64,000 nucleotides of DNA from Cellulophaga baltica (GTDB taxonomy: Bacteria > Bacteroidota > Bacteroidia > Flavobacteriales > Flavobacteriaceae). Under the pieces are notes generated by a model. The model did no database searches and was not told the origin of the DNA. It saw only the letters and a program-made list of their open reading frames with translations. Numbering within the stretch: position 1 is the first letter of the stretch; each line of letters begins with the position of its first letter. A program made the translations under genes and the position numbers. The DNA lies in contig NZ_JAHKQN010000018.1 in assembly GCF_018861125.1 (NCBI RefSeq), positions 124,001 to 188,000 of the forward strand, written 5' to 3'. Shown one piece after another: positions 1 through 64,000 of the stretch.

Positions 1-351
1 GTGAGTATTAATGAAGGTATAAAAGTACACACAAAGAACTGCCCTAATGCAATTTCACTACAATCCAACTACGCATACCGTATAATAAGTGCAAAATGGA
101 TTGATTCAAGCCAGCAAGAATTTACTTCTGAAATTAGACTTACAGGCATTGATAACTTAGGGTTAATTAGTAGTATTACTGATGTTATTTCAGGAAATAT
201 GCATGTTAACATGCGTAACATTAATTTTAGTACTGATGGCGGTACATTTAAAGGAATTATAACAGTTGTTGTAAAAAACAATGATATACTTAAAAAAGTT
301 ATAAACAATTTAAAGAAGATTAACGGTATTGACAAAGTGACTAGAATTTAA
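1..351 (+). CDS. RelA/SpoT family (p)ppGpp synthetase/hydrolase, C-terminal end (5' truncated)
   Basis: Only the last 116 codons are in the window; the reading frame is open at base 1, so the GTG there is not a start. The visible part reads GIKVHTKNCPNA, the end of the TGS/zinc-finger-like region of long RelA/SpoT (Rel) proteins, followed by an ACT domain from about residue 42 (EIRLTGIDNLGLISSITDVI) to the end. In this family the ACT domain senses the ribosome or amino-acid state and regulates the upstream synthetase and hydrolase domains, which are not seen here. The Fur-family gene follows after 45 nt. Which activities the missing domains keep cannot be judged. Confidence 0.88.
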   Translation: MSINEGIKVHTKNCPNAISLQSNYAYRIISAKWIDSSQQEFTSEIRLTGIDNLGLISSITDVISGNMHVNMRNINFSTDGGTFKGIITVVVKNNDILKKVINNLKKINGIDKVTRI

Positions 352-361
352 ATTTTAGATG

Positions 362-369
362 TACCTTTG
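362..369 (+). promoter_or_regulatory. Candidate -7 box before the Fur-family gene
   Basis: TACCTTTG matches the Bacteroidota -7 consensus TAnnTTTG and lies 27 nt before the Fur-family ATG, after the rel stop codon. No TTG (-33) sits at the usual 17-23 nt distance, so this is a half-supported promoter. Confidence 0.35.
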
Positions 370-396
370 TAATTAAGTAAAGATGCATAAGTTCTT

Positions 397-852
397 ATGA
401 GCGAAAACAAGAACCAAGACATCGTAAAAAATGTCTTTACCAATTTTTTAGAAGAAAACGGGCACAGAAAAACTCCCGAAAGGTACGCTATACTCCAAGA
501 AATTTACGATAGTGAAGAGCATTTTGATATAGAAAGTCTTTATATCAACATGAAAAATAAAAATTATCGTGTAAGTCGTGCTACATTGTATAACACTATT
601 GAACTACTTTTAGATTGCAAGTTGGTACGTAAGCACCAATTTGGCAAAAACCAAGCTCAGTATGAAAAATCATATTTTGATAGGCAACATGATCATGTTG
701 TACTAACAGATACTGGTGAGGTTATTGAGTTTTGCGATCCTCGAATACAGTCAATAAAAAAAACAATAGAAGAGGTTTTTGATATAAAAATCAACACACA
801 CTCACTATACTTCTACGGAACAAGAAATAAAGAAGAAAATACAAATAATTAA
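397..852 (+). CDS. Fur-family metal-responsive repressor lacking the zinc-site cysteines
   Basis: A 151-aa Fur-superfamily regulator. The N-terminal winged helix covers about residues 10-85, with the recognition helix around [15 protein letters not shown] (57-71). The dimerisation domain carries the HDH motif (98-100) and EFCDPRI (111-117). The two CxxC pairs that hold structural zinc in most Fur/PerR proteins are absent: the first position reads LTDT (103-106) and the C-terminal tail NKEEN contains no Cys. Only Cys74 and Cys113 remain. Fur-type proteins repress metal-uptake or peroxide-stress genes; which metal is sensed here is unclear. purA follows after 11 nt, so the two genes are probably co-transcribed. 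Confidence 0.9.
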
Positions 853-863
853 CGAATACAATA

Positions 864-2135
864 ATGGCAGTAGATTTACTACTCGGGCTTCAATGGGGAG
901 ACGAAGGAAAAGGAAAAATAGTTGATGTACTAACTCAAAATTATGATATCATTGCTCGTTTTCAAGGTGGGCCAAATGCAGGTCATACATTAGAGTTTGA
1001 CGGAATTAAGCATGTTTTACACACAATTCCTTCTGGTATTTTTCACAAAGGTGCCATAAATATTGTGGGTAACGGTGTTGTAATAGATCCGGTTATTTTC
1101 CAAAAAGAACTTGACAATCTTGAAAAGTTTAATTTAGATATTCCATCTATATTATTAATATCAAGGAAAGCACATTTAATTTTACCAACACACCGTTTAC
1201 TTGATGCAGCTTCTGAAGCATCAAAAGGAAAAGCTAAAATTGGCTCTACTTTAAAAGGTATTGGCCCAACATACATGGACAAAACTGGTCGTAATGGTAT
1301 GCGAATTGGTGATTTAGAGTTTTCTGATTGGAAAGAAAAGTATCGTAACCTAGCTGATAAGCATGAAGCTATGATTAACTTTTACGATGTTGATATTCAG
1401 TATGATTTAAAAGAATTAGAAGAAGATTTCTTTAAAGCTGTTGAAACCTTAAAGAAACTTACTTTTATCGATAGCGAAGAATATTTATTTAATGCACAAC
1501 GTGAAGGTAAAAAAATACTTGCTGAAGGTGCTCAAGGTTCATTATTAGATATTGATTTTGGAACTTACCCTTTTGTAACTTCTTCAAATACTACTGCAGC
1601 TGGTGCTTGTACAGGTTTAGGCGTTGCCCCTAATAAAATTGGTGACGTAAAAGGTATTTTTAAGGCATATACAACCCGTGTTGGTAGTGGGCCTTTCCCT
1701 ACTGAACTTTTTGATGAAGATGGCGCAATAATGGCCAAAGTTGGTAACGAGTTTGGCGCTACTACAGGTAGAGCAAGGCGTTGTGGCTGGTTAGATTTAG
1801 TAGCATTAAAATATGCTGTTCAAATTAATGGCGTAACTGAGTTAATGATGATGAAAGGTGATGTGCTTAGTGGCTTCAAAACACTTAAAGTATGTACTGC
1901 TTATGAATATAAAGGCAAAACTATAACACACTTCCCTTATAATATTGAAGAAGAAAGTGTAACTCCTATTTATTCTGAAATGGATGGTTGGGCTGAAGAT
2001 CTTACTAAGATGAGTAGTTCAGATCAATTACCAGAAACTTTAAACAAGTATATAGATTTCCTTGAAAAGGAATTAGAAGTGCCTATTAAAATTGTTTCAG
2101 TTGGCCCTGACAGAACACAAACAATTTACAGATAA
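864..2135 (+). CDS. purA: Adenylosuccinate synthetase
   Basis: PurA condenses IMP and aspartate with GTP to adenylosuccinate, the first committed step of AMP synthesis. The 423-aa length is standard. The GTP-binding P-loop with catalytic Asp and Lys is QWGDEGKGK near residues 10-18, followed by GGPNAGHT; the IMP-binding stretch GSTLKGIGPTY and the late segment TTGRARRCGWLD are also intact. Cytoplasmic. The ATG at 864 is chosen because the protein begins directly with the conserved AVDLLLGLQWGDEGKG core. It shares an operon with the Fur-family gene and ends at a strong terminator. Confidence 0.98.
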   Translation: MAVDLLLGLQWGDEGKGKIVDVLTQNYDIIARFQGGPNAGHTLEFDGIKHVLHTIPSGIFHKGAINIVGNGVVIDPVIFQKELDNLEKFNLDIPSILLISRKAHLILPTHRLLDAASEASKGKAKIGSTLKGIGPTYMDKTGRNGMRIGDLEFSDWKEKYRNLADKHEAMINFYDVDIQYDLKELEEDFFKAVETLKKLTFIDSEEYLFNAQREGKKILAEGAQGSLLDIDFGTYPFVTSSNTTAAGACTGLGVAPNKIGDVKGIFKAYTTRVGSGPFPTELFDEDGAIMAKVGNEFGATTGRARRCGWLDLVALKYAVQINGVTELMMMKGDVLSGFKTLKVCTAYEYKGKTITHFPYNIEEESVTPIYSEMDGWAEDLTKMSSSDQLPETLNKYIDFLEKELEVPIKIVSVGPDRTQTIYR

Positions 2136-2142
2136 ATTTTAG

Positions 2143-2166
2143 AAGCCACTTTCGAGTGGCTTTTTT
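2143..2166 (+). terminator. Intrinsic terminator after purA
   Basis: Stem AAGCCACT / AGTGGCTT with a TTCG tetraloop, followed by a run of T, 8 nt after the purA stop codon. Confidence 0.9.
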
Positions 2167-2219
2167 ACTTCTATAACTTAAATTTATCTAAATCAACTCA
2201 GCTCTGCTCTAAAATTCGT

Positions 2220-2227
2220 TATTTTTG
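2220..2227 (+). promoter_or_regulatory. Candidate -7 box before the OstA-like gene
   Basis: TATTTTTG matches TAnnTTTG and is 17 nt ahead of the GTG start at 2245, after the purA terminator. No clear -33 TTG. Confidence 0.4.
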
Positions 2228-2244
2228 ATAAAAAAATTACACTA

Positions 2245-3975
2245 GTGCAAAAGCTTTTATATTTTTTACTTTTTGTTATTATTACAAATACAGGATTCTG
2301 CCAAGAACAACCTCCTGAAAACAAACAAATTAACATCATTTACGGTGGTACTTTTTCAAAAGATGAAGCCAAAGCCCCTGGTGCATCAATTTTTAGTAAA
2401 GATGAACGCCAAGTACAATTTGAACACCAAGGTGCTGATGTTTGGTGTGACTATGCTATATTTTATCAAAAAGAAAATAGACTTAAAGCCATAGGTAATA
2501 TTAGGTTACAACAAGGTGACTCTATTCAAATGACTAGTGATAAGGTTGATTATTATGGTGATACAAAGTTAGCAAAAGCATGGGGCAATGTTATTTTAGA
2601 ACAAACACCAGGCATGCGCCTTGAGACTGACACCTTACGTTTTGATCGTGAAAAACAAGAAGCTTATTATCAAGATTTTGGTACTGTAATAGATTCTGCA
2701 AATACACTTACTAGTCAAATAGGAAGGTATTATACCGAAAGTAAAAAATACCAGTTTTTAGATAGCGTGCATATTGATAATGAACAGTATACTGTAGATT
2801 CTAAACAACTAGACTACTACACATCATCAAAAAATGCATATATGTATGGTCCTTCAACTATTACAGGTGAAACCTATAAAATATATTGCGAACGTGGTTT
2901 TTATGATACTAAAATAGAAAGTGGTTACGGTATTAAAAATACTAGAATTGATTATAATGACCGGATTATAGAAGGTGACAGCGTCTACTTCAACAAATTT
3001 AAAAAATTTGCATCAGCAACAAATAATATTGTTATCACTGATACTGTAAACAAAGGAATAATTAGAGCGCATTACGCTGAAGTTTTCAAAGAAAAAGATT
3101 CTGTTTTTGCAACTAAAAGAGCTGTTGCCATTAATTTAGTTGAAAACGACTCATTGTATATGCATGGTGATACTTTAATGATTACAGGAAAGCCAGAACA
3201 TAGAATTCTTAGAGCGTTTAGAAATGCAAAGTTTTACAAAACAGATATGAGTGGTAAAAGTGACTCTATTCATATTGATGAAGTAACTGGAATAACAAAA
3301 CTTATTGGTAAAAAAATTGACTCCACATTAAAAGAAGCCGAATGGTCAAAATTCCATCCTGTAATATGGAATGTAGAAAATCAAATGACTGGTGATAGTA
3401 TTCATTTAATATCAGATACTGTTACCGAAAAATTAGACAGTTTAAAAGTATTAAATAATGCTTTTATTGTATCATTAGATACAATAAGCAAAACAGGATA
3501 CAACCAAGCAAAAGGCAAAAATTTATACGGTAAATTTATTGAAAATGAATTGAGAGAAATAGATTTAATTAAAAACACTGAAGTTATTTACTGGTCGTAC
3601 AATGACGATGCTGAACTTATTGGAATAGATAAAACTATCTGTAGTAAAATAAATATAAAAATGGCCAATAATGATATTGAAGAATTAACATTCTTTACCC
3701 AACCTGATGGTGATTTATTTCCTGAAGCGGATATACCACCCGCCAGCAGGATATTAAAAGGAATGCTCTGGCGTGGTGATGAGCGAATAAAAACTAAAGA
3801 CGATATTTTTGACGAAGATGACAATAATATTGTTCTTCCCGTTATTCAAGGAATAGAGAACCCTATAGATATTGACGCTGAAGAAGAAAAAAGGAGTCAA
3901 AATAGTTCTGATCCTGTGAATAATATTCCACCACCAAAAACGACAACAAAAGAAAAATCTAAAGAGCAAGAATAA
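2245..3975 (+). CDS. OstA-like (LptA-type) LPS-transport protein, exported
   Basis: A 576-aa protein with a GTG start and a clear signal peptide (about residues 1-19, LLYFLLFVIITNTGFC then QEQPP). The body is rich in short beta-strand repeats, such as ADVWCDYAIFYQKENRLKAI followed by IRLQQGDSIQMTSDKVDYYG, typical of the OstA/LptA beta-jellyroll that carries LPS across the periplasm. It is far longer than proteobacterial LptA (about 185 aa), as is usual for OstA-like proteins of Bacteroidota, and its acidic, low-complexity C-terminus (from about 530) is probably disordered. kdsD and lptB elsewhere in the window belong to the same LPS supply line. An aminotransferase gene follows after 6 nt. 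Confidence 0.85.
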   Translation: MQKLLYFLLFVIITNTGFCQEQPPENKQINIIYGGTFSKDEAKAPGASIFSKDERQVQFEHQGADVWCDYAIFYQKENRLKAIGNIRLQQGDSIQMTSDKVDYYGDTKLAKAWGNVILEQTPGMRLETDTLRFDREKQEAYYQDFGTVIDSANTLTSQIGRYYTESKKYQFLDSVHIDNEQYTVDSKQLDYYTSSKNAYMYGPSTITGETYKIYCERGFYDTKIESGYGIKNTRIDYNDRIIEGDSVYFNKFKKFASATNNIVITDTVNKGIIRAHYAEVFKEKDSVFATKRAVAINLVENDSLYMHGDTLMITGKPEHRILRAFRNAKFYKTDMSGKSDSIHIDEVTGITKLIGKKIDSTLKEAEWSKFHPVIWNVENQMTGDSIHLISDTVTEKLDSLKVLNNAFIVSLDTISKTGYNQAKGKNLYGKFIENELREIDLIKNTEVIYWSYNDDAELIGIDKTICSKINIKMANNDIEELTFFTQPDGDLFPEADIPPASRILKGMLWRGDERIKTKDDIFDEDDNNIVLPVIQGIENPIDIDAEEEKRSQNSSDPVNNIPPPKTTTKEKSKEQE

Positions 3976-3981
3976 GTCTAC

Positions 3982-5163
3982 ATGAAAAAAGACTTTTACA
4001 AATACCAAACACAAACATCACCACATCCTTTAGCATTAGAGATTTCACATGCAAAAGGCTGTTATATTTATGACACGGATGGTAATGCACATTTAGATTT
4101 TGTTGCTGGAGTATCAGCTTGTAGTTTGGGGCATTGCCACCCAAAAGTAACAAAAGCTATTAAAGATCAAGTAGATTCTTATGCGCATGTTATGGTCTAT
4201 GGCGAATACATTCAGAAACCCGCTGTAGATTACACCAAATTATTAGCATCATTATTGCCTGCAGAATTACAAACAACATATTTAGTAAATTCTGGCACTG
4301 AGGCTATTGAAGGCGCATTAAAATTAGCCCGCCGAGCAACCGGTAGAACTGAAATAATCGCTGCTCATAAAGCGTACCACGGAAATACTATGGGAAGCTT
4401 AAGTGTAATGGGTTTTGAAGAACGAAAAGGTGCATTTAGACCTTTAATTCCCGATGTGCGTTTTATCCATTTTAATAAGGAACTTGATTTAAAGCAAATA
4501 ACTACAAAAACTGCTGCAGTTATCTTAGAAACCATACAAGGTGGCGCAGGGTTTATTGAACCTACAAAGAACTATTTAAAAAAAGTACGAGACAAATGTA
4601 CCCAAGTTGGCACATTACTTATTTTAGATGAAATACAACCAGGTTTTGGAAGAACAGGAAAACTTTTTGCTTTTGAACATTACAATTGCACGCCCGACAT
4701 TTTAGTAATTGGCAAAGGAATGGCTGGCGGTATGCCAGTCGGTGCTTTTGTTGCTTCGAATAATTTGATGCTACAATTACAAGATGCTCCAAAACTCGGT
4801 CATATTACTACTTTTGGTGGTAATCCTGTTATAGCAGCAGCAAGCTTAGCTACCCTAAAAGAAATAACTACTTCAAACTTAATACCTGAAACATTAGAAA
4901 AAGAAGCCCTATTTAAAAAATATTTACAACATAAATTCATTAAAGAAATTAGAGGAAAAGGCTTAATGCTTGCCCTTATAATGAAAAATTCAGACATAGC
5001 TAACCACCTCATTTTAAACGCAGCAAAAGAAAAGTTAATTCTATTCTGGTTACTATTTGAAGCAAAAGCAGTACGCATTTCACCACCCTTAACCATCTCA
5101 AACAACGAAATTATTGCTGGTTGCGAACAAATAATTAGTATATTAGATACATACGAGAGTTAG
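3982..5163 (+). CDS. Class III PLP-dependent aminotransferase
   Basis: A 393-aa fold-type I class III (omega/ornithine-type) aminotransferase. Seen: the N-terminal DTDGNAHLDFVAGVSACSLG segment, the PLP phosphate-binding NSGTEAIEGALKLAR, the cofactor-stacking AYHGNTMGS, ILDEIQPGFGRTG with the pyridine-N Asp, and the Schiff-base Lys in VIGKGMAGGMPVGA (about residue 245). Enzymes of this class include acetylornithine and 4-aminobutyrate transaminases; no arginine genes are nearby, so the substrate is undetermined. It lies 6 nt behind the OstA-like gene and is likely co-transcribed with it. Confidence 0.9.
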   Translation: MKKDFYKYQTQTSPHPLALEISHAKGCYIYDTDGNAHLDFVAGVSACSLGHCHPKVTKAIKDQVDSYAHVMVYGEYIQKPAVDYTKLLASLLPAELQTTYLVNSGTEAIEGALKLARRATGRTEIIAAHKAYHGNTMGSLSVMGFEERKGAFRPLIPDVRFIHFNKELDLKQITTKTAAVILETIQGGAGFIEPTKNYLKKVRDKCTQVGTLLILDEIQPGFGRTGKLFAFEHYNCTPDILVIGKGMAGGMPVGAFVASNNLMLQLQDAPKLGHITTFGGNPVIAAASLATLKEITTSNLIPETLEKEALFKKYLQHKFIKEIRGKGLMLALIMKNSDIANHLILNAAKEKLILFWLLFEAKAVRISPPLTISNNEIIAGCEQIISILDTYES

Positions 5164-5257
5164 ACTGTTAACTAATTTGTTAATAATATAGATTAAGTAA
5201 CAACACAACTATCGTAAGTAAATACTATTTTTAAAATACACAAAATAGATAAGGCCT

Positions 5258-6658
5258 ATGGCGTTTAATGCAGAAGAAAGACCAAGCCAACCAATTACCA
5301 AGTTTGAATCTATGTTAAAGACTGACGATGTCTATTTCTTTGACGCAGAAGATTTTGAAGATATTATTCATCACTATCTAAACAACGGGAAAATTTCTTT
5401 AGCTAAAAAAGCTATTAAGATTGGTTTGCAACAACATCCTGGTTCAACCGAGCTTAAATTGTTACAAATAGAAGTTTTTGTATTTGAAAATAATTTAGAC
5501 GATGCTGAAAAAATGCTGGATCAGTTACAGCAATTAGATGCTCACAATGAAGAAATTTACATTCAAAGAGCAAACATCTATTCAAAAAAAGACGATCACA
5601 CTACGGCTATCAACCTATTAGAAAAGGCTTTAGACCTAACTGATGATGGTCTTGACATTCATTCTCTCTTGGGTATGGAGTATCTTTTTATGGATGACTT
5701 TGAAATGGCAAAGAAAAATTTCATGAAATGCGTAGAGTTTGATAATGAAGACTACTCTTCACTATACAACGTTATCTACTGTTTTGAATTTTTAGAAGAC
5801 TTTGATGGAGCAATAGTTTATTTAAATGATTATTTAGAAAATAGACCTTATTGTGAAGTAGCTTGGCATCAATTAGGAAAACAATACATTGCAAAAAACA
5901 TGCATAAAGAAGCTTTAAGTGCTTTTGATTTTGCTATTATTTCTGATGATACTTTTATTGGGGCTTATTTTGAGAAAGGCAAAGTGCTTGAAAAGTTAGG
6001 CATGTACAATGAAGCCATAGAAAATTACGAAACTACAATTGCTATTGAAGACCCAACTTCACATGCTTACCTAAGAATAGGAAAATGTCATGAAAAGTTA
6101 GGAAATATGGATATGGCTAAGTATTATTTTTACCATACCGTTCATGAAGATCCGCTTTTAGATAAAGGCTGGCTAGCGATAACAAATTTTTATTATAAGA
6201 TTGAAGATTTTGAAAAAGCAGCTTACTATATTAATAAAGCAATCAATATTGACGGTGAAAATGCATTGTACTGGAAAAAAAGCGGTAAAATAAATACTGC
6301 TTTAAAAAATTATGATGAAGCTGATTTTGCTTTTAAACAAGCTGTTGACTTAGGAAATTACGAACTAGAAACTTGGATTCTTTGGGCTGATGTAGTTCAA
6401 AAAAACAAAGAAGTTGAAGCTGCTATTCAAATATTAAAACAAGGGCGTGAATTTCACCCAGAAGAAACAGCAATACTTTTAAAATTATCCGGAGCTTACA
6501 GTTTATTATCAGAGATACCAAAAGCAACAAAATACATTACAAAAGCTAAATTTTTAAACGCAGATAGCCTTAAAAATTTTCAAGCTAAGTACCCTGGCTT
6601 TTCTAATACTGATTGGATGGAAAACATTATAGAACTTTATAAAAAAGCTTCCAAATAA
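5258..6658 (+). CDS. TPR-repeat protein
   Basis: A 466-aa protein of tandem tetratricopeptide repeats from about residue 40 to 450, with typical W/L-G-Y-A-F-A-P helix pairs (for example ALDLTDDGLDIHSLLGMEYL and SHAYLRIGKCHEKLGNMDMA). There is no signal peptide or membrane segment, so it is probably a cytoplasmic protein-protein scaffold. The N-terminus is acidic (YFFDAEDFEDIIHHYL). DUF368 genes follow after 26 nt on the same strand, which suggests but does not prove a link to envelope work. The binding partner is unknown. Confidence 0.9.
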   Translation: MAFNAEERPSQPITKFESMLKTDDVYFFDAEDFEDIIHHYLNNGKISLAKKAIKIGLQQHPGSTELKLLQIEVFVFENNLDDAEKMLDQLQQLDAHNEEIYIQRANIYSKKDDHTTAINLLEKALDLTDDGLDIHSLLGMEYLFMDDFEMAKKNFMKCVEFDNEDYSSLYNVIYCFEFLEDFDGAIVYLNDYLENRPYCEVAWHQLGKQYIAKNMHKEALSAFDFAIISDDTFIGAYFEKGKVLEKLGMYNEAIENYETTIAIEDPTSHAYLRIGKCHEKLGNMDMAKYYFYHTVHEDPLLDKGWLAITNFYYKIEDFEKAAYYINKAINIDGENALYWKKSGKINTALKNYDEADFAFKQAVDLGNYELETWILWADVVQKNKEVEAAIQILKQGREFHPEETAILLKLSGAYSLLSEIPKATKYITKAKFLNADSLKNFQAKYPGFSNTDWMENIIELYKKASK

Positions 6659-6684
6659 AAAAACTATTTTTGTTTTTTTAGATT

Positions 6685-7602
6685 ATGGAAAACAGAAACG
6701 TATTACAGTATTTTTTTATTACACTAAAAGGTATGGCTATGGGTGCCGCTGATGTTGTACCAGGTGTATCTGGCGGAACAATAGCTTTTATATCTGGTAT
6801 TTACGAAGAGTTAATAGATTCTATTAACAAAGTAGATATATCTTTATTTAAAACTTTAAAAGAAAAAGGATTTAAATCTTTTTGGGAACAAGTAAATGGT
6901 AATTTTTTACTTGCGCTATTTTTAGGTATCGGAATTAGTGTCGTCTCGTTAGCAAAAGGTATTAGTTGGTTACTAATAAACCAACCCGTTCTTTTATGGT
7001 CTTTCTTTTTTGGTCTTGTGGTAGCCAGCATATTGTTTGTAGGTAAATCTATTGAAAAATGGAATGCATCAACAATAGTAATGCTAATCATTGGTACAGG
7101 AGTTGCGTATTATATTACAACCTTACCTCCTTCTGAAAATACAGATAGTCTACCATTTTTGTTTTTATCAGGTGCTTTAGCCATTTGCGCTATGATTTTA
7201 CCAGGTATTTCAGGAGCATTTATACTTGTTCTTTTGGGCTCTTACAAAGTAATTTTAGAGGCTGTACATGAACGAGATTTAAAAATAATAGCTACCGTTG
7301 GTCTTGGAGCAATTTTTGGCCTGTTAAGTTTTGCACGAATTTTAAAATGGATGTTTAAACATTATAAAGATTTAACTTTAGCGGTACTTACTGGTTTTAT
7401 TTTAGGTTCTTTAAATAAAATTTGGCCTTGGAAAAAAGTATTAGAGACAAAAGTGTTTGGTGATAAAATAATTACTGTAGCTGAAGAAAGTGTTTCTCCC
7501 TTTAATTTTGAAGGTGACAACAAATTAGTTTTTGCTATTGTATTAGCAATTATAGGTTTTTCTCTAATTTTATTATTAGAAAAATTAGCATCAAAAAAGT
7601 AA
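6685..7602 (+). CDS. DUF368 family polyprenyl-phosphate translocase, copy 1
   Basis: A 305-aa polytopic membrane protein of the DUF368 family, recently linked to flipping undecaprenyl phosphate back to the cytoplasmic leaflet (PopT-type carriers). The two inverted halves each carry the diagnostic glycine-rich loops: GAADVVPGVSGGTIAFISG (about residues 20-38) and ICAMILPGISGAFILVLLGS (about 167-186). Predominantly hydrophobic helices and a KK C-terminus. It is followed after 10 nt by a second, divergent DUF368 gene and then aroE. The family call is firm; the transport role is by homology. Confidence 0.9.
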   Translation: MENRNVLQYFFITLKGMAMGAADVVPGVSGGTIAFISGIYEELIDSINKVDISLFKTLKEKGFKSFWEQVNGNFLLALFLGIGISVVSLAKGISWLLINQPVLLWSFFFGLVVASILFVGKSIEKWNASTIVMLIIGTGVAYYITTLPPSENTDSLPFLFLSGALAICAMILPGISGAFILVLLGSYKVILEAVHERDLKIIATVGLGAIFGLLSFARILKWMFKHYKDLTLAVLTGFILGSLNKIWPWKKVLETKVFGDKIITVAEESVSPFNFEGDNKLVFAIVLAIIGFSLILLLEKLASKK

Positions 7603-7612
7603 CTCCACTTTT

Positions 7613-8629
7613 ATGTATGAACCACGTACATTATCTGACAAATTTTGGCTAGTTATTAAAGGCTTATTCATGGGAGCTGCAAATAAAGTTCCTGGAGTGT
7701 CTGGTGGTATTGTAGCATTTGTTGGTGGTTTTTACGAAGAGTTTATTTATTCACTTCAAAAAATAAATATTAAAGCATTTAAGCTTTTGTTTAACGGAAG
7801 GTTTAAAAGTTTTTATAAATATACCAATAGTCAATTTTTAGTACTTTTAATTTTTGGGATGCTAGTAAGTTACTTTAGCGTTTCTAAAATTCTAGATTAC
7901 TTTTTAGAACAAAAAGAACTCTATGTCTGGTCATCATTCTTCGGAATGATTTTAGGTTCCATTTACTATATCGCAAAAGATTTTAAACACTGGAATAAAA
8001 AAACAATTCCGACTGGTATAATTGGCTTACTCATAGGTATTGCCATTAGTTACTTAAATCCTGCCACACAAAATGATAATTTAATTTTCATTTTTTTCTG
8101 TGGTATGATTAGTGTATCAGGTATGACTTTACCAGGTTTATCTGGTTCTTTTATTTTAATGTTATTGGGTAATTATGTACTACTTTTAGTAGATTCAGTA
8201 AATGCTTTATATGACACTTTTTCCGAAATAATAAAAGGTGATTTTAGCTTTACTCAAAACTCAAAAAGACTTGATACTTTAAAAATTCTTGCTGTATTCA
8301 CAACAGGATCAACAGTTGGTTTGGTTACTTTATCACATCTATTATCTTATTTATTGAAACATTTTAAGCATATTACGACAGCAGTAATAATTGGTTTTAT
8401 TACGGGTTCACTAGGCGTTGTTTGGCCTTGGAAAAAAACGGTTTTTAAAACAGGATCAGATGGTAATTTAATCCTTGATTCCAACGGAAATAATATTATT
8501 GCTAACTATGAAAGATACATACCTAACTTCTCTAATACAGAAACATGGTGGGCGTTTTTCTTTATTATCATTGGCATTACAATACTTTTAGGTTTAGATT
8601 GGTATGGAAAAAAAAGAAAACAAAATTAG
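7613..8629 (+). CDS. DUF368 family polyprenyl-phosphate translocase, copy 2
   Basis: A 338-aa second DUF368 protein. It keeps both signature loops, GAANKVPGVSGGIVAFVGG near residue 22 and ISVSGMTLPGLSGSFILMLL near residue 165, but differs from copy 1 by an inserted segment after the second loop (roughly residues 195-220) and a longer periplasmic or cytosolic stretch before the last helix. In copy 1 the equivalent loop has D in place of K after GAA. Its last 26 nt overlap the start of aroE. Paralogues side by side suggest non-identical lipid carriers, sides or conditions; this is inference. Confidence 0.88.
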   Translation: MYEPRTLSDKFWLVIKGLFMGAANKVPGVSGGIVAFVGGFYEEFIYSLQKINIKAFKLLFNGRFKSFYKYTNSQFLVLLIFGMLVSYFSVSKILDYFLEQKELYVWSSFFGMILGSIYYIAKDFKHWNKKTIPTGIIGLLIGIAISYLNPATQNDNLIFIFFCGMISVSGMTLPGLSGSFILMLLGNYVLLLVDSVNALYDTFSEIIKGDFSFTQNSKRLDTLKILAVFTTGSTVGLVTLSHLLSYLLKHFKHITTAVIIGFITGSLGVVWPWKKTVFKTGSDGNLILDSNGNNIIANYERYIPNFSNTETWWAFFFIIIGITILLGLDWYGKKRKQN

Positions 8630-9353
8630 ATTTGGCTTAATAGGAAAAGATATAGATTACTCCTTTTCAAGAGCATATTTCACGCAAAAGTTTAAAGATT
8701 TAGGTTTAAACAATCATGAATATGTAAATTTTGATTTTCAAAGTATTGAAGATCTACATGCTGTTTTAAAAGAACAGAAAAATATTCATGGTTTTAATAT
8801 CACCATTCCATACAAACAGGATGTAATGAAATTTCTCACCAGTATTGACCGTAACGCGGAAGCAATTGGTGCCGTAAATACTATAAAATTCACACAAGAT
8901 GGCCTTAAGGGCTTTAATACAGACTACTACGGTTTTCAAAAATCTATTGAACCATTTTTAAAAAAACATCATAAAAAAGCTTTAATTTTTGGTACTGGTG
9001 GTGCATCTAAAGCAATTGCATTTGTTTTAAATGAATTTGGTATCGATTTTAAATTTGTTTCACGTACTGCTAAAGAAAATCAATTCACTTATAACGATTT
9101 GAATGAAGAAATTATAGGAAATCACACTGTATTAATAAACTGTACACCTTTAGGAACTTTTCCTAAAGTAGATGAAAAACCAAATATTCCTTATCAATAC
9201 ATAAACAAAAATCACCTGCTATTTGATTTGATTTACAATCCTGAAAAAACTGCTTTTCTTTTAGAGGGGAAATCTCGTGGTGCTCAAATAAAAAACGGCG
9301 ACAAAATGTTAGAACTTCAGGCTGAAAAGTCTTGGGAGATTTGGAACAGTTAA
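8604..9353 (+). CDS. aroE: Shikimate dehydrogenase
   Basis: AroE reduces 3-dehydroshikimate to shikimate with NADPH in aromatic amino-acid synthesis. At 249 aa it is slightly short of the usual 270-280, as is common in Bacteroidota. Seen: the substrate site YSFSRAYFTQKF near residues 19-30, the catalytic Lys region FNITIPYKQDVM (about 73-84), GAVNTIK, and the Rossmann loop IFGTGGASKAIAF near 128. The ATG at 8604 is the first codon preceding a conserved start (KIRFGLIGKDIDYSFS) and lies inside the end of the upstream DUF368 gene, so translation is probably coupled. Confidence 0.95.
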   Translation: MEKKENKIRFGLIGKDIDYSFSRAYFTQKFKDLGLNNHEYVNFDFQSIEDLHAVLKEQKNIHGFNITIPYKQDVMKFLTSIDRNAEAIGAVNTIKFTQDGLKGFNTDYYGFQKSIEPFLKKHHKKALIFGTGGASKAIAFVLNEFGIDFKFVSRTAKENQFTYNDLNEEIIGNHTVLINCTPLGTFPKVDEKPNIPYQYINKNHLLFDLIYNPEKTAFLLEGKSRGAQIKNGDKMLELQAEKSWEIWNS

Positions 9354-9495
9354 AGTCTCATTTACAGCAACAAACAAAGTTTTAACTCAAATTTCCACAC
9401 GTTAAGTACAAGTTTTCACCATCATTTTTTTGGTATGTACTAGGTTGTTACTATATTACCGATGAAATAGGCAAAAAAAGCCAAATACGTACATA

Positions 9496-11508
9496 ATGTT
9501 GGACGAGAAAGATGACAATCTATCTGTAGATAGTAGTGATGAAAAAAATATTGAAATAGCTAACGAAGCTGTAGCTCCTCAGGAAATTTCAGAAACTGAA
9601 GATTCTAAAATTGAAGAAACTACTGGTACTACAAACGAAGCCGAAGTTAATTCAGATGATGAGGTTTTAAATGAAATTGACGATTCTAATGCGGAAGATG
9701 CTGAAGATGCCGACAATGTTCAAAGGCACGTTATTCCTGTTTTAGATTACCATGCTATGCCTATGGAAAATTTGGTAGGTGAATTACAACGTTTAGTAAA
9801 AAACGAAAAAGTACAAGCCATTAAAAACCATGTTGATGGTATTAAATCTGAATTTGATTTAAAATTTCAAGAGTTTTTAGAACATAAAAAAGAAGAATTT
9901 ATTAGTAATGGAGGTAATGAAATTGATTTTCACTACAATTCAGTTACTAAAAGAGATTTCAATGAAGTTTATAATGAGTACCGAGAAAAAAGAAATCAGT
10001 ACTACAAAAACTTAGAAAAAAACTTAAACGATAATCTTGCGCAACGCCTTCAAATTATTGATGAATTAAAAGGCCTTGTAAATGTTGAAGAAGATATAAA
10101 TACAACATATAAAAACTTTAAAGACTTACAAGATAAATGGCGTAATGCTGGTCCTATTCCTAGAAACAACTATAATGATGTTTGGCGTACGTACCATCAT
10201 CATATTGAAATTTTCTACGATTTTCTTCATTTAAATAGAGAGTTAAGAGATTTAGATTTCAAACGAAATTTAGAAGAAAAAGAAAAAATAGTTGAACGTG
10301 CTGAAGCTCTAGAACAAGTTGAAGATTTGAATGTTGCTTTTCAAGAGTTACAAACACTTCATAAAATTTGGAAAGAAGATATAGGTCCAGTTGGCAAAGA
10401 TCATAGAGAAGCTATTTGGGAACGTTTTAGTAATGCAACTAAAGCATTACATAACAAACGTCAAGGTTATTATGCAGCGCTTGAAAAAACATACGAAGCT
10501 AACCTTGTTAAAAAACATGAAATAATTGAAAAAATAAATGCTATTGCTATAAAAGTTGCTACAAACCATAAAGGCTTACAGCAACAGATTAAAGAAATTG
10601 AAACATTACGTGAAGCCTTTTTTAAAGCTGGCAAAGTACCACAAAAAGTAAATGAAAAAACTTGGGCTTCATTTAAAGAAAGTGTTCGTGAATTCAATAG
10701 AAAAAAGAACGGGTTTTACAAAGATCAAAAGAAAGAACAACAAGAAAATCTTGATAAAAAGAGAGCATTACTTGCTTTAGCCGAATCACTTAAAGATAGT
10801 GAAGATTTAGCCATGGCTACTCCTGAAATGAAACGCATTCAAAATGAATGGAAAAAAATAGGTCATGTACCTAGAAAATTTTCTGATAAGATTTGGAAGC
10901 AATTTAAAGATGCTTGCAATCACTATTTCAATAGGTTACATGCCAGCAAAAATGAAGCTCAAAAAGATGAACTTGAAAATTTAGAAAAGAAAAACGAATG
11001 TCTTGCTCGTTTACAAGCTTTTGAATTAACAGGCACTAGAGCTACTGACCTTGAAGCTATTAAAGGCTTTATAGCTGAATGGAAAACTTACGGAAGAGTT
11101 CCCTTTAACAAAAAGAATATAAACGTAAAATTCAATAAAATTTTAGATGCCTTATTTAAAAAATTAGATGTTGACCGCCAAGAAGGTGAGTTAATGAAAT
11201 ATGGCAATAAAATTGAGCAAATTTCTCAAGGTGAAGATACTGAGTATGCTTTACAAAAAGAACGTACTTTTATAAGACGTAAAATTGATGAGAGTAAGAG
11301 TGAAGTGCGTCAGCTAGAAAATAACTTACAGTTTTTCTCAAATGCATCAGAAGATAGTCCCGTTGTAAAAGATGTTATTAAAAAAATCAATACTCATAAA
11401 GAAGCTTTAGAAACTTGGAAAGCTAAACTTAAGAAGCTAAACATTTTAAAAAATAATTTAACTAAAGAATCTGAGGAAGAAGAGACAGAAGAAACTTCTG
11501 AAGAGTAG
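9496..11508 (+). CDS. DUF349 repeat protein
   Basis: A 670-aa soluble, helical, highly charged protein. After an acidic disordered leader (residues 1-75) come five DUF349 repeats of about 77 residues. Each is marked by a W/F-x(3-4)-G-x-V/I-P core: NAGPIPRNN (about 215), DIGPVGKDH (about 295), KAGKVPQKV (about 376), KIGHVPRKF (about 452) and TYGRVPFNK (about 530). A coiled-coil tail ends in an acidic run (EEEETEETSEE). The family has no established biochemical role. The gene stands alone between a 142-nt leader and a strong terminator. Confidence 0.88.
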   Translation: MLDEKDDNLSVDSSDEKNIEIANEAVAPQEISETEDSKIEETTGTTNEAEVNSDDEVLNEIDDSNAEDAEDADNVQRHVIPVLDYHAMPMENLVGELQRLVKNEKVQAIKNHVDGIKSEFDLKFQEFLEHKKEEFISNGGNEIDFHYNSVTKRDFNEVYNEYREKRNQYYKNLEKNLNDNLAQRLQIIDELKGLVNVEEDINTTYKNFKDLQDKWRNAGPIPRNNYNDVWRTYHHHIEIFYDFLHLNRELRDLDFKRNLEEKEKIVERAEALEQVEDLNVAFQELQTLHKIWKEDIGPVGKDHREAIWERFSNATKALHNKRQGYYAALEKTYEANLVKKHEIIEKINAIAIKVATNHKGLQQQIKEIETLREAFFKAGKVPQKVNEKTWASFKESVREFNRKKNGFYKDQKKEQQENLDKKRALLALAESLKDSEDLAMATPEMKRIQNEWKKIGHVPRKFSDKIWKQFKDACNHYFNRLHASKNEAQKDELENLEKKNECLARLQAFELTGTRATDLEAIKGFIAEWKTYGRVPFNKKNINVKFNKILDALFKKLDVDRQEGELMKYGNKIEQISQGEDTEYALQKERTFIRRKIDESKSEVRQLENNLQFFSNASEDSPVVKDVIKKINTHKEALETWKAKLKKLNILKNNLTKESEEEETEETSEE

Positions 11509-11525
11509 TATTAAATAATTTAATT

Positions 11526-11570
11526 AAAAGCCATCAATTTTCAAATATTTGAAGATTGATGGCTTTTTTA
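11526..11570 (+). terminator. Long intrinsic terminator after the DUF349 gene
   Basis: A near-perfect ~20-bp stem, AAAAGCCATCAAT...ATTGATGGCTTTT, followed by T-rich sequence, 18 nt after the stop codon. Confidence 0.9.
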
Positions 11571-11653
11571 GTTGGTATTAAAATTCAAATTTTAACATGT
11601 TATACAATTAATTATCATTAACTTATAAGAGATTCAACTCAATATAAAACCAA

Positions 11654-12973
11654 ATGATATATAAATTATTAAAGTTCTCGAACAAATCCTTGGTGATAAT
11701 AATGATGCTATTATTAATCACTGGGGTAACAACAACAGTAGATGCACAAGAAATACAAAACGAGTATCAAGTCTACAAAGGAAAAATTATAGAAGCAAAA
11801 ACTAAAAAAAGTCTAGTTTTTGCAACACTCTCAATTGATGGTACAAATATTAGTACCGTAACAAATACAGAAGGTGAATTTTCCTTAAAAGTTCCACACT
11901 CAATGGATAGCGGTAGTGTCACCGTAAGTTTTTTAGGCTACAAAACTAAAAACATTCTATTAACAACGTTACAAGAAGACAAGAACAAAATTGTTTTAAA
12001 ACCATCAGTTTTAGCATTAACTGAAGTTGATATTGTAGCCCCAAAAAATGCAAAGAAATTAGTAATTGAAACTTTTGAAAAAAAAGGAAAAAACTATTTT
12101 CAAGATCATACACTTATGACTGCTTTTTACAGAGAGACTATAAAAAAAAGGAAAAAGAACATTTCATTATCAGAGGCAGTAGTAAACATTCATAAAACAC
12201 CTTATTCATCTACACAAAAAGATGCCGTTAAACTTTATAAAGCTCGTAAAAGCACTGATTATTCTAAATTAGATACCTTAACTTTAAAATTACAAGGCGG
12301 GCCTTTTAACACTTTATTTATTGATATGATGAAGTATCCGGAGTATATTTTTACTAAAAACACTCTAGAATTATATGATTATACATTTGAACGTTCAATA
12401 AGAATTAAAGATCGATTAATTTACGTAATCAATTTTAAAAAACAAGCTCACATAGAAGATCAAATGTACAAAGGGCAACTTTTTATTGATGCCAATAATA
12501 AAATATTGACAAGTGCTATTTATAACCTTGAAATAACTAATAAGTATTTAGCTTCTAAAATGTTTGTAAGGCACAAACCTGCCAACGCAGATGTTTACCC
12601 TACTAATGTTGCATATCGAATAGATTACCGTGAAAAAGATGATAAATGGTATTATGGGTATAGTAATGTTCAACTAGCCTTTAAAATAAATTGGGATGAT
12701 CGTTTATTTAATTCACTTTATACTATGAATTGTGAAATGGCAGTAACAGATTGGAAAAAAAATAAGAAAACCAAACTTAAAAATAATGAAAAATTAAGTC
12801 ATAACATTATTTTGAGTGATGAAGCTATTGGATTTTCTGACCCTGATTTTTGGGGCAAATACAATATTATAGAACCTGAGAAATCTATTGAATCTGCAAT
12901 TAAAAAAATTCAACGACAATTAAAAAAAGATAAAATTGGCGGTACAGTTGCAATGACATATCCAAACCCATAA
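11654..12973 (+). CDS. Secreted carboxypeptidase-regulatory-like domain protein
   Basis: A 439-aa protein with an N-terminal signal peptide (hydrophobic run about residues 12-30, cleavage near VDAQ). A carboxypeptidase-D regulatory-like beta-sandwich follows (about 40-115: YKGKIIEAKTKKSLVFATLS, NTEGEFSLKVP, VSFLGYKTKNI), the fold that also starts TonB-dependent receptors. No plug or barrel follows. The remainder (about 130-420) resembles the uncharacterised C-terminal part of similar Bacteroidota outer-membrane or periplasmic proteins. No enzyme motif was seen. It is a single-gene unit with a terminator 18 nt downstream. Confidence 0.8.
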   Translation: MIYKLLKFSNKSLVIIMMLLLITGVTTTVDAQEIQNEYQVYKGKIIEAKTKKSLVFATLSIDGTNISTVTNTEGEFSLKVPHSMDSGSVTVSFLGYKTKNILLTTLQEDKNKIVLKPSVLALTEVDIVAPKNAKKLVIETFEKKGKNYFQDHTLMTAFYRETIKKRKKNISLSEAVVNIHKTPYSSTQKDAVKLYKARKSTDYSKLDTLTLKLQGGPFNTLFIDMMKYPEYIFTKNTLELYDYTFERSIRIKDRLIYVINFKKQAHIEDQMYKGQLFIDANNKILTSAIYNLEITNKYLASKMFVRHKPANADVYPTNVAYRIDYREKDDKWYYGYSNVQLAFKINWDDRLFNSLYTMNCEMAVTDWKKNKKTKLKNNEKLSHNIILSDEAIGFSDPDFWGKYNIIEPEKSIESAIKKIQRQLKKDKIGGTVAMTYPNP

Positions 12974-12991
12974 ATTATTATAAACCAAATT

Positions 12992-13018
12992 AAAAGGTCG
13001 CAAATTGCGACCTTTTTT
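12992..13018 (+). terminator. Intrinsic terminator
   Basis: Stem AAAGGTCGCAA / TTGCGACCTTT with a one-base loop centre, running into six T, downstream of the carboxypeptidase-regulatory-like gene. Confidence 0.9.
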
Positions 13019-13290
13019 GTTTTGTAACATTTTTATTGAAAATTAAGAATAACTCATTTAAATCTAATCTTTTAAAAGAATTTTGGACATATTCAAAAAA
13101 TGAAAAAAAAGATTCATAAAAATGTAATTTTGAATTTGACTATCGCTCATTAAATTCTATTTTTACAATAATATCAACAAGATAACATACAGTGGTCGTA
13201 TTTTTTTAAGTAAATAGAATAATTAGAACATTATTAAATGAGAGACACTATAAGCTATAGTCTACTCAGTTTACATAATTAAATTTTAAA
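13019..13290. other. AT-rich intergenic stretch, no gene seen
   Basis: About 270 nt with only very short ORFs (the longest noticed is a 17-codon lysine-rich frame at 13100). It holds a weak hairpin (AGAC..TATA agc TATAGTCT near 13243-13263) and possible -7 boxes. I see no tRNA or coding potential. It probably forms the leader upstream of the riboswitch-like element and thiE. Confidence 0.5.
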
Positions 13291-13376
13291 GTTTTAGGTG
13301 TATTATAGGGAAATTGGAACAGTCCCACTCTCACCCTTATTATTAACAGTACTAATAATTAATTCAGCCAGTAATA
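13291..13376 (+). promoter_or_regulatory. Cobalamin-riboswitch-like leader element (degenerate)
   Basis: The stretch contains, in order, GGTG (13297), AGGGAA (13307-13312), ACAGTCCCAC (13319-13328), a 7-bp hairpin ATTATTA/TAATAAT, and CAGCCAG (13365-13371). That order resembles the conserved core of B12 riboswitches (GGUG, AGGGAA, ACAGUCCCGC, then a late CAG box). The P5 kissing-loop sequence GGUGAAA and a clean ACUGU are missing, so it may be a decayed or divergent element. It sits directly upstream of a thiamine gene, which is unexpected for a B12 sensor. I judged this by eye only. Confidence 0.3.
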
Positions 13377-13409
13377 AAATGAAAATAACCTTTAACAAAC
13401 AAACTTCGA

Positions 13410-14066
13410 ATGCAACTACCAAATTTACATTATATTTCTCAAGGAGAAACTCCTCAAGAACATATAAACAATATTAAAAATGCATGTTCTGCTGGCGCAA
13501 CTTTAGTACAATTAAGATTAAAAAACATAAGTCCTAAAAAAGTTTTAAAATTTGCTATTGAAGCAAAAAAAATCACCGATCACTACCAAACTAGGCTAAT
13601 AATCAACGATCACTATAGAGTTGCAAAAGAAATTAAGGCTGATGGTGTACATTTAGGTAAAACAGACACTTGCCCATTAATTGCAAGAAAACATTTAGAA
13701 AGCTGGCAAATAATTGGTGGCACAGCAAATACTATTGAAGATTGTGAACTAATGCTTGATAAAAAAGTTGATTATATTGGTTTAGGTCCTTTTCATTTTA
13801 CAAAAACAAAAGAAAGTTTGAGCCCAATTTTAGGTTTAGACGGTTACAAAAAAATTATAGAAACTTTAGATACTACTATACCAATAATTGCAATTGGTGG
13901 CATTACTGTTGATGATGCTTCACAACTATTAAAAACAGGCATATACGGCCTTGCATCTGCAAGTACAATAACCAAAAACTTTAATACTATAGGTCAATTT
14001 AAAAAAGTATTACAAAATAATACCGCTGAAGAAAAAGTTTGGAGTCCAAATCAAATTGTAAAATAA
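13410..14066 (+). CDS. thiE: Thiamine phosphate synthase (ThiE-type)
   Basis: ThiE joins HMP-pyrophosphate and thiazole phosphate to thiamine phosphate. The 218-aa TIM barrel keeps the canonical stations: GATLVQLRLKN (29-39), RLIINDHYRVA and ADGVHLGKTD for the pyrophosphate and Mg2+ site, IIGGTANT (S/G-variant of the VSTHT strand), DYIGLGPFHFTKTK, and the phosphate-binding IAIGGITVDDAS. It matches ThiE better than the operon copy at 21263-21865. It stands alone, 5 kb from the main thiamine operon, after a 390-nt leader with a riboswitch-like element. Confidence 0.85.
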   Translation: MQLPNLHYISQGETPQEHINNIKNACSAGATLVQLRLKNISPKKVLKFAIEAKKITDHYQTRLIINDHYRVAKEIKADGVHLGKTDTCPLIARKHLESWQIIGGTANTIEDCELMLDKKVDYIGLGPFHFTKTKESLSPILGLDGYKKIIETLDTTIPIIAIGGITVDDASQLLKTGIYGLASASTITKNFNTIGQFKKVLQNNTAEEKVWSPNQIVK

Positions 14067-14153
14067 TTAATTTTAAAATTTATGTAATTTTCACCTTTCT
14101 AGTTTTTACATTTTAATGGCTATTAACAAAACAGTATAGAAAGAAAAAATGTC

Positions 14154-14161
14154 TATTTTTG
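14154..14161 (+). promoter_or_regulatory. Candidate -7 box before the DNA methyltransferase gene
   Basis: TATTTTTG fits TAnnTTTG and lies 20 nt upstream of the TTG start at 14182. No -33 TTG at normal spacing. Confidence 0.4.
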
Positions 14162-14181
14162 CATTCTAGCATTATTCAATT

Positions 14182-15402
14182 TTGTCAAAAAACCCACATA
14201 AAATTAGCATTGATGATTTTGATCATAAAAGCTATCAAAACACCCTTTCTGAATTAGAAGACAAGGCAGTTATCACTCATTATTTACACAATAAAGATAA
14301 TGGAATAGCAACGCATTACAAAAAAGATGCATTGCAGGTTGCAAAAGGTTTTTGCAAACAAAAAACAGTAGATAGCACCAAAACCACAGTGACAGATATA
14401 TTGGACGTTTTAGAAAAAGAAATAGAAAACATTCCATTTCCAACTCCTAAAAACACTCATTTCAAGTTTATAGATTTATTTGCTGGTATAGGTGGCTTTC
14501 GATTAGCACTACAAAATATTGGCGGTAAATGTGTGTATACAAGTGAATGGGATAATTATGCTAAAAAAACATATCAAAAAAATTTTGGAGAAGTTCCTTT
14601 TGGCGACATAACAAAAGAGAATACTAAAAATTACATTCCTGAAAAATTTGATGTTCTATGTGCTGGTTTTCCTTGTCAAGCATTTTCAATTGCGGGGCAT
14701 AGAAAAGGGTTTTCTGATACGCGAGGAACATTGTTTTTTGATGTAGAAGATATTATAACCAAACATAGGCCAAAAGCTGTATTTCTTGAAAATGTAAAAA
14801 ATCTAGTAACTCATGATAACGGGAAAACTTTTAAAGTTATACTTGAAATTTTAGAAAAAAAACTAGGTTATAAAATTTATCATACAGTATTAAACTCCTT
14901 AACTCATGCAAACATTCCTCAAAACAGAGAGCGTATATTCATAGTTGCTTTTGACCCAAAACAAGTAAAAAATTATTCAAAATTTACATTCCCAGAAAAA
15001 ATACCACTAACTAAAACTATTCATGATATTATAGGTAGTGAAAAACAAGATGATAAATATTACTACAAAAAAGATCATCAATATTACCCTGAATTAGTAA
15101 AAACAATGACTTCAAAAGATACTGTTTATCAATGGAGACGTGTTTATGTACGTGAAAATAAAAATAATGTATGCCCTACACTGACCGCAAATATGGGAAC
15201 TGGCGGCCATAATGTACCATTAATTAAAGATAATTTTGGTATTAGAAAGCTTACACCGAGAGAATGTTTTTGTTTTCAAGGCTACCCGAAAAATTATATT
15301 CTACCTAATCTAGCTAACGGTAGGTTATATAAACAAGCGGGTAACTCTGTTACAACAACTTTAATTGAAAAAATAGCAGAACAAATAACAGCTGTTCTTT
15401 AA
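14182..15402 (+). CDS. Solitary DNA (cytosine-5)-methyltransferase
   Basis: A 406-aa C5-cytosine methyltransferase. Residues 1-90 form a charged N-terminal extension with no recognised domain. The catalytic core then shows motif I FIDLFAGIGGFR (96-107, AdoMet), motif IV GFPCQAFS with nucleophile Cys165, motif VI ENV (203-205), motif VIII QNRERIFIV (247-255), a short target-recognition region, and motif X QAGNSV near the C-terminus. The start is TTG; no earlier in-frame start is plausible. No restriction endonuclease, Vsr nuclease or specificity subunit is adjacent: adenosine deaminase follows after 137 nt and thiE precedes. The target sequence cannot be read with confidence. Confidence 0.92.
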   Translation: MSKNPHKISIDDFDHKSYQNTLSELEDKAVITHYLHNKDNGIATHYKKDALQVAKGFCKQKTVDSTKTTVTDILDVLEKEIENIPFPTPKNTHFKFIDLFAGIGGFRLALQNIGGKCVYTSEWDNYAKKTYQKNFGEVPFGDITKENTKNYIPEKFDVLCAGFPCQAFSIAGHRKGFSDTRGTLFFDVEDIITKHRPKAVFLENVKNLVTHDNGKTFKVILEILEKKLGYKIYHTVLNSLTHANIPQNRERIFIVAFDPKQVKNYSKFTFPEKIPLTKTIHDIIGSEKQDDKYYYKKDHQYYPELVKTMTSKDTVYQWRRVYVRENKNNVCPTLTANMGTGGHNVPLIKDNFGIRKLTPRECFCFQGYPKNYILPNLANGRLYKQAGNSVTTTLIEKIAEQITAVL

Positions 15403-15539
15403 TAGCGAAAAACTTAGGTTTCACTTGCTTAAAAAGGGTTCAAAAACTATAAAGATTACCTAAATAGAATTTAAGTAATCTCAAATTCTCTATATTTATA
15501 GAATAGAATACATTAAAATTTAAATAGTAGATATTATAT

Positions 15540-16565
15540 ATGAATTCATCTGAACTAAAACAATTAATAGAAGGTATACCAAAGGCAGAATTACACTTAC
15601 ATATAGAGGGTAGTTTTGAACCTGAACTTATGTTTGAAATAGCTAAAAGAAATAACATTGCTATGGATTATGATTCTATAGAATCATTAAAAAAAGCATA
15701 TAAATTTAATAATCTTCAGGAGTTTTTAGATATATATTATATAGGAGCGCAGGTATTAATTCACGAACAAGATTTCTTTGATTTAACTTGGGCCTACTTA
15801 ACTAAAGTTCACAGTCAGAATGTAAAACATGTTGAAGTATTTTTTGATCCTCAAACGCATACAGACAGAGGTATTGCTTTTGAGGTTGTTATTTCTGGAA
15901 TTTACAAAGCATTAGAAAAAGCAAAAGATGAGCTAGGCATTACTTACAAACTAATCATGTCATACTTACGCCATTTAAGCGAAGAAGAAGCTTTTAAAAC
16001 ATTAGAATCTTCAATTCCTTTTAAAGATTGGATTCACGGTGTTGGTTTAGACTCTTCTGAAATGGGTAACCCGCCTAGTAAATTTGAAAAAGTATTTAAA
16101 GCTAGTGCAGCACAAGGTTACAAACTAGTTGCACATGCTGGTGAAGAAGGTCCATCAGAATATATATGGGAAGCACTTGATTTGCTAAACATTGTTCGTA
16201 TTGATCATGGTAACCGTTGTTTAGATGATGAAAAATTAGTTAAAAGACTCGTAAAAGAACAAATTCCGCTAACACTATGTCCGCTTAGCAATTTAGAACT
16301 TCAAGTGATTACCAAAATGGAAGATCATCCTGCTGCTAAAATGCTAGACAAAGGTATTTTGGCAACTATACATTCTGACGATCCAGCTTATTTTGGTGGT
16401 TATATGAATGAAAATTTTTACAAAACGGCCAAAGGCTTAAACTTAAGCGTTAACCAAATTAAACAATTAGCTATAAATGCTTTTGTTGGTAGTTGGTTAA
16501 GTAATACTGAAAAAGATAAACACATAGCTAATATTCAAAGCTATTTTAGTTCATTTGAAAACTAA
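15540..16565 (+). CDS. add: Adenosine deaminase
   Basis: Converts adenosine to inosine in purine salvage. At 341 aa it matches the family. Zinc ligands and catalytic residues are visible: PKAELHLHIEGS (HxH, about 14-25), VAHAGEEG (about 199-206, His ligand and general-acid Glu), RIDHGNRC (about 220-227), LCPLSNLELQ, and ATIHSDDPAYF with the DD zinc/substrate pair (about 278-288). Cytoplasmic. It leads a run of small genes on the same strand; the next is 17 nt away. Confidence 0.95.
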   Translation: MNSSELKQLIEGIPKAELHLHIEGSFEPELMFEIAKRNNIAMDYDSIESLKKAYKFNNLQEFLDIYYIGAQVLIHEQDFFDLTWAYLTKVHSQNVKHVEVFFDPQTHTDRGIAFEVVISGIYKALEKAKDELGITYKLIMSYLRHLSEEEAFKTLESSIPFKDWIHGVGLDSSEMGNPPSKFEKVFKASAAQGYKLVAHAGEEGPSEYIWEALDLLNIVRIDHGNRCLDDEKLVKRLVKEQIPLTLCPLSNLELQVITKMEDHPAAKMLDKGILATIHSDDPAYFGGYMNENFYKTAKGLNLSVNQIKQLAINAFVGSWLSNTEKDKHIANIQSYFSSFEN

Positions 16566-16582
16566 TTATCAAATACTTAAAA

Positions 16583-16807
16583 ATGGACCACACCATGTGT
16601 CAAAAAATTATTTCAGTTTGTAATAAAAAAATTGAGCAAAAAGGAGAGCAAGTAGGTCTCTCTTTTTATGCTTTTTTTGCTAATAAAAATGACAACCCTG
16701 AATTATTGATGGAAGTAGCTTCATGGTGGATAAAAACGCATCAACTCAATCATTTTGAAAAAGCTGTTAAGGTTAAGAAAATGATTGAAATAGAATACAA
16801 TTTATAG
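16583..16807 (+). CDS. Small conserved protein, DUF6500-like
   Basis: A 74-aa soluble protein whose core QVGLSFYAFFANKND and LMEVASWWIKTHQLNHFEKAVKV resembles the small DUF6500 family of marine bacteria. Met5 is an alternative start (MCQKIISVCNKKI). No function is known and no signal peptide is seen. It lies 17 nt after add and 11 nt before a glycosyltransferase gene, so it is probably translated from the same transcript. The family name is from memory of the pattern and should be treated as moderate. Confidence 0.7.
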   Translation: MDHTMCQKIISVCNKKIEQKGEQVGLSFYAFFANKNDNPELLMEVASWWIKTHQLNHFEKAVKVKKMIEIEYNL

Positions 16808-16818
16808 CGGATTATTTA

Positions 16819-17664
16819 ATGAGTACACACAACCAAATAGCCATTGAAATAGATCTATCAACACTCGATGCTATACCAAAAATAATTTATGTTTCTTGGA
16901 AAACTAAAGATATTTTAGACAACCAATCTCCTATAATTTTAAATGGTGTCTCTAATTTAAAAAAATTGAATCCTAATTATATTTTAGAAATCAGTGATGA
17001 TAATGATATTGAAGTTTATCTAAAAGAAAATTTAAAAAGCTGGGATTATATTAAAATTAAAAACAAAAAAATTGTAGAAAAAGTAGATTTATGGCGTTTA
17101 CTCAAAATATATAATGAAGGTGGTATTTATGTAGATATTGACCGCTATTGTAACATTAGCTTTAACGATATTATTAAAGAGGGTACAAAATGTATTTTAC
17201 CAACTTATGCTAATGTTGATTTTTCTCAAGATATTATGATCAGTGCTAAAGGCAATCCTATTTTTAAAAAAGTAATTGAACGCAACTTAAAAAAAAGGCT
17301 ATTACTTAACCCTAGAGGTGTATTTCATTTAGGACCTCCTTTGTATATGCGCGCAGTAACTAAAGCTGTTTTCGGAAAAAGCTATAAAAGAAAACCAGGT
17401 AGTGAAATCATGGAAAAATTTAGAGCATTGTTAACTGATGCCAAACATTTTCAAACCTATAAAGAAATGTTACCAAACGATTCTCTTATCTACAAACATG
17501 ATAACACTACATTTAAAAAAGGAAATGGTTTAGGTAAAGATGATTTTTATAAATCTCAAAATATAAAAACTTGGAGTTCTGGTTATGATACCAATACGCT
17601 TATTTTCTTAGCAATACTCATTACAATTATTACTATCTTTTTAATAATCAAATTCGCATTTTAG
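16819..17664 (+). CDS. DXD-motif glycosyltransferase (OCH1/capsular type) with C-terminal anchor
   Basis: A 281-aa protein with the Gly_transf_sug signature: IPKIIYVSWKTKD at the N-terminus (19-31), then DLWRLLKIYNEGGIYVDIDR (90-109), where DID at 106-108 is the metal/nucleotide-sugar DXD motif. A downstream HLGPPLYMRAVT segment fits the acceptor side. One hydrophobic helix at the very C-terminus (about 256-280) suggests tail anchoring to the inner membrane. Such enzymes add single hexoses to lipid or polysaccharide acceptors; the actual sugar is unknown. Confidence 0.82.
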   Translation: MSTHNQIAIEIDLSTLDAIPKIIYVSWKTKDILDNQSPIILNGVSNLKKLNPNYILEISDDNDIEVYLKENLKSWDYIKIKNKKIVEKVDLWRLLKIYNEGGIYVDIDRYCNISFNDIIKEGTKCILPTYANVDFSQDIMISAKGNPIFKKVIERNLKKRLLLNPRGVFHLGPPLYMRAVTKAVFGKSYKRKPGSEIMEKFRALLTDAKHFQTYKEMLPNDSLIYKHDNTTFKKGNGLGKDDFYKSQNIKTWSSGYDTNTLIFLAILITIITIFLIIKFAF

Positions 17665-17733
17665 ATTAAACATTCGAAAATTTTAAATAATAAAGTTTTG
17701 TATTTTTAAACCTCTCACTTCAATTAAAAAATA

Positions 17734-18237
17734 ATGGCAATCCTAATTCGTGAAGCAGAAAAAAAAGATATTCAGAAGATTTTAGAAATCATCAATTACG
17801 AAATTTTAAATGCTACCGTTGTTTACGATTATGATACTCGAACATACGAGACGCAACTAAAATGGTTTGATAAGAAAAAACAAGACGGGTTTCCTGTATT
17901 TGTTGCTACTAACAATGAAAATGTAATTGGTTACGGAACTTATGGAACCTTTAGAGCTTTTCAAGGTTTTAAATATAGTATTGAACATTCAATATATGTT
18001 CATAAAGATGGTCGCGGTAAAGGAATTGGAAAATTACTTTTAGCTCATCTTATTAAAACAGCAAAAAAACAAAATTATCATGTTATGATTGCTGGCGTTG
18101 ATGCTTCAAATAAAGCAAGCGTACAATTTCATGAAAAATTTGGTTTCACAACAGTAGGTGTTTTTAAAGAAGTAGGTTTTAAGTTTGATAAATGGCTAGA
18201 CTTACATTTTCTTCAATTAACATTAAAAGAAGTTTAA
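17734..18237 (+). CDS. GNAT N-acetyltransferase, phosphinothricin acetyltransferase-like
   Basis: A 167-aa single GNAT domain. Seen: the N-terminal REAEKKDIQKILEIINYEIL, the substrate-side EHSIYVHKDGRGKGIGKLLL with the acetyl-CoA pyrophosphate loop (R/Q-x-x-G-x-G/A as GRGKGIGK), and ASNKASVQFHEKFGF. The ordering and length match the Pat/MddA-type enzymes that acetylate amino-acid analogues such as methionine sulfone or phosphinothricin. The true substrate is not determined. It is 3 nt upstream of the LD-carboxypeptidase gene, so the two are translationally close. Confidence 0.88.
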   Translation: MAILIREAEKKDIQKILEIINYEILNATVVYDYDTRTYETQLKWFDKKKQDGFPVFVATNNENVIGYGTYGTFRAFQGFKYSIEHSIYVHKDGRGKGIGKLLLAHLIKTAKKQNYHVMIAGVDASNKASVQFHEKFGFTTVGVFKEVGFKFDKWLDLHFLQLTLKEV

Positions 18238-18240
18238 ATT

Positions 18241-19320
18241 ATGAATAAGAGCAACCATAAAGTAAAATCTCGTAGAAACTTTTTTAATAACCTTTTAGGC
18301 GTTTCAGTTGCTACATTAGTACCCGTTACTGCGATGGCAACTACAAAAAACACCAGTACAAATAATCCTATAATTAAACCAAAAAGATTAAAAAAGGGAG
18401 CTACCGTTGGTTTAATTGCACCTGGTTACGCTGTGAAAAATGAAGTTTTAGAACACGCTAAAGCTACATTAAAAAAAATGGGGTTTGTTCCTTTTCATAC
18501 AGATAGAATTAAATGGAATCATGGTTATTTTAGCAATACTGACCAAGAAAGAGCTGATGATTTAAATGAGATGTTTGCAAACCCAAATATTGATGCTATT
18601 CTATGTGCTCGTGGTGGTTATGGTTGTACTAGAATAATGCAACTTATAGATTATGATTCAATAAAAAACAATCCAAAAATTTTAATTGGTTTTAGTGACA
18701 TTACGGCTTTATTAAACGGGATTTATCAAGAAACTGGCTTAGTTACTTTCCATGGACCTGTTGGCAGTACTTTAGATGATGAATATTCGATACAACAACT
18801 TAAAAATATTTTAGTAAATCCTAAAAATAAAACTCTGATTCAAAATGTAGTGTTAAAGGCTGACAGAAAAGAATTAAGTAACCCTGAGTTTGAACGCTAT
18901 ACAATTACACCAGGTACTGCTACAGGAAAAATTGTTGGAGGTAGCCTTACGCTTATAAATGCATTAATTGGTACAGCACATGAAATAGATTTTACCAATA
19001 AAATTGTATGTATTGAAGATGTTGAAGAACCACCATACCGGATTGATCGTATGCTTACCCAACTTATCGAAGGCAAAACATTTAAGAATGCTAGCGCCAT
19101 TGTAATAGGTGTATGTAGTGGTTGCGATAAAAAACCTAAACCAGGAAGCTTTACTTTAAAAGAAGTTATTTTAAATAGAATTCAACATTTAAATTTACCT
19201 TCTGCATACGGAATGAGTTTTGGTCACGTAACCAACAATTTCACTTTTCCTATAGGTATTGAAGCAACTTTTAATGCTGACACCATGACGATAGAGTTGT
19301 TAGAAAATGCTGTTTCTTAA
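18241..19320 (+). CDS. LD-carboxypeptidase (peptidase S66), Tat-type signal
   Basis: A 359-aa muramoyltetrapeptide (LD) carboxypeptidase that trims the terminal D-Ala from peptidoglycan tetrapeptides. The N-terminus carries SRRNFF (10-15) followed by a weakly hydrophobic run to about residue 33, a plausible twin-arginine signal (S-R-R-x-F-[LF]). The S66 catalytic triad is visible as Ser152 in GFSDITALL, Glu in CIEDVEEPPYRIDRML, and His in MSFGHVTNN. TatC is encoded at 27.6 kb. It converges on thiH with only 3 nt between stops. Confidence 0.9.
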   Translation: MNKSNHKVKSRRNFFNNLLGVSVATLVPVTAMATTKNTSTNNPIIKPKRLKKGATVGLIAPGYAVKNEVLEHAKATLKKMGFVPFHTDRIKWNHGYFSNTDQERADDLNEMFANPNIDAILCARGGYGCTRIMQLIDYDSIKNNPKILIGFSDITALLNGIYQETGLVTFHGPVGSTLDDEYSIQQLKNILVNPKNKTLIQNVVLKADRKELSNPEFERYTITPGTATGKIVGGSLTLINALIGTAHEIDFTNKIVCIEDVEEPPYRIDRMLTQLIEGKTFKNASAIVIGVCSGCDKKPKPGSFTLKEVILNRIQHLNLPSAYGMSFGHVTNNFTFPIGIEATFNADTMTIELLENAVS

Positions 19321-19323
19321 TTT

Positions 19324-20436
19324 TTAAAAATACGTTTTATCCCAATCTTTCCAGACTACTTCTAAACCTTGATTTTTTAACATCTGTACAATTTCTTCCG
19401 TACTACGTTCATCAGAAATTTCAAATTGTTCTAATGATTGCGGATCAACCGTATAACCTCCTGGGTTCGTTTTAGATTCTGCACTTATAGATGTGGCGCC
19501 TAGGTTTACTATATTATCTCTAAAAACCTCACTCTCTCTTGTAGACATAGAGAGCTCTACATCTTCATCAAATAAACGAAATGCACAAATTAGTTGCACC
19601 AAATCTGCATCTGTCATTTCTACTTTTGGTTCTAATCCTCCAGAATGCGGACGCAAACGAGGGAAAGAAATAGAATACTTTGTTTTCCAATATGTTTTTT
19701 GCAAATATTTTAAATGTAAGGCTGTAAAAAAACTATCTGCACGCCAATCTTCTAACCCGAATAATGCACCTAAACCAATTTTATGAATACCTGCTTTTCC
19801 TAATCTATCAGGCGTTTCTAAACGATAATTAAAATTAGATTTTTTCCCTTTCGGATGGTGTTTTTTATATTCTTCTCTATGATAAGTTTCTTGATAAACT
19901 AATACAGCATACAATCCGCTTTCTATCAATAGTTCATATTCATTTTGATCTAAAGGCTGTATTTCAATTGTAATATTAGAAAATTGAGAACGAATTAATT
20001 GAATTGCATTTTTAATATAATCTACCCCTACTGTTTGGTTTGCCTCACCTGTAACTAATAAAATATGATCATAACCTTTAGCTTTTAAAAAAGAAACTTC
20101 TTTTAAAATTTCAGTATTTGTTAAAGTTCTTCTAGCAATTTTATTAGTTAGACTAAAACCGCAATACGTACAAATATTCTGACACTCATTACTTAAATAC
20201 ATTGGGGCATACATTTGTATGGTATTTCCAAAACGTTTTTTAGTAAGTGCTTTACTCTTTTGAGCCATTTGTTCTAAAAATGGTTTAGCTTCAGGTGATA
20301 TTAAAGCTTTAAAGTCTTCTAAATTTCTTTTATCTTTTACCAAAGCCTGCTCAACGTCTGAAGTTGTTTTATTAAAAATGCTACTCAAGGTAGCATCCCA
20401 ATTATAAGTATCGAATAATGTAGTAAATGTGCTCAT
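19324..20436 (-). CDS. thiH: 2-iminoacetate synthase (ThiH)
   Basis: A radical SAM enzyme that cleaves tyrosine to dehydroglycine for the thiazole ring of thiamine. 370 aa. The [4Fe-4S]/AdoMet cluster motif is C85-x3-C89-x2-C92 in ECQNICTYCGF. ThiH-type stretches follow: ILLVTGEANQTVGVDYI, EIQPLDQNEYELL, GLDSWR-like GLEDWRADSFF and SFPRLRPHSGG. Last gene of the operon, 9 nt after thiG. Use of ThiH rather than glycine oxidase ThiO implies an anaerobic-type or AdoMet-dependent route even though the organism is probably aerobic. Confidence 0.95.
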   Translation of the reverse strand: MSTFTTLFDTYNWDATLSSIFNKTTSDVEQALVKDKRNLEDFKALISPEAKPFLEQMAQKSKALTKKRFGNTIQMYAPMYLSNECQNICTYCGFSLTNKIARRTLTNTEILKEVSFLKAKGYDHILLVTGEANQTVGVDYIKNAIQLIRSQFSNITIEIQPLDQNEYELLIESGLYAVLVYQETYHREEYKKHHPKGKKSNFNYRLETPDRLGKAGIHKIGLGALFGLEDWRADSFFTALHLKYLQKTYWKTKYSISFPRLRPHSGGLEPKVEMTDADLVQLICAFRLFDEDVELSMSTRESEVFRDNIVNLGATSISAESKTNPGGYTVDPQSLEQFEISDERSTEEIVQMLKNQGLEVVWKDWDKTYF

Positions 20437-20445
20437 CTTTTTTCT

Positions 20446-21216
20446 TTAATCTAAAAATGAAGTTAATGGGCTACTAGCTTCTGCTTGATTTTTTACTGGT
20501 GCTAATTTTGCTTCATATGCAATTCTACCAGCTTCAACCGCCATTTTAAACGCCTTTGCCATCTCAACAGGATTTTGAGATACTGCAATGGCTGTGTTTA
20601 CCAATACAGCATCAGCACCAATTTCCATTGCATGTGCCGCATGAGAAGGACTCCCAATTCCTGCGTCAATAATTACAGGAACATTAGATTGTTCTATAAT
20701 AATATCTAAAAAATCTAAGGTTTTCAAACCTTTATTACTACCTATCGGAGCCCCAAGTGGCATTACACATTGCGCACCAACATCCTCTAAACGCTTACAC
20801 AAAACAGGGTCTGCGTGAATATAAGGCATTACTACAAAACCAAGTTTCACTAATTCTTTAGTTGCTTTTAATGTCTCAATAGGGTCAGGCAATAAATACC
20901 TCGGATCAGGATGAATCTCTAATTTAACCCAATTAGTTTCTAAGGCTTCACGAGATAATTCCGTTGCAAAAATGGCTTCTTTTGCAGTTCTTACCCCCGA
21001 AGTATTTGGTAATAAATTAATACGCTCATGATTTAAATGTTTTAAAATATCATCATTTTCATTAGTAACATCAACTCTTTTTAAAGCTACAGTAATTAAT
21101 TCACTTTCAGAAGCTAGTAAAGATTCTCGCATTAACTCAGAAGAACTAAATTTTCCAGTTCCAGTGAATAGACGAGACGTAAACTCTTTACCTGCTATTG
21201 TTAAATTTTGTTTCAT
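20446..21216 (-). CDS. thiG: Thiazole synthase (ThiG)
   Basis: ThiG builds thiazole phosphate from deoxyxylulose 5-phosphate, dehydroglycine and ThiS thiocarboxylate. 256 aa, full length. Visible: [12 protein letters not shown], the Schiff-base Lys region [24 protein letters not shown], and the phosphate-binding end [32 protein letters not shown] (split here as two loops). Cytoplasmic. It lies between the ThiE/TenI-like gene (46 nt) and thiH (9 nt). Confidence 0.96.
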
Positions 21217-21262
21217 TTTTTAATTTTATATAATGAGTTTCTAATAATGGCTCGTAAACTAT

Positions 21263-21865
21263 TCAAATGTTTGAATGATTTTCAAACTGGTTTTTTATTT
21301 CAATGAAACTCTCTAATGGATTTTCATTATTCCAAACACCACCTAAAACACCAATTCCATTGTAGCCTAATTTTAGAACCTCAGGAATTGTTTTAAAATT
21401 CACACCTCCCATTCCTATAATAGTTTTATCAATCCCATTAACATCAAAAATTCTTCCTTTATAACCAACTTTAGATATTGAATTAAAAACTGGACTTAAC
21501 AGATGATAATCAAATTCGAAATAGCAATCCTCAAGCTCTTCTGGTTCATGAAAAGATGAGCTTATTGTTTTACCATACATCTTCAAGTTTTTAAAGTACC
21601 GACCTGGATTATCTATATGATCTTTACGCTTTTGTTCTTGAAAATGTATGCCTTTTAAATTAAAATCATTTATTAATTCATGAAAACAATGCAAAACAAT
21701 TCTGTTATGGTATATCTCTTCAACCTGATTCAAATAATCACAATGTTGTTGTAAGTTTTTATCTGGTTTTCTAAAATGATAGTATTCTAAACCAGCTTTA
21801 AAAAGCTGATTTAGAATACCAATTTCATTTTTCACATCCTTCTCCGGACTAATAACTACAATCAT
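21263..21865 (-). CDS. ThiE/TenI-family protein, divergent
   Basis: A 200-aa TIM-barrel protein of the thiamine phosphate synthase/TenI superfamily. It keeps the general frame (LEYYHFRKPDKN, LKGIHFQE, FDYHLLSPVFNSISKVGYKG, IIGMGGVNFKTIPEVLKLGYNGIGVL) but has lost ThiE catalytic features: the IND metal/pyrophosphate motif reads HCF and VHLG reads IHFQ. That fits TenI-type thiazole tautomerase better than ThiE, but many Bacteroidota carry such a copy between thiC and thiG and its exact reaction is unsettled. It starts 3 nt after thiC. Confidence 0.8.
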   Translation of the reverse strand: MIVVISPEKDVKNEIGILNQLFKAGLEYYHFRKPDKNLQQHCDYLNQVEEIYHNRIVLHCFHELINDFNLKGIHFQEQKRKDHIDNPGRYFKNLKMYGKTISSSFHEPEELEDCYFEFDYHLLSPVFNSISKVGYKGRIFDVNGIDKTIIGMGGVNFKTIPEVLKLGYNGIGVLGGVWNNENPLESFIEIKNQFENHSNI

Positions 21866-21868
21866 AAT

Positions 21869-23749
<1,881 letters not shown>

Positions 23750-23776
23750 TTATTTAGGAGTTGAATTGATTAAAAA

Positions 23777-23980
23777 TTAACCTCCTTGTGAAGCTTGAAT
23801 AATTAAAACTGTATCATTATTAGAGATAAGATGTGTGTCCCATACATCTTTTAAAATTACCTCATTATTAATTGCTAGAGCTATGCCCTTTTTGGAAGAT
23901 TTTACTTTTTCAAGTAATTGGAGCACAGTTGTTTTTTCTTCAATGTGCATTTGTTTTTCGTTTACAACAATAGAAATCAT
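23777..23980 (-). CDS. thiS: Sulfur-carrier protein ThiS
   Basis: A 67-aa ubiquitin-fold protein ending in QGG, whose C-terminal Gly-Gly becomes the thiocarboxylate that delivers sulfur to ThiG. The core reads VNEKQMHIEEKTTVLQLLEK and GIALAINNEVILKDVWDTHL, typical of ThiS. First gene of the operon, about 108 nt downstream of the TPP riboswitch terminator. No ThiF/MoeB-type adenylating partner is encoded in the operon, so activation must use an enzyme elsewhere. Confidence 0.95.
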   Translation of the reverse strand: MISIVVNEKQMHIEEKTTVLQLLEKVKSSKKGIALAINNEVILKDVWDTHLISNNDTVLIIQASQGG

Positions 23981-24088
23981 GATACAGTATATTTTAAATA
24001 TCCTGTAAATTTTAAAAGTTGTAGAAATGTTTCTTTGAAATTATAGTTTTACTTCTAAGACTGAAATATACTATATGTAAAAAATTGC

Positions 24089-24110
24089 AAACACTTATTG
24101 CAAAGTGTTT
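24089..24110 (-). terminator. Riboswitch expression-platform terminator
   Basis: Read on the minus strand: 8-bp stem AAACACTT / AAGTGTTT with a 6-nt loop, followed within 4 nt by a run of six T. It starts 3 nt after the TPP aptamer ends and before thiS, the expected place for a transcription-termination expression platform. The stem is A/T-rich, so its strength is uncertain. Confidence 0.6.
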
Positions 24111-24113
24111 TTC

Positions 24114-24195
24114 AACTTTTCCCTTCGACGGTACTAACCGTATCAGGTTCAAAGGGTATTTCTCAGTTCCTTAAAAAGGAACACCCCTAAAGTTT
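24114..24195 (-). promoter_or_regulatory. TPP (THI-box) riboswitch aptamer
   Basis: Minus-strand reading shows the THI-box signatures: AGGGGTGTTCC, then CTGAGAAATACCC, TTTGAACCTGATACGG, TTAGTACCGTCGAAGGGA. The outer P1 helix pairs AACTTT (24194-24189) with AAAGTT (24119-24114). Thiamine pyrophosphate binding would repress the thiSC-thiE-thiGH operon. This is one of the most recognisable regulatory RNAs and the sequence is well conserved here. Confidence 0.96.
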
Positions 24196-24201
24196 ACTTT
24201 G

Positions 24202-24209
24202 TAAAGTTA
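24202..24209 (-). promoter_or_regulatory. Candidate -7 box for the thiamine operon
   Basis: Minus-strand TAACTTTA, a TAnnTTTA variant of the Bacteroidota -7 box, sits 6 nt before the start of the riboswitch P1 helix, so transcription would begin right at the aptamer. Confidence 0.35.
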
Positions 24210-24236
24210 ATAAAAATATTTTTATCTAAGTAGGTT

Positions 24237-26438
24237 TTAATTTGCTACTTCACTAATAAATTTAATTCGGTATAAACGTAATTCTTCATCTTCATAATCA
24301 CCATCAAACTCTTCAATGGCAACATCAATTTTATCAGATTCCGCTTCTAAAAAATAATCGTGTAACTCTTCTTGCTGGTCTTCATCTAAAACCTCATCAA
24401 TCCAATAGCTAATATTTAATTTTGTACCACTATAAACTATTTGTTCCATCTCACGAATTAATTCAGGAATTTCAAGTCCTTTAGCTGAAGCAATATCATC
24501 TAAAGGTAGTTTACGATCTACATTCTGTATTACATATAATTTTAATGCAGAGTTTGCACCTGTACTTTTAACTACTAAATCGTCAGGTCTAATAATATCA
24601 TTGTCTTCAACATATTGCTTGATATAAGCAACAAAAGGCTTACCATATTTTTTAGCTTTCCCCTCACCTACACCATGAATATTAACCAGCTCTTCAACAG
24701 AAACCGGATATTTGAGTGCCATATCTTGTAATGATGGGTCTTGAAAAATAACAAAAGGTGGTACACCTAATTTTTGACCTTCTTTTTTACGTAAATCTTT
24801 TAAAGTTTTTAGCAGTTTTTCATCGGCAACACCACCGCTAGTTTTTGCTGCACTTACAATAGCATCGTCTGTAGCTTGATTATAAACATGATCTTTAGTC
24901 ATCATAAAAGAAATAGGATTCTCTAAATACGCAGCTCCTTTATCTGTAACATGTAAAATTCCGTATTGCTCAATTTCTTTTTTAAGGTAACCCGCTACTA
25001 AAGCTTGGCGAACTAAAGCCATCCAATGCTCGTTATCTTTATCTTTACCAATACCAAAAAATGGTTTTTCATTGGTTTTATGTGATGATATAATAGCATT
25101 TACTTTACCTGTAAGTACTTTTACAATTTCTTTTGATTTAAATTTTTCCATAGTGCCTTTCACCACCTGAATAACTTTTATTAAATCATCTTTAGCTTCT
25201 TCTTTGTCTTTCGGATTTTTAGTGTTGTCATCCATTTTAGCTCCTTCACCATTTATCTCATCAAATTCTTCTCCGAAATAATGAAGAATAAATTTTCTAC
25301 GAGACATAGATGTTTCGGCATAAGCAACCATTTCTTGTAACAATGCATTACCTATTTCTTGCTCTGCTACTGGTTTGCCTGACATGAATTTTTCAAGCTT
25401 CTCAATATCTTTGTACGAATAAAAAGCTAAACAATGGCCTTCACCACCATCTCTACCTGCTCTACCCGTTTCTTGGTAGTAACTTTCAATACTTTTAGGA
25501 ATATCATTATGAATCACAAACCGAACATCAGGCTTGTCAATTCCCATACCAAAGGCAATGGTAGCCACTACAACATCAACATCTTCCATCAAAAACATAT
25601 CTTGATATTTAGATCGTGTTTTAGTATCAAAACCTGCATGGTAAGGCACTGCACTTACTCCATTTACTTGTAATACTTGTGCTAATTCCTCAACCTTTTT
25701 TCTACTCAAACAATAGATAATACCAGATTTACCCGAATTCTGTTTTACAAAACGAATAATATCAGATTCTATATTTTGAGTTTTTGGTCGTACTTCGTAA
25801 AATAAATTTGGCCTGTTAAATGATGCTTTAAATAAATCTGCATCACCAATACCTAAGTTTTTAATTATATCTTCTTGAACTTTAGGAGTTGCCGTAGCAG
25901 TCAAACCAATTACCGGAATGTTATCGCCTAACCTAGCGATTATAGTTTTTAAATTACGGTATTCTGGCCTAAAATCATGTCCCCATTCTGATATACAATG
26001 AGCCTCATCAACCGCAACAAATGAAATTTTTACAGATTGTAAAAATTCAACATACTCATCTTTAGTTAATGACTCTGGTGCAACATATAATAATTTAGTA
26101 ATACCGCTTGTAATATCACTTTTTACTTGCTTTATTTCCGTTTTAGTTAACGAAGAATTTAAAACATGAGCTATACCTACTTCAGATGAAACACCACGAA
26201 TGGCATCAACTTGATTTTTCATCAATGCAATTAAAGGAGAAACAACAATTGCTGTACCTTCTTGCATTAAGGCTGGTAATTGGTAGCAAAGAGATTTTCC
26301 GCCCCCTGTGGGCATTATCACAAAGCAATTTTTCCCATCAAGAATGCTTTTAACAACACTCTCTTGAAGTCCTTTAAACTTAGAAAAACCAAAATATTTT
26401 TTTAGTGAGGAATGCAAATTAATATCACTCAAACTCAT
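24237..26438 (-). CDS. recQ: ATP-dependent DNA helicase RecQ
   Basis: A 733-aa superfamily 2 3'-5' helicase in recombination and replication-fork repair. Domain order: helicase core with Walker A MPTGGGKSLCYQLPA (about 43-57), DEAH box VDEAHCISEWGHDF, motif III GLTATATPKVQ, motif VI QETGRAGRDG; then an RQC-like winged helix; an HRDC domain near 520-600 (FVIFQDPSLQDMALKYPVS); and an acidic tail. The zinc-binding cysteines of E. coli RecQ are not apparent. It ends 28 nt upstream of the thiamine-operon promoter region and is divergent from kdsD. Confidence 0.95.
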   Translation of the reverse strand: MSLSDINLHSSLKKYFGFSKFKGLQESVVKSILDGKNCFVIMPTGGGKSLCYQLPALMQEGTAIVVSPLIALMKNQVDAIRGVSSEVGIAHVLNSSLTKTEIKQVKSDITSGITKLLYVAPESLTKDEYVEFLQSVKISFVAVDEAHCISEWGHDFRPEYRNLKTIIARLGDNIPVIGLTATATPKVQEDIIKNLGIGDADLFKASFNRPNLFYEVRPKTQNIESDIIRFVKQNSGKSGIIYCLSRKKVEELAQVLQVNGVSAVPYHAGFDTKTRSKYQDMFLMEDVDVVVATIAFGMGIDKPDVRFVIHNDIPKSIESYYQETGRAGRDGGEGHCLAFYSYKDIEKLEKFMSGKPVAEQEIGNALLQEMVAYAETSMSRRKFILHYFGEEFDEINGEGAKMDDNTKNPKDKEEAKDDLIKVIQVVKGTMEKFKSKEIVKVLTGKVNAIISSHKTNEKPFFGIGKDKDNEHWMALVRQALVAGYLKKEIEQYGILHVTDKGAAYLENPISFMMTKDHVYNQATDDAIVSAAKTSGGVADEKLLKTLKDLRKKEGQKLGVPPFVIFQDPSLQDMALKYPVSVEELVNIHGVGEGKAKKYGKPFVAYIKQYVEDNDIIRPDDLVVKSTGANSALKLYVIQNVDRKLPLDDIASAKGLEIPELIREMEQIVYSGTKLNISYWIDEVLDEDQQEELHDYFLEAESDKIDVAIEEFDGDYEDEELRLYRIKFISEVAN

Positions 26439-26582
26439 AATGTATTAAACTATTAATATGGCTTACAATTAAATTAGTAAAAACTAACCTATTTCACTAA
26501 CGCTTGCAGCAAGATAAAAATTATTCTAAAAACAAAAAGTTACTTTAAATAATTTTAAATATACTATAACATATAGTTTATG

Positions 26583-26590
26583 TAATTTTG
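26583..26590 (+). promoter_or_regulatory. Candidate -7 box before kdsD
   Basis: TAATTTTG fits TAnnTTTG in the 208-nt divergent recQ/kdsD spacer, 56 nt before the kdsD TTG start. No -33 partner is obvious. Confidence 0.4.
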
Positions 26591-26646
26591 TAACTAAATA
26601 TAAGACATTCTTTTAGGAATACAATTAGATAATTGAAAAAATAACA

Positions 26647-27612
26647 TTGGAAAACGATACTGCAATACTAAAAATCGCCAAGAGAACCATTGAAAATGAG
26701 GCAAATGCAATTCAAAACCTCTCTTCCCTTTTAGATAATAAATTTTCTAACGCTGTAAAACACATTATCAATTCATCTGGTAGAATTGTCATTTCAGGGA
26801 TTGGCAAAAGTGCACTTATAGCTTCAAAAATAGTTGCAACTTTAAATTCAACAGGAACTCCTGCCATTTTTATGCATGCTGCAGATGCTATTCATGGTGA
26901 TTTAGGAACTATTCAAGAATATGACACGGTAATTTGCATATCAAATAGTGGTAATACACCCGAAATAAAAATGTTAATACCGCTCATTAAAAAAGGCGGT
27001 AATACATTAATTGCAATGACAGGTAATTTAGATTCTGCTCTAGCAAAACAATCAGATTTTGTTTTAAATACTTATGTAGAAAAAGAAGCTTGTCCAAATA
27101 ATTTAGCTCCAACCACAAGTACAACGGCTCAATTAGTTATTGGTGATGCGATTGCTGTTTGTTTATTAGAATTAAGAGGTTTTAGTAGTAAAGATTTTGC
27201 AAAATACCACCCTGGTGGCACATTAGGCAAACGTTTGTATTTACGCGTTTCTGATATTGCGGAAAAAAATCAAAAACCTCAGGTAGATATTAATGCTGAT
27301 GTAAAAACGGTTATTGTTGAAATATCTAAAAAAATGCTTGGCGTCACTGCTGTACTAGAGAATGATAAAATTGTTGGTATTGTTACCGATGGTGATATTA
27401 GAAGAATGCTAAACAAGCATGATGTTATTGGCGGGCTTACTGCTAAAGATATTATGAGCTCAAACCCAAAAACTATAGCAAATAATACATTAGCTATAAA
27501 GGCATTAGAATTAATGCAAGAAAAAAATATATCACAAGTATTAGCCGTTGACAACGGCACTTATATGGGCGTAGTTCATATTCATAATTTAATAACTGAA
27601 GGAATTTTATAA
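26647..27612 (+). CDS. kdsD: D-arabinose 5-phosphate isomerase (KdsD/KpsF)
   Basis: Makes arabinose 5-phosphate, the entry to KDO and hence LPS inner core. 321 aa: a SIS sugar-isomerase domain (about 30-170) with GIGKSALIASKIVATLNSTG, HGDLGTIQ, ISNSGNTPE and APTTSTTAQLVIGDA, the HPGG hinge (KYHPGGTLGKRL), then two CBS domains (about 205-321). The start is TTG (26647); no ATG lies nearby in frame. tatC follows after 5 nt. Confidence 0.95.
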   Translation: MENDTAILKIAKRTIENEANAIQNLSSLLDNKFSNAVKHIINSSGRIVISGIGKSALIASKIVATLNSTGTPAIFMHAADAIHGDLGTIQEYDTVICISNSGNTPEIKMLIPLIKKGGNTLIAMTGNLDSALAKQSDFVLNTYVEKEACPNNLAPTTSTTAQLVIGDAIAVCLLELRGFSSKDFAKYHPGGTLGKRLYLRVSDIAEKNQKPQVDINADVKTVIVEISKKMLGVTAVLENDKIVGIVTDGDIRRMLNKHDVIGGLTAKDIMSSNPKTIANNTLAIKALELMQEKNISQVLAVDNGTYMGVVHIHNLITEGIL

Positions 27613-27617
27613 CAAAG

Positions 27618-28454
27618 ATGAAAGAAACTCAAAATGAGATGTCTTTTTTAGACCATCTAGAAGAATTACGCTGGCATTTAATACGTGCAACTTTAGCAGT
27701 TGTTATCATTGGATGTGTTGCTTTTGCTGTAAGTGGTTTTATATTTGACAATATTATTTTTGCACCAAGTAGAATGGACTTTGCAACCTATGAGTTCTTC
27801 TGTAATATCGCTACTTTTTTTAATATGGAGTCTGATTTTTGTGCAGATAAATTACCATTCACCATACAAAGTAGAACTATGGCAGGGCAGTTTTCTGCTG
27901 ATATTTGGACCTCAATTTGGGCTGGAGTTATTTTAGCATTTCCCTACATTTTATTTGAAATGTGGAAATTTATAAGTCCTGGTTTGTATGAAAAAGAACG
28001 TAAAAACTCTAAAGGTTTTATTGTTATTGCTTCGTTTTTATTCTTTTTAGGTGTTTTATTTGGGTATTATATTGTTGCTCCGTTATCTATAAACTTTTTA
28101 GGCACATATTCAGTAAGTGAAACAGTTTTAAATGAATTTGATTTAAGCTCCTATATTTCAACATTACGATCTTCAGTAATCGCTTGTGGAATTATTTTTG
28201 AATTACCGATTATCATCTTTTTCTTAACTAAAATTGGTTTAGTTACTCCTGAAATTTTAAAGAAATATAGAAAAATTGCACTTGTTGTTGTACTTATATT
28301 ATCAGCTGTAATTACACCTCCTGATGTTGCTAGCCAAATTGTTGTATCAATACCTATTATAATATTGTACCAAGTGAGTATTTACATCTCAGGTTATGTA
28401 CTTCGAAAAGAAGCAAAAAAGGAAGCTAAATTAAAAAAACAAAAGGCTAAATAA
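27618..28454 (+). CDS. tatC: Sec-independent protein translocase TatC
   Basis: A 278-aa inner-membrane protein with six predicted helices, the twin-arginine signal receptor of the Tat translocase. Diagnostic features: FLDHLEELRWHLIRA at the N-terminus (E/R signal-binding loop), PYILFEMWKFISPGLYEKE, and the family helix ELPIIIFFLTKIGLVTP followed by RKIALVVVLILSAVITPPD. The tatA gene is not in the window. It shares a transcript with kdsD (5 nt gap). A lysine-rich tail ends the protein. Confidence 0.97.
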   Translation: MKETQNEMSFLDHLEELRWHLIRATLAVVIIGCVAFAVSGFIFDNIIFAPSRMDFATYEFFCNIATFFNMESDFCADKLPFTIQSRTMAGQFSADIWTSIWAGVILAFPYILFEMWKFISPGLYEKERKNSKGFIVIASFLFFLGVLFGYYIVAPLSINFLGTYSVSETVLNEFDLSSYISTLRSSVIACGIIFELPIIIFFLTKIGLVTPEILKKYRKIALVVVLILSAVITPPDVASQIVVSIPIIILYQVSIYISGYVLRKEAKKEAKLKKQKAK

Positions 28455-28512
28455 TTTTAAAAAGTTGATACTAACCGTTTCAAAATGGTTAAAAAACAAT
28501 TAATTACTTTTA

Positions 28513-28538
28513 TTGATAAGCTTTTAAGTTTAGATTTG
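28513..28538 (+). promoter_or_regulatory. Candidate promoter for lptB
   Basis: TTG (28513-28515), 15 nt spacer, TAGATTTG (28531-28538): a near-consensus Bacteroidota -33/-7 pair 33 nt before the lptB ATG. The spacer is slightly short. Confidence 0.45.
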
Positions 28539-28570
28539 ATACGAATTTAACCATACAGAAATTCATTTAA

Positions 28571-29311
28571 ATGAAGTTACGCGCAGATAATATAATGAAG
28601 TCCTACAGAGGGCGACAAGTAGTAAGAGGTATATCTCTTGAGGTAAACCAAGGTGAAATCGTAGGCCTTTTGGGGCCTAACGGAGCTGGTAAAACTACTT
28701 CTTTTTATATGATTGTTGGTTTAGTAAAACCTAATGGCGGTAATATATATTTAGATAATACTGAAATTACAAAATTCCCCATGTATAAAAGAGCCCAACA
28801 TGGTATTGGGTACTTAGCACAAGAGGCTTCGGTATTTAGAAAATTAAGTATTGAAGATAATATTTTAAGTGTATTACAATTAACCAAGCTCAGTAAAAAA
28901 GAGCAAGAAATGAAAATGGAATCGCTTATTGAAGAATTTAGTCTTGGTCACATACGTACAAACCGTGGAGATTTACTTTCTGGTGGTGAGCGTAGACGTA
29001 CTGAAATTGCTCGTGCACTAGCAACTGACCCAAAATTTATACTTCTTGATGAACCGTTTGCTGGGGTTGACCCGGTTGCTGTTGAAGATATTCAGCGAAT
29101 TGTAGCGCAACTTAAAAACAAAAATATTGGCATTTTAATTACCGATCACAACGTACAAGAAACTCTTGCTATTACTGAGCGTTCTTATTTAATGTTTGAA
29201 GGTGGTATTTTAAAATCAGGTATACCTGAAGATCTTGCTGCTGATGAAATGGTACGTAAAGTATATTTAGGTCAGAATTTTGAGCTTCGTAAGAAGAAAT
29301 TAGATTTTTAA
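28571..29311 (+). CDS. lptB: LPS export ABC transporter ATPase LptB
   Basis: The cytoplasmic ATPase that powers LPS extraction by LptFG. 246 aa. Walker [18 protein letters not shown] (about 35-51), the Q-loop region [12 protein letters not shown] typical of LptB, ABC signature [17 protein letters not shown], Walker [19 protein letters not shown], and H-loop [10 protein letters not shown]. The C-terminal GQNFEL matches LptB. The remaining LPS-transport genes are elsewhere, except the OstA-like gene at 2.2 kb. It is convergent with DUF1569, 4 nt apart. Confidence 0.96.
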
Positions 29312-29315
29312 AAAA

Positions 29316-29774
29316 CTACACTCCAAATTGCGTTAAGTGATGGTCAATATGTTTGTAAAACAAATTATTCCATTCTGTTTTATTTAACTTACCAAAAGAG
29401 TTTGATTCTTTACCATCAAAGCCAGCTTCACCTAATTCTTCTGTTTTAATTATATATGCAATAAGTCTGTTTTTCTCAGCTTCAAAATCTCGCTCACCTT
29501 TAATTATAAAAGCAGGCGCTGTTTGAGAATTTCGTTTGTAAGGCTTTTCATTAACCACCGTGTTTTTTACAAATGATTTAAGTATAAATTTCATAAAAGC
29601 GTTAGGCTTCTTATGTTTATCTTCATAAACCATTTCATACATAACACTTAAATGCGCCAGCATTTGACTAACGTCCATTTTACCCCAATTGGCTTGTGTA
29701 GTTGGTGTTAAAATATTTGTACGCTCAATAACTTTATTTGAAACTTCTTTGGTAAAAATGTTTGGTAAGGCCAT
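29316..29774 (-). CDS. DUF1569 family protein (DinB-like fold)
   Basis: A 152-aa soluble protein with the DUF1569 pattern: GKMDVSQMLAHLSVMYEMV near residues 31-49 and a C-terminal WNNLFYKHIDHHLTQFGV, whose spaced histidines recall the metal triad of the DinB/YfiT superfamily. The function is unknown; the fold is associated with metal-dependent thiol transferases and damage-inducible proteins. It lies 5 nt downstream of pssA, so it is probably co-transcribed with it. Confidence 0.82.
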   Translation of the reverse strand: MALPNIFTKEVSNKVIERTNILTPTTQANWGKMDVSQMLAHLSVMYEMVYEDKHKKPNAFMKFILKSFVKNTVVNEKPYKRNSQTAPAFIIKGERDFEAEKNRLIAYIIKTEELGEAGFDGKESNSFGKLNKTEWNNLFYKHIDHHLTQFGV

Positions 29775-29779
29775 AATTA

Positions 29780-30535
29780 TTAAGGGTTTTTACTAGAGAC
29801 GGAATTAAATACTGAAAGTGCTATATAAAATATGATTATAGCTGGTACTGCTAAAAACTTCAGGGTTGCTAACAACACTAAACAAATTAAGATAAAAATA
29901 TATCGAACAGCATTATCTTTAAAATTCCAGCTTTTAAATTTTAATGCAAATAATTCTAAATTACAGTTTAGCAGAAACGCACTGAAAAATGTTGTACCTA
30001 ATAAAAACCATTGATTTAAAATCACTCCATTTAAAACATCATTATTATGATACATTAATATTAATGGCAATGAAATGATCAATAATGCATTAGCAGGTGT
30101 TGGCAAACCTACAAATGAATCTGTTTGGTTTTCATCTATATTAAACTTTGCTAATCGATATCCTGAACCCAAAGTCACAACAAATCCTAAAAGCGGTATT
30201 AAGGATGATATTTCTAAGCCATTTAAAAATGAGCCATTTTCAATATGTAAATCAGAACTCCAGCCACCAGAAAAAGACATTTCTAAAAGCTTAAACATTA
30301 CTACACCCGGAACTACACCACTAGTAACCATATCTGCCATAGAGTCTAACTGCAAACCAAGTTCACTTTTTACATTTAAAATGCGAGCTGAAAATCCATC
30401 AAAAAAATCAAAAACAATACCTAAAAACACAAAAAGAGCTACCATTTCAAACACACAGTGAATTGCAAATACCATTGCAATACAACCGCAAAATAAATTT
30501 AAAAGTGTAATAAAATTAGGTATGTATTTTTTCAT
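29780..30535 (-). CDS. pssA: CDP-diacylglycerol-serine O-phosphatidyltransferase
   Basis: Makes phosphatidylserine, the precursor of phosphatidylethanolamine, at the inner membrane. 251 aa with several helices. The CDP-alcohol phosphatidyltransferase motif D-x2-DG-x2-AR-x8-G-x3-D-x3-D is complete (DFFDGFSARI, then GLQLDSMAD, about residues 43-68). N-terminal YIPNFITLLNLFCGC is typical of Bacteroidota PssA. It is divergent from the Lnb gene, with 106 nt between starts. Confidence 0.95.
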   Translation of the reverse strand: MKKYIPNFITLLNLFCGCIAMVFAIHCVFEMVALFVFLGIVFDFFDGFSARILNVKSELGLQLDSMADMVTSGVVPGVVMFKLLEMSFSGGWSSDLHIENGSFLNGLEISSLIPLLGFVVTLGSGYRLAKFNIDENQTDSFVGLPTPANALLIISLPLILMYHNNDVLNGVILNQWFLLGTTFFSAFLLNCNLELFALKFKSWNFKDNAVRYIFILICLVLLATLKFLAVPAIIIFYIALSVFNSVSSKNP

Positions 30536-30641
30536 AATTGTTAAGCTTTATGTAAAAGTAGGATAATTTTCTTTGAAATAATTCTGAACAAAAAATTCTT
30601 TGCATCTTTGTTATGCGAACTACTTAGCTAGACCCAAAATC

Positions 30642-31817
30642 ATGAAATTAAAATCGTTCTTTTTTATTTTATTTTTTACCGTTTCTGTAATTGGTTATTG
30701 TCAACCAAAGTTAACTACAAAATCAACCATTAGCATTTTAACTGTTGGTACTGCCGATGAATTATATGCAAAATTTGGTCACAGTGCTATTCGCATTAAA
30801 GATCCTAGTTTAGGTATTGATGTGGTGTACAACTATGGCCATTTCGACTTTAATACACCTAATTTTTACTATAAGTTTACACGCGGAAAATTACTTTATG
30901 AATTATCGAGAGGTTCATTCTCTAGATTTATGTACAGCTACGAAGTAGAAAACAGATGGGTGAAAGAGCAAAAATTGAACCTAACCTTAAAAGAAAAAAA
31001 TGACTTTCTTGCTTTTTTAGAAGACAACTACAAGCCTGACAATCGATTTTATAAATATGATTTTTTATTTGACAATTGCTCCACAAGAATACCCAATGCA
31101 TTAAAAACCGTTTTAGGTGACAAATTAAGTTTTGATTACTCTCACCTAACCAAACAATATACATTTAGAGAATTATTACAGCAAAACCTTGAAGTAAACT
31201 CATGGTCAAATTTTGGTATTGATCTTGCACTTGGTTCAGTAATAGATAGAGAAGCTACACCATGGGAGCATTTGTTTTTACCTATATATGTTTACAAACA
31301 ATTACCTTACACCGAAGTGGGAGGTAAAAATATTGTAACTAGTGACAAGTATTTATTAGGTGTTAAACCCAGAGAAAATAATGATAATTTTATCACATCA
31401 CCTTTAGTTGTACTTGCTATTTTTTTAAACTTAGTAGCTCTAATCACGTATTTAGATTATAAAAACGACACGCGTAGTAAGTGGCTAGATTTTATAATCT
31501 TTTTTATCACAGGAATTGCAGGTTTATTGATCGTCTTTCTTTGGTTAGGAACCGACCATAAAGCAACAGCCAATAATTTTAACTTTTTATGGACATTCCC
31601 ATTAAACATAGTACTTGCATTTTTTATTTTAAAAGATAACCTACCAAAATGGGTAACTACATATTTATATACTCTTATTGGATTTTTAGTTTTAGCAATG
31701 ATTATCTGGATATTTAAAGTTCAAGATTTTAGTATATTAATACTTCCAATCGTTATTTTATTAGCAATCAGGTATTCATTTTTAATTTATAAACAAAGGT
31801 CTGCTAGAGTTCATTAA
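30642..31817 (+). CDS. Lnb-type lipoprotein N-acyltransferase homologue (DUF4105)
   Basis: The start is set at the ATG 30642 (MKLKSFFF), because an open frame 42 nt upstream would place residues inside a -7-like box (CATCTTTG near 30603) and because a clean signal peptide begins here. 391 aa: signal peptide (to about 20), a periplasmic DUF4105/Lnb domain with His47 in KFGHSAIRI and Cys146 in FDNCSTRI, resembling a papain/NlpC-like Cys-His pair, then about five C-terminal helices (from about 255). Members in Bacteroides complete lipoprotein triacylation. The role here is inferred from the family. Confidence 0.82.
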   Translation: MKLKSFFFILFFTVSVIGYCQPKLTTKSTISILTVGTADELYAKFGHSAIRIKDPSLGIDVVYNYGHFDFNTPNFYYKFTRGKLLYELSRGSFSRFMYSYEVENRWVKEQKLNLTLKEKNDFLAFLEDNYKPDNRFYKYDFLFDNCSTRIPNALKTVLGDKLSFDYSHLTKQYTFRELLQQNLEVNSWSNFGIDLALGSVIDREATPWEHLFLPIYVYKQLPYTEVGGKNIVTSDKYLLGVKPRENNDNFITSPLVVLAIFLNLVALITYLDYKNDTRSKWLDFIIFFITGIAGLLIVFLWLGTDHKATANNFNFLWTFPLNIVLAFFILKDNLPKWVTTYLYTLIGFLVLAMIIWIFKVQDFSILILPIVILLAIRYSFLIYKQRSARVH

Positions 31818-31822
31818 CTTTG
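31815..31822 (+). promoter_or_regulatory. Candidate -7 box before the ABC-F gene
   Basis: TAACTTTG (TAnnTTTG) overlaps the Lnb stop codon and is 22 nt ahead of the ABC-F ATG, suggesting a private promoter for that gene. Confidence 0.45.
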
Positions 31823-31843
31823 CGGACTTAACACCAACGTTAC

Positions 31844-33724
31844 ATGAACCTACTCTCTGTAGAAAATATAGCCAAAGCATATGGCGAACATGTCTTATTC
31901 TCTGATATTTCATTCGGGATAAATAAAGACCAAAAAATTGCATTAATTGCTAAAAATGGTAGTGGTAAAACATCTATTTTAAACATACTTTCTGGTTTAG
32001 ACACCCCTGATTCTGGTCAAGTAAATTATAGAAAAGGAATACGAGTTTCTTTTTTAGATCAAGAACCAAATTTAGATCCTGAATTAACTATTGAACAAAC
32101 TATTTTTGCTTCAGATAATGAGGTATTAAAAGTGATTCGTGCTTATGAAAAAGCATTAGAAAACCCGGAAGATGCTGATGCTTACCAAACAGCTTTTGAA
32201 GGCATGGAGCGTTTTCAAGCTTGGGATTTTGAAACTCAGTACAAACAAATACTTTCAAAACTAAACTTACACGATGTAAACTTAAAAGTTAATATACTCT
32301 CTGGTGGACAAAAGAAACGTTTAGCTCTTGCTGATGCTTTGATCAATAAACCTGATTTATTAGTTTTAGATGAACCTACCAACCATTTAGATTTAGAGAT
32401 GATTGAATGGTTAGAGCAGTATTTTGCTAAAGAAAATATGACGCTATTTATGGTTACGCACGACCGTTACTTTTTAGAGCGTGTGTGTAATGAAATTATA
32501 GAACTTGATGAAGGTGTTTTGTATCCTTACAAGGGAAATTATTCTTATTATTTAGAGAAAAAAGAAGCTCGTATTGAGCAAGAAGCTACAGAACAGCATA
32601 AATCTAAAATTCTATTTAAAAAAGAATTGAATTGGATGCGTAGACAGCCAAAGGCACGTACTACAAAATCTAAATCAAGAATTGACGATTTTTACGAAAT
32701 TAAAGAGAGAGCCAACAAACGTAGGAATGAGAATGAGGTTGAACTTGAGATAAATATGGAGCGTATGGGCACCAAAATTATCGAGTTACACAAAATCTCA
32801 AAATCATACCCTAATAAGCCTATTTTAGATGATTTTGAATATAATTTCTTACGTGGTGAACGCATAGGTATTATTGGTAAAAACGGTGCCGGGAAATCTA
32901 CATTCTTAAATATTTTAAGTGGCAAAGAAGAACCTGACAGTGGCAAAGTTGTTGTTGGTGAAACTATAAAATTTGGGTATTACACTCAAAAAGGAATAAA
33001 TATAAAAGACGGGCAAAAAGTTATTGATGTTATTCGTGAGTTTGGTGATTATATTCCACTTGCAAAAGGCCGTCAAATATCTGCACAACAATTGTTAGAG
33101 CGTTTTTTGTTTGATCGTAAAAAACAGTATGATTTTGTAGACAAATTAAGTGGTGGTGAGCGCAAACGTTTATACTTGTGTACAATTTTAATTCAGAATC
33201 CTAACTTTTTAATTCTAGATGAGCCTACTAATGATTTAGATATTGTAACACTAAATGTTTTAGAAAGCTTTTTAATGGATTTTCCTGGTTGTTTAATTGT
33301 TGTATCTCACGACCGTTATTTTATGGACAAAATTGTAGACCACCTTTTTGTTTTTAGAGGTGATGCTGTGATTGAAGATTTTCCAGGTAACTATTCTGAT
33401 TACAGATCTTACGAAGACAGTGCTGTTTTAGAAAGCAGAGCTGCAAAAAAAGAAAAACCTCAAGAAAGTTCTGAAACTAATGACAAAGGCTCTTGGAAAA
33501 AAGAAGAAAAGAAAAAACTCTCTTTTCAAGAACAAAAAGAATACACGAATATAGAACGTGAGATTAAAAAATTAGAAGCTAAAAAAGAAAAAACACAGCA
33601 AAAGTTCACCGACACTTCATTATCAGGAGATCAGATAAAAGAGCTTTCGATTGAATTAAAAGAAATTGAAGATGCTATTGAGGCGAAAACGGAACGTTGG
33701 TTTGAGCTTTCTGCTTTATTATAA
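31844..33724 (+). CDS. ABC-F family ATPase, Uup-like
   Basis: A 626-aa protein with two ABC domains and no membrane helices, as in ribosome-associated ABC-F factors. First domain: Walker A AKNGSGKTSILN (about 36-47), signature LSGGQKKRLALADAL, Walker B LLVLDEPTNHLDLEMI. Linker (about 240-310) with MRRQPKARTTKSKSR. Second domain: GKNGAGKSTFLNI, LSGGERKRLYLCT, ILDEPTNDLDI. The C-terminal coiled coil (about 540-626, KKLSFQEQKEYTNIEREIKK) is the mark of the Uup subgroup, which binds branched or structured nucleic acids and ribosomes. Confidence 0.93.
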   Translation: MNLLSVENIAKAYGEHVLFSDISFGINKDQKIALIAKNGSGKTSILNILSGLDTPDSGQVNYRKGIRVSFLDQEPNLDPELTIEQTIFASDNEVLKVIRAYEKALENPEDADAYQTAFEGMERFQAWDFETQYKQILSKLNLHDVNLKVNILSGGQKKRLALADALINKPDLLVLDEPTNHLDLEMIEWLEQYFAKENMTLFMVTHDRYFLERVCNEIIELDEGVLYPYKGNYSYYLEKKEARIEQEATEQHKSKILFKKELNWMRRQPKARTTKSKSRIDDFYEIKERANKRRNENEVELEINMERMGTKIIELHKISKSYPNKPILDDFEYNFLRGERIGIIGKNGAGKSTFLNILSGKEEPDSGKVVVGETIKFGYYTQKGINIKDGQKVIDVIREFGDYIPLAKGRQISAQQLLERFLFDRKKQYDFVDKLSGGERKRLYLCTILIQNPNFLILDEPTNDLDIVTLNVLESFLMDFPGCLIVVSHDRYFMDKIVDHLFVFRGDAVIEDFPGNYSDYRSYEDSAVLESRAAKKEKPQESSETNDKGSWKKEEKKKLSFQEQKEYTNIEREIKKLEAKKEKTQQKFTDTSLSGDQIKELSIELKEIEDAIEAKTERWFELSALL

Positions 33725-33733
33725 TAAAACCTA

Positions 33734-34231
33734 ATGCAATTTTTTAAGTACCTTAATTTTTTAATTACTGCCACTAATCAACATGGTGTGCACTCCCCTT
33801 TTGTATATAATTACATTACAAAAGGCATTTATAGTAAAGAAAAATTTAGTGCTAAAAAGTCAGAAAACATTCTCTTAAAAACCTTAATCTATTTTAAAAT
33901 TTCGTCAATAAATATAGATTCAGAAAACATATTACTTCAACAAACGGTGAAGAGTAATTTCCCGAATATCAAATTTGATAGCTCATCGTCTGAATTTTTC
34001 TATTTTAAAAACTTAAATGAAGTAGGTAAAATAAAAAATATATCAACCAAGAATGATAGTATTGTTTTTATTCATAATCTTCATAAGTATACTAATACTT
34101 GGCAAGACCTAATTAAAGACAAAAAAATTACTATTAGCATTAATTTGTTTTTTTGTGGCATCTTATTTTTTAGAAAAGAACAAGCTAAAGAGAATTTTAA
34201 AATTAGAATATATTCTAGTATTTTTAAATAA
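33734..34231 (+). CDS. Shrunken class I methyltransferase-like protein without AdoMet motif
   Basis: A 165-aa protein whose two ends match a flavobacterial family of SAM-methyltransferase-like proteins of about 230 aa: the N-terminus LITATNQHGVHSPFVYNYIT (10-29) and the C-terminus ISINLFFCGILFFRKEQAKE (about 136-155). The centre, where the family has the Rossmann E/D-x-G-x-G AdoMet loop, is short and carries no such glycine motif. It may be inactive or have acquired another role. The frame is intact, so it is not an obvious pseudogene. It starts 9 nt after the ABC-F gene and ends 11 nt before a tiny membrane ORF. Confidence 0.65.
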   Translation: MQFFKYLNFLITATNQHGVHSPFVYNYITKGIYSKEKFSAKKSENILLKTLIYFKISSINIDSENILLQQTVKSNFPNIKFDSSSSEFFYFKNLNEVGKIKNISTKNDSIVFIHNLHKYTNTWQDLIKDKKITISINLFFCGILFFRKEQAKENFKIRIYSSIFK

Positions 34232-34242
34232 AAGCAACTCGA

Positions 34243-34362
34243 ATGGATTACATCATATACATAATATGTGCTTTTTTAGCCATAATTTTCATTAAGAATC
34301 TTATGGACAACAAAAAGCGTTCAAAAAAAAGAAAAGATCGCAAATTCATGGATCGCAAATAA
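34243..34362 (+). CDS. 39-aa single-span membrane peptide
   Basis: A short ORF (M-D-Y-I-I-Y-I-I-C-A-F-L-A-I-I-F-I-K...) with one hydrophobic helix (about residues 3-17) and a strongly basic tail (KKRSKKRKDRK). It lies in the only gap between the methyltransferase-like gene (11 nt) and the cobalamin adenosyltransferase (1 nt), on the same strand. Nearly all of the spacer is occupied by it, which supports real translation. By the positive-inside pattern the tail would be cytoplasmic. No function is recognised. Confidence 0.6.
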   Translation: MDYIIYIICAFLAIIFIKNLMDNKKRSKKRKDRKFMDRK

Positions 34363-34363
34363 T

Positions 34364-34942
34364 ATGAAAATATATACCAAAACAGGAGATAAAGGCACAA
34401 CAGCATTATTTGGTGGTACGCGTGTACCAAAACATCACATTCGTATTGATAGTTATGGTACTGTTGATGAACTAAATTCTTGGATTGGCTTAATTCGCGA
34501 TCAGCAAATAGATATTCATTATAAAGAAATACTTACTACAATTCAAAATCATTTATTTACCGTGGGAGCTATTTTAGCCACTGCGCCCGATAAAGCAATT
34601 TTGAAGAATGGTAAGGAACGCTTAAATATTAATAAGATTGATGATGTTGCAATTCAATTATTGGAAAACGAAATAGATCATATGGAAGATAATTTAGCTC
34701 CAATGACGCATTTTATTCTTCCTGGCGGACATACAATAGTGTCATACTGTCATATTGCCAGAACAGTTTGTCGTAGAGCTGAACGAATTTCATCATTATT
34801 AAATGAGGATGAGCCTTTTGAAGAAAATGTATTAGTTTACCTAAACAGACTCTCTGATTATCTTTTCGTATTATCAAGAAAACTAACATCAGATTTGAAT
34901 GCAGATGAAATTAAATGGATTCCTAAAAAAAATAAATACTAA
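34364..34942 (+). CDS. ATP:cob(I)alamin adenosyltransferase, PduO type
   Basis: Transfers the adenosyl group of ATP to cob(I)alamin to make coenzyme B12. 192 aa, a five-helix-bundle PduO/CobO2-type enzyme. Visible: YTKTGDKGTTALFGGTRVPK (4-23, ATP-binding), DSYGTVDELNSWIGL (about 29-43), and the conserved ARTVCRRAER (about 132-141). It implies that the cell uses adenosylcobalamin enzymes such as methylmalonyl-CoA mutase. It begins 1 nt after the membrane peptide. Confidence 0.95.
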   Translation: MKIYTKTGDKGTTALFGGTRVPKHHIRIDSYGTVDELNSWIGLIRDQQIDIHYKEILTTIQNHLFTVGAILATAPDKAILKNGKERLNINKIDDVAIQLLENEIDHMEDNLAPMTHFILPGGHTIVSYCHIARTVCRRAERISSLLNEDEPFEENVLVYLNRLSDYLFVLSRKLTSDLNADEIKWIPKKNKY

Positions 34943-34999
34943 AACTTTTATTTTCAAGTTATTAAATTGTAATTAATTTTATAATAAACACGAATTAAC

Positions 35000-35029
35000 T
35001 TGGTTTTTTCAATTTTAAATTTATTTTTG
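35000..35029 (+). promoter_or_regulatory. Bacteroidota-type promoter before the DUF2795 gene
   Basis: TTG (35000-35002), 19-nt spacer, TATTTTTG (35022-35029): the best full -33/-7 match in the window, 29 nt before the ATG at 35059. Confidence 0.65.
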
Positions 35030-35058
35030 CAAAAAAAATAAAATAATACCACTAACAT

Positions 35059-35283
35059 ATGTATTGGACTTTAGAACTAGCATCTTACTTAAGTGATGCG
35101 CCTTGGCCAGCCAGTAAAGATGAGCTTATAGATTACGCAATTAGAACCGGTGCTCCACTAGAGGTTGTAGAAAACTTACAATCAATGGAAGAAGAAGGTG
35201 GCGAAATCTACGAATCTATTGAAGAAATTTGGCCAGATTACCCAACGGAAGAAGATTACCTCTGGAATGAGGACGAATATTAA
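35059..35283 (+). CDS. DUF2795 family small acidic protein
   Basis: A 74-aa, strongly acidic protein (MYWTLELASYLSDAPWPASK at the start, EEDYLWNEDEY at the end). In Bacteroidota this DUF2795 protein is regularly found immediately before secA, as here. The domain is also seen in proteins linked to DNA or chromatin, but no function is established. It has its own -33/-7 promoter and a terminator 20 nt behind, so it is a single-gene unit. Confidence 0.85.
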   Translation: MYWTLELASYLSDAPWPASKDELIDYAIRTGAPLEVVENLQSMEEEGGEIYESIEEIWPDYPTEEDYLWNEDEY

Positions 35284-35302
35284 ATATTAACTGAATAACA
35301 TT

Positions 35303-35330
35303 AAAAAAGTCTCATCTGAGGCTTTTTTTT
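35303..35330 (+). terminator. Intrinsic terminator after the DUF2795 gene
   Basis: Stem AAAAGTCTCA / TGAGGCTTTT (one T-G pair) with a short loop and nine T in a row. Confidence 0.85.
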
Positions 35331-35463
35331 TACTTAATTTTGAACCTACACGCTGTAATAGTACTTTACAGCTATTTAAGTTCAATTCCATTTTGTCATG
35401 CAATGTTATCAAAAAATGCTTTGGTACGGTTATGGCATAATATTTAAAAAATAAATTATAAAT

Positions 35464-38400
35464 ATGAGTTTTATAAATTCTGTCTTAAAAGTCTTTGTAG
35501 GCGATAAAGCAAAAAAAGACGTTAAGGTACTACAACCAATAATAAATAAAATACATGCTTTTGAAAAAGAGCTAGAACTTTTAACTATTGATGAGATAAG
35601 GCAGAAAACAATCGATTTTAAAGAACAAATAAAAGAAGATTGTAAAGCAATAAACGACAAAATTAATGTTTTAGAAGAAGAAGTAAAAGCTTCAAAAGAC
35701 ATTGATAAAAATGAAGATATTTATGCTGAAATTGATAAGCTTAAAAAAGAAGTTTATGAAATATCAGAAAAAACGTTAAAAAAGATCCTCCCAGAAGCTT
35801 TTGCAGTAGTTAAAGAAACTGCAAAACGATTCGCAAACAATCCAACACTAGAAGTTACAGCATCAGAATTTGATAGAGAATTATCGGGCACTAAAGAGTA
35901 TGTTAGTTTAGAAGGTGATAAAGCTATTTGGAAAAACTCATGGAACGCCGCTGGTAAAGAAGTCACTTGGGACATGATACATTATGATGTTCAATTAATT
36001 GGTGGTATTGCACTTCACGAAGGTAAAATTGCAGAAATGCAAACTGGTGAAGGTAAAACCTTAGTTGCAACATTACCTTTATATTTAAATGCCTTAACTG
36101 GTAACGGTACTCACCTAGTAACAGTTAACGATTACCTTGCAAAACGTGATAGCGCATGGATGGCTCCTTTATTCCAATTTCACGGAATGACAATTGATTG
36201 CATTGACAATCACCAACCGAACTCTGAAGGTAGACGTGCTGCTTACAATGCAGACATTACCTACGGTACTAATAACGAATTTGGTTTTGATTACTTAAGA
36301 GATAACATGGCACATGCACCAAGTGATTTGGTACAACGTCCACATAACTTTGCAATTGTCGATGAGGTCGATTCTGTTTTAGTTGATGATGCTCGTACAC
36401 CTTTAATTATTTCTGGTCCTGTACCAAAAGGTGATATTCACGAATTTGATGAACTTAAACCAAAAGTGAATGATATTGTTCATTTACAAAAACAATATTT
36501 AACAGGTGTTTTAGCTGAAGCTAAAAAGTTGATAAACGCAGGTGACACAAAAGAAGGTGGTTTTCAACTATTACGTGTTCACCGTGGTTTACCAAAAAAC
36601 AAAGCATTAATTAAATTTTTAAGTGAAGAAGGGGTTAAACAATTGCTTCAAAAAACTGAAAATTTCTATATGCAAGATAATAACCGTGAAATGCCTAAAA
36701 TAGATGAGGCATTATGGTTTGTTATTGATGAAAAAAACAATCAAATTGAACTTACTGAAAAAGGTGTTGGTCACATCTCTGGAGAACAAGACAGGGAGTT
36801 TTTTGTGATGCCAGATATTGGTGGTGAAATTGCAAAAATAGAAAACCAAAATCTTGAAGTTGAAGAAGAAGCTGAATTAAAAGAAGAGCTTTTTAAAGAA
36901 TTTGGCGTAAAAAGTGAACGAATTCATACTTTAAACCAATTATTAAAAGCATACACTCTTTTTGAAAAAGATGTGGAATATGTAGTAATGGATAACAAAG
37001 TAATGATTGTTGATGAACAAACTGGTCGTATTATGGATGGTCGTCGTTATTCTGACGGATTACACCAAGCCATTGAGGCTAAAGAAAATGTGAAGATTGA
37101 AGCTGCAACACAAACATTTGCAACGGTAACTTTACAAAACTACTTTAGAATGTACAGCAAGCTTGCTGGTATGACAGGTACTGCAATTACTGAAGCAGGT
37201 GAATTCTGGGAAATTTACGAGTTAGATGTTATGGAAATTCCTACTAACAGACCAATTGCTCGTGATGACAGAAACGATTTAATTTATAAAACTAAGCGTG
37301 AAAAATATAATGCAATTATAGAAGAGGTCACAAAACTTTCTGCTGCAGGTAGACCAGTTTTAATTGGTACAACATCTGTAGAGATTTCTGAACTTTTATC
37401 ACGTATGCTTAGCATTAGAAAAGTACCACACAATGTACTGAATGCAAAAATGCATAAAAAAGAGGCTGATATTGTTGAAGAAGCTGGTAAAGCTGGTATT
37501 GTAACAATAGCAACCAATATGGCTGGTCGTGGTACCGATATTAAATTATCAACTGAAGTTAAAAATGCTGGTGGTTTAGCTATTATTGGTACAGAGCGTC
37601 ATGATTCTCGTCGTGTAGATAGACAGTTACGTGGTCGTTCTGGTCGTCAAGGAGATCCTGGAAGCTCTCAATTTTATGTTTCTTTAGAAGATAACCTAAT
37701 GCGTTTATTCGGCTCTGATAGAGTGGCTAAGATGATGGATAAGATGGGGTTAGAAGATGGTGAAGTTATTCAACATTCAATGATGACCAAATCTATTGAG
37801 CGTGCACAGAAAAAAGTTGAAGAAAATAACTTTGGTGTTCGTAAGCGATTATTAGAGTACGATGATGTAATGAATGCACAAAGGGAAGTTATTTACAAAA
37901 GACGTCGTCATGCATTACAAGGCGAACGTTTAAAAGTAGATATCGCAAACATGATTTATGATACTTGTGAAGTTATTGCCGAAGACAATAAAAATGCAAG
38001 TGATTATAAAAATTTCGAATTCGAATTAATTAAATATTTTGCAATCACCTCTCCTATTTCTGAAGATGAGTTTGCTAAAAAGAATGTTACTGAAATAGCT
38101 AACATACTTTACAAAGAAGCTTTCGCTCACTATGAGCAAAAAATGGAGCGTAGTGCTACAACAGCTTATAAAGTTATTAAAAGCGTTTACGAAGACGAAG
38201 CAAATAAATTTGAGCGTATCGTTGTTCCTTTTTCTGATGGCATCAAAACTTTTAATATTGTTACCAACTTAAAAGATGCCTATGAAAGTGATGGGAAGCA
38301 ACTGGTGAATGATTTTGAAAAAAATATCACATTAGCAATTGTTGATGATTCTTGGAAAGTTCATTTACGTAAAATGGATGAATTAAAACAATCTGTTCAA

Positions 38401-38829
38401 CTTGCAGTTCACGAACAAAAAGATCCTCTTCTAATTTACAAGTTTGAAGCTTTTGAATTATTCAAAAGAATGATTGAAAAAGTAAACAAAGAAGTTATCT
38501 CATTCTTATATAAAGGTGAAATACCAAATGGTAATGATACTAACATACAAGAAGCTAGAACAACAAGTCGCCCAAAAGAAAAGTTAAACGTTAGTAAAGA
38601 AGAAGTTTTAAATAGTGATGAACTCGCTGCACAGAATAGAGCTGTGGGTCAAAATCAAGGGAATAACAAACCTCAAGTTACCGAAACAATTACAAGAGAA
38701 GCTCCAAAAATTGGAAGAAATGACCGTGTAACTATTAAAAACGTAATGACTGGTGAAAGTAAAACTGTGAAATTCAAACAAGCAGAGCCTTTAATCACTA
38801 AAGGAGAATGGGTTATTACTCAAGAATAG
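35464..38829 (+). CDS. secA: Preprotein translocase ATPase SecA
   Basis: The motor of Sec-dependent export. 1121 aa, longer than E. coli SecA (901) because of insertions typical of Bacteroidota. Seen: N-terminal [16 protein letters not shown], Walker [20 protein letters not shown] (about 194-212), [36 protein letters not shown], and the second nucleotide-binding domain with [12 protein letters not shown] and [14 protein letters not shown]. The C-terminal tail ends in [20 protein letters not shown] and lacks the CxCx8CH zinc/SecB-binding tail. ATP cycle and SecYEG contact are intact as far as can be seen. Confidence 0.98.
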
Positions 38830-38853
38830 AAAAAAAATAATACCAATTAGAAT

Positions 38854-38884
38854 AAAACGACAGCTTTTTTTTGCTGTCGTTTTT
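38854..38884 (+). terminator. Intrinsic terminator after secA
   Basis: 11-bp stem AAAACGACAGC / GCTGTCGTTTT with an all-T 8-nt loop and T-rich tail. Confidence 0.88.
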
Positions 38885-39007
38885 GTTTTATTCAAAAACA
38901 TGGTTAGCTTTACAGTAAGCAACAAAGTTTATCAAGTAAATATTAACAAGGGTTTTCTTATAAAACTAAATAATTTTATTAACTTGATTAAAAGTTAAAA
39001 AAACCTA

Positions 39008-40210
39008 ATGGCAAACCGAGCACGCCTAAAGTATAAAACCAACCTATTTTTAAAGGTAACCTATATCTCCTCAGCAGTATGCGCTTTATTTGCATTTGCA
39101 TGTTATTTTCTATTAAACATAAAAGTAGTAATACCTACTACGTTATTAATCTATAGCTTACTTAATATTATAAATATTCTTTTATTTTTAAAACACAAGA
39201 GAATAACTATCACCTATAATTTAACCTCAATATTTACATTAATCAGCACTGTAATAATTACATTATTTAGTGGTGGTATTAATAGTCCATTTATTTTCAT
39301 GCTCGGGCTTATAGTTTTTGCAAGTTATATAAATGCCAAAAAGCTCGGAGCGTTTTACTTATACTTGACATTTTTAATAATAACGTTATTATTTTTAGCT
39401 AATATTTTTGAACCTTCATTTATAACAAATGAAGTGCCTGATGCTTCTAAAAACTGGTTTAGTTTTATAAGTGTATTATTTGCAATGTATTTACTTGGTG
39501 CTGTATTTGGTAAATTATTAATTAAAGCTCAAAGTGAAATATATTCTTCAAAAGTTGCTTTTGAGAAAAAAGTAAAAGAAAAAGATACTTTAATAAAAGA
39601 GGTTCACCATAGAGTTAAAAACAATTTACAAACAGTAAGTAGTCTTCTTAGTTTACAAGCACGTAGTATAAAAGACACAGAAATTAAAACCATGATAAAA
39701 AGTAGCCAAAATAGAGTAAACTCCATGGCTATGGTTCACGAAATGCTATACATGCGCGAAGATTTATCTAAAATTGAATACAAATCGTATGTGGAAGAAT
39801 TAAGTGAATACCTTGTAAGATCTATAAAGGGTACTGATAATGGAATTAAAGTAGATATAGATATTATTGATATCAATTTAGGAATTGACACTGCTATACC
39901 ACTTGGCTTACTAATTAATGAAGCTATTACAAATTCATTAAAATACGGTATAAAAGAAAACACTGGAGGAGAAATAAATATTTCTCTTAAAAAAGAAACT
40001 GAAAATGATTATGTATTGAATATAGGTGATAATGGTGAAGGATATCCAGAAACTATTACTCCTAAAAATTCAAAATCTTTAGGTCTAAAATTAATTTACA
40101 ATTTAACACGACAATTAAAAGGTTCCATATTAAAAGACGCTACTAAAAAAGGAACTAATTATATTATTACTTTCAAAGAAATTAACCAGACTTTTCACCC
40201 GGCTCAATAA
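39008..40210 (+). CDS. Membrane sensor histidine kinase (HisKA_2)
   Basis: A 400-aa kinase. Residues 1-175 hold about six membrane helices with very short loops, like a 6TM sensor without a periplasmic domain. A coiled linker (FEKKVKEKDTLIK) leads to the HisKA_2 dimerisation box EVHHRVKNNLQTVSSLL (about 199-215, phospho-His in HH), then an HATPase with N-box NEAITNSLKYGI and G-box GDNGEGYP. No response regulator is adjacent on this strand; a stand-alone receiver is at 50.9 kb. It is convergent with the small-secreted-protein cluster, 13 nt apart, which makes a functional link worth testing. Confidence 0.92.
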   Translation: MANRARLKYKTNLFLKVTYISSAVCALFAFACYFLLNIKVVIPTTLLIYSLLNIINILLFLKHKRITITYNLTSIFTLISTVIITLFSGGINSPFIFMLGLIVFASYINAKKLGAFYLYLTFLIITLLFLANIFEPSFITNEVPDASKNWFSFISVLFAMYLLGAVFGKLLIKAQSEIYSSKVAFEKKVKEKDTLIKEVHHRVKNNLQTVSSLLSLQARSIKDTEIKTMIKSSQNRVNSMAMVHEMLYMREDLSKIEYKSYVEELSEYLVRSIKGTDNGIKVDIDIIDINLGIDTAIPLGLLINEAITNSLKYGIKENTGGEINISLKKETENDYVLNIGDNGEGYPETITPKNSKSLGLKLIYNLTRQLKGSILKDATKKGTNYIITFKEINQTFHPAQ

Positions 40211-40223
40211 AGAAGTAATTTAT

Positions 40224-40337
40224 TTACTTTTTCACTCTAACTTTAATTATCTTTAATGTTCTTTTTTTATAATTATTGTAAATCAAAAAAATTGTACTAA
40301 ATACTAGAGACAAAGCTACTACTATTAAAGTCATCAT
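40224..40337 (-). CDS. 37-aa single-span membrane peptide behind small secreted protein 1
   Basis: The ORF begins 2 nt after the stop of the 40340-40573 gene (M-M-T-L-I-V-V-A-L-S-L-V...). One hydrophobic helix (about residues 3-19) is followed by a basic tail (NNYKKRTLKIIKVRVKK). The peptide encoded 2 nt after the third paralogue (41179-41253) has the same layout and similar residues (TL, hydrophobic run, LIY/LLY, N). The repeated, exact 2-nt spacing supports a real gene. Function unknown; toxin-like, regulatory or signal roles are all possible. Confidence 0.5.
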   Translation of the reverse strand: MMTLIVVALSLVFSTIFLIYNNYKKRTLKIIKVRVKK

Positions 40338-40339
40338 AA

Positions 40340-40573
40340 TTAAGCTAATTTAATTTTGTTATATGTTGCTTCAAAAGACAATGCTTTTAAAACTTCGTGA
40401 TTTTTTGTCTTATATAAACGAACAGTTTTAACATCAGTACTTTTAATTAACCTCTGTTTTATTAAAACTGTGCTTTTTACTTCGCACGCTTTTACAACTA
40501 AAGCAGGTTTATCTTGAGCTTTAGCGATAAATCCTATAAAAAGAAAAAATATAATAGTTAAAATAGCTTTCAT
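40340..40573 (-). CDS. Small secreted protein, paralogue 1
   Basis: 77 aa: signal peptide MKAILTIIFFLFIGFIAKA then QDKP; mature part about 58 aa, basic, ending KIKLA. The most divergent of the three paralogues. It keeps the core K-T-V-R-L-Y-x(2-3)-N-x-E/K-V-x-K-x-L-x-F and the terminal K-x-K-L-A. Its TAnnTTTA box and ACCCCAAGnCATGA start context match the other copies. It has extra cysteines around residues 30 (ACEVK) in the mature region. A membrane mini-ORF follows after 2 nt. No family was recognised. Confidence 0.75.
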   Translation of the reverse strand: MKAILTIIFFLFIGFIAKAQDKPALVVKACEVKSTVLIKQRLIKSTDVKTVRLYKTKNHEVLKALSFEATYNKIKLA

Positions 40574-40629
40574 GTCTTGGGGTATTCTTCTGTAAATATA
40601 TTACTTAAAAGAAATATATTTTACACCTA

Positions 40630-40661
40630 GTCGCTCAGCGACATGTATCTGTCGGTCGCTG
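40630..40661. repeat. GTCGC/GCGAC repeat cluster upstream of paralogue 1
   Basis: GTCGC TCA GCGAC is a perfect 5-bp inverted repeat (40630-40642), and CAGCGAC (40636-40642) is again mirrored by GTCGCTG (40655-40661). This places three half-sites in 32 bp, 57 nt before the ATG. It shares the AGCGA core with the direct repeats before paralogues 2 and 3. Possibly a regulator binding site. Confidence 0.5.
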
Positions 40662-40727
40662 AATAATTAACTTCCTTTATTTAACCCATTTTACGCTTTC
40701 AAAACTAACTCGTAAAATAAAACTTGT

Positions 40728-40958
40728 TTAAGCTAATTTTGTTTTCTTAATTTTAGTTGAAAAAGATAATTCTTTTAAAACCTTATAATTTTTGTTCATA
40801 TATAAACGAGCAACTTCAGTTTCATTACTTGTCATTACTTCTTTTACTAACACAATATTCTCTTTTTTAGCCGCTTCTTTTACTGATGCTGCATTTTCTT
40901 GTGCATTAGCAAAAAGACCGATAAAAAGAACAAATGTGATAGTTAAAATAGTTTTCAT
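40728..40958 (-). CDS. Small secreted protein, paralogue 2
   Basis: 76 aa: signal peptide MKTILTITFVLFIGLFANA then QEN; mature part about 57 aa. The conserved core is VARLYMNKNYKVLKELSF followed by STKIKKTKLA, close to paralogue 3 (ARLYMDRNYKVKKELAF). No Cys in the mature part. The 5' untranslated leader and promoter block are duplicated from or to paralogue 3. No membrane mini-ORF survives behind it; the equivalent position reads AAG TTT and closes after a few codons. Function unknown. Confidence 0.78.
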   Translation of the reverse strand: MKTILTITFVLFIGLFANAQENAASVKEAAKKENIVLVKEVMTSNETEVARLYMNKNYKVLKELSFSTKIKKTKLA

Positions 40959-40974
40959 GACTTGGGTTTTTCTT

Positions 40975-41084
40975 TTGTAAAGGTAGTATTAAGACCAAGT
41001 ATTCTAATTGTAAATTCGCTTAACACCCATTAAATTTCGCTGTCTGAATTAAAAGCAGACAAAGTGTTATAATTGCTCGGTAAC
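40975..41084 (-). repeat. Duplicated promoter block, copy A (upstream of paralogue 2)
   Basis: This ~110-nt stretch is similar to 41516-41625 over its full length. It ends at the TAnnTTTA box and contains ACTTG, two AGCGA copies exactly 21 bp apart, a CAGAC-type motif and a GAGCAA-type motif in the same order. It indicates tandem duplication of gene plus promoter with a unit of about 541 bp. Confidence 0.75.
41016..41041 (-). promoter_or_regulatory. Direct repeat AGCGA, 21-bp spacing (paralogue 2)
   Basis: Minus-strand AGCGA at 41041-41037 and 41020-41016, period 21 bp (two helical turns), about 31-56 nt upstream of the TACCTTTA box. The identical arrangement precedes paralogue 3. Confidence 0.5.
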
Positions 41085-41178
41085 TGCAAAAAACTTAAAT
41101 ATAGGTTACCGAATTTTTTGGTATTTAAACGAATGAAATAAAAAGTAAAAGAGCAGTAAAGAAAGCTTTGAAAGTATT

Positions 41179-41253
41179 TTAATCTTTTTGATTAAAATAA
41201 AGTAATTGAAAGACTACTGAAATAATAAGTATAAGAACTAAAAGCGTTAACAC
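41179..41253 (-). CDS. 24-aa membrane peptide behind small secreted protein 3 (GTG start)
   Basis: The ORF starts with GTG 2 nt after the 41256-41498 gene and encodes a 24-residue hydrophobic peptide (L-T-L-L-V-L-I-L-I-I-S-V-V-F-Q-L-L-Y-F-N-Q-K-D after the start). It aligns with the first part of the 37-aa peptide behind paralogue 1 (M-T-L-I-V-V-A-L...). It has the same position and spacing, but a shorter tail and a non-ATG start. Small ORFs arise by chance in A/T-rich DNA; the paired occurrence is the main support. Confidence 0.45.
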   Translation of the reverse strand: MLTLLVLILIISVVFQLLYFNQKD

Positions 41254-41255
41254 TA

Positions 41256-41498
41256 TTATGCTAATTTAGATTTGTTAGCTTTAGTTTTAAAAGCTAATTC
41301 TTTTTTTACTTTGTAATTTCTATCCATATATAAACGAGCTACAGAATTTTCAGTAGTGTTTAATTCTTTTGTTACATTTTCATTTGCGATAACTACTTGC
41401 TCAGTTTTAACTGGATTAGATTCAACTTTAGCATTGTCTTGTGCATTAGCAAAAAGACCGATAAATAAAACAAATATAATAGTAACAATAGCTTTCAT
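41256..41498 (-). CDS. Small secreted protein, paralogue 3
   Basis: 80 aa: signal peptide MKAIVTIIFVLFIGLFANA then QDNAK; mature part about 61 aa with ARLYMDRNYKVKKELAF and a terminal NKSKLA. The signal peptide is nearly identical to paralogue 2 (FVLFIGLFANAQ). First copy of the array in reading direction; the promoter block is the upstream twin of paralogue 2. No known domain is recognised. The conserved RLY-x-x-x-NYKV-x-KEL motif and KLA end suggest a short secreted peptide or periplasmic protein with a fixed function. Confidence 0.78.
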   Translation of the reverse strand: MKAIVTIIFVLFIGLFANAQDNAKVESNPVKTEQVVIANENVTKELNTTENSVARLYMDRNYKVKKELAFKTKANKSKLA

Positions 41499-41515
41499 AA
41501 CTTGGGGTTTTCTTT

Positions 41516-41625
41516 TTGTAAAGGTACCTTCAGTTACAAGTATTTAAATTTAAAAATCGCTCAAAAACCCCTATTTTTCGCTATCTGAACAAAAAACAGA
41601 CAAAGTGTATTTAATGCTCGATAAC
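41516..41625 (-). repeat. Duplicated promoter block, copy B (upstream of paralogue 3)
   Basis: Twin of 40975-41084: same order of TAnnTTTA box, ACTTG, two AGCGA copies 21 bp apart (41561-41557 and 41582-41578) and CAGA/GAGCA motifs, with scattered substitutions. The sequence divergence suggests an old rather than recent duplication. Confidence 0.75.
41557..41582 (-). promoter_or_regulatory. Direct repeat AGCGA, 21-bp spacing (paralogue 3)
   Basis: Minus-strand AGCGA at 41582-41578 and 41561-41557, period 21 bp, about 31-56 nt upstream of the TACCTTTA box at 41519-41526. Confidence 0.5.
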
Positions 41626-41685
41626 GGAATTTGAGCTAAAAATCGGTGGTCGAATCAATGTGTATTTCATCGATACGAATTTAAA

Positions 41686-42369
41686 TTACAATTTTATTAA
41701 TAGATTAGGATTAGGGCAATTATTACGGTAAAAAGTGGTGTCTTTTTGATTACACACTCCTGGATAGTCCCCTTTATAGTTTCCTAAATCTTTTATAACT
41801 TGAAAATGCAAATGCGGAGCATAGTTTACATTTATATCTGGAGTGCCTAGTTGAGCTAACACATCCCCTTTAGTAAGAAGTTCTCCTACTACTATATTAT
41901 TTAATGATTCTATAGATAAATGACCATATAAAGTATAAAACTGCTCACCCTTTAAATTATGTTCTAAAATTATAGTAGGGCCGTAATCACCACTGGTATT
42001 ATTATTTTTAAAACTATGTACTACCCCTTCTAAAGGAACAATTACATTTGTTCCTGCTTTTGCCCAATAATCAATACCTAAATGAATGTTTCGGATTGTT
42101 TCTTCATTTCCAGAGAAACTACTCTTATCCGCATAGATGTTTCTTTTCTCTAAATAACCACCATAAGCAACTAAAGCATTATCCTTATTAAGGACCTCCT
42201 CTTCAATATATATTTGACAAGCATCAGGATTGGTAATTTTAACACCTTTTAATTCCTTATTAGTTTCAGATAAATCTAAGCTCGTATATTTATTTAAAGG
42301 AATGCCATTATCTAAGATAGAAATTGGTGCTTCAGATAAAGAAAATAAATAATGCTCGAATATATTCAT
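41686..42369 (-). CDS. M23 family metallopeptidase (LytM/peptidase M23)
   Basis: A 227-aa zinc endopeptidase that cleaves peptidoglycan cross-bridges. The M23 domain covers about residues 85-215, with zinc ligands HLGIDYW (His92, Asp96) and HLHFQV (second His of HLH, about 187), and the catalytic-side segment YTLYGHLS. The first 80 residues are not a clear signal peptide, and the enzyme carries no LysM or anchor, so the export route is uncertain. Single-gene unit, divergent from msrA (122 nt). Confidence 0.9.
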   Translation of the reverse strand: MNIFEHYLFSLSEAPISILDNGIPLNKYTSLDLSETNKELKGVKITNPDACQIYIEEEVLNKDNALVAYGGYLEKRNIYADKSSFSGNEETIRNIHLGIDYWAKAGTNVIVPLEGVVHSFKNNNTSGDYGPTIILEHNLKGEQFYTLYGHLSIESLNNIVVGELLTKGDVLAQLGTPDINVNYAPHLHFQVIKDLGNYKGDYPGVCNQKDTTFYRNNCPNPNLLIKL

Positions 42370-42491
42370 AAGGTTAAAGTATTAAATTACTTTCTCATCT
42401 GAAACAATGCTTTTATCATATTATTAACAACTTTTAAATAATAGCTACGTAAGTTGTCTTAAAGTAAAACTACTAACATAAAAAAAATATA

Positions 42492-43163
42492 ATGAAATAT
42501 ATCAAAATAAGTTTTTTAGCACTGGTAACTTTAGTTACAACAAGTTGCAATTCAAAAAATAAAAAAGTAGAAAAAAAAGCTATTGAGCCAATTACCCAAA
42601 CTAATCAAGATTTATCAAAGTACGAAACTGCTTATTTTGCTAGTGGTTGTTTTTGGTGTGTTGAGGCTATTTTTGAGAGTGTAAAAGGTGTTAAAGAAGT
42701 GGTTTCTGGCTATTCTGGCGGAACAGAAAAAAACCCTACTTACAAACAAGTAAGTTATGGAAAAACTACTCATGCCGAGGCTGTAAAGGTATATTACGAT
42801 CCAAAAGTAATCTCTTTTAATGATCTAGTAAAAGTTTACTTTGGTTCTCATGACCCAACCACAGTTGATGGTCAAGGTCCTGATATGGGAAAGCAATACC
42901 GTTCAATAGCATTTTATAAAAATGAAAATGAGAAAAAAAGTATTGAGAGCTACATGGCTAAAATTAAAGCTAGTAAAATATATAGTAAACCTTTGGCTAC
43001 ACAGGTTGTGAAATTTACTAAGTTTTACGATGCTGAAGATTACCACCAAGATTTTGAGAAAAATAACCCGAACCAATCTTATATTAAAGCAGTATCAGTA
43101 CCTCGCTTAAAACGTTTTCAAAAAAGCTATCCTGAACTTTTAAAAAAGGATGCTCACCACTAA
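42492..43163 (+). CDS. msrA: Peptide methionine sulfoxide reductase MsrA, lipoprotein
   Basis: Reduces Met-S-sulfoxide in proteins. 223 aa. An N-terminal lipoprotein signal (LALVTLVTTSCNS, modified Cys19) places it outside the cytoplasm. The catalytic core begins with ASGCFWCVEAIFESVKG (Cys53 nucleophile in GCFWC), then VVSGYSGGTEKNPTY, HAEAVKVYYDP and FGSHDPTT, and a C-terminal tail with YHQDFEKNNPNQSY. An extracytoplasmic MsrA fits repair of oxidised envelope proteins. A terminator follows. Confidence 0.95.
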   Translation: MKYIKISFLALVTLVTTSCNSKNKKVEKKAIEPITQTNQDLSKYETAYFASGCFWCVEAIFESVKGVKEVVSGYSGGTEKNPTYKQVSYGKTTHAEAVKVYYDPKVISFNDLVKVYFGSHDPTTVDGQGPDMGKQYRSIAFYKNENEKKSIESYMAKIKASKIYSKPLATQVVKFTKFYDAEDYHQDFEKNNPNQSYIKAVSVPRLKRFQKSYPELLKKDAHH

Positions 43164-43229
43164 AACGCCTATATAACCATTTCTTATTTTAAAAATTAAA
43201 ATTAAGCAAGTGTATAAAAAATTCATATG

Positions 43230-43265
43230 AAACCTCATTTATTTTAAAAGTAAATGAGGTTTTTA
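43230..43265 (+). terminator. Intrinsic terminator after msrA
   Basis: 12-bp stem AAACCTCATTTA / TAAATGAGGTTT, 9-nt loop, T-rich tail, 66 nt after the msrA stop codon. Confidence 0.88.
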
Positions 43266-43324
43266 GTTTTCTTTAATTTAATCACTTTAAAAAAGTTTAA
43301 TTTTACGGTCTAAAATCAAATCTT

Positions 43325-44227
43325 TTGAATCAAATTACAATTAAAAACGATAGCATAACTCTTACCGTAATTGATTACGGAGCTATTATTCAAAAAATAA
43401 TCGTTAAAGATAAAAATGGTATTCCTAATAACATGGTAATTGGCCATGATAAACCAGAAGATTATTTAAATGATGACATGTATTTAAGCGCATGTATTGG
43501 TAGGTATGCTGGTCGTATTGCCGATGGAAAATTTTCATTAAATGGCACTGATTATACTTTATTTGAAGATAACGGAATTCATTTGCATGGTGGTAAAAAA
43601 GGTTTCAACCAAAAATACTTTACTATTGAAGAGGTTAAGGAAAGTGAAGAACCCTTTATTAAGCTATCCTATTTAAGTCCACATTTAGAAGAAGGGTATC
43701 CTGGAAACTTAAAAGTAATGGTTACATATGCTCTTATTGGTAATAGTTTAAAAATTACACATGAAGCCACTACAGATAAAACTACGGTACTAAATTTAAC
43801 AAATCACGCCTACTTTAAATTAGACAACCAACCAACGGTAAGTAATTACAATTTAGAACTTGGTTGCTCTCGGAAGTTAGAAACTAATGACAAGCTATTA
43901 CCGTCTGGTAATTTTGTGAATATTGCAGGCACTTCTTACGATTTTAGAACAAAGAAAAAAATTAACGACATTAAATTAGATACACCATTTGAGATAGACC
44001 ATAATAGAACTAAAGCAGCATCAGTTAACTCTGAAGTAACTGGCATTACAATGGAAGTGACGACAAATCAACCAGCATTAATCGTTTATACACCTCCTGT
44101 AACTGGTTCTATATGTTTTGAGACTCAGAATTTCCCTGATGCTCCAAATCAAAACAATTTCCCTTCTAGTAAATTAGAACCTGGAGAAAAGTATTTTAAC
44201 GAATCATTTTTTACATTTTCAGTATAA
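43325..44227 (+). CDS. galM: Aldose 1-epimerase (GalM-like)
   Basis: Interconverts alpha and beta anomers of aldoses such as galactose. 300 aa beta-sandwich enzyme. Visible: VIDYGAIIQKIIVKDKNG, IGRYAGRIADGKFSLNG, NGIHLHGGKKGFNQ with a catalytic-region His, TNHAYFKLD (second His), and a Glu in ETQNFPDAPNQ near the C-terminus. The start is TTG at 43325; no ATG lies close by. It ends 62 nt before a shared bidirectional terminator. Confidence 0.93.
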   Translation: MNQITIKNDSITLTVIDYGAIIQKIIVKDKNGIPNNMVIGHDKPEDYLNDDMYLSACIGRYAGRIADGKFSLNGTDYTLFEDNGIHLHGGKKGFNQKYFTIEEVKESEEPFIKLSYLSPHLEEGYPGNLKVMVTYALIGNSLKITHEATTDKTTVLNLTNHAYFKLDNQPTVSNYNLELGCSRKLETNDKLLPSGNFVNIAGTSYDFRTKKKINDIKLDTPFEIDHNRTKAASVNSEVTGITMEVTTNQPALIVYTPPVTGSICFETQNFPDAPNQNNFPSSKLEPGEKYFNESFFTFSV

Positions 44228-44264
44228 AAAATCCCGTCACTTAAATTTAAGTGACGGGATTTTT
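44227..44264. terminator. Bidirectional palindromic terminator between galM and ohr
   Basis: A perfect 38-nt palindrome: AAAAATCCCGTCACTTAAA facing TTTAAGTGACGGGATTTTT. The A/T ends provide U-runs on both strands, so it can stop the convergent galM (+) and Ohr (-) transcripts. Confidence 0.92.
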
Positions 44265-44286
44265 ATTTAATTACCTTAATATTATA

Positions 44287-44715
44287 TTACTCTTCTAATA
44301 ATAAATTTAGAGTTACTGTAATATTATCTTGTGTTGCTTTACTGTAAGGGCAAATTTCATGAGCAGCATTAATTAACTCCTCACCTTTTTCTTTATCTAC
44401 TGTTGGTAAATAAGAATCTAAAGTAGCTTCAATATTAAAACCATCGTCATCTTTTACAAATCCTATAGTTGCCGAAACACTGAAATCACCTAAATCATCA
44501 ATTCCTTTTTCTTTAGCAACTGCTTCTAATGCACCTGCAAAACATGTTGAGTATGCTGCTGCAAATAATTGTTCTGGATTTGTATATTTTTCTTGAATTG
44601 TAGCATCAGTATTATTAGGCATTTTAACATCTAAATCTATTAAGCCTCCTTCTGTAGTCACATGTCCGCTTCTACCTCCTTTATTTGTTGCACTTGATTC
44701 AAATATCGTTTTCAT
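44287..44715 (-). CDS. ohr: Organic hydroperoxide resistance protein (Ohr)
   Basis: A 142-aa Ohr/OsmC-fold peroxidase that reduces organic hydroperoxides with lipoyl-type thiols. The two catalytic cysteines are Cys58 in AAAYSTCFAGALE and Cys122 in HEICPYSKATQDN. The N-terminus (ATNKGGRSGHVTTEGGLIDL) is typical of the Ohr branch. It is a single gene, divergent from a GT2 glycosyltransferase across a 279-nt spacer. A second OsmC-family member is at 58991-59395. Confidence 0.93.
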   Translation of the reverse strand: MKTIFESSATNKGGRSGHVTTEGGLIDLDVKMPNNTDATIQEKYTNPEQLFAAAYSTCFAGALEAVAKEKGIDDLGDFSVSATIGFVKDDDGFNIEATLDSYLPTVDKEKGEELINAAHEICPYSKATQDNITVTLNLLLEE

Positions 44716-44967
44716 AAATTCTGTTTTAAATTAACTTAATTATAGGTTTAATATAGTGATTGATACACAACTTACGAAGAATGAATTATTAAATTTGTGT
44801 GAATCTTTAACATAGTTTCTTAATTCATTATTTAATTTTTATTTATTACATCAAAACAAGTTATATTAATTAAGTATTCCTGAAAAATGTACGATAATCA
44901 AATAAATATTTTATTTATTCGTATCGAACAACAATTAGGTTTTCATCAAAAACTTAAATAAATAGCA

Positions 44968-44975
44968 TAAATTTG
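44968..44975 (+). promoter_or_regulatory. Candidate -7 box before the GT2 gene
   Basis: TAAATTTG fits TAnnTTTG, 19 nt before the ATG at 44995. Confidence 0.45.
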
Positions 44976-44994
44976 CAAGCACAAAAAATATATT

Positions 44995-45951
44995 ATGGCT
45001 GTTATTACAGATTCACTGCTTTCTATTGTTGTACCATTATATAACGAGGAAGATAATGTGGTATTACTTACAGAAAAAATACACGAAAGCTTAGTTGGTT
45101 ACAATTACCAGATCATATATATTGATGATTTTTCAAAAGACGCAACACGTAAGGTTGTAAAGGAAATGAATGACGAGCTTGTTCATTTAATTGAATTAAA
45201 GAAAAATTATGGACAAAGTTTAGCTCTTGCTGCAGGTATTGATTATGCAGAAGGGGAATATATCATTACTATGGATGGTGATTTACAAAATGACCCAAGT
45301 GATATCCCTGAAATGTTGAGCTATGCTGTTGAAGGTGAATACGATTTAATTACCGGTATTCGCCAAAAAAGAAAGGATTCATTAGTTAAAAAAATACCTT
45401 CTAAAATTGCTAATTTTTTAGTTAGAAGAGTTACTAAACTTGATATTAAAGATAATGGCTGTGCTTTAAAAGTTTTTACAAAAGATATTGCTAAAGATTT
45501 AAATCTTTATGGTGAAATGCACCGTTTTATTACATTACTTGCACACCTTGAAGGCGCTCAAATAAAACAAGTGCCCGTAAAACATCATGCGAGACATGCA
45601 GGTGTTTCTAAATATGGTTTAGAACGTGTATTTAAAGTAATTGCAGATATGATGTTGTTACTTTTCATCCGTAAATATTTCCAACGCCCTATTCACCTAT
45701 TTGGTATTTTTGGTGTGCTTATGATTTTAGTTGGTGGATTAATAAACATTTACCTACTAGTTGTGAAAGCTTTGGGTGAAGATATAGGCAACAGACCTTT
45801 ACTAACTTTTGGCATGATGCTAATTTTAGCTGGTATTCAACTTTTTACCATTGGTATTGTCATGGAGCTTTTAATACGTACTTATTATGAATCGCAACAA
45901 AAAAGACCTTACCGAATTAAAAAAGTATCTATAGGTGAGAAAACCAAATAA
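44995..45951 (+). CDS. GT2 glycosyltransferase (polyprenyl-phosphate sugar synthase, GtrB/DPM-like)
   Basis: A 318-aa GT-A fold enzyme that moves a sugar from a nucleotide donor to polyprenyl phosphate. Seen: SIVVPLYNEEDNVVLL (12-27), the nucleotide motif YIDDFSKDATRK (usual DDGSxD has Phe in place of Gly here), MDGDLQNDPSDIPEML (DXD in DGD), and KDNGCALKVF. Two C-terminal helices (about 238-300) anchor it, as in GtrB. The next gene, a YbhN-like membrane protein, overlaps its last 17 nt, so the pair is co-translated. Confidence 0.9.
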   Translation: MAVITDSLLSIVVPLYNEEDNVVLLTEKIHESLVGYNYQIIYIDDFSKDATRKVVKEMNDELVHLIELKKNYGQSLALAAGIDYAEGEYIITMDGDLQNDPSDIPEMLSYAVEGEYDLITGIRQKRKDSLVKKIPSKIANFLVRRVTKLDIKDNGCALKVFTKDIAKDLNLYGEMHRFITLLAHLEGAQIKQVPVKHHARHAGVSKYGLERVFKVIADMMLLLFIRKYFQRPIHLFGIFGVLMILVGGLINIYLLVVKALGEDIGNRPLLTFGMMLILAGIQLFTIGIVMELLIRTYYESQQKRPYRIKKVSIGEKTK

Positions 45952-46813
45952 GAAACTCGTAACGGTAATAAAAATCATTATTAGTTTAGTACTAATCTAT
46001 TTTGTATTTACTAAAATTAATTTTGAAGATGTTTTACAGACTTTAAAAAAAACTAAACCGCTATATCTATTTCTAGCTCTAGTGTTTTTTGTTTTTTCAA
46101 AAGTTATTGCTTCTTACAGAGTCAACCTTTATTTTCATCAGCTTAAAATATACTTAACTCAAGTAAGTAATTTAAAATTATACTTACTTGGCATGTTTTA
46201 CAACTTGTTTTTACCAGGTGGTATTGGTGGTGATGCATACAAAGGGTATACTATAAAAAAACAGTTTCAAATAGACACAAAAAAAGTAGTAGCTGTTTTA
46301 GTTTTAGACCGTTTAAGTGGTTTGCTACTATTATTTATTTATTCTTGTGTTTTATTCATATTCATAGAACAAAATGTTATTCCGTATAAAGAAGTTTTAG
46401 CCATTTCTGCGGTAATAGCTAGTATTGTTGTTTTCTGGGTTCTAAACAAGCGTTTTTTCAATTACGTTTTACCTATTTTCTGGAAATCATTTTGTCATTC
46501 CGCTTTTGTACAGCTATTTCAACTCGTAAGTATCTTTTTAATATTACAAGCTTTATCAATTGAAATTGATAGTATTGCTTACCTATTCATATTCTTAATA
46601 TCATCAATAGTATCCGTAATACCCTTAACAATTGGAGGTATTGGAAGTAGAGAATTGACCTTTTACTACGGTGCATCGCTGCTTAATTTAAATGAAAGCA
46701 CATCAATTGGCGTAAGTATGGTTTTCTTTTTAATAACAGCTTTCGTTTCCTTTTTTGGCATTTACTACCATTTTAAAAAACCAAAATTAATTATTGAAAA
46801 GAAAGAAGATTAA
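45935..46813 (+). CDS. YbhN/LPG-synthase transmembrane-family protein
   Basis: A 292-aa polytopic protein of the family of the lysyl-phosphatidylglycerol synthase membrane domain and YbhN/AglD-like proteins (UPF0104). It has about eight helices and the family motif MFYNLFLPGGIGGDAYKGYT near residues 90-109, plus VLDRLSGLLLLF. Some members act as lipid flippases; others have no assigned substrate. Paired with a GT2 enzyme it may move or use the polyprenyl-linked sugar. It converges on the GT39 gene with a 4-nt overlap of the coding ends. Confidence 0.88.
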   Translation: MRKPNKKLVTVIKIIISLVLIYFVFTKINFEDVLQTLKKTKPLYLFLALVFFVFSKVIASYRVNLYFHQLKIYLTQVSNLKLYLLGMFYNLFLPGGIGGDAYKGYTIKKQFQIDTKKVVAVLVLDRLSGLLLLFIYSCVLFIFIEQNVIPYKEVLAISAVIASIVVFWVLNKRFFNYVLPIFWKSFCHSAFVQLFQLVSIFLILQALSIEIDSIAYLFIFLISSIVSVIPLTIGGIGSRELTFYYGASLLNLNESTSIGVSMVFFLITAFVSFFGIYYHFKKPKLIIEKKED

Positions 46814-48468
46814 AGTACGTGAATTAAATACTTATGTCTTAATGTTTTGTTTCTTGTTACAGGGTTTAAAAACTTAAGCTGTAATCTTGATATTCTAAAA
46901 TTATCAACCATAAATTGTTTATCCCAATTGCGACCAGAATCACGAATTAAAGTTAATTCTTCGTCAGAAACATAAACCCAAACATCTTTTTGTTTGTCTA
47001 GTCTATCAAGTGATGTTATCTGTACCGGATATTGATTATAAAAATCAAGAGCCCAAGTATGTTCTTCTGATAATTTGTAAATTTTTTCTACAGGAATATT
47101 GTTCTTTTTTGCAATTTTAGCCATTTCAGAACCTGCTTGATACTTCAACAAATTAGGGTAAAAATGCATGTTCATTACAAAGTTTAATAACACCGAGGTT
47201 ATCACGCCAATGGTTACAATTCTCTTTGAGTAGTCTTCCCTTTTCAACACAAAAACAACTGTAATAACAGCTACTACAGCATATAATATATAAACATATA
47301 TACTCTCTATTTTAAAAACAAAAAAGCAAAATAAAGCTGAAACTATAAATACAATTGCCAATATAAAATACTGTACCCCTAACATTGTTTTTATAGACTT
47401 TACTTTTAAAAGTTGTTGCAGTTTATATAAATAAAATGCTGTTAAAATTGAAAACAATGGTATAATAATATTTAAATAATGGGGCAATTTAAACTGTGCA
47501 AAACTTATTAATAAAAAAATAAGTGTTATACCTCCAAAAGTTAAAAACTCACATTTGGGTGCTTCCTTAAACTTATTCTCAAATATAGATTTTAATTTCG
47601 TGTAATAAGCTACTAATGCAATTACTGTCCAAGGTAAAAAGACCCATAAAAAAGTATGAAAAAAGAAAAAATAATCACTACTATTTTTCCCTATTCCTTC
47701 TCCGCTTAAACGCTCAAAGCTCTGTTCCCATAGAATAAAAAATACACCACTACGGTGGTCTCTATTTCTAATAATTTTTTCAGGATGCAAATCAAACTGA
47801 AGGTAATAGGCATATAAAATTGGAGTTATCGTAATTGCAAAAACTAAAATTGCAACTAAAACCCTCCAATTAACAAAAGACATCCATTTTCGATTGTATA
47901 GTATATGGCATAATATTGGCAACCCTATTACCACTAATGCTATTTGTCCTTTTGTTGAAAAAGCAATTCCGGCTCCAAAAGCTCCTAAAATAATACGCTT
48001 TAATGAATTAGTATTAACATATGCTGTAAGGTGCCATAAACTAAATATAGTAAAACCCGTTAATACTGCATCAGTACGCACATCTATTACAGACAAAACA
48101 ATAGTTTGCGCAGTTAAAAATATTAATGAAGCAATACGGCCAACATCTTTATTATACAGAAGTTTCCCTAAACCAAAACAACTATACGCACCTAAAAAAG
48201 TGGCTAAAATCCCTGGAATTCTATAAGCCCAATCATGCAATCCGAATATTTTATATGATAATGCAGCTAGCCAATAATGCATGTGCGGTTTATCTAAATA
48301 TTCATTCGGACCCTTGAAAAGGTTTACGAAATCATTTTCTTGAAACATTCGCATTGCCATCACTGCAAATTGCGCTGAATCGTTTTCAAACAATACAGAA
48401 AACATGCCTATTACATAGACAGCCACAATAAGAAGTATTAAAAACCAATACCTAGTATTAGATATCAT
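46810..48468 (-). CDS. GT39/ArnT-like glycosyltransferase, integral membrane
   Basis: A 552-aa protein with about 11-13 helices. The large N-terminal loop contains FENDSAQFAVMAMRMFQEND and EYLDKPHMHYWLAALSYKIFG, matching the acceptor/donor loop of PMT/ArnT-type (GT39/GT83) transferases that use polyprenyl-phosphate sugars. The GT2 enzyme at 44995 would supply such a donor. Its C-terminal soluble portion (about 450-552) has no known domain. It overlaps the upstream PAP2 gene by 4 nt, a sign of translational coupling. Confidence 0.88.
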   Translation of the reverse strand: MISNTRYWFLILLIVAVYVIGMFSVLFENDSAQFAVMAMRMFQENDFVNLFKGPNEYLDKPHMHYWLAALSYKIFGLHDWAYRIPGILATFLGAYSCFGLGKLLYNKDVGRIASLIFLTAQTIVLSVIDVRTDAVLTGFTIFSLWHLTAYVNTNSLKRIILGAFGAGIAFSTKGQIALVVIGLPILCHILYNRKWMSFVNWRVLVAILVFAITITPILYAYYLQFDLHPEKIIRNRDHRSGVFFILWEQSFERLSGEGIGKNSSDYFFFFHTFLWVFLPWTVIALVAYYTKLKSIFENKFKEAPKCEFLTFGGITLIFLLISFAQFKLPHYLNIIIPLFSILTAFYLYKLQQLLKVKSIKTMLGVQYFILAIVFIVSALFCFFVFKIESIYVYILYAVVAVITVVFVLKREDYSKRIVTIGVITSVLLNFVMNMHFYPNLLKYQAGSEMAKIAKKNNIPVEKIYKLSEEHTWALDFYNQYPVQITSLDRLDKQKDVWVYVSDEELTLIRDSGRNWDKQFMVDNFRISRLQLKFLNPVTRNKTLRHKYLIHVL

Positions 48469-49034
48469 AAATTAATTTTCTGGGTTACAAATATATATAA
48501 CTTTACGAATAACCAACTAAAAAACAGCCCTATAAGTGTCCCTGTCAAAATATCTAATGGGAAGTGAACGCCAATATATATTCGACTATAAGCAACTATA
48601 AAAGCCCAAGCAAACAGAAACGCACCAATATATTTATAGTTTTTTTTCAACATATTAGTAAAAAATAAAGCTACCGCAAAAGAATTAGAGGCATGTGCAG
48701 AAAAATAACCAAACTTTCCTCCGCAGGATTTTTTTACTAATCTCATTAATGTATTCAAAGATTCGTCATGACAAGGTCGTAAACGCTGTACACCGTATTT
48801 AAAAAAATTAGCTAATTGATCTGAAACCGTAATAAGTAACGCTATAAATACTAAAACTAATAACAGCTTTTTTACACCGTAAGTTTTAAAAAACAAATAC
48901 GCTAAAACTACATAAACAGGGATTGAATTAAACTTATTGGTAACAAACATCCAAAAAGAATCCCAATTATCCGTACCTAAATTATTTAGAAATAGAAAAA
49001 GCGATTTATCGTATTGTAGTAATTGATCTAACAT
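48465..49034 (-). CDS. PAP2-family phosphatase
   Basis: A 189-aa membrane phosphatase with about five helices. The three PAP2 signature pieces are visible: YGVQRLRPCHD (KxxxxxxRP-like), FGYFSAHASNSFA (PSGH-like, read as SAHA), and AYSRIYIGVHFPLDILTG (SRxxxxxHxxxD, complete). Such enzymes dephosphorylate undecaprenyl pyrophosphate or phosphatidylglycerol phosphate. It is coupled to a GT39 transferase, so it likely serves the lipid-carrier cycle. It starts 5 nt after the 78-aa gene. Confidence 0.92.
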   Translation of the reverse strand: MLDQLLQYDKSLFLFLNNLGTDNWDSFWMFVTNKFNSIPVYVVLAYLFFKTYGVKKLLLVLVFIALLITVSDQLANFFKYGVQRLRPCHDESLNTLMRLVKKSCGGKFGYFSAHASNSFAVALFFTNMLKKNYKYIGAFLFAWAFIVAYSRIYIGVHFPLDILTGTLIGLFFSWLFVKLYIFVTQKINL

Positions 49035-49039
49035 TCGCC

Positions 49040-49276
49040 TTACTCTTCGTACCTTTCAACTTCTCTATCGTAAAAAGCAGTCGCTTGTTCTATTAAGTTT
49101 TCAGCTTCTACTTCAAGTTCTTTTTCATCATCTCGAGTAAAATCTTCCAACCATTCAACCTCATCATTCTCAAGGTTAATTATAAACCTCGGGTAATGTG
49201 TATGAATAATAAAAATTGCTGTAGGATAATCTGTATTATCACCCAATAAAAACTTAGGAAACTCCATATGTTGCAT
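49040..49276 (-). CDS. Small acidic hypothetical protein
   Basis: A 78-aa acidic protein (FPKFLLGDNTDYPTAIFIIH, then a charged helix EKELEVEAENLIEQAT). No signal peptide or known motif. Met4 is an alternative start. It lies 5 nt upstream of PAP2 and shares the likely transcript PAP2-GT39. A TATTTTTG -7 box (minus strand, 49287-49294) stands just before it, so it probably heads this operon. The family was not recognised. Confidence 0.7.
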   Translation of the reverse strand: MQHMEFPKFLLGDNTDYPTAIFIIHTHYPRFIINLENDEVEWLEDFTRDDEKELEVEAENLIEQATAFYDREVERYEE

Positions 49277-49286
49277 TTTCTTGTTT

Positions 49287-49294
49287 CAAAAATA
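49287..49294 (-). promoter_or_regulatory. Candidate -7 box for the 78-aa/PAP2/GT39 unit
   Basis: Minus-strand TATTTTTG, matching TAnnTTTG, 10 nt before the first codon of the 78-aa ORF, or 19 nt before its Met4. Confidence 0.4.
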
Positions 49295-49333
49295 CAATTA
49301 TTAACCAAGTTACAGGAAGATTATGAATCTGAA

Positions 49334-50704
49334 TTAGGATTCTTTTATCAGTTTTTTGGTTAAACTATTAAACCTCAAATACAACAATATTGCCGAAGCT
49401 GTTAGACCAGCTAATAAACCAATCCAAATTCCTGTACTTTTCAAGCTAGTATGCAAACACAAATAATAACTCGTAGGAAAACCAATTAACCAATACGCAA
49501 TAAAGGTTAAAAAAGTAGGCACTTTCACATCTTGTAAACCACGTAAAGCTCCTAAGATAACCACCTGCAAACCATCTGATATTTGAAAAAAAGCAGCAAC
49601 TGCCAATAACTGAGCAGCTATAATTATTACCTCTAGATTATCAATTTTATTTAACGCATCATTTGTATCTAAATAAATAGTAGGTAACCAATTATTAAAA
49701 CAGTAAAATATTAAAGCAAAAACCACTTCTAACAAAAAGGTTAAAAAGAAGATTGAAAAAGCAATACGTCTCAGTTCTTTAAAATTGAGCAAACCTTTCT
49801 GATTACCAACCCTAACCATTGCCGCTACACCTAAACCCATACCTACCATAAAGGTCATACTAGACAAGTTTAACGCTATCTGATTTGCTGCTTGATGATT
49901 TTTACCCAAAACACCACTTAACCATATTGCTGCAGTAAAAATTGCTACCTCGAAAAACATTTGCAAAGCTGATGGAAAACCAAGACTAATAATTTTTTGA
50001 ATTACTTTTTTCTCAATTACTCTAAAATTAAAACCAGACACATAAACACTGAATTTCTTTTTATAACGTAATAATGACCAAATAAAAATAACCATCACAA
50101 TTCTAGATATTAATGTCCCGATTGCTGCACCAACAATTCCCATTTTAGGAAAACCAAAATTCCCAAAAATTAACACATAGTTCAGTGATATATTTACAAC
50201 GTTAGCTATAATCGTAGCATACATTGGATATTTTGTTTGCGATAACCCTTCTGAAAACTGCTTGAAAGCTTGAAATATAATTAAAGGAACTAATGAAAAT
50301 GCTACCAAATCTAAATAAGGCATGGCTAAATTAACAACCTCAATTGGCTGTTTCATTAAAAACATTAGAGGCTTCGCTAATAATATAACCACAAATAAAG
50401 CCAAGCCTAAAACTGTACATAGAACCAAACCATGCTTTAATGCACTTTTGCCATTTTCAACTTTACCTGCTGCATCTGCTTCTGCAACCAAAGGAGTAAT
50501 TGCCGTTGAAAAACCAATGCCTAGTGACATTGCTATAAAAACAAAACTATTCCCTAATGATACTGCTGCAAGTTCTGCTGTACCAATTTGCCCTACCATA
50601 ACATTATCAGCAAATGCTACAAAAGTATGACCAAGCATACCCATAATAACGGGTATTGATAGGGTTAAGTTGTATTTAAATTCTTTAGTATATTGTGATA
50701 GCAA
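49334..50704 (-). CDS. MATE family multidrug/Na+ or H+ antiporter (NorM-like)
   Basis: A 456-aa protein with 12 predicted helices in two halves. Visible: SIPVIMGMLGHTFVAFADNV (16-35), IGTAELAAVSLGNSFVFI, and the repeat-half motif FPSALQMFFEVAIFT. MATE exporters pump cationic drugs in exchange for Na+ or H+; the true substrate is not predictable. It has no operon partner and is divergent from the response regulator (176 nt between starts). Confidence 0.93.
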   Translation of the reverse strand: MLSQYTKEFKYNLTLSIPVIMGMLGHTFVAFADNVMVGQIGTAELAAVSLGNSFVFIAMSLGIGFSTAITPLVAEADAAGKVENGKSALKHGLVLCTVLGLALFVVILLAKPLMFLMKQPIEVVNLAMPYLDLVAFSLVPLIIFQAFKQFSEGLSQTKYPMYATIIANVVNISLNYVLIFGNFGFPKMGIVGAAIGTLISRIVMVIFIWSLLRYKKKFSVYVSGFNFRVIEKKVIQKIISLGFPSALQMFFEVAIFTAAIWLSGVLGKNHQAANQIALNLSSMTFMVGMGLGVAAMVRVGNQKGLLNFKELRRIAFSIFFLTFLLEVVFALIFYCFNNWLPTIYLDTNDALNKIDNLEVIIIAAQLLAVAAFFQISDGLQVVILGALRGLQDVKVPTFLTFIAYWLIGFPTSYYLCLHTSLKSTGIWIGLLAGLTASAILLYLRFNSLTKKLIKES

Positions 50705-50812
50705 GACGTTGTTTTTAGAAGCATCAAATATAGTTTTTTAAGAACTTTTAATTGATTTTTTAAGCTAGAAACTTATTAGGTTTATTTTAATATAAAATTA
50801 GAAGTTTTGACT

Positions 50813-50820
50813 TACATTTG
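50813..50820 (+). promoter_or_regulatory. Candidate -7 box before the response regulator
   Basis: TACATTTG fits TAnnTTTG, 60 nt before the ATG at 50881. Confidence 0.4.
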
Positions 50821-50880
50821 AATGAGACTATGGTATTTTAAGTAAGAAAATCAATTTTTTAATCTCCTAAATTAATTGAA

Positions 50881-51285
50881 ATGAATAGTAAAAAGATTCT
50901 TTGTATTGTTGATGATGATGATATATACAAATACTCTGTAAAAAGAACCCTTAAAAATCAAGAGCTGACTAGAAAAATTATTACTTTTTCTAATGGTGAA
51001 GAAGCTATTGAATTTATGATGGACAATCTTAATAAAAATGAAAACCTACCCGATGTAATTTTCTTAGACATTAACATGCCTATCATGGATGGATTTCAGT
51101 TTATGGAAGAATATGTAAAAATTAAACCTACCGTAGGTAAAGAGATAGTGATTTATATGGTGTCTTCATCAATAGATTCTACTGACATCAAACGAGCTAA
51201 AAGTATTCGAGAAGTTTCTGATTATCTCATTAAACCAATAAGCCCAAATGAATTAACAGATTTATTAAATAATTATGAAATGTAA
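50881..51285 (+). CDS. Stand-alone response regulator receiver protein
   Basis: A 134-aa single REC domain without output domain. The acidic cluster VDDDD (10-14), phosphoacceptor Asp63 in FLDINMPIMDG, switch Ser95/Ser96 and Lys118 in YLIKPIS are all present, so it is competent for phosphotransfer. No histidine kinase is adjacent. The HisKA_2 kinase at 39.0 kb could be a partner, but nothing in the sequence shows it. Single-domain receivers act in phosphorelays or bind partner proteins. Confidence 0.92.
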   Translation: MNSKKILCIVDDDDIYKYSVKRTLKNQELTRKIITFSNGEEAIEFMMDNLNKNENLPDVIFLDINMPIMDGFQFMEEYVKIKPTVGKEIVIYMVSSSIDSTDIKRAKSIREVSDYLIKPISPNELTDLLNNYEM

Positions 51286-51301
51286 TTTTCAGAATTAATT
51301 T

Positions 51302-52075
51302 CTACTGTTTTTTTGCCTCTTCCCAAAAAACATCCATTTCAGCTAAAGTCATTTCACTTAGGTCTTTACCTAATTGTTTGGCTTTATGCTCTAAATACTG
51401 GAACCTGCCTATAAATTTTTTATTTGTACGCTCCAGAGCATTTTCTGGGTTTATTTTTAAAAATCGTGCATAGTTTACTAATGAAAATAAAACGTCTCCA
51501 AACTCTGCTTCCATAGCATCTTTATCATTAACATCAACTTCATCCTTAAACTCTTGGAGTTCTTCTTCTACCTTTTCCCAAACTTGTTCTGGCTTCTCCC
51601 AATCAAAACCAACACCTGCAACTTTATCTTGAATTCTACTTGATTTTACCAAAGCTGGTAATCCTTTGGGCACACCTTCTAGCACACTTTTCTTTCCTTC
51701 TTTTAGCTTAAGTTTTTCCCAATTGCGTTTTACCTCTTCTTCATCTTCCACTTTTACATCACCGTAAATATGTGGGTGCCTGTGTATTAGTTTATCACAA
51801 ATTTCATTTGCGACATCAGCAATATCAAAATCATTAGTTTCACTCCCAATTTTCGCATAAAAAACAATGTGAAGCAATACATCACCAAGCTCTTTTTTTA
51901 CCTCTTGTAAATCATTATCTAAAATAGCATCACCTAATTCATATGTTTCCTCAATAGTTAAATGACGAAGTGTTTCCATAGTTTGCTTTTTATCCCACGG
52001 ACATTGAGCTCTTAACTCATCCATAATCGTTAACAACCTATCAAAAGCTTCTAACTGTTTTTTACGAGAATTCAT
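51302..52075 (-). CDS. mazG: Nucleoside triphosphate pyrophosphohydrolase MazG
   Basis: A house-cleaning enzyme that hydrolyses NTPs and non-canonical nucleotides. 257 aa with two tandem MazG domains: the first contains LRAQCPWDKKQTMETLRHL, EETYELGDAI and ELGDVLLHIVFYAKI (metal-binding E-E-x-x-D pattern), the second ELQEFKDEVDV and EAEFGDVLFSLVNYARF. Length and order match full-length MazG. It is 15 nt downstream of the NMO/FabK gene in a three-gene minus-strand run. Confidence 0.93.
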   Translation of the reverse strand: MNSRKKQLEAFDRLLTIMDELRAQCPWDKKQTMETLRHLTIEETYELGDAILDNDLQEVKKELGDVLLHIVFYAKIGSETNDFDIADVANEICDKLIHRHPHIYGDVKVEDEEEVKRNWEKLKLKEGKKSVLEGVPKGLPALVKSSRIQDKVAGVGFDWEKPEQVWEKVEEELQEFKDEVDVNDKDAMEAEFGDVLFSLVNYARFLKINPENALERTNKKFIGRFQYLEHKAKQLGKDLSEMTLAEMDVFWEEAKKQ

Positions 52076-52090
52076 ATTTGTTTTTACTTT

Positions 52091-53032
52091 TTAAATAGTT
52101 ACAACTCTTTTTTTTGCCTCTTCAAACTCACGCATCATATCATTAATAATATCTTTTGCGGATTTTATATCATGAATCATAGATGCCACTTGGCCTATTT
52201 CAAGCTCTCCTTCATCCATATCACCTTCAAACATTCCTTTTTTAGCTCTGCCCCTTCCTAATAAATTCTTCAATTCATTAATATTTGTTCCATTTTCATA
52301 TAAAGACTGAATATCTTTATAAAACTTATTTTTTATTAAACGCACAGGCGCTAACTCTTTTAAAGTTAAATGGGTATCACCTTCACCTATTGATACAATT
52401 TTATTTTTAAATGATGGATGTGATGAAGCTTCAGTACAAGCAACAAACCTACTACCTACTTGAACAGCATCAGCACCTAAAACCATAGTTGCTAGCATAG
52501 CATCACCAGTTGCAATACCACCCGCCGCAATAAGTGGAATTTTAATTTTTTCTTTTACTGAAGGAATAAGAGTAAGTGTTGTAGTTTCATCTCGTCCGTT
52601 ATGCCCACCCGCTTCAAAACCTTCTGCAACAATAGCATCTACTCCGGCACTTTCTGCCTTTATAGCGAATTTCACACTACTGACAACATGAACAACTACA
52701 ATTCCTTTTTCTTTAAAAAAAGTTGTCCAAATTTTCGGATTTCCTGCTGAAGTAAAAACAATTTCAACGCCTAATTCTACAATTATATTCATAATCTCAT
52801 TAAGATTAGGATATAACATAGGCACATTCACTGCAAAAGGTTTATCTGTTGCCTTTTGGCATTTAAGTATATTTTCCCTTAAAACTTCAGGATACATTGA
52901 TCCTGCTCCAATAACACCTAACCCACCAGCATTAGAAACTGCCGAAGCTAATTTCCAACCACTAGCCCATACCATTCCACCCTGAACAATAGGATATTTA
53001 ATAGCGAATAGTGATGTTATTCTGTTTTTCAT
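52091..53032 (-). CDS. NMO/FabK-family FMN oxidoreductase
   Basis: A 313-aa TIM-barrel flavoprotein related to nitronate monooxygenase and enoyl-ACP reductase II (FabK). Seen: YPIVQGGMVWASGWKLASAV (14-33), AGGLGVIGAGSM, AEGFEAGGHNGRDET (His of the GGH motif), PLIAAGGIATGDAML and GADAVQVGSRFVACTE for FMN phosphate. The motif order fits FabK at least as well as nitronate monooxygenase, so the substrate is open. It starts 1 nt before the mnmA stop end and is probably co-transcribed. Confidence 0.85.
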   Translation of the reverse strand: MKNRITSLFAIKYPIVQGGMVWASGWKLASAVSNAGGLGVIGAGSMYPEVLRENILKCQKATDKPFAVNVPMLYPNLNEIMNIIVELGVEIVFTSAGNPKIWTTFFKEKGIVVVHVVSSVKFAIKAESAGVDAIVAEGFEAGGHNGRDETTTLTLIPSVKEKIKIPLIAAGGIATGDAMLATMVLGADAVQVGSRFVACTEASSHPSFKNKIVSIGEGDTHLTLKELAPVRLIKNKFYKDIQSLYENGTNINELKNLLGRGRAKKGMFEGDMDEGELEIGQVASMIHDIKSAKDIINDMMREFEEAKKRVVTI

Positions 53033-53033
53033 A

Positions 53034-54224
53034 TTATGAAATAACGCCTGAACCTACCAACTCTTCATCTATATACCAAGCTACAAATTGCCCTTCAGTT
53101 ATAGCAGATTGTTTTTCTTCAAAATCTACATAAATACCACCTTCAATTTTATACAAAGTAGCTTTTTGTAATTCTTGACGATAGCGTATACGCGCCATTA
53201 CTTGTAAAGACTCATCATTTTTTATTGCTAAATCTGGTCGTACCCAATGTAACTCTTCATCGGTTACAAATAATGTTCTTCTATACAATCCAGGATGTGA
53301 CTTTCCTTGACCTGTATAAATTACATTATCATCAACATCAGTCTCGATTACAAATAAGGGTTCTTTAGTTCCACCAACATCTAAACCTTTACGTTGCCCT
53401 TTTGTAAAATAATGTGCTCCCTGATGGTTTCCTACAATTTTACCATCAGTAATATCATAAACTGGTTTTTTAGCATAATACGCCAACTCCTCAGCTTTTG
53501 TAGAGAATTCAGATCCATTATCATTATATTGACTTACCGTTGATGGTACTTCAACAATAACACCTTTTTTAGGTTTCAATTTTTGCTGTAAAAAATCAGG
53601 CAGACGAACTTTACCTATAAAACATAGACCTTGAGAGTCTTTTTTATCGGCAGTAATTAATTCATTCTCTGCAGCTATTTCACGAACTTTTGGTTTTAGT
53701 AACTCACCTATAGGAAATAATGTTTTTGCTAATTGCTCTTGACTCAATTGGCATAAAAAATAAGATTGATCTTTATTCCCGTCTTTACCACCTAATAACT
53801 GATAGGTTTCAGAACCATCTTCATTTACCATAGTTCCTTTTCGGCAATAATGACCCGTTGCTACATAATCTGCTCCTAATTGCAATGCAATTTTCATAAA
53901 GACATCAAATTTGATTTCTCTATTACATAAAACATCGGGATTTGGCGTTCTTCCTCTTTCGTATTCATTAAACATATAATCAACGATACGCTCTTTATAC
54001 TGAGTACTTAAATCTACAGTTTGAAAAGGAATTCCTAATTTATCGGCTACAATCATAGCATCATTGCTATCTTCCAACCACGGGCACTCATCAGATATTG
54101 TTACGGAATCATCATGCCAGTTTTTCATAAAAAGACCTATAACCTCATAACCTTGCTCTTTTAAAAGATAAGCTGCAACGCTAGAATCTACACCACCTGA
54201 AAGGCCTACTACTACTTTTTTCAT
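53034..54224 (-). CDS. mnmA: tRNA-specific 2-thiouridylase MnmA
   Basis: Thiolates U34 of tRNA-Lys, -Glu and -Gln. The start is set at the ATG 54224 ([15 protein letters not shown]), because a -7 box (TATTTTTG, minus strand 54245-54252) lies inside the longer open frame that would begin at 54269. 396 aa from this start. Key features: ATP-PPase [10 protein letters not shown] (9-18), catalytic cysteines in [12 protein letters not shown] and [10 protein letters not shown], and [11 protein letters not shown]. First gene of the run with the flavoprotein and mazG. Confidence 0.95.
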
Positions 54225-54504
54225 TTTACTTAAAAATAAGGATACAAAAATACAAAATTTGAAGCTCAAAACTATTGGTCGTTAGCTTCTCTATAGATAA
54301 CAAGAACTATAGTTAAAGTTACTTTATGGTTTAGTCAAATATTTTTAGTTGTTTTTTTCTGTAGGAAAAAAGACGAAAATTAACAAACAACAGAATACTA
54401 CTTTTTAAAATACACTTTTTGATGTTTGACAACTATTATTTATAAAAAGCGTTTATTAGTTGCATCTTTGGAGTCCCAAATCTTATCAAACTAAACCTAA
54501 ATTA
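54225..54504. other. Intergenic region mnmA/yidC
   Basis: About 280 nt without a recognised gene. It holds the mnmA promoter box (54245-54252, minus strand), A/T-rich sequence, and on the plus strand a CATCTTTG box at 54463-54470 that could start a short transcript running into the terminator at 54505-54544. No tRNA or ORF of note. Confidence 0.5.
54245..54252 (-). promoter_or_regulatory. -7 box that sets the mnmA start
   Basis: Minus-strand TATTTTTG (TAnnTTTG). Transcription from it would begin near 54240, so the upstream Met at 54269 could not be translated; the ATG at 54224 would. Confidence 0.5.
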
Positions 54505-54544
54505 AAAAAGCTCCTAAGTAATGTAAATTACAAAGGAGCTTTTT
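54505..54544. terminator. Intrinsic terminator of yidC, bidirectional
   Basis: Stem AAAAAGCTCCT / AGGAGCTTTTT with an extended inner helix GTAAT / ATTAC. U-runs form on both strands; it lies 20 nt after the yidC stop and also faces the plus-strand CATCTTTG box. Confidence 0.88.
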
Positions 54545-54564
54545 AATTTTTATAAATTAGGTAA

Positions 54565-56430
54565 CTACTTTTTACCTGTCTTTTTTTGCTCTTCAGCCTG
54601 CTCCATCATTTCACGCATCTTACGCTGAAACTTATTTTCTTTTTTAGGCTTCTTTTTATTCTCTTGAATTTGAGCATGTATTTTCTCATCATCAATAATA
54701 AAGTTCTTAATTGCTAACATAATAAATATGGTAATTAAGTTAGATACAAAGTAATACAAACTCAAGCCACTTGCATATGTATTAAAGAAAATTAACATCA
54801 TCAACGGAGAAAGGTACATGATAAATTTCATGTTCGGCATTCCTGGCTGTTGTGTCATATTCTGACCCGTAGTCATCATCATATAAAAGAATATAGCAAT
54901 TGATGCTAAGATTGGAAATAAACTTACGTGATCACCATAAAATGGAACATTAAATGGCAACTGTGCGATTACATCATAAGAAGATAAATCGTCTGCCCAT
55001 AAAAATGGTTTTTGACGTAGCGCAAAAGATGTTGGAAAAAAACTAAACAATGCATAGAATATAGGCATTTGAATCAAAGCCGGAATACAACCACTTAGCG
55101 GACTAACGCCTGCTTTGTTGTTCAGCTTCATCGTTTCTTGTTGTTTTTTCATCGCATTGTCTTTATACTTCTCGTTAATCTCTGCAATTTCAGGTTTTAA
55201 AACCTTCATTTTTGCTTGAGATAAATAAGACTTATAAGTTACTGGTGACATTGCTAAACGCACCAATATAGTCATTACAATAATTGCAATACCCGCAGGT
55301 AGCATTGAACTTAAGAATGTAAATAGCGGTGTAAATACGTACCTATTTATCAATCCAAAAATTCCCCATCCGAAAGGAATAGAATCTTCTAAATTTAATT
55401 CTTTATACTGTGCTAAAACTTTAACATCTGTTGGTCCGTAATACCAGTTCATATTATATGAAAGCTCACCACCTTTTAATTCTAAAGGAACTTCAGAATT
55501 GTATATTTTCATATATTTTTGAGTGTGACTTTCTTCTTCAACTAAATTTTCAGAAGATAAATTTGCTGATGTAAAAGGAGTATCAGTCACTAAAATAGAA
55601 CTAAAAAAATGCTGTCGGTATGATAACCACTCTACTTCCTCTTCAGTTTCTTCATCTTTATCACTACTATCAGATAACTTACTAATTTTTCCATCTTCAT
55701 GACTGTAAGTTAATCTTGAATATCTGTTGGAATATTTTATACTTTTTGAATGGCGAATTGCTTTTAATTTCCAATCTAAATTAATTGGTTGATCATTTTT
55801 TATTATACCACTTAAACCTTGAGATTTAATTGAGAAATCAACTAAATAGTCACCAGGTTTCATTTCGTAACGATATTCTAAAAACTGATTCGCAGCTACT
55901 TTAGCTTTCATTGAAAGCACTTGGTTTGAACCGCTTTTAGTCAATGAAGGTTCAAAAAACAAATCTTTAGTATTTAACTCTTTATCATCAGAAGTTGAAA
56001 AAGTTAATGCAAACGATGCATTACCATCTTTAATTAAATATACAGGAACAGAATCATAAGTTCTAAACTTTTTTAATCTAGCTTCAATAATTTGCCCCCC
56101 TTTATTGCTGATTTTCATTTCAACAAGATCATTCTCTAAAACTGTAACTGCATCAGAAGCTTGTGTAAAACCAAAAGAACCTATTGAACTCTTGTAATTA
56201 GCAACTGCTGTTGAATCTTGAAAATTTATTGCTGTGGTCTCTGAAGGCTTACTAACTGTTTCATTAGCTTCTTTTTCTTTAGCTGCAGTAGCATCAATTT
56301 GTTCTTGCTTTGCTTTTTCTGCCTCAAGCTCTTCTTGCGTTGGTTGGTTCTGCCAAAACATAAAAAGCAGTATTCCAAAAATTAATACAAATCCTATGAT
56401 TGAATTAACGTCTAATTTTTTTTCTTCCAT
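54565..56430 (-). CDS. yidC: Membrane protein insertase YidC
   Basis: Inserts and folds inner-membrane proteins, alone or with SecYEG. 621 aa, typical of Gram-negative YidC. N-terminal helix (about residues 9-25), a large periplasmic beta domain (about 40-350), then the conserved core: PAGIAIIVMTILVRLAMSPV with the hydrophilic-groove Arg, KMKVLKPEIAEINEKYKDN, SPLSGCIPALIQMPIFYALF, and two more helices. The C-terminus is basic and lysine-rich (ENKKKPKKENKF), which fits ribosome contact. It is 105 nt downstream of pyrG, with its own -7 box. Confidence 0.97.
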   Translation of the reverse strand: MEEKKLDVNSIIGFVLIFGILLFMFWQNQPTQEELEAEKAKQEQIDATAAKEKEANETVSKPSETTAINFQDSTAVANYKSSIGSFGFTQASDAVTVLENDLVEMKISNKGGQIIEARLKKFRTYDSVPVYLIKDGNASFALTFSTSDDKELNTKDLFFEPSLTKSGSNQVLSMKAKVAANQFLEYRYEMKPGDYLVDFSIKSQGLSGIIKNDQPINLDWKLKAIRHSKSIKYSNRYSRLTYSHEDGKISKLSDSSDKDEETEEEVEWLSYRQHFFSSILVTDTPFTSANLSSENLVEEESHTQKYMKIYNSEVPLELKGGELSYNMNWYYGPTDVKVLAQYKELNLEDSIPFGWGIFGLINRYVFTPLFTFLSSMLPAGIAIIVMTILVRLAMSPVTYKSYLSQAKMKVLKPEIAEINEKYKDNAMKKQQETMKLNNKAGVSPLSGCIPALIQMPIFYALFSFFPTSFALRQKPFLWADDLSSYDVIAQLPFNVPFYGDHVSLFPILASIAIFFYMMMTTGQNMTQQPGMPNMKFIMYLSPLMMLIFFNTYASGLSLYYFVSNLITIFIMLAIKNFIIDDEKIHAQIQENKKKPKKENKFQRKMREMMEQAEEQKKTGKK

Positions 56431-56488
56431 TTAAGTATTCTAAATATATCTTTGTAATAAATAATAGTAGCTAGTGTAAAAATGATTA

Positions 56489-56496
56489 CAAATATA
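56489..56496 (-). promoter_or_regulatory. Candidate -7 box before yidC
   Basis: Minus-strand TATATTTG matches TAnnTTTG in the pyrG-yidC spacer, 58 nt before the yidC ATG. Confidence 0.4.
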
Positions 56497-56535
56497 GCCC
56501 CAATTATAGTGTTTATGCCATAGTGGCATATAATC

Positions 56536-58155
<1,620 letters not shown>

Positions 58156-58178
58156 TTAGGTTGTTTTCTTAACGCAGG

Positions 58179-58186
58179 CAAAAGTA
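58179..58186 (-). promoter_or_regulatory. Candidate -7 box before pyrG
   Basis: Minus-strand TACTTTTG (TAnnTTTG), 29 nt before the pyrG ATG at 58149, in a 60-nt spacer. Confidence 0.45.
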
Positions 58187-58209
58187 CAAATTGCTACAAC
58201 AAATATTGC

Positions 58210-58446
58210 CTATTGTTTAGGAAAATCTTTCTGTATCTTATAAATGAGACCCTCTAAACCATTAATTTTAATTTCCGTCATTGCTTTTAATAGTTCTCCT
58301 AACTTACCATTAGGATACCCTTTTTGCTGAAACCATATTAAGTAAGGTTCTGGTAGCTGTACTAAATAACGACCTTTATACTTTCCAAAAGGCATTTTAT
58401 AATGTGCTAGTTCTATTAATTTTCGATTATCAGGCTGTATCTGCAA
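58210..58446 (-). CDS. DUF3820 family small protein
   Basis: A 78-aa soluble protein with the DUF3820 signature YKMPFGKYKGRYLVQLPEPY (17-36) and KLGELLKAMTEIKINGLEGL. The family is widespread in Bacteroidota and gammaproteobacteria, sometimes called a quorum-sensing-regulated virulence factor from one structure, but its role is unsettled. It lies 29 nt downstream of the DUF922 gene; the two may be co-transcribed. Confidence 0.88.
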   Translation of the reverse strand: MQIQPDNRKLIELAHYKMPFGKYKGRYLVQLPEPYLIWFQQKGYPNGKLGELLKAMTEIKINGLEGLIYKIQKDFPKQ

Positions 58447-58475
58447 AAGCTTTATTATTTAATTATTAATAGAAA

Positions 58476-59003
58476 CTATTCTTTTAAAGCTTCTGCTATT
58501 TTATTGCTCCACAATAATTGTTGTTCTCTATCTCTTGAAAAATTAGTTTCAGAGTCATAGAGGTTTTGAAAATCGTTAAGTTCAATATTAATTTGCTTAT
58601 AAATAGCTTTTACTTCTGCTTTAACATTATTTGAAAACTCAGCTTTTTCTAATCGCATTCTAAATTTTTGAGCATAGATTTCTGTAATATCAAAATGTAA
58701 CTGTTCATGACTAAGTATTATACTATCACAAACCTCTGGTCTGTACCATGATTTGTTTGGATAGAAATAAGAACTCACTATAAAATCAACAGAAACTACC
58801 CGACCTTTATTTTTTGTAGTTGAAAACCGATACGTTAAACCGCTGGCTGTAACAGCTGCTGCTCTCTTATTTTGTGGTTCTCCTTTAAAATCGGACCATT
58901 TAAGTTTTTTATTCGCATTCCATAACATTACTTCTTCTTCTTGATTGTTAAATATCAAAAAAGAACAAAATAGAATTGCTGAAATGAGTTTTACAAATCC
59001 CAA
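58476..59003 (-). CDS. DUF922 family protein, exported, HExxH-containing
   Basis: A 175-aa protein with a short N-terminal hydrophobic segment (VKLISAILFCSFLIFN) suggesting export. The DUF922 core is LKWSDFKGEPQNKRAAAVTA near residues 34-53 and LSHEQLHFDITEIYAQKFR, where HEQLH (about 98-102) is an HExxH zinc-protease-like motif. Protease activity is suspected but not shown for the family. The start is TTG at 59003, overlapping the end of the OsmC gene by 13 nt, so translation is coupled. Confidence 0.82.
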   Translation of the reverse strand: MGFVKLISAILFCSFLIFNNQEEEVMLWNANKKLKWSDFKGEPQNKRAAAVTASGLTYRFSTTKNKGRVVSVDFIVSSYFYPNKSWYRPEVCDSIILSHEQLHFDITEIYAQKFRMRLEKAEFSNNVKAEVKAIYKQINIELNDFQNLYDSETNFSRDREQQLLWSNKIAEALKE

Positions 59004-59395
59004 TTAAAAGAAATTACTTTTTCAATATCTGGGTGCAAACTATAATGTACAGGGCATGTGTTTGCTGTGTGTTCTAAAATTTTCTTGTCTTTATCAGAAA
59101 CCTCAGTAGGCAAATGTAATTCAACCTCTATTTTAGAAATTCTTCTAGGATTAGTCGCCATATGTTTTGTTACCGAAGCTGTTGTTTCTTTTAAATTAAC
59201 AGATAACCCAGTAGCTTTTATTCCCATCATAGTTAACATACAACTTGCTAAACCAGTCGCAACAGTATCTGTTGGAGAAAAGGCTTGTCCTAATCCGTTA
59301 TTATCAACTGGAGCATCAGTTGCAAAAACGCTTTCTGAAGCCACATGCTCACAACTTGTTCGTAATTCTCCTTTGTAAGTTACTTTTGCCGTCAT
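58991..59395 (-). CDS. OsmC family peroxiredoxin-like protein
   Basis: A 134-aa OsmC/Ohr-fold protein. The catalytic cysteines are Cys52 in GLASCMLTMMGIK and Cys114 in HTANTCPVHYSLHPD, as in the OsmC/YhfA branch rather than Ohr. Role: reduction of small organic or inorganic peroxides with a thiol donor. It is 2 nt downstream of the LysM gene and overlaps the DUF922 gene. Its surroundings give no clear link to oxidative stress. Confidence 0.9.
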   Translation of the reverse strand: MTAKVTYKGELRTSCEHVASESVFATDAPVDNNGLGQAFSPTDTVATGLASCMLTMMGIKATGLSVNLKETTASVTKHMATNPRRISKIEVELHLPTEVSDKDKKILEHTANTCPVHYSLHPDIEKVISFNWDL

Positions 59396-59397
59396 AT

Positions 59398-61551
59398 CTA
59401 GTCTTTTATTTCTTTAATCCACATATTATCATAAGCCATAATATAACTAGAATTATTATAAAAACCAGAAGCTCCTTTATTCTGATAATCAAATTTATTT
59501 GCACTATACGTTGTTTCACCAACAAATTTTGAAGCTTCAAATAAATCTTGTTTGAATGCCAGTTTCAATAAAACATCAAAAGTTAAATCAAAACCACGAC
59601 GTGCAAATTTATCTGGCGTTTTACCTGAGAATTTTCTCTTGTAAGCTTTTTCAAAAGAATCATATTTTTCATCACCTTCTATTGAAGGATATGTAAAGGA
59701 TAAATTGGATAAATGTGTGTGATTAATTTTATCACCATCAAATGTTTTACCTTTATTGGTTGTGAATAATCTTATCTTTATTCTATCATTAATTGAAGCA
59801 TTTAAAACTGAAACAACACTGTTTACTGTATTTTGCATATCGCTTTCTAAAAACACCCAATTCTCTTCTTTAGAAGAAAGTAGTGCTAAAATCTTATTTT
59901 TCATAGCGAATTTCTCATCTAGTAAAAGTGATTTAGCATCAGGAAATTCTTGAACAATTAAATTTTTCACAGTAGCATGAGCAGCATCATTAATAACAAC
60001 AATATTTTGTGTAGTTCTATTTTCTTTAATAAAAGAAAATATATGATTTCTCAACACCTCATCAGAAGGTATCGAGTAAAAAACATTTGATAAACTTACA
60101 TCTGTTTTAGCAGGTAATGGCGCTACGACTGGTATTTGCTTAGCTCCTACTCTAACAGCTACTTCTTGTAATGAAGCCGCATCTAAAGGGCCAATAATTA
60201 CATCTGCATTTTTTACTGCAGAGTTCATTAATAATTGTTTAGTCTTAGAAACACTTTTTTCATTATCTAAAACCGAAACATTTACTGACAATCCTAATTT
60301 ATTAATTGAATCTATTGCTACTAAAGCTCCACTATACAGACCAAGACTATAATTTGCATCTTTTCGCTTATTTATCGAATTAACTGCAGCTTCTTTTTGG
60401 TTTACATCAATAAGATCTAATCTAAAAGGCAACATTAAAACCAAATTTGGTTTTGTAGATAGATTCATAGAATTAATCAAATTCACGTTTTCAATTACCA
60501 ATGAATTTTTAACCTCAAAATCACCTTCACTATTTTTAGGAAGTTTTAAAACCATTCCCGTTTTAAAACCCGATTCTAAATCAGGGTTTAAAGCTAAAAG
60601 CTCTTTATACTTTACACCTAATTTTCTAGTTAAAGAATATTCAGTTTCACCTTTTTTAACTTCATAGAATATAAAATTATCAGTGTTTACTGCTGTTGGG
60701 TCAGCTTTCTTTTTAGGAATTCTGATTTCCATTCCTTCTTGTAGGCCACGCTCTTTAACTTCAGGGTTTAAAGCTTTTATTTCTGCTTCAGTTGCTCCAA
60801 ACTCTTTTTCTAAAGAATAGAATCCTTTTTTAGCTGGCACAACATAAGAAGTATATAATTGTGTAGTTTGATTTTCAGTTGAACTACCTGCAAGTTTTGG
60901 TAATAATAATACCTGCCCTGCTGCTACATAAGTATTTTCATGAGACAAATCAGGATTCAACACTAAAAGGCTATCCATTGTAATCCCATATTTAGAAACT
61001 ATAGACCATCTTGTCTCCTTAGGCTTTACCGTATAATTTTCAAAATCACCACTATCAAATGGATTCTCTTCAGCTATTATTTTCTTGTACTTAGGAATTT
61101 TAATATACATTCCCTTTTTTAATTGTACAGAATACAACTCTTTATTATATCTTTTTATAGCATCTTGACTAACATTAAATTTCTCTGAAAGCCTATACAG
61201 ATTGTCTTTTTTCTTAACCTTATATGTTTCAAAACCTGTTGGTTCTTCTTGTACAACAATCACATTCTCTGAGCTAGACTTACTTTTAGTAACAACTACG
61301 TCTTTTACTTCAGAAGCCTTAGCATCTAAAGGAATTACTAAGATTGTGCTCGATTTCAACTCACTTAAACCTTTAATTTCTCTATTTAAAGCAACAATGC
61401 TCTCAGGAGTAACTTTGTATTGTTGTGAAATACCTTCTAAAGTTTCTCCTTTTTTAACAGAGTGTGTTGTAAATTTTTGGGCAAAAGCGGTAACACTAAA
61501 CAGCATTACAAATACAATTGTTAGGTAATTTTTAAATATTGGCTTTTTCAT
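59398..61551 (-). CDS. Five-LysM protein with a periplasmic-binding-protein-like C-terminal domain
   Basis: A 717-aa exported protein. Signal peptide about residues 1-24 (NYLTIVFVMLFSVTAFA then QKF). Five LysM domains: 29-74, 109-153, 172-218, 234-279 and 294-338, each starting with a Y/H-x-V/K-K-x-G/D pattern such as HSVKKGETLEGIS and FYEVKKGETEYSL, which bind peptidoglycan glycans. Residues about 362-700 resemble a type 1 periplasmic-binding fold (LVLMLPFRLDLIDV, ADVIIGPLDAASLQEVA, QIPVVAPLP), as in LpoA-like proteins. It may recruit or regulate wall enzymes. Located 52 nt downstream of guaA, it may be co-transcribed. Confidence 0.85.
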   Translation of the reverse strand: MKKPIFKNYLTIVFVMLFSVTAFAQKFTTHSVKKGETLEGISQQYKVTPESIVALNREIKGLSELKSSTILVIPLDAKASEVKDVVVTKSKSSSENVIVVQEEPTGFETYKVKKKDNLYRLSEKFNVSQDAIKRYNKELYSVQLKKGMYIKIPKYKKIIAEENPFDSGDFENYTVKPKETRWSIVSKYGITMDSLLVLNPDLSHENTYVAAGQVLLLPKLAGSSTENQTTQLYTSYVVPAKKGFYSLEKEFGATEAEIKALNPEVKERGLQEGMEIRIPKKKADPTAVNTDNFIFYEVKKGETEYSLTRKLGVKYKELLALNPDLESGFKTGMVLKLPKNSEGDFEVKNSLVIENVNLINSMNLSTKPNLVLMLPFRLDLIDVNQKEAAVNSINKRKDANYSLGLYSGALVAIDSINKLGLSVNVSVLDNEKSVSKTKQLLMNSAVKNADVIIGPLDAASLQEVAVRVGAKQIPVVAPLPAKTDVSLSNVFYSIPSDEVLRNHIFSFIKENRTTQNIVVINDAAHATVKNLIVQEFPDAKSLLLDEKFAMKNKILALLSSKEENWVFLESDMQNTVNSVVSVLNASINDRIKIRLFTTNKGKTFDGDKINHTHLSNLSFTYPSIEGDEKYDSFEKAYKRKFSGKTPDKFARRGFDLTFDVLLKLAFKQDLFEASKFVGETTYSANKFDYQNKGASGFYNNSSYIMAYDNMWIKEIKD

Positions 61552-61603
61552 CTAATTAAAAAAATGTTTTTGTTTTGCTAGTTGTCACTCGTGATTTTGT
61601 TGC

Positions 61604-63136
61604 TTATTCCCACTCTATCGTTGCTGGCGGTTTAGAGCTAATATCATATACTACTCTATTAACACCTCTCACTTTATTTATAATATCATTAGATGTTTTT
61701 TGCAAAAACTCATAAGGTAAATTTACCCAATCTGCAGTCATACCGTCAGTACTTTCAACTGCACGTAAAGCCACACATTTTTCATAAGTTCTTTCGTCAC
61801 CCATAACTCCTACACTATTTACAGGTAAAAGCATAGCTCCAGCCTGCCAAACATCATCATAAAGCCCCGCTTCTTTTAATCCATTTATAAAAATAGCATC
61901 AACTTCTTGCAAGATAGCTACTTTTTCTCTAGTGATATCTCCTAATATTCTAATTGCCAATCCTGGACCTGGAAATGGGTGCCTACCTAATAATAAAGGA
62001 TCTAAGCCCATACTTGAACCTACTCTACGAACCTCATCTTTGAATAACATACGTAAAGGCTCAACAACACTCAGTTTCATAAAGTCTGGCAAACCACCTA
62101 CATTATGATGACTTTTTATAGTTGCTGATGGACCTCCTGTTGCTGAGACAGACTCAATAACATCAGGATAAATAGTACCTTGTGCTAACCATTTTGCATT
62201 TGTTACTAGGTGTGATTCATCATCAAAAACCTCAATAAAAACACGACCTATTATTTTACGTTTCTTTTCTGGATCACTCTCTCCAGCTAACTCATCCAAA
62301 AAGCGTGCCGAAGCATCAACTCCTTTTACGTTTAAGCCCATTCCCTCATATTGTTTTAATACACTCGGGAATTCATCTTTACGTAACAAACCATTATTTA
62401 CAAAAATACAATGCAAGTTTTTACCAATAGCTTTATGTAAAAGCATTGCTGCAACCGAAGAGTCTACGCCACCTGATAGGCCTAAAATAACTTTTTCATC
62501 TCCAATTTTTTCTCTTAAATAGTCAACAGTAGTATCCACAAAGGCATCTGGTGTCCAAGTTTGTGTTACTCCAGCAATATTTACTAAAAAGTTTTCTAAT
62601 AATTGTTTACCATCTGTGGAATGGTATACTTCTGGGTGAAATTGTATCGCATATGTATCTTCACCTTCTATTTTATAGGCCGCATTTTCAACATCATTAG
62701 TACTGGCTAATTTTATACCATTAGTTGGTAAAGCCTTAATGGTATCTGAATGACTCATCCAAACTTGACTACCTTCTGAAATATTATTAAAGAAAGGTTC
62801 ACCTGATTTTATATATGATAAATTAGCTCTACCATACTCGCGCGTATTTGAAGGCGAAACATTACCACCTTTAAAATGCGCTAAATATTGCGCTCCGTAA
62901 CACACTGCTAACAAAGGTTTTTTACCTTGTATTTCAGACAAGTCCGGATGCGGCGCATCTTCAGCTCTAACCGAAAAAGGAGAACCAGACAGTATTACTG
63001 CGTTATAAATTGATAAATCTTCAGGAGGCTTATTGTAAGGCTTAATCTCACAAAAAATATTAAGTTCTCTAACTCTTCTTGCGATAAGTTGTGTATACTG
63101 AGAACCGAAATCTAAAATCAGGACGTTATTTTGCAT
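61604..63136 (-). CDS. guaA: GMP synthase, glutamine-hydrolysing
   Basis: Aminates XMP to GMP. 510 aa from the ATG at 63136; an upstream TTG at 63142 would extend it by two codons but lies within the -7 box, so it is not used. The N-terminal GATase has [17 protein letters not shown] and the nucleophile Cys in [14 protein letters not shown], with EYGRANL. The ATP-PPase P-loop is [20 protein letters not shown], and the C-terminal dimer part ends KPPATIEWE. The short or absent 5' leader is unusual (see findings). Confidence 0.97.
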
Positions 63137-63139
63137 CCG

Positions 63140-63147
63140 CAAAAATA
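63140..63147 (-). promoter_or_regulatory. -7 box overlapping the guaA 5' end
   Basis: Minus-strand TATTTTTG (TAnnTTTG) ends 3 nt before the ATG at 63136, so transcription would start at or a few bases inside the start codon region. This both excludes the TTG at 63142 and suggests a leaderless mRNA. Confidence 0.5.
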
Positions 63148-63276
63148 GTAAATTGAAAATTTTAGAAAAGCTTCTTTTAACTATATTTATCTAAATGTTT
63201 CAACATTTTTTTCAAAACTATTAACATATTTGACTTTTCTAATCAGATACAACATATTTACACCAAAAATTGCCAT

Positions 63277-63822
63277 ATGACTTCCACTATATTTTCAGAA
63301 ATAAAAGAAGAACTTAATAAAGGAATTAATGAATATGGTCATCCTTTTCGTTTTTTCACCCTTGGTACTTTAAGCGCTAATAATTCCCCAAGATTGCGAA
63401 CGGTTGTATTTCGAGATTTTTCAGAAAATTGGAATATTAGTTTCTTTACTGACAAACGATCTCAAAAAGTAATCGATATCGATAAAAACAATAAGGTAAG
63501 TTCATTATTTTATCATCCTGAAAAAAGAATACAATTACATATTGAAGGGACTGCTCATCTCGTTAAAAATGAAAAAATCATCAATAAACACTGGAACCAA
63601 ACACCAGAAGAAGCTAAAAAAGACTACACAACCAGTTTAGCTCCAGGAAGCTGTATAGAAAACCAAACCGAAATTGAATACTTAAACGAAGAAAATCATT
63701 TTTGCATTATCACAATTGAAATAAATACTATTGAATATCTACGCTTAGATAAACCTAATCACGCAAAAATAAAGTACACAAAAAAAGGCAATGAATGGAA
63801 AAATGATTTTCTAGTTCCTTAA
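63277..63822 (+). CDS. Pyridoxamine 5'-phosphate oxidase-related flavoprotein
   Basis: A 181-aa split-barrel FMN-binding protein of the PNPOx family. Seen: PFRFFTLGTLSANNSPRLRT (23-42) and VFRDFSENWNISFFTDKRSQ (45-64), then RIQLHIEGTAHLV for the FMN-binding strands. It lacks the C-terminal PNPOx dimerisation RxxE-type ending of true PdxH, so it is likely a related reductase or oxidase of unknown substrate. Coding ends overlap by 4 nt with the convergent decarboxylase gene. Single-gene unit divergent from guaA. Confidence 0.85.
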   Translation: MTSTIFSEIKEELNKGINEYGHPFRFFTLGTLSANNSPRLRTVVFRDFSENWNISFFTDKRSQKVIDIDKNNKVSSLFYHPEKRIQLHIEGTAHLVKNEKIINKHWNQTPEEAKKDYTTSLAPGSCIENQTEIEYLNEENHFCIITIEINTIEYLRLDKPNHAKIKYTKKGNEWKNDFLVP

Positions 63823-64000
63823 TGCATTGTTGCTAAAATATCTAAGATATCTTTTTCAGTTGTATCAGGATTTATGAAACAAAAACGAGCTACCGTTTCA
63901 GAAGTATCTCCTTTTTTCCATTTTGTAGGCGTTACTAATGCAAAACCTTTTCTATGGTTTTCATAGGTCCAATTTCTATAATCATCAGGTGTCCAACCAA
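63819..64000 (-). CDS. PLP-dependent decarboxylase, C-terminal end (truncated by the window)
   Basis: Only the last 60 codons are present, reading on the minus strand from the window edge to a TAA at 63819-63821. The residues GWTPDDYRNWTYENHRKGFA, then VARFCFINPDTTEKDILDIL and the end ATMH, match the C-terminal tail of group II (glutamate/aromatic-L-amino-acid-type) PLP decarboxylases. The catalytic lysine lies outside the window, so the substrate and integrity cannot be judged. Confidence 0.72.
   Translation of the reverse strand, partial: GWTPDDYRNWTYENHRKGFALVTPTKWKKGDTSETVARFCFINPDTTEKDILDILATMH

Follow-up and report, generated by a model that had tools for sequence, protein, structure and literature searches.

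Small secreted cationic peptides of Cellulophaga and its relatives, with a predicted LytTR-style operator and related cores in phages

The analysed window is a stretch of 64,000 nucleotides from Cellulophaga baltica, in which three small genes lie head to tail on the minus strand, convergent with a HisKA_2 histidine kinase gene and with an open reading frame that we take from its sequence to be secA (Table 1). The three proteins have nearly identical signal peptides ending in ANAQ or AKAQ, an RLY core and a KLA end, with the core of gene 3 deviating from the common one (KNHEV, EATYN), and the gene of a single-transmembrane (TM) microprotein begins 2 bp behind gene 3. An earlier sequence-only reading had described the three ORFs as related secreted proteins beside a sensor kinase; the ORFs, their signal peptides, RLY cores and KLA ends and the adjoining kinase gene are all present, and the group is larger than described. 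That reading had foreseen neither the operator, the microprotein as a conserved part and the LytTR regulator, nor the signal-less form and the phage copies.

Table 1 Features of the array and its borders in the window (R1, operator model described in the text)
Feature	Position	Strand	Remarks
secA, border of the conserved locus	35464-38829	plus	ORF and conserved synteny
HisKA_2 histidine kinase, candidate input	39008-40210	plus	Pfam E 5.9e-28; hydrophobic N-terminal half; GGINSPF motif
Single-TM microprotein	40224-40337	minus	37 aa; basic C-terminal tail KIIKVRVKK
Secreted peptide gene 3	40340-40573	minus	77 aa; divergent core; end of array; 42% identity to gene 1
Reduced operator of gene 3	40591-40670	minus	CGA boxes 40654 and 40633, 21 bp; R1 E 0.004, outside training set
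Secreted peptide gene 2	40728-40958	minus	76 aa; 59% identity to gene 1
Operator of gene 2	40976-41112	minus	CGA boxes 41039 and 41018; R1 E 4.6e-18, in training set
Possible second tiny TM ORF	41179-41253	minus	24 aa, GTG start, without basic tail
Secreted peptide gene 1	41256-41498	minus	80 aa; signal peptide and core; full-length homologues across clade
Operator of gene 1	41516-41663	minus	CGA boxes 41580 and 41559, 21 bp apart; inverted boxes and upstream pair; R1 E 5.1e-24, in training set
M23 peptidase, opposite border of the conserved locus	41686-42369	minus	Pfam and synteny

The peptides share a layout of signal peptide, variable linker and the cationic core RLYKxKNxxVKKxLxFxTKxxKxKLA (37-member alignment), and the conserved part is this C-terminal core of ~28 residues. 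An AxA site was located in 152 of 191 unique proteins, and in these the mean charge is +8.0 (sd 2.0) for the core and -2.4 for the linker. The resemblance of the three ORFs is beyond chance, as the same genome holds four more secreted paralogues (C5:16859, C5:20807 and C5:26738 on the contig of the window, and C33:97463) and one signal-less form (C31:201873), gene 1 is matched at E ≤ 1e-3 in all 18 Cellulophaga genomes, and the genes are under purifying selection. Such constraint at the codon level is seen in six of seven pairs of secreted peptides (dN/dS 0.08-0.69; dS was 0 in the seventh) and in three pairs of the signal-less form (0.06-0.15), which occurs at 12 host loci. The core shows little divergence, whether inside a species or from one species to another, and is conserved across genera.

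The family profile matched 49 of 299 Flavobacteriaceae genomes (E ≤ 1e-8; 18 candidates scored per genome), with 80 of the 129 matches, at E 2e-6 to 1e-3, left out as presumed signal-peptide matches. In a draw across the phylum, six of 395 genomes matched at E ≤ 1e-6, all of them Flavobacteriaceae. Named relatives with homologues include Maribacter, Zeaxanthinibacter, Eudoraea and Robiginitalea, the nearest showing 75% identity over gene 1, and arrays recur across genera. Two ORFs of locus L017 were removed before the synteny counts as signal-peptide matches; L059 was rejected as a member because its match covers the signal peptide only, and L060 was presumed to be of the same kind.

The signal peptide, variable linker and RLY...KLA core of the 37-member alignment, together with 100 members at E < 1e-6 in 40 regions, mark an undescribed family, and the view of an undescribed secreted-peptide system stands after profile searches. 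No named relative was found in Pfam (37 members; best E 0.0015, one member) or by PDB sequence search (best E 0.21), the window peptides matched nothing in Pfam and came near no NCBIfam cut-off, PADLOC had no match for five proteins, and a plasmid search with gene 1 gave no match. A described class II-type bacteriocin family was rejected on the same Pfam and NCBIfam results (best Pfam E 0.0015 among 37 A2 members). A SecM-type secretion monitor, which would sit upstream in the secA operon and carry a cis-acting arrest sequence, was also rejected: the array runs convergent to secA under operators of its own, and paralogues occur far from secA. Predicted structures were of low confidence (mean pLDDT 65 and pTM 0.24 for A2; 61 and 0.17 for A3), and literature searches on Cellulophaga or Maribacter secreted proteins, Cellulophaga RNA-seq and LytTR sites in Bacteroidetes returned nothing.

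Most secreted genes carry a conserved ~130-bp upstream operator with CGA boxes 21 bp apart. The upstream regions align over ~130 bp and contain, by eye, three box pairs in forward, reverse and forward orientation. Among 121 upstream regions less than 75% alike, CGA-CGA occurred 77 times at 21 bp and 45 times at 20 bp, compared with 1.7 and 2.1 times in single-base shuffles; because these regions are homologous, the counts show conserved spacing rather than independent origin. No base pairs are predicted in a consensus fold of the upstream region, which is thus read as DNA and not as an RNA leader. The duplicated promoters that the sequence-only reading had assigned to two of the genes are correct but understated, as gene 3 has a reduced version.

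A sequence-only operator model, R1, was built from 37 sequences. With 150 of 6189 candidates scored in the C. baltica genome, six sites with E 5e-24 to 4e-17 all precede family members (four of them are training sequences), a seventh (E 0.004) lies before gene 3, and the next has E 0.17. None of the 40 regions contributed to the training set; of their 89 sites (E < 1e-3), 88 precede family members, the single exception (L176:586-732) having no family ORF behind it; 88 of the 100 members in these regions have a strong operator and 12 do not. When 11 family-positive genomes were compared by eye (150 candidates scored per genome), all 34 sites with E ≤ 1e-5 lay before members, and weaker sites (E 0.002-0.01) also occurred elsewhere. 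Apart from the one exception, strong operator matches precede this peptide family only.

LytTR sites consist of two 9-11-nt repeats with 11-13 nt between them, placed upstream of the promoter, as given in excerpts of PMC4847170, and the 20-21-bp CGA spacing agrees with this repeat pattern, the full repeat length being judged by eye. The half-site CCGTTTATC of the Maribacter-type operator also resembles the AlgR half-site CCGTTTGTC that appears in part of PMC4064291. The operator is LytTR-style in its predicted layout, and we infer that a LytTR regulator binds it.

The microprotein profile was built from 26 seeds chosen for lying behind members, among them the window's own microprotein (E 2.2e-10), and matched 44 of 11,729 small ORFs at E < 0.01. 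Of these, 43 lie on the same strand within 400 bp behind a member and 40 within 75 bp, a position occupied by only 97 of the 11,729 ORFs. Cross-trained profiles counter the circularity of this seed choice: 12 Cellulophaga seeds recovered 19 ORFs in L152-L191 at E ≤ 0.1, 18 of them behind a member, and the other 14 seeds recovered ten ORFs in the earlier loci, nine of them behind a member. Matches were present in 42 regions, one in each of the 18 Cellulophaga genomes (in G011 only at E 0.001) and in 24 of 40 others, and dN/dS was 0.09-0.41 in five pairs (0.33 for the window's microprotein against its nearest relative). Usually one array member per genome is followed by the single-TM microprotein with its basic tail, and most peptide copies are without one (44 profile matches against 210 members scanned). 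The sequence-only reading had pointed to two tiny membrane ORFs; that behind gene 3 is real and conserved, whereas the second lacks the basic tail and is perhaps degenerate, its 24 aa falling below the 28-aa minimum of the profile search. A phage spanin pair, made up of an outer-membrane lipoprotein and an inner-membrane protein with a periplasmic domain, was rejected, as no lipobox was seen by eye and the short basic tail of the host microprotein is predicted to be cytoplasmic by the positive-inside rule.

The kinase beside the array was found at 46-77% identity in 29 of 47 regions, in up to three tandem copies per region, and between secA and the array where secA was in view. At thresholds of E ≤ 1e-8 for the family and E ≤ 1e-75 for the kinase, 45 of the 299 Flavobacteriaceae genomes have both, four the family only, three the kinase only and 247 neither, i.e., the kinase is matched in 45 of 49 family-positive and three of 250 other genomes. 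Two of the four family-only genomes (G167 and G193) have a shorter kinase of the same cluster in the region, below the cut, and none of 52 family-negative or weak genomes has the kinase at E ≤ 1e-60. The proposed pairing of peptides and kinase is partly supported by these counts, but a full-length orthologue is present in only 11 of the 18 Cellulophaga genomes and absent from seven, including the single-contig genomes G004 and G007. All seven retain the peptides and the microprotein, and six have operators at E ≤ 1.1e-24, several of which are training sequences; in the seventh, G011, the array is at a contig end and the operator match reaches only E 0.009. In the synteny comparison, the kinase cluster was confined to the secA-type locus and absent beside dispersed paralogues. 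Together with the absence of the kinase from the seven Cellulophaga genomes, this suggests an input or an ancestral neighbour rather than an obligatory partner. secA, the kinase, M23 and msrA form an old syntenic block, the kinase is under purifying selection in the one pair compared (dN/dS 0.13), and its co-occurrence with the family is confounded by clade.

The C. baltica genome has 14 LytTR matches, none near the arrays. Twelve of them were compared by reciprocal best hit with two positive and five negative genomes (without one sequence of G208 and one of G025), and two, L201 (85-86%) and L202 (50-56%), fit the presence pattern. The L201 response regulator (RR) adjoins a TPR-HisKA_2 kinase in a menaquinone block in 7/7 genomes examined. 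It is present in 49/49 family-positive genomes (78-94% identity outside C. baltica) and also in 11 of the 250 others (43-77%). No R1 operator was found in the regions of the RR itself (seven loci, best E 0.12), and none of the five searched family-negative genomes with the RR had a strong operator (best E 0.003; 150 candidates scored per genome). A LytTR Regulatory System, in which a LytTR gene lies next to a membrane-inhibitor gene and has autoregulatory direct repeats, was rejected, as the candidate RR adjoins a HisKA_2 kinase and its region has no R1 operator (seven loci, R1 type only). The co-distribution of RR and family follows one clade and is a lead, not proof. L201 is named as a candidate regulator, and control by a LytTR-type circuit is what we infer with the best support.

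Two signal-less forms served as tblastn queries in a search of 50,697 phage records, with a permissive cut-off of E ≤ 10. The first query matched 17 records (eight Cellulophaga, eight Maribacter and one Cylindrospermopsis phage) and the second 23 (15 Cellulophaga, eight Maribacter). Single E-values were weak (0.04 and up), a Maribacter host protein matched Molly/Colly records at E 0.008, and gene 1 alone had no match at E ≤ 0.01. The Cylindrospermopsis match falls under a DnaJ-domain gene. The host core profile (Z = 40,000) matched Molly1_7 at 3e-12, phi38:1 gp072 and Calle1_29 at 1e-9, phi12:1 gp18 at 5e-8 and phi18:1 gp19 at 1.6e-7. In the Cbastvirus phi13:1, an unannotated ORF traced from a match of E 0.8 reached E 1.5e-4 among 499 ORFs, the best other being a short ORF in phi12:1 (E 0.0019). 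These profile matches clearly place the core in three groups of phages that infect Cellulophaga and Maribacter, and the Cbastvirus probably represents a fourth. Their taxonomy lines differ (Pervagoviridae Callevirus, Helsingorvirus, Molycolviridae Mollyvirus and Cbastvirus).

Signal-like N-termini were seen by eye in all phage groups except Callevirus (phi38:1, phi40:1 and Calle), whose form has no signal peptide. A small TM gene lies behind the phage peptide in Mollyvirus (7-bp overlap) and Helsingorvirus (17 bp); the host microprotein profile did not match these genes (best phage ORF E 0.09), and no operator was found in seven phage loci. The family phrog_26162 of PHROGs, which has no assigned function, matches the core of gene 1 (E 2.7e-4), gene 2 (2.4e-4) and the signal-less form (1.1e-4), and is equated with the phi18:1 gp19 group only by its length of 59 positions. 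The term gp19 does not occur in the available part of PMC11946311, a paper on phi18:1. In viral contigs, A3 had no confirmed relative, and A2 with Molly1_7 found one contig, of Molly's length.

The explanation that we tentatively prefer, at somewhat less than an even chance, is a clade-specific LytTR-controlled regulon whose peptides act on the producer's own envelope or sensors and have been captured by phages. The operator would bind a LytTR RR, most likely the one encoded with the TPR-HisKA_2 kinase in the menaquinone block, and the GGINSPF kinase beside the array would be an optional second input. On induction, the peptides would reach the periplasm or the exterior, where their target would be some conserved part of the envelope or a sensor of the producer itself. 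The microprotein would modulate this action from the inner membrane, and the phage-borne copies would act on the same target. Conservation of the core across genera and in phages is easier to reconcile with a conserved self-type target than with a weapon that diversifies, and the signal-less forms likewise favour a self-directed target. Against this explanation stand the RR in 11 family-negative genomes, with no strong operator in 5/5 searched, the lack of an operator in the RR's own regions (seven loci), the fit of L202 to the presence pattern (two positives, five negatives), the 12 of 100 members without a strong operator and the fact that the RR and kinase patterns follow one clade. A target located purely in the envelope also leaves unexplained the signal-less forms of hosts and Callevirus, whose site of action would be the cytoplasm.

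A further and rather unlikely extension is a new class of peptide system, in which exported cationic peptides and a TM microprotein under a dedicated, possibly quinone-sensing LytTR/HisKA_2 circuit would form a self-directed envelope switch, copied separately by three or four phage groups, with or without signal peptide, to control the switch or exclude rivals. If the peptides are self-directed, the circuit would be an unusual LytTR-peptide circuit for Bacteroidota. Three anonymous ORFs have become a defined regulon in culturable marine bacteria: its operator is predicted, it has a candidate regulator and a conserved microprotein, and copies occur in phages. These phage copies point to a host component worth controlling in infection.

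A possibility that we take seriously while leaning against it concerns regulation only and is compatible with any role of the peptides: the array and the kinase would be neighbours by ancestral synteny, and the operator would serve a regulator of non-LytTR type. The old block of secA, kinase, M23 and msrA, the RR and kinase patterns that follow one clade and the RR without operator in 5/5 family-negative genomes searched are all consistent with it, but the 20-21-bp repeat spacing and the AlgR-like half-sites point to LytTR.

A receptor-masking role, akin to superinfection exclusion, is distinctly unlikely. The peptides, once exported, would attach to a component of the surface or the periplasm and so keep phages out; phages would carry copies to exclude rivals, and hosts would have inducible ones. 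Cor and Llp, superinfection-exclusion lipoproteins of phages, are like the phage copies in being small exported proteins in different phages of one host group. Here the core occurs in three and probably four phage groups, all infecting Cellulophaga or Maribacter (50,697 records), three groups have signal-like N-termini (by eye), and two have a small TM gene behind the peptide. However, neither the signal-less host form (12 loci) nor the Callevirus form fits such a role, no lipobox was seen by eye, unlike in Cor and Llp, and the five proteins submitted to PADLOC had no match.

A bacteriocin-like role, with the microprotein as immunity protein and LytTR control as in streptococci, appears improbable. 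A cationic core behind an acidic linker, tandem arrays, a LytTR-style operator and a small TM gene behind one member would suit it, as would an ABC-transporter pair resembling YbbA/YbbP in 21 of the 47 regions, though absent from that of the window. A bacteriocin core would however be at odds with the scant diversification within and between species, the scarcity of the microprotein among peptide copies (44 profile matches, 210 members) and the signal-less copies in hosts and phages. We are just as doubtful that the processed core accumulates outside the cell as a pheromone, is sensed by the HisKA_2 kinases and feeds back on its own operator. Multi-copy signal-sequence peptides do lie beside sensor kinases in 29 of 47 regions, sometimes with two or three kinases in tandem, under a two-component-style operator, but the seven kinase-less Cellulophaga genomes keep peptides and microprotein, and six also have strong operators. 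In a Gram-negative cell, moreover, Sec export takes a protein no further than the periplasm unless another step follows, and signal-less forms exist.

Several known regulons resemble the one preferred here. Blp is one of the LytTR-controlled bacteriocin or peptide regulons of Gram-positive bacteria. HdrRM and BrsRM, others of this kind, also have small peptides and promoters with two direct repeats ~21 bp apart, according to excerpts of PMC6193735. The present family differs from these in its Sec-type signal peptide, conserved core and HisKA_2 kinases, and the C. baltica genome has no LytTR gene near the arrays. In E. coli, the single-target LytTR system BtsSR likewise has paired repeats before its target gene, and the targets of BtsSR and YpdAB are transporters, unlike the secreted peptides here. 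YpdAB, also a single-target system, shows the same pairing of repeats (YpdB, in excerpts of PMC4847170).

The kinase has a weak NCBIfam match to RegB (residues 7-132, E 1.9e-4, far below the cut-off), the quinone-sensing RegB/PrrB kinases being its closest comparison. Its GGINSPF corresponds to the RegB motif GGXXNPF in the accessible text of PMC8191878, with S replacing the motif N. The kinase core of this putative quinone sensor differs from RegB/PrrB in being HisKA_2. MgrB and SafA are small membrane regulators; the microprotein is likened to them as a tiny single-TM protein encoded with a two-component-type regulon, and it differs in that it stays where the neighbouring kinase is absent.

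The form of the family that lacks a signal peptide had a conserved position across 12 Cellulophaga loci, and its dN/dS was 0.06-0.15 in three pairs. At L016 it neighbors what we take to be a methionyl-tRNA synthetase-like gene, and inspection by eye did not reveal an operator. The unannotated ORF of Cellulophaga phage phi13:1 probably carries the family core, and it ends in TKLC, as in the Maribacter phage protein. The orphan operator is perhaps a relict. A separate gene at L152:10286-10579 has the operator and signal peptide of the family, yet its C-terminus differs and there is no core match.

The response regulator and kinase pair at L238 lies among genes that are presumably for menaquinone biosynthesis, and this placement was kept in all seven genomes examined (7/7).

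Features outside the window array. L numbers denote fetched locus regions; G000 is the genome of the window, and C numbers are contigs.
Feature	Location	Remarks
Signal-less family form, 50 aa	L016:6823-6975 (G000:C31)	Core same as in secreted members
Unannotated ORF, phage phi13:1	L277, end near 2093	Signal-like N-terminus
Orphan operator	L176:586-732	E 1.1e-7; family ORF absent behind
LytTR response regulator and TPR-HisKA_2 kinase	L238:6154-9279 (G000:C35)	Within menaquinone biosynthesis block
Second microprotein type (MEVSL...KK)	L063:8586, L065:9056, L066:10627, L067:8821	

The second microprotein type, with 36 aa, is encoded 2 bp downstream of another array member. A single genome (G067) had 11 matches to the family profile. 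At four loci (L161, L172, L173, and L178), three kinases from the cluster of the window kinase are arranged in tandem between secA and the peptide array, with one other gene interspersed.
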